Part shown: one piece after another, positions 1 to 11,496 of the stretch
Layout of the letters: each line of letters starts with the position of its first letter
How positions within the stretch are numbered: position 1 is the stretch's first letter
DNA from: Ktedonobacter sp.
Lineage (GTDB): Bacteria; Chloroflexota; Ktedonobacteria; Ktedonobacterales; Ktedonobacteraceae
Direction: 5' to 3'
Assembly: GCA_003450555.1 (NCBI GenBank)
Contig: DMFQ01000281.1
Span: 1 to 11,496 of the forward strand
Length of the DNA stretch: 11,496 bases
Notes under the pieces: model-generated
The model's database searches: none
What the model saw: the letters and a program-made list of their open reading frames with translations, nothing else
Told to the model about the DNA's origin: nothing
Position numbers and translations under genes: made by a program

Positions 1-47
1 CTGGAGTGTAGCCGTGAGTGACTGAGTCACTCACGGCTACACTCCAG
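1..47. repeat. 47-base perfect palindrome downstream of cheA
   Basis: Bases 1-22 are the exact reverse complement of bases 26-47. The middle TGA adds one more pair, leaving a single central base, so this is a 23-bp perfect inverted repeat. On the minus strand it begins about 20 bases after the cheA stop codon, where a transcription terminator is expected. Any U-tract needed for an intrinsic terminator would lie beyond base 1 and cannot be seen. On the plus strand the hairpin is not followed by a clean T-run. It may be a terminator for the cluster or a copy of a dispersed palindromic repeat. Confidence 0.8.
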
Positions 48-66
48 GCGACACGTACGTATATTT

Positions 67-3000
67 TTAGCGAGCGGCTGCTCCATAGATGAGGCTGTTG
101 AGGATATTGATCAGTTCCTCATCTTGATATGGTTTGACGACGTACGAGTTGGCGCCTAACTGCATGGCACGCTGCTGGTGTTTCGTGGCAGCACGCGAGG
201 TCAGGACAACAAGCGGAAGTGTTCGATATTGTTCCTGAGCACGAACGGTGGAAATCAGTTCATAGCCATCCATGCGAGGCATTTCTATATCGAGCAATAC
301 GGCTGCTGGTGCTTGTCGGGAGATCATTTCCAGGGCCTCTACACCATCACGAGCCATCTGGACTTCCCAACCACGTTGTTTGAGCATATTACTGACCACA
401 CGGCGAACGCTCGGGCTATCGTCCACGACGAGCACGTGTTTTCCGTGCTCTGCCTGGGAAGGAGCTGGCACAGTCGGAGGTTTTGAGGCAGCGGCAGAGG
501 CTGTTTGCTGGCCAAGAATTGGCGAAGTGCCCGGGGTGCCTGCTCTAAAGTTTGTTTCCAGTGCTGGAACGCCCATACCATCACGATAAGCATGGAAAGT
601 TGTCGTAGCTGGAGCGCTCCCGAACAGTTTAGAACGAGTAGATAACAGTTCGATCAGCTCAAGGATGAGGACGACGCGGCCATTACCCATAACGGTTCCA
701 CCAGCTACACCATGAACGCTGCGCAAGTGAGGACCGAGATTCTTCATCACGACATCTAACTTACCCTTAATTTCGTCGACAACCAGAGCTACGCGGTTAC
801 CACCCGCGTTTACCAGGAGTAACGGCGCTTTATCGTCAATTGGGTCTTGCGGTAGCGATAAGAGTTGGGCCAGTGTATTCAATGGATAGAGATCGTTTTG
901 CGCCAGGACAGCCGGTTTGCCAGCAAGCGTTGAGCGCTTGAAGTTATCCAGGCGACCAATGGCTTCGACGAGTACGGTCGGAATAGCGAACTGCTGTTTA
1001 CCAGCCATTACCATCATAGCACCCTGAATGGCCAAGCTGGTGGGGAATTTCATTGTGAATGCAGTGCCCTGGCCTGGCATTGATTCAACGACAAGCGTCC
1101 CTCTAAGGCGAGATACACTATCACGCACGACATCGAGGCCAACACCGCGACCGCTTTCTTCGCTGAGTACTTCGGCAGTTGAGAAACCAGGACGGAAGAT
1201 CAGATCAATTATATCGCTATCAGCGAGCATTTGATCTTCTTGGATGAGTCCACGGGATATTGCGGCGTTGCGGACGCGCTCTGGATCGATACCGGCACCA
1301 TCGTCACGCACGGTGATGACGACCTGGTTTCCCTCATAAGAAGCGGAAAGTTTAATCTGGCCAGCGGGAGACTTGCCCTTCTGTACGCGCACTTCCGGCG
1401 TCTCAATGGCATGGTTTACGGCGTTACGCATCAAGTGGAGCAATGGCCCGGCAATCTCTTCATTGACGGTGCGATCGACTTCTGTATCTACACCTTCTAG
1501 AAGGAACTCGAACTCTTTATGCTGCTTGAGTGCGACGGCACGAGCAGAGCGGTAGAGGCGAGGTGTCATAGTCGAGAGAGGTACCAGGCGCGCTTTCATC
1601 AAACGATCCTGGAAGGTGGTATTGAGACGATTCTCACGAGAGAAGACGCCTTCACAATCTCGTATGACCGCATCCATCTCCGTGCTGAGGGTCGTCATAT
1701 CTGAGATACCCTCACTTAAACCACGAGCAAGCTGATGGAATTCGGTGTACCGGTCGAGTTCCAGTTCATCAAAATCCGCGAGATGTTCAGGTTCGGTGCG
1801 ATTTTTGTTGCCATTTCTGGAGAGTTTGCTTAGTAAGCCTTCGCCGGGCATTACCTGTACTGAATGGCCACTAGGCAGGGTTGCAGCTTCAAATCTGCTC
1901 TCAAGTTTTTGTCCCACATCTCGCAGGCGATTACTACTGATGCCGACATCGGAGACGAGCTGCACGAGGCGATTCACGCGCTCTTCCAGAATGCTGCGAT
2001 TCACGAGCTGTTCACCAAAAAGATTGACGAGTTCATCGAGTTTTTGGAGTCGCACGCGTACACTCAAGTCACTACGAGCGGCACGCTGGGCATTTGTCTC
2101 CGAAGGTTGAGTACCCGAGACGACACTTGCGGCAAAAGAACCGTCATCCATCAGGCCTTCTTCGTTCAGTTCATCGGCGTCAATATCTTCCGCGCCAGCA
2201 TCTGTGAGGGTACTTTGTTCACCGAGCAAATTCATGTAGCGAACGCGAAGCGACTTGACTCTTGCCTCTTCATCCTGTGGATTGATGCCTCTGCCTGTTA
2301 TGAGCAGATCAAGAGTCTCAGCTGTATCGAGGACGAGGCTGAGTACTTCGGGTGTGATCATGGTGGCGCCTTCCATGATACTCTCGAGAAGATCCTCAGA
2401 GATATGGGAAAGATCGGCAATAGCACGGAACCCCATCATAGCCGCGGCTCCCTTAAGTGTATGGGTGGCACGGCGAATGCCCTGAATGAGTTCACGATTT
2501 GTGGGGGATTTCTCTAAAGCGGCGACATGCATTATGATGGTCTGAAGGTGTTCTTCAGCCTCTAAACGGAAAATTTCCGTGGCCTCTTCACCAAAGTCCG
2601 CGGCAAAAGCGGAAGCAGAAGTCAATGGCTTCGGAACAGCAGGTTGAGGATGGGATGGTACGGCAGGATTTAGCGATGGCAAGGCCTCAGGTGCAAGGGA
2701 GACCTGTGGTGGTACAGATGGCAACGGGACTGACACGGTTGGTGGTGGAGTAAAGGTAGACTGTTGTGTTTCATGTACGGGCGCCTGAGTATTGAAGGTG
2801 GGCAGGCCGGTTGCCAGTCGCGCCTGATCAGCAAAGTTTGAAATACGCGGTGCTGATGGCACAGGCGGCACCAGAGTCTGTTGCATAGACGGATTCAGGA
2901 TATCTCCAACGCCATTGGTTATCTGGTTCAGGAAATCCTGGCGGACCTGTATCTCAATTTCACTACGAAGTCTGTCCTCCAGTTCTTGAAGGAATCCATC

Positions 3001-4725
3001 ATCCTCTGACCCGGAGACTCGTTCCTGCAACTGCCGCTTTGCCTCAAACTCCTGGCGAATTTCGCTACGTAATTGCCGTTCTAACTCGGAACGCGCAGCG
3101 AGGGTCAGGGGACGTGTTTCGTACTCGCGGCGTATTTCTTCACGTATCTTCGCCTCTTGTTCGCGGCGATATTCCTCACGAACAGATGCCTCAATTTCGG
3201 CACGAAGGGCCGCGGGATCGCCCTGCCGCTCAAAGGTTACTCGCTCACGCATCGCTTCCGCTTCACGTGCGACGCGCATCTCCCAAGGGGTCCATCCCTG
3301 GTCATGTGTAAAGGTATGCGAAGAGTTTTGGGCCTGCAACTGCTGAAAGACATCGCCGCACGACGCTATAGAGGCAGTTAATTGTCGCAAGGCAATACTG
3401 ATCTGCTCATCTGTCATCTCAACGCCACTGGTAATCTGGGTGAGGAGATCAAGCACCTTCTTCAGTTTGGTATTTGAGACCCACATAACAGACAGGGGCA
3501 GATAGCGCCTCACTTGATCGGGGCTATTGCGGAGATTGAGTCCCATTGCCTCTCCGGCCCAATCCTCCATACGATCAAGGGCATCTCTGGAGCCATCGAG
3601 GAAGCCTTTAAATTCGGTACGCTGGCCTTCGATTATGGTTACAGTCATGCGCAACTGCTGGAGCAACTGCTGGAGAGATGAGGCCTGTGCTTCTATGGAG
3701 CGCGTCTCCTCGTGCATTTCGTTGAAGGCCACTGGGAGCATAAGCTCAGCTGGGGTTATGGGAAGTACGGGAGTAACTGGCGCAGACGGTGTGACGAACG
3801 AGGGTTGTTTGGGATCAGTAGCACTCTCTTGCTCGAAACCTGAATATGAATTGCTCTCATGCTCAAGAGGTGGAGGCGCTACTGGTGATTCAGCAGGATT
3901 ATAGTGAGAAGATACTGACTCTACAGGAGGTACGGGATGGGCGGCTGTAGTAGCAACCAATATTTCCCAGGCACTTGGACTTACCGGTTCTGGTTCTGGC
4001 GCAAGGATTGTTTCAGGTTGGGCAAGTTCAGCAGTCTGTTCTTCAAAATATGAAACTGGTGTTTGTTGTACCTGTTCTGCTTGATAGGTAGGATCAGTTG
4101 GTACAGGTTCAGCAGGTGCAATCTCCTCTGGCCAGGCGCTGTCTTCATCTGTTGTCACAGATGGGATGCGGAAGGAAGCCAAAACTTCGTCAAATGATGG
4201 CAGCGAGGTTATTGAGGAGACCGCTGGTGCAGTTAGCTCAGGTATATCGTCAGTAAAGGAGGGTGGCAGCGAGGCCGACGGGGCCTGTACATTACTAACG
4301 TTGCCATTCGCGGCTGCTTGTGATGAAGAGTCAATATTAGCCCTATAGCGAACATAATCAGCATCATCTTCTGCCATGATAGCTTCTTCGTCGATGCCTT
4401 CATGTATGCCTCGCAGGAGCTGGTGCATTCTCCCAAGAGAGCGTTGCAAAAGCTCGAGGCCTGGAACATCCAGGGTAGATACACCATCTAACGCGTCCCC
4501 GAGGATATCTTCCATACCATGAGCGACGTGTGCCAGACCAGGAAAATCCATCATCGAGGCAGAACCACCAATAGTATGGGTACGACGATACGTCTCCTCT
4601 ATAGCGTCCATGTCGCCGGGAGAGTGTGCCAGGCGTTCAAGGTTTGTTTCAATTTCTGGCAAATAACTATTTACTTCTTCGATAAACGAATCGAGTACTG
4701 AAAGTTTATCAAATGTATTCGACAT
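67..4725 (-). CDS. cheA: Hybrid chemotaxis histidine kinase CheA (ChpA/PilL/PixL type, two Hpt domains plus receiver)
   Basis: Cytoplasmic kinase that takes its signal from the MCP-CheW array, autophosphorylates Hpt histidines and passes phosphate to receivers. In residues counted from the ATG at 4725 (1552 aa): Hpt1 about 1-115 (THTIGGSA, H50); Pro/Ser/Glu-rich linker; charged helical stretch 481-601 rich in Arg and Glu; second Pro-rich linker; Hpt2 about 705-815 (THTLKGAA, H755); dimerisation region from about 885 with a hydrophilic insert; HATPase_c about 1055-1225 (N box around N1101, DDGAG at D1141, GRGVGLDVV); CheW-like domain about 1230-1362; receiver about 1428-1545 (D1435/D1436, phospho-acceptor D1479, KPY). 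CheA proteins are usually 650-750 aa, so this is more than double. The upstream GTG at 4740 would add five residues; neither start has a clear Shine-Dalgarno, and ATG begins at the normal Hpt edge. A terminator-like hairpin precedes the gene, so its expression may be partly separate from the genes upstream. Confidence 0.96.
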   Translation of the reverse strand: MSNTFDKLSVLDSFIEEVNSYLPEIETNLERLAHSPGDMDAIEETYRRTHTIGGSASMMDFPGLAHVAHGMEDILGDALDGVSTLDVPGLELLQRSLGRMHQLLRGIHEGIDEEAIMAEDDADYVRYRANIDSSSQAAANGNVSNVQAPSASLPPSFTDDIPELTAPAVSSITSLPSFDEVLASFRIPSVTTDEDSAWPEEIAPAEPVPTDPTYQAEQVQQTPVSYFEEQTAELAQPETILAPEPEPVSPSAWEILVATTAAHPVPPVESVSSHYNPAESPVAPPPLEHESNSYSGFEQESATDPKQPSFVTPSAPVTPVLPITPAELMLPVAFNEMHEETRSIEAQASSLQQLLQQLRMTVTIIEGQRTEFKGFLDGSRDALDRMEDWAGEAMGLNLRNSPDQVRRYLPLSVMWVSNTKLKKVLDLLTQITSGVEMTDEQISIALRQLTASIASCGDVFQQLQAQNSSHTFTHDQGWTPWEMRVAREAEAMRERVTFERQGDPAALRAEIEASVREEYRREQEAKIREEIRREYETRPLTLAARSELERQLRSEIRQEFEAKRQLQERVSGSEDDGFLQELEDRLRSEIEIQVRQDFLNQITNGVGDILNPSMQQTLVPPVPSAPRISNFADQARLATGLPTFNTQAPVHETQQSTFTPPPTVSVPLPSVPPQVSLAPEALPSLNPAVPSHPQPAVPKPLTSASAFAADFGEEATEIFRLEAEEHLQTIIMHVAALEKSPTNRELIQGIRRATHTLKGAAAMMGFRAIADLSHISEDLLESIMEGATMITPEVLSLVLDTAETLDLLITGRGINPQDEEARVKSLRVRYMNLLGEQSTLTDAGAEDIDADELNEEGLMDDGSFAASVVSGTQPSETNAQRAARSDLSVRVRLQKLDELVNLFGEQLVNRSILEERVNRLVQLVSDVGISSNRLRDVGQKLESRFEAATLPSGHSVQVMPGEGLLSKLSRNGNKNRTEPEHLADFDELELDRYTEFHQLARGLSEGISDMTTLSTEMDAVIRDCEGVFSRENRLNTTFQDRLMKARLVPLSTMTPRLYRSARAVALKQHKEFEFLLEGVDTEVDRTVNEEIAGPLLHLMRNAVNHAIETPEVRVQKGKSPAGQIKLSASYEGNQVVITVRDDGAGIDPERVRNAAISRGLIQEDQMLADSDIIDLIFRPGFSTAEVLSEESGRGVGLDVVRDSVSRLRGTLVVESMPGQGTAFTMKFPTSLAIQGAMMVMAGKQQFAIPTVLVEAIGRLDNFKRSTLAGKPAVLAQNDLYPLNTLAQLLSLPQDPIDDKAPLLLVNAGGNRVALVVDEIKGKLDVVMKNLGPHLRSVHGVAGGTVMGNGRVVLILELIELLSTRSKLFGSAPATTTFHAYRDGMGVPALETNFRAGTPGTSPILGQQTASAAASKPPTVPAPSQAEHGKHVLVVDDSPSVRRVVSNMLKQRGWEVQMARDGVEALEMISRQAPAAVLLDIEMPRMDGYELISTVRAQEQYRTLPLVVLTSRAATKHQQRAMQLGANSYVVKPYQDEELINILNSLIYGAAAR

Positions 4726-4767
4726 TTTGCGCGTACCCACTTTTTCTAGTTACACATTCCAGGATAC

Positions 4768-4799
4768 AAAAAAGGTTCTCGGGGGACACCCCCGAACCT
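4768..4799 (-). terminator. Intrinsic terminator-like hairpin between the MCP gene and cheA
   Basis: On the minus strand, AGGTTCGGGGG (4789-4799) pairs with CCCCC plus GAACCT (4773-4785) across a three-base loop, with a two-base bulge at 4779-4780. Six T follow at once (4768-4773). This is the standard form of a rho-independent terminator and lies about 90 bases after the MCP stop codon. It leaves only about 42 bases before the cheA ATG, in which I see no convincing promoter. It is therefore either a partial terminator that lowers cheA expression or a repeat element inserted between co-transcribed genes. Confidence 0.7.
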
Positions 4800-4803
4800 C
4801 CCG

Positions 4804-4824
4804 GCAAGGGGCTTTGCCCCCTGC
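4804..4824. repeat. Second GC-rich hairpin beside the terminator
   Basis: Bases 4804-4812 pair with 4816-4824 around a TTT loop: GGGGC/GCCCC, then one A-C mismatch, then three more pairs. It lies five bases from the terminator-like hairpin at 4773-4799. The two GC-rich stem-loops in tandem resemble a REP-type intergenic repeat. Whether it occurs elsewhere in the genome cannot be told from this window. Confidence 0.5.
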
Positions 4825-4887
4825 AGCCCTATTCTATTTGCAAGGAGCAAAGACCCCTCCATCCTTTGAATTGTGTAGCTCAGTTAG

Positions 4888-7158
4888 TTACTGACCAAAC
4901 TGCCCATTATTTGGGGAAGAAGGCTGGTCCTGGCCAAACTGTGATTGACTTTGATTCTGCTGAGAACCTCTTTGCCAGCGTTGGTAAGAGGCTTGAGATT
5001 GCGCTGGCTGCTGGTTACGCAGCGAGCCAGAATTTTGTTGTTGATTAGCTCCCTGGTTCGGGGGGAGAAAGCTTTGTTGTCCCTGACTGCTAAAACCAGG
5101 CATTCCACCAAATTGTTGCTGGTCAGCGAAACCCTGTTCTTGCTCAAAGCCACCAAATTCGTCTAAGCCAGGTTGGTTACCGAAGGACTGTCGACCACCA
5201 AAATCTTGCTGATACTGGTTGCCAAACGGCTGCTGTCCACCAAAGCTTTGTTGATTATTAAACGAGGGTTGCGTACCAAATCCCTGCTGGTACTGGTTAT
5301 CAAATGAAGGTTCGCCGAAACCCTGCTGGCCATCGAATGAAGGTTCGCTGAAACCTTGCTGACCATCAAAAGACTGTCCCGCAAACATTTGTGAATTGCC
5401 ATAAGCCTGTTGGCCAAAATCCGGCTGAGCGGCGAAAGATGGCTGACCAAAACCGGGTTGGCTTTGGCTATTGAAAGATTGCGGTGCATTAAAGTTCTGC
5501 TGATTATTAAACGCAGGCTGCCCGAAATCTTGCTGATTATTATAGGAGAACTGACCCTTGCGACTTGAGAGCGCGACCAGCGAAGCGGAATTGCCAATGC
5601 CAGACAGCGGAGGGAAATTGCCAGAGGTATCCTGCGCCCAATCGTTTTCGGAAGCTGGACCAAGGGCTGGCTGGAAGAACTGATTGCCATTTCCTCCCTG
5701 TAGTTCTGTCACAGAGGTCATACTTGGGAATGATGCCATCACGTCGCCGCGTTCCGGTAAGCGGAAGGTTGAGACGGAGGCACGGAGTTGCTCAGTAAGC
5801 TCGGCGAGATAGCTCATGCTAGCAGCGGCTTCCTGGGTACCGATGTTGGTCTGGCGAGTAATGTCGGAGATTTGGCCCATGGAGACAGCAACAGCCTCGG
5901 AGACGGTTGTCTGTTCATTCGCAGCACGAGCAATGCCGTCAATCATTTGCGCCTGCCGTTCTACAGCAGTGAAAATCGAGTTCAATGAACGTCCAGCTTC
6001 ATCAGCGAGTTGCGATCCCTTGACGACTTCTTGCGTGCTATCTTCCATAGCTACAACTGCTTCATATGTATCGCCCTGGATACTCTTGACGAGGGTATCG
6101 ATACGCTTGGTAGACTCGGTTGAACGTTCGGCGAGAAGGCGGATCTCGTCAGCGACGACAGCAAAGCCACGGCCATGTTCACCAGCCATGGCTGACTGAA
6201 TGGCGGCGTTGAGAGCCAGGAGGTTAGTTTGATCCGCGATGTCTTCGATGATACGAACAATTTCACCGATTTCGTTGGAGCGCTCACCAAGACGTTTAAT
6301 TTTCTTCGAGGTCTCCTGAACGTTTTCACGAATGACGACCATACCTTCAATCGTCTGGCGAACGGAGCGTTGACCGCTATTGGCGTTGTGCAAAGCTTCC
6401 TGAGCAGCTTCAGCACTGAGTTGCGCATTGCGTGCCACGTTTTGGATGAAGATAGCCAGCGCTTCGACGGCTTCGGTGGTTTGAGAAATTTGTGACACCT
6501 GAGTCTCAGATGCGTGAGTGAGTTCATCGGAGCGATCAATAATGCGACGAGTAGCGTTCGTCACCTGTACAGCGGTGGTTTGAACGCGTCCGACGACTTT
6601 CGCAAGCTCCTCGATCATATAGTTGAACGAGTCGGCCAGAACGCCGAGGGTATCCGGCGTTACTTCGGCTTGAACGCGCAGGTCGCCATCACCAACTGCG
6701 CTTACTTCCTGGAGCAGTTTCTCGATCTGTGATTGAAGCGCAGCGGCATCATTGCCAGTGGAGCTAAACGTAGCTCCACTTTGCAAGGTTCCTTGACTAT
6801 CAAGAAGTGAATTCAGCGACATCGACAGCATGGCGAACTCGTCGTCACCGTTGAACGTAGCGCGAACAGTGCGATCTCCGCCAGCATAATCACGACAAAC
6901 ATCAACGAGTCCAAGTAGCCGGCTTTTCACTTCGCGCTGAACAAAATAATTGATGGTCATCACGCCGATCAAGGCCACGATTGCACAGGCAACAACAACC
7001 AGTACAAACGTGGCAGCATCGCTGCTAGTCGTAATTCGTTGAGAGACAAATACTCCGAGAAAAGCGATCATAACGACTGGAATTGCTGCTGATAGAAATA
7101 GCCCCCATTGCATCAGCGTATTGACAGTCATTCCGCCTCTATTGCGATCAGGATTCAT
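4888..7158 (-). CDS. PilJ-like methyl-accepting chemotaxis protein with a Q/N/F/G-rich C-terminal tail
   Basis: Inner-membrane chemoreceptor that would control the CheA kinase through CheW. 756 aa: two membrane segments at about 17-38 and 49-71 with only some ten residues between them, so there is no external sensor domain; HAMP about 72-122; a second HAMP-like segment about 145-190; four-helix signalling domain about 215-465. The hairpin tip at 305-332 reads [20 protein letters not shown] then [12 protein letters not shown], with Q-S-M where classical MCPs have E-A-R; I recall this as the PilJ-like version. Residues from about 537 to 756 are low complexity, dominated by Gln, Asn, Phe, Gly and Ser with QQxFG and PSF words. 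No NWETF-type CheR tether ends the protein. The ATG has AGGAGG seven bases upstream. It lies between cheW and cheA, as expected for a shared array. Confidence 0.96.
4891..5550 (-). other. Prion-like, FG-rich low-complexity tail of the MCP
   Basis: This part of the MCP gene encodes about 220 residues with almost no aliphatic or charged residues. Repeated words are QQ-x-[10 protein letters not shown]-x-F and GFGEPSF. Composition is like yeast prion domains or FG-nucleoporin repeats. It follows the signalling domain directly after a short Ser/Thr/Pro-containing linker and should extend into the cytoplasm. The reading frame stays open through the whole stretch to the stop codon at 4888-4890. Confidence 0.85.
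5301..5366 (-). repeat. 33-bp tandem duplication in the MCP tail
   Basis: Bases 5301-5333 and 5334-5366 are near-identical 33-base units, each coding 11 residues of the type [11 protein letters not shown]. The flanking segments are more diverged copies of the same pattern. Recent slippage or unequal recombination is the likely origin. The unit is a multiple of three, so the frame is kept. Confidence 0.75.
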
Positions 7159-7165
7159 CGCCAGG

Positions 7166-7171
7166 CCTCCT
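7166..7171 (-). promoter_or_regulatory. Ribosome binding site of the MCP gene
   Basis: The minus strand reads AGGAGG, followed by seven bases and then the ATG at 7158. This full-consensus Shine-Dalgarno fixes the MCP start. Confidence 0.85.
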
Positions 7172-7222
7172 GTGTGTAAAAAGTACGTCTATAAGTACAA
7201 TCATTCGTTAAAGAAGGAAATA

Positions 7223-7906
7223 TCATTGTAGGGCTTCATAACGCTGCATCTTTTCTGAGAAAAGCAGACGCGCGGCATCTATCAACACAATCACACGTTT
7301 ATTGATCAACGCAATCCCAGAAGCATAGGGGATAGCCCATTGTGGTATAGCGGTCTGGCGTACACTTATGCTGGTAATAGCGGTGGGGTGAATTGGTATC
7401 ATTTCACTGACACCGTCCACAACCAGGCAAATCACCATCTCATTGTAATGCACCGACAACAAACGAGTTCGTGGATTGTAGGGCAACTGCTCCATATCCA
7501 GAAAGCTGCGAAAATCGACCACAGAGGCGATTGAGCCGCGCAAATTAATCACACCTCTAATCCAGGAGGTAACATTAGGAACAGGGGTGACATCAACTAA
7601 GCGTTCTACGCCCTGAATATGTTCAGCTTTGAAAGCAAACTCGCGATCCAGGAGTGAGAAGGTCAAATATTGCTCGCTAATAACCTCAGTTGAAGTTTCT
7701 TCCTGAGCGACATTAGCTGAACGAGATTGTGAGATTTGTGCAATCTGGGACTGCAATGCCAGCACAGAAGAAGCGTGGGAGATACGCTGACGCTCACGCG
7801 ATTCTTCAGAGAGACCGTTCAATTGTGTACTTGATTGCTGTGCAGCTGACATAGTTTGTGCAGCCAAAGCATCACGTTGCCGCATTTTTAGATCATCGCT
7901 GGCCAC
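7223..7906 (-). CDS. cheW: CheW-like adaptor protein
   Basis: Scaffold protein that links receptors to CheA in the array. I place the start at the GTG at 7904-7906 (227 aa) because AAGGAG stands seven bases before it; the frame is open back to 7945, but that part has no ribosome site and an atypical Cys/Arg-rich peptide. Residues 1-70 are a polar, Gln/Ser/Ala-rich extension. The CheW domain runs from about 73 to 215, with recognisable pieces YLTFSLLDREFAFKAEHIQG, WIRGVINLRGSIASVVDFR and, near the end, an INKRVIVLIDAARLL strand-helix. About 64 bases separate it from the MCP gene downstream, in the usual order. The N-terminal extension is longer than in E. coli-type CheW (about 165 aa). Confidence 0.93.
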   Translation of the reverse strand: MASDDLKMRQRDALAAQTMSAAQQSSTQLNGLSEESRERQRISHASSVLALQSQIAQISQSRSANVAQEETSTEVISEQYLTFSLLDREFAFKAEHIQGVERLVDVTPVPNVTSWIRGVINLRGSIASVVDFRSFLDMEQLPYNPRTRLLSVHYNEMVICLVVDGVSEMIPIHPTAITSISVRQTAIPQWAIPYASGIALINKRVIVLIDAARLLFSEKMQRYEALQ

Positions 7907-7913
7907 AAAATAA

Positions 7914-7919
7914 CTCCTT
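7914..7919 (-). promoter_or_regulatory. Ribosome binding site deciding the cheW GTG start
   Basis: AAGGAG on the minus strand, seven bases before GTG at 7904-7906. It shows that translation begins 13 codons inside the longest open frame. Confidence 0.8.
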
Positions 7920-7957
7920 GGGCGACAACACCGATCGCCGGGCACAATTTTCTAAAG

Positions 7958-7989
7958 GTACAATGATGGTACACACTTAGAGTACAATG
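7958..7989. repeat. Paired GTACAATG words upstream of cheW
   Basis: GTACAATG occurs at 7958-7965 and again at 7982-7989, 24 bases apart start to start, with a further GTAC between them (7969-7972). GTACAATC appears in the next gap, before the MCP gene (7195-7202). The words could be promoter parts (TTGTAC on the minus strand) or a regulator's binding site. The evidence is only their recurrence in non-coding gaps. Confidence 0.3.
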
Positions 7990-7994
7990 CATTT

Positions 7995-8363
7995 TTATAC
8001 CAGGCTGCGCACGCTAGCCACTAATTCATCGCTATTAAAAGGCTTTGTTATGTACAGGTCTGCGCCTTGCCTTAATCCCCATGATCTGTCGAGGGGAGTA
8101 TTTTTACTTGTTAACAAAATAATTGGGATGTGTCTGCTTGCTTCTAAACTTTTGAGTTTACGACACAGCTGAAAACCGTTTTGTTTCGGTAAGACGACAT
8201 CTAATACAATACATTGTGGGTGTTCTCTAAACACTTTTTCGATAGCTTCATCGCCATCAACAGCGGTAACCACATCAAAGCCACTATTACGAAGTGGAGC
8301 GACAATCATGGTCAACTCTGTCCAGCTATCATCTACTACGAGAATCTTCTGCCCAGGCATCAT
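7995..8363 (-). CDS. PilH/PixH-type single-domain response regulator
   Basis: CheY-like receiver of 122 aa with no output domain, an expected phosphate acceptor for the CheA kinase of the cluster. The acidic pair is D11/D12, the phospho-acceptor D55 in IVLDVVLP, the switch threonine T85 and the lysine K107 in ITKPF. The segment RSWGLRQGADLYITKPF resembles the WG-x-RQGA pattern I associate with PilH and its cyanobacterial relatives. Two ATG codons stand side by side (8363 and 8360). A weak ribosome site (GGAAAGG) lies seven bases upstream, and TATAAT falls between it and the start. The gene is 112 bases after the PilG-like gene and 88 bases before the cheW GTG. Confidence 0.92.
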   Translation of the reverse strand: MMPGQKILVVDDSWTELTMIVAPLRNSGFDVVTAVDGDEAIEKVFREHPQCIVLDVVLPKQNGFQLCRKLKSLEASRHIPIILLTSKNTPLDRSWGLRQGADLYITKPFNSDELVASVRSLV

Positions 8364-8436
8364 TATTATACCTTTCCGGTAAGTCAGTTATGCTAGTGAA
8401 ATGGGAAATAATGGCTATTCCACTAACGCGCAAACA

Positions 8437-8459
8437 CCTGTAGAATCTTCTGCTACAGG
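8437..8459. repeat. Small hairpin between the PilG- and PilH-like genes
   Basis: CCTGTAG (8437-8443) pairs exactly with CTACAGG (8453-8459) across nine bases. On the minus strand it begins about 17 bases after the stop codon of the PilG-like gene. No T-run follows, so it is not a typical intrinsic terminator. It could be an RNA-processing or stability element between two receiver genes. Confidence 0.45.
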
Positions 8460-8475
8460 CAAATGCAGACGACGC

Positions 8476-8907
8476 CTAGCCGCGACGTCGCAGGCGAGTG
8501 CGCATCCCTTCATGTTGTGGAGGCATACGTTCTTGCCAGTTCACAAGATGTTTTTTTACGGTTTGTACCAGTTCCACCGAGTCAAAAGGTTTTGTCAGGT
8601 ATTCCGTTGAGCCAGCGAGCCGACCACGCATCTTGTCGAATAGACCATCCTTCCCACTGAGCATAATAATCGGTATTTGACGAAACTGCAAGTTTTTGCG
8701 AATAATCTGGCAAATATGGTACCCATCCATACGGGGCAACTGTATATCAAGCAGGATTACAGCGGGCATTTCGTCGGCAACCGAGGTGAGAGCGCTCAGA
8801 CCATCTCCAGCGGTAATCACTCTAATATGCTCCCGTTGCAGGGTCATTTGGACGATCTTGCGCACAGTGGGACTATCATCCACAACTAGTACTGTCGGTT
8901 CAGCCAT
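8476..8907 (-). CDS. PilG/PixG-type response regulator receiver
   Basis: CheY-like receiver of 143 aa. The acidic pair is D10/D11, phospho-acceptor D54 in ILLDIQLPRMDGY, S84 at the switch position and K106 in LTKPF. The long signature LSGKDGLFDKMRGRLAGS followed by TEYLTKPF is characteristic of the PilG/PatA/PixG receiver group. A short Arg-rich tail follows the domain (about 122-143). The start is the ATG at 8905-8907, with AGGAGG eight bases upstream; a TTG one codon earlier is possible but less likely. The ATG overlaps the stop of the PATAN gene as TGATG, so translation of the two is coupled and the products are probably made in similar amounts and may act together. Confidence 0.93.
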   Translation of the reverse strand: MAEPTVLVVDDSPTVRKIVQMTLQREHIRVITAGDGLSALTSVADEMPAVILLDIQLPRMDGYHICQIIRKNLQFRQIPIIMLSGKDGLFDKMRGRLAGSTEYLTKPFDSVELVQTVKKHLVNWQERMPPQHEGMRTRLRRRG

Positions 8908-10304
8908 CAAATAGACCTCCTATGTGGCTCAGGTGACCTGTAGGGACCACCTTCATTTTCAGGGACATGATTCCAATTTTGTATGATACCCATGTGAGTA
9001 GGTTGCATGACATCATGGCCACGAGTTACGTGCGTGTTGCGTTGGGCTCGATAGACCTGATATTGATGTATCTCCTGATCTATTTCCGTCAAGAAGGCCT
9101 TCCAGGCGAAATTAAGGTTGCGCCCGGTATGTGAATTGCCTACCTCATCGCGTAACAATTCCGCGAAAACCATGCGTAAGAAAGATGCAAGACCGAGTAC
9201 GGCTTCCCAATAAAACTCTTCTAACTGCTCTCCTTTTACTAATTTATCGAGGGTAAGAATGCTGGCACAATCAAGTTTCCCGTGAGTAAATTCAATAGTT
9301 TCCAGGATGGGGTATTGTTGCTTCGATAGAAGTTGGAACTGGTTGGCGAAACGGCGCTCTAAATAGCGTACGACCTCCGCGTAGGGTACCTGTCCTCGTC
9401 CGCGTAGACTTTTCGCATATCTACTATGATGGAACAACAAGCCGTTGATGCAATCGGAGAGGACGGTAACGAGGCCAAGAAGGTGTTGTTCCGGGTTGGA
9501 AGACTGATGCTGCCGTGTTAATGCTGTCTGGCACCTGATAATAAGGTTTGAAATGTCCTGTTGTACCTCGGTCTCCAGGGCAGTATCAACGATTTCGATG
9601 AGGCGAAGTTCGAGTAGACGGGTCATGATGCGTGCGACGCGTGCCTCGGGGGTCATCAAAACCAAGGCGATGGCCTGGAGAGGTAGTTCTCCGTTCGAGA
9701 GGCAGAGCACTTCTATATATTCCTGGCTCAACCCGAGGCTACGCACATCATTATGGATTTCAGGCAGCCAGCGAGCGACGGTTGTCCGCGTCAAATGGAT
9801 CTCACCCATCTCCTCCCATTCATCTGCTTGACGTAAAGCTTCAAGGAGGGTCGAGTCGATGTCGAGCGGCTGCATTCTGTTTTCCATGGGAACAAGTTGA
9901 CGATGAAAGGCAAAACGGCCATCGACCCAACGCAAGGCGTGACTGATCGACTGAGTGACGCCAAATTCCAAGCGGCGCTGCATTTCGGCGGCACTCATCC
10001 AATTGCGTTCAACGAGCAACGCCAAGGCAACCTGTGTATTGCCGCTCGCACGCTCACGCACTGCTTGAGCGCGCTGAGGATCCAGTTTATTGACGAGACA
10101 GAGCATAACAAGCAAATCTGGTTGCGGCACGCCTTCTTCGCGCAATGCGACGATCTGGCCCTTACGAAGGCTGATAGAGAGAGTTTCTGGTCCTGAATGG
10201 ACGAAGAGCGTGCCTGTTTTTCCACTCAGTGCGAGCATTTTCAGGATAGATTGGAGACCTAATGTTTGTAAGTCTCCATCCATAATGCGGTCTTGCTGCT
10301 CCAT
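8907..10304 (-). CDS. PATAN (DUF4388) domain protein
   Basis: The first about 90 residues match the PATAN/DUF4388 pattern: a DGDLQTLGLQSILKMLALSG helix, then GTLFV, then LRKGQIVAL. A helical extension with WVDGRFAFH follows to about 165, and a winged-helix-like segment spans about 195-240 (LPLQAIALVL through LLELRLIEIVD). Residues about 245-425 form a helical region I cannot assign, and the last 40 are polar. In PatA and PixG of cyanobacteria a PATAN domain is joined to a receiver; here the protein (465 aa) has none, but a PilG-type receiver gene follows with a TGATG overlap. The ATG at 10304 has GAAGG close upstream; the frame stays open to 10331. It probably acts as a cytoplasmic output or adaptor of the chemosensory pathway; the biochemical role is unknown. 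Confidence 0.85.
   Translation of the reverse strand: MEQQDRIMDGDLQTLGLQSILKMLALSGKTGTLFVHSGPETLSISLRKGQIVALREEGVPQPDLLVMLCLVNKLDPQRAQAVRERASGNTQVALALLVERNWMSAAEMQRRLEFGVTQSISHALRWVDGRFAFHRQLVPMENRMQPLDIDSTLLEALRQADEWEEMGEIHLTRTTVARWLPEIHNDVRSLGLSQEYIEVLCLSNGELPLQAIALVLMTPEARVARIMTRLLELRLIEIVDTALETEVQQDISNLIIRCQTALTRQHQSSNPEQHLLGLVTVLSDCINGLLFHHSRYAKSLRGRGQVPYAEVVRYLERRFANQFQLLSKQQYPILETIEFTHGKLDCASILTLDKLVKGEQLEEFYWEAVLGLASFLRMVFAELLRDEVGNSHTGRNLNFAWKAFLTEIDQEIHQYQVYRAQRNTHVTRGHDVMQPTHMGIIQNWNHVPENEGGPYRSPEPHRRSI
8916..8921 (-). promoter_or_regulatory. Ribosome binding site of the PilG-like gene inside the PATAN gene
   Basis: AGGAGG on the minus strand lies within the last codons of the PATAN reading frame, eight bases before the ATG at 8907. 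With the TGATG overlap this points to coupled translation with independent re-loading of ribosomes. Confidence 0.8.
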
Positions 10305-10435
10305 GGTTCCTTCTATTCCTTTCCCGGTCAAGCGTGCGAGTCAAATGCTCTGCTCTATCACACACTGCCACCTGCAATGCTCTGAAAAAGTATTCCATTC
10401 TCTTCTAGTTTGGACGAAAGAGAGAGGAAGAAGTA

Positions 10436-11294
10436 TCAGGCCCTGTTCAAACATACCTGCTCAATAGCGGAGAGGAGGTGATCGATGTTGAAGGGTTTAT
10501 CAACGTACGCCACCTGATTGCCGCGCATATACGAGCGGTTCCACGGGACTTCAAGCTGAGTTAAGGCACTCATTATGACAAAAGCGGGCCTGGCATGCAA
10601 TGAGGCAGCGTTTAGACAGCGCATGACCTGGTAGCCATTCATCCAGGGCATGATCAAGTCTGTAACGATACAATGTGGTTTCCAATCGAGGCATTGTTCC
10701 AGTGCCTCTAATCCATCATGCGCTACAGCGACTTCATAGTTCGATTCAAAAATAAGACACTGCTCCAACCGCGCTGGCAATTGCCACGTCGTCATCCACG
10801 ACCAAGATACGTAATTTTTCATTCAAAGGTTTAATTGCTTCGCGCTCAAGCAGAAGCCTTTGCAATACTTGTAAATAGCGCTGCAAGCGGCCCATCTCAA
10901 AAGGTGTTTGCAACAGCGCTACGGCCCCTATTTGCTCGAGCGTTGAACGAGAGACGGAATGGCTGCTGAGGGCAATTTTCAGGCGAACATGAGGCCAGCG
11001 TTGCTCATATTTCTTTATACTATTCCCTACCAACGATAGTGGTGCAACGTTTTCTTTGACAGGTACCCGTACGCGAGTGCGCTCATTGCCCATTCCCATA
11101 GCTATACGAGAAGCTTCATCCAGGTCAAACAATAAAATGTCGCCTTCGGCTTCGCTCCCCGACAAAGCGGAGGAGGGTAGTACGATGGCTTCATAGCCCC
11201 AGTTTTGTATATTTGTGGTGAGAACATGCTCAAAGCTGTTATGCTGTCCAATGATCAGCACGCGAAGTTTTGGGCATCTTCGTGGAGATTGCAT
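10436..11294 (-). pseudogene. Tandem receiver protein (pseudo-receiver plus receiver) broken by a frameshift
   Basis: The open frame from the ATG at 11294 runs 182 codons. Residues 10-150 look like a degenerate receiver: VLIIGQ has no acidic pair, LLFDLDEA keeps a possible acceptor Asp (D57), and QTPFE has Gln in place of the invariant Lys. A second receiver starts at about 161 (LRILVVDDDVAIAS), but the frame is lost near 10770-10775 and stops at TGA. The other frame (10436 to about 10773) continues it with RLEQCLIFESNYEVAVAHDG, then IVTDLIMPWMNGY, MSALT and VDKPF. One extra base in AGCGCGG, or two missing, explains the break; joining the frames gives a receiver of normal length. AGAGGA stands nine bases before the ATG. 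It may be a true lesion, a sequencing error or, less likely, programmed frameshifting. Confidence 0.8.
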
Positions 11295-11407
11295 GATAGC
11301 TTATCCTCTTGTGTACCGCATAAGCATGAAAAAGTACATGATACGTAGTGTACGCTATTGGGAGTTAGGTCGATATTAAGAAAACAGGGAAAGTTATTAA
11401 GATTGTA
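11295..11407 (-). promoter_or_regulatory. Intergenic gap upstream of the tandem-receiver gene
   Basis: This 113-base AT-rich gap probably contains any separate promoter of the cluster. It holds an imperfect palindrome at 11334-11353 (GTACA at one end, TGTAC at the other, TACGTA inside). I could not find a -35/-10 pair with good match and spacing, so no promoter is placed. Confidence 0.25.
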
Positions 11408-11496
11408 TTAAATATTTTGCATTACGACGTTACCGCGAAAGACATAGCCGATGCCGGGTTCGGTTATAATATACCGGGGGTGTGACGGTTCCAGTT
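11408..11496 (-). CDS. OmpR/KdpE-like response regulator, C-terminal end only
   Basis: The minus-strand frame ending with TAA at 11408-11410 encodes LEPSHPRYIITEPGIGYVF followed by RGNVVMQNI. This is the last beta-hairpin of an OmpR/PhoB winged-helix DNA-binding domain, where the family ends in a K-LE-x-DP-x-x-PRYI-x-T-x-x-G-x-GY-x-F pattern; the ITE-x-GIGY form is closest to KdpE. The rest of the gene lies beyond the window, so the receiver domain and partner kinase cannot be seen. Nine residues follow the wing, a short tail. It ends 113 bases before the tandem-receiver gene on the same strand. The two genes may be co-transcribed, since I see no clear terminator between them. Confidence 0.82.
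   Translation of the reverse strand, partial: LEPSHPRYIITEPGIGYVFRGNVVMQNI

What the first reader, a model, noticed from the sequence alone, without database searches (positions are those of the whole stretch)
4891..5550. Chemoreceptor with a prion-like / FG-repeat cytoplasmic tail
About 220 residues rich in Gln, Asn, Phe, Gly and Ser are attached to the C-terminus of an otherwise normal PilJ-like receptor. Spaced Phe in a Gln/Asn/Gly background is the composition of phase-separating or amyloid-forming domains. Placed at the free cytoplasmic end of a clustering receptor, it could strengthen array assembly, form a condensate or keep a memory state. I know of no MCP family defined by such a tail.
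Basis: partly seen in the sequence, partly recalled or inferred. Interest (0 to 1): 0.75.

Follow-up and report, generated by a model that had tools for sequence, protein, structure and literature searches.

The report
Sticky disordered tail on bacterial chemoreceptor
A chemoreceptor-like protein of soil bacteria of the class Ktedonobacteria ends in a long, apparently unstructured, prion-like tail that its relatives in the class keep, which suggests that these bacteria organise or tune a signalling cluster with a sticky protein tail.

Summary
The 756-aa receptor (window 4891-7158, minus strand) is two membrane helices, HAMP and an MCP signalling hairpin, then 288 residues without predicted structure; the last 220 are 75% Q, N, G, F and S. 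All 42 orthologues read, one per genome out of 47 class genomes searched, carry a tail (113-318 aa). The 66 kept matches not labelled Ktedonobacteria have at most 38 aa. The tail has two modules: a proximal W and phi-P-x-L-P element (37 of 42, shuffled mean 0.7), changed in the window's own subclade, and a distal stretch with Phe stickers in the window's family, mainly Tyr in a sister family. dN/dS indicates purifying selection (approximate). Amyloid is not favoured (recalled PAPA 0.02). Best reading: a disordered sticker-and-spacer tail that packs and tunes receptor clusters, plus a docking motif for an unknown partner. A CheR/CheB tether is unlikely as the general role: five tailed genomes showed neither enzyme. 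Flagellin is absent in 21 of 21 non-f2 genomes and no PilT passes the cut-off. Phase separation, memory and sensing are untested. New variant of a known kind.

The parts
4891..5754 (-). Whole disordered tail, residues 469-756 (288 aa, 31.2 kDa, pI about 4.05)
   Evidence: Starts after VSTFRLP; AlphaFold2 pLDDT 22-30 from residue 471, no secondary structure; mass and pI
4891..5550 (-).
   Evidence: Composition; prion-like score and background; dN/dS of the whole tail
5590..5643 (-). Proximal element, residues 506-523: [18 protein letters not shown]; class form is W followed within about 12 residues by phi-P-x-L-P; the second half is changed in this window's subclade
   Evidence: phi-P-x-L-P in 37 of 42 orthologue tails against a shuffled mean of 0.7, maximum 4; W at tail offset 25-45 in 40 of 42 (counted from the listing); window itself has FPPLS
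5755..7158 (-). Receptor core, residues 1-468: TM1 about 12-41, loop of about 6 residues, TM2 from about 48, HAMP, MCP signalling hairpin
   Evidence: Pfam HAMP and MCPsignal; secondary structure; N-termini compared by eye
70..4740 (-). CheA-type kinase (two Hpt stretches, HATPase_c, CheW, receiver)
   Evidence: Pfam; CheA-sized frame downstream in relatives
7226..7945 (-). CheW-type adaptor with an N-terminal extension of about 90 aa
   Evidence: Pfam (CheW domain 92-228)
7998..8363 (-). CheY-like receiver
   Evidence: Pfam
8479..8910 (-). CheY-like receiver
   Evidence: Pfam
8910..10331 (-). DUF4388 (PATAN-type, name recalled) regulator
   Evidence: Pfam

Best explanation
The gene encodes a chemoreceptor-type protein, without an extracellular sensor domain, of a chemosensory operon (PATAN-type regulator, two CheY, CheW, MCP, CheA). 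Its C-terminus is a conserved disordered tail with two parts: a short docking element (W...phi-P-x-L-P) for an unidentified partner, and a long, nearly lysine-free, acidic sticker-and-spacer region (Phe or Tyr stickers in Q/N/G/S/P spacers). Anchored at the membrane-proximal end of each receptor, many tails would be crowded between membrane and CheA/CheW base plate. There they would make weak multivalent contacts that promote or tune receptor clustering and so the cooperativity of kinase control. Shown here: sequence, conservation, predicted disorder, purifying selection (approximate), operon. Inferred: array formation, crowding, multivalent contacts, effect on clustering, docking role of the motif.
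For: Tail in 42 of 42 class orthologues read; none over 38 aa in the 66 kept matches not labelled Ktedonobacteria, and 6 and 18 aa in the only two matches outside the order among 201 phylum genomes, at most five candidates scored in each. Composition kept while sequence diverges: in 110 of 120 listed homologues median aromatic 12.9%, Q+N 27.4%, lysine count median 0, maximum 3. dN/dS of the tail 0.09-0.36 in 11 pairs. In an alignment of 54 rows (window plus 53 of the 120) W507 and F550 are invariant, and F515, F627, F633 and F645 at 90% or more. Aromatic columns more conserved than others in 17 close homologues (0.83 against 0.73, permutation p 0.03). Gaps between aromatics more even than random in 28 of 30 tails, 8 of 30 at p<0.05. 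Disorder. Crowding: with a recalled 12-nm hexagonal lattice and 12 monomers per cell the tails would reach 200-330 mg/mL.
Against: No experiment. The window tail alone is not significantly evenly spaced (p 0.06). In two orthologues of the flagellated family f2 the tail is Pro/Met/Gly-rich with few aromatics (L130, L132), and the prion-like score is only 15.8 in L006, 18.8 in L010, 19.2 in L029 and 17.4 in L030, so sticker strength is not uniform. Paralogous receptors in the same class have other, less prion-like tails, so a disordered tail may be partly a lineage habit. Array formation is assumed from the family. The partner of the proximal element is unknown; the window's subclade has lost half of it, and only 57 of 110 closer homologues match a looser FPxLP pattern, though 110 of 110 keep W followed by F/L/Y and P/S. 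NG86 on repetitive, gap-rich tails is rough, and tail dS exceeds core dS in all 11 pairs. Genomes are related, so counts are not independent events.
Confidence: 0.5

Rival explanations
1. Docking tether: the tail is mainly a long flexible arm that presents the W...phi-P-x-L-P element (and C-terminal RW or PF elements of the window's family) to a partner, like the E. coli pentapeptide tether but for a partner other than CheR/CheB; the Q/N/F filler only sets length and solubility.
For: phi-P-x-L-P is the one tail element seen in all four families (37 of 42). Tail length varies 113-318 aa. MCP C-terminal tethers that recruit CheR/CheB are established (PMC10561060, passages read).
Against: Filler composition is itself kept, aromatic positions are conserved, and no partner was identified. 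The exact element is missing in the window's subclade and matched in only 57 of 110 closer homologues. CheR and CheB are both undetected in 5 of 25 genomes, all five with the tail.
Confidence: 0.27
2. Neutral low-complexity growth: replication slippage extended a tolerated C-terminal end in this class, and composition follows local repeat expansion without a dedicated function.
For: Lineage-specific repeat runs, for example GFNGQQ in L014, L022, L023 and YGQPDYGQP in L027; one TRF array in the window; other MCPs of the class also have unstructured-looking tails.
Against: dN/dS 0.09-0.36, retention in 42 of 42 orthologues read, conserved W, phi-P-x-L-P and Phe positions, and only 0 of 353 and 1 of 345 sampled frames of two relatives with a score of 24 or more.
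Confidence: 0.13
3. Prion or amyloid memory element: the tail converts to a self-templating state that stores receptor history.
For: Yeast-prion-like composition; recalled PAPA above 0.05 in 8 of 30 tails.
Against: Window PAPA 0.02; 22 of 30 tails, window included, below the recalled cut-off; 7-19% Pro in the tails.
Confidence: 0.05

Closest known systems
Enteric Tar/Tsr C-terminal linker with NWETF pentapeptide (CheR/CheB tether)
   Same: An unstructured extension of an MCP C-terminal helix, used to hold partners (PMC10561060, passages read)
   Different: About 30 residues there against 288 here; the window tail ends in NGQFGQ, without NWETF; prion-like aromatic composition; also present in genomes where CheR and CheB were not detected
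Cyanobacterial hmp / tax3 / pix chemotaxis-like operons (type IV pilus control)
   Same: Chemotaxis-like systems with two response regulators, one of them (PixG) with a PATAN domain, as the review puts it (PMC12288463, passages read)
   Different: No PilT over the cut-off in 25 genomes; receptor without a sensor domain; tails of cyanobacterial receptors were not compared here
Pseudomonas Chp PilJ receptor
   Same: HAMP-MCP receptor in a Pil-Chp-like gene set (recalled)
   Different: No periplasmic domain found, extra disordered tail; the kept matches from Gammaproteobacteria end within 15 residues of the hairpin. PilJ itself was not fetched
Prion-like, sticker-and-spacer low-complexity domains of eukaryotic condensate proteins (recalled)
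   Same: Aromatics spaced in Q/N/G/S background, almost no Lys, few aliphatic residues
   Different: On a membrane chemoreceptor, bacterial, acidic (pI 4.05), few Arg; phase behaviour untested

Membership tests
Methyl-accepting chemotaxis protein (MCP) | MCPsignal domain with conserved hairpin | tested here: met
   PF00015 E 4.7e-44, residues 250-434; solved MCP relatives by sequence
Methyl-accepting chemotaxis protein (MCP) | HAMP linker and transmembrane helices | tested here: met
   PF00672; two N-terminal hydrophobic helices
Methyl-accepting chemotaxis protein (MCP) | Genome encodes CheR and CheB for methylation | tested here: inconclusive
   Window genome has one partial CheR and one partial CheB match, close together on contig C473; both undetected in 5 of 25 genomes
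PilJ receptor | Periplasmic sensor domain | tested here: not met
   Pfam finds HAMP and MCPsignal only; about 6 residues between the first two helices; N-termini of 30 aligned orthologues leave room for a short loop only, judged by eye
Type IV pilus (Tfp) chemosensory system | PilT retraction ATPase in the genome | tested here: not met
   0 of 25 genomes over the TIGR01420 cut-off; 17 of 25 have weak matches, best 60 bits against 319
Type IV pilus (Tfp) chemosensory system | Operon with two CheY, CheW, MCP, CheA | tested here: met
   Window gene order
Flagellar chemotaxis | Flagellin in the genome | tested here: not met
   0 of 21 genomes of families f1, f3, f4, the window's included; present in 4 of 4 f2 genomes
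CheR/CheB tether (pentapeptide receptor) | C-terminal NWETF-like pentapeptide | tested here: not met
   C-termini read by eye; the window ends NGQFGQ
Prion-like domain | Yeast-prion-like composition over at least 60 residues | tested here: met
   Score 37.6 against background mean -8.3 (recalled parameters)
Prion-like domain | Predicted amyloid propensity (PAPA over 0.05, recalled) | tested here: not met
   0.02 in the window; 8 of 30 tails pass
Phase-separating condensate scaffold | Forms a dense phase in vitro or in cells | not testable with these tools
   Needs experiment

The most novel reading that the evidence does not exclude
The tail is the sensor. The receptor has no extracellular domain, sits in families without detected flagellin or a PilT over the cut-off, and persists in genomes where CheR and CheB were not found. 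A membrane-bound, aromatic, acidic low-complexity layer whose condensation depends on temperature, water activity, pH or a cytoplasmic ligand would then set array packing and kinase output, so that collapse of a disordered tail replaces ligand binding and methylation as the input of a chemosensory array.
Probability: 0.15. Interest if true: 0.88.

Novelty: new variant of a known kind. Interest (0 to 1): 0.6.

Why it matters
Chemoreceptor arrays are a textbook case of order: a crystalline lattice tuned by methylation. A bacterial class keeping a long prion-like tail on its operon-linked receptor would add disordered, multivalent contacts as a tuning layer, on a receptor that has no extracellular sensor domain and, in several genomes, no detected methylation enzymes. 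It gives a clean comparison for testing what a sticker-and-spacer tail does to a defined signalling machine: tailed class against tail-less relatives, Phe family against Tyr family.

Tried and rejected
Amyloid or prion memory: ranked low because recalled PAPA is below the cut-off in the window and in 22 of 30 tails (window included), and Pro is frequent. CheR/CheB tether as the general role: rejected because five tailed genomes showed neither enzyme and no NWETF-like end was seen. Methylation helices of CheR-plus and CheR-minus genomes were compared by eye in 18 orthologues; no clear difference. Flagellar control: flagellin undetected in 21 of 21 genomes of families f1, f3, f4. Type IV pilus control by retraction: no PilT over the cut-off; a 2026 paper says type IV pili are largely absent in Ktedonobacteraceae but broadly present in the families JADMIN01 and JACDGC01 (PMC13374853, two passages read), and I did not match f2-f4 to those names, so a pilus role outside Ktedonobacteraceae is not excluded. 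Co-condensation with CheA: the window CheA and CheW are not prion-like (-3.2 and 1.9), though one relative's CheA is. Even spacing of aromatics in the window itself: p 0.06 only. The Pfam Collagen hit in the K. racemifer tail is taken as a composition match, not homology. NCBIfam gave for the receptor only hits far below their cut-offs. Prior description: paper searches listed no paper on a prion-like or long low-complexity chemoreceptor tail by title or shown abstract (searches show 20 of 31, 24 and 73 papers); only open-licence PMC papers are held, so this is weak evidence of absence. Dropped rows: 10 of 120 homologues without the exact anchor were left out of the composition counts (their printed last 40 residues look tail-like). 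In one search the tail length of L079 was a regex artefact; one search repeats the measurement by alignment. In one search the tail cut for L002 and L183-L187 began inside the signalling domain, so those lengths are overstated there. L008 is cut by its contig end. In one search two Ktedonobacterial paralogues (L054, L065) were counted with Ktedonobacteria; L045 and L046 are labelled only 'Chloroflexi bacterium' and were counted as outside. For the 54-row alignment I gave 53 of the 120 homologues.

Full report
What was checked. The finding's coordinates, 4891-5550 on the minus strand, are residues 537-756 of a single 756-aa open frame. Pfam finds HAMP (two stretches; best 143-185) and MCPsignal (250-434) and nothing in the tail. 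The 220 residues are 75% Q, N, G, F and S. The feature really begins at residue 469, directly after VSTFRLP, where the signalling helix ends, so it is 288 residues, 31.2 kDa and pI about 4.05. AlphaFold2 on a 54-row alignment gives helices up to residue 463 and no secondary structure after it, with pLDDT 22-30 per block of ten from residue 471; the whole model is of modest quality (mean 48.5), so only the secondary structure and the contrast are used.

Where it comes from. The window lies in a 4.36-Mb draft genome. Its relatives include Ktedonobacter racemifer, K. robiniae, Dictyobacter vulcani, Tengunoibacter tsumagoiensis and Thermosporothrix hazakensis, so it belongs to the Ktedonobacteria (Chloroflexota). 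The genes around it, all on the minus strand, are a receiver-like gene, a DUF4388 (PATAN-type) regulator, two CheY-type receivers, CheW, the receptor and a 1557-aa CheA with receiver. In the 12 loci L033-L044, judged by frame length and start, a CheW-sized frame precedes the receptor and CheA-sized coding sequence follows it in 12 of 12 (split in L034 and L035, cut by the contig end in L037), and a frame starting like the window's PATAN gene lies upstream in 9 of 12. No domain scan was run on these neighbours.

Is it more than chance? A PLAAC-like 60-residue log-odds (frequencies recalled) gives 37.6 for the window protein and 15.8-55.6 for 30 orthologues, window included. Among 819 frames of more than 150 aa from loci L033-L112, mean -8.3, the nine best are orthologues of this receptor and the tenth is a CheA of Tengunoibacter. 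In 20 stretches of 20 kb each from two relatives held as one contig, 0 of 353 and 1 of 345 frames reach 24. The composition is therefore rare, though not unique, in these genomes. A search with the tail alone finds 245 proteins; all of the 120 listed carry PF00015.

Conservation. 42 of 47 class genomes have an orthologue at E 1e-100 or better; the five without are four genomes of family f2 and one draft of family f1. Reading one orthologue per genome, 42 of 42 have a tail of 113-318 aa (one, L008, is cut by its contig end). In family f1 it is F-rich, in the one f3 genome mixed, in f4 mainly Y-rich, and in two f2 orthologues P/M/G-rich with few aromatics. Of the 80 matches kept from the genome collection, 66 are not labelled Ktedonobacteria; they have at most 38 residues after the hairpin, median -2, that is, they end with it. 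In 201 phylum genomes (at most five candidates scored each) only two outside the order match at 1e-50, with 6 and 18 residues. So the tail most likely arose on the line to Ktedonobacteria and was then kept. A TIR-like paralogue in G027, whose MCP part matches the window core at 71% identity, has no tail, so the signalling fold does not need one.

Two modules. Near its start the tail has a Trp at offset 25-45 in 40 of 42 (counted from the listing), followed within about 12 residues by phi-P-x-L-P in most. The latter is present within the first 75 residues in 37 of 42 tails, against a mean of 0.7 and a maximum of 4 in 500 shuffles. The common f1 form is [20 protein letters not shown]; f4 has forms such as LPALPAAP and f2 IPALPPG or LPALPPG. 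Against it: the window and its nearest relatives keep FPPL but have lost the second half, and among 110 homologous tails, found by similarity to the window's tail, only 57 match a looser FPxLP pattern, while 110 of 110 keep W followed by F/L/Y and P/S. The distal module keeps composition: in the same 110 tails (10 of 120 homologues dropped for lack of the exact anchor) aromatics are 9-15%, Q+N 19-34%, and Lys 0-3 residues.

Selection. NG86 dN/dS of the tail is 0.09-0.36 in 11 pairs, against 0.01-0.13 in the core. That is purifying selection in the tail, weaker than in the core in 10 of 11 pairs; alignment of repeats and high dS (above core dS in all 11) make it approximate. Aromatic columns are better conserved than the others in 17 close homologues (0.83 against 0.73, p 0.03). 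Gaps between aromatics are more even than random in 28 of 30 tails, 8 of 30 at p<0.05, but the window itself only at p 0.06, and the tails are related.

Function. By the known fold of MCPs (recalled) the C-terminus returns to the membrane-proximal end of the hairpin. With a recalled 12-nm hexagonal lattice, 12 monomers per cell and 15-25 nm height, the tails would reach 200-330 mg/mL. If this receptor forms a normal array, its tails cannot avoid each other, and conserved aromatic stickers would act there. I therefore think it most likely that the tail tunes receptor packing and cooperativity, with the proximal element docking a partner. Neither is shown. The established use of an MCP C-terminal extension is a roughly 30-residue linker with a CheR/CheB-binding pentapeptide (PMC10561060, passages read). 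Here the end is not of that type, and in G008, G010, G013, G026 and G027, all tailed, neither CheR nor CheB was found; in most of the other 20 genomes, the window's among them, both have matches.

Output. Flagellin is undetected in 21 of 21 genomes of families f1, f3 and f4 and present in 4 of 4 of f2. No PilT passes the cut-off in 25; 17 have weak matches of at most 60 bits. A 2026 paper reports type IV pili largely absent in Ktedonobacteraceae, broadly present in JADMIN01 and JACDGC01, and flagellar and chemotaxis genes enriched in JACDGC01 (PMC13374853, two passages read). The operon type is that of cyanobacterial pilus-control systems (PMC12288463, passages read), but here its output is unknown. 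The receptor has about six residues between its first two helices, so its input is unknown too. That is why a tail-as-sensor reading is kept as the novel case.

Verdict. Observation confirmed and extended to a class-wide, selected, two-module disordered tail; condensate and memory claims remain untested, amyloid is not favoured.

Noticed in passing
L133 736-2397 (+), same place as L182: A fusion of a TIR-like domain (PF13676, 20.6 bits, below its cut-off of 28) with HAMP and an MCP signalling part whose match to the window receptor core is 71% identical, without any tail.
   Followed up: partly
L038 10184-14830: The CheA beside the tailed receptor of Tengunoibacter tsumagoiensis carries a tandem YYPNAQNEQS-type insert with a prion-like score of 26.6; the window's CheA does not.
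   Followed up: partly
window 10439-11294: The receiver-like gene at the operon start is split into two overlapping frames (182 and 128 aa) here; L033 and L034 show one 282-aa frame with a similar start at the corresponding place. Described only.
   Followed up: no
window 5590-5622: The window's subclade has replaced the second half of the otherwise common NFPPLPEP element ([10 protein letters not shown]); P0003, P0005 and P0006 are similar and P0004 has a short deletion.
   Followed up: partly
L166 1516-2382 (-): A 289-aa Y/Q/N/P-rich open frame without Pfam match in a relative held as one contig (score 33.2), another prion-like protein in the class.
   Followed up: no
L054, L065, L002, L183-L187: Paralogous Ktedonobacterial MCPs also carry unstructured-looking C-terminal tails (107 and 89 aa in L054 and L065; the others not measured exactly), less prion-like in composition.
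   Followed up: partly
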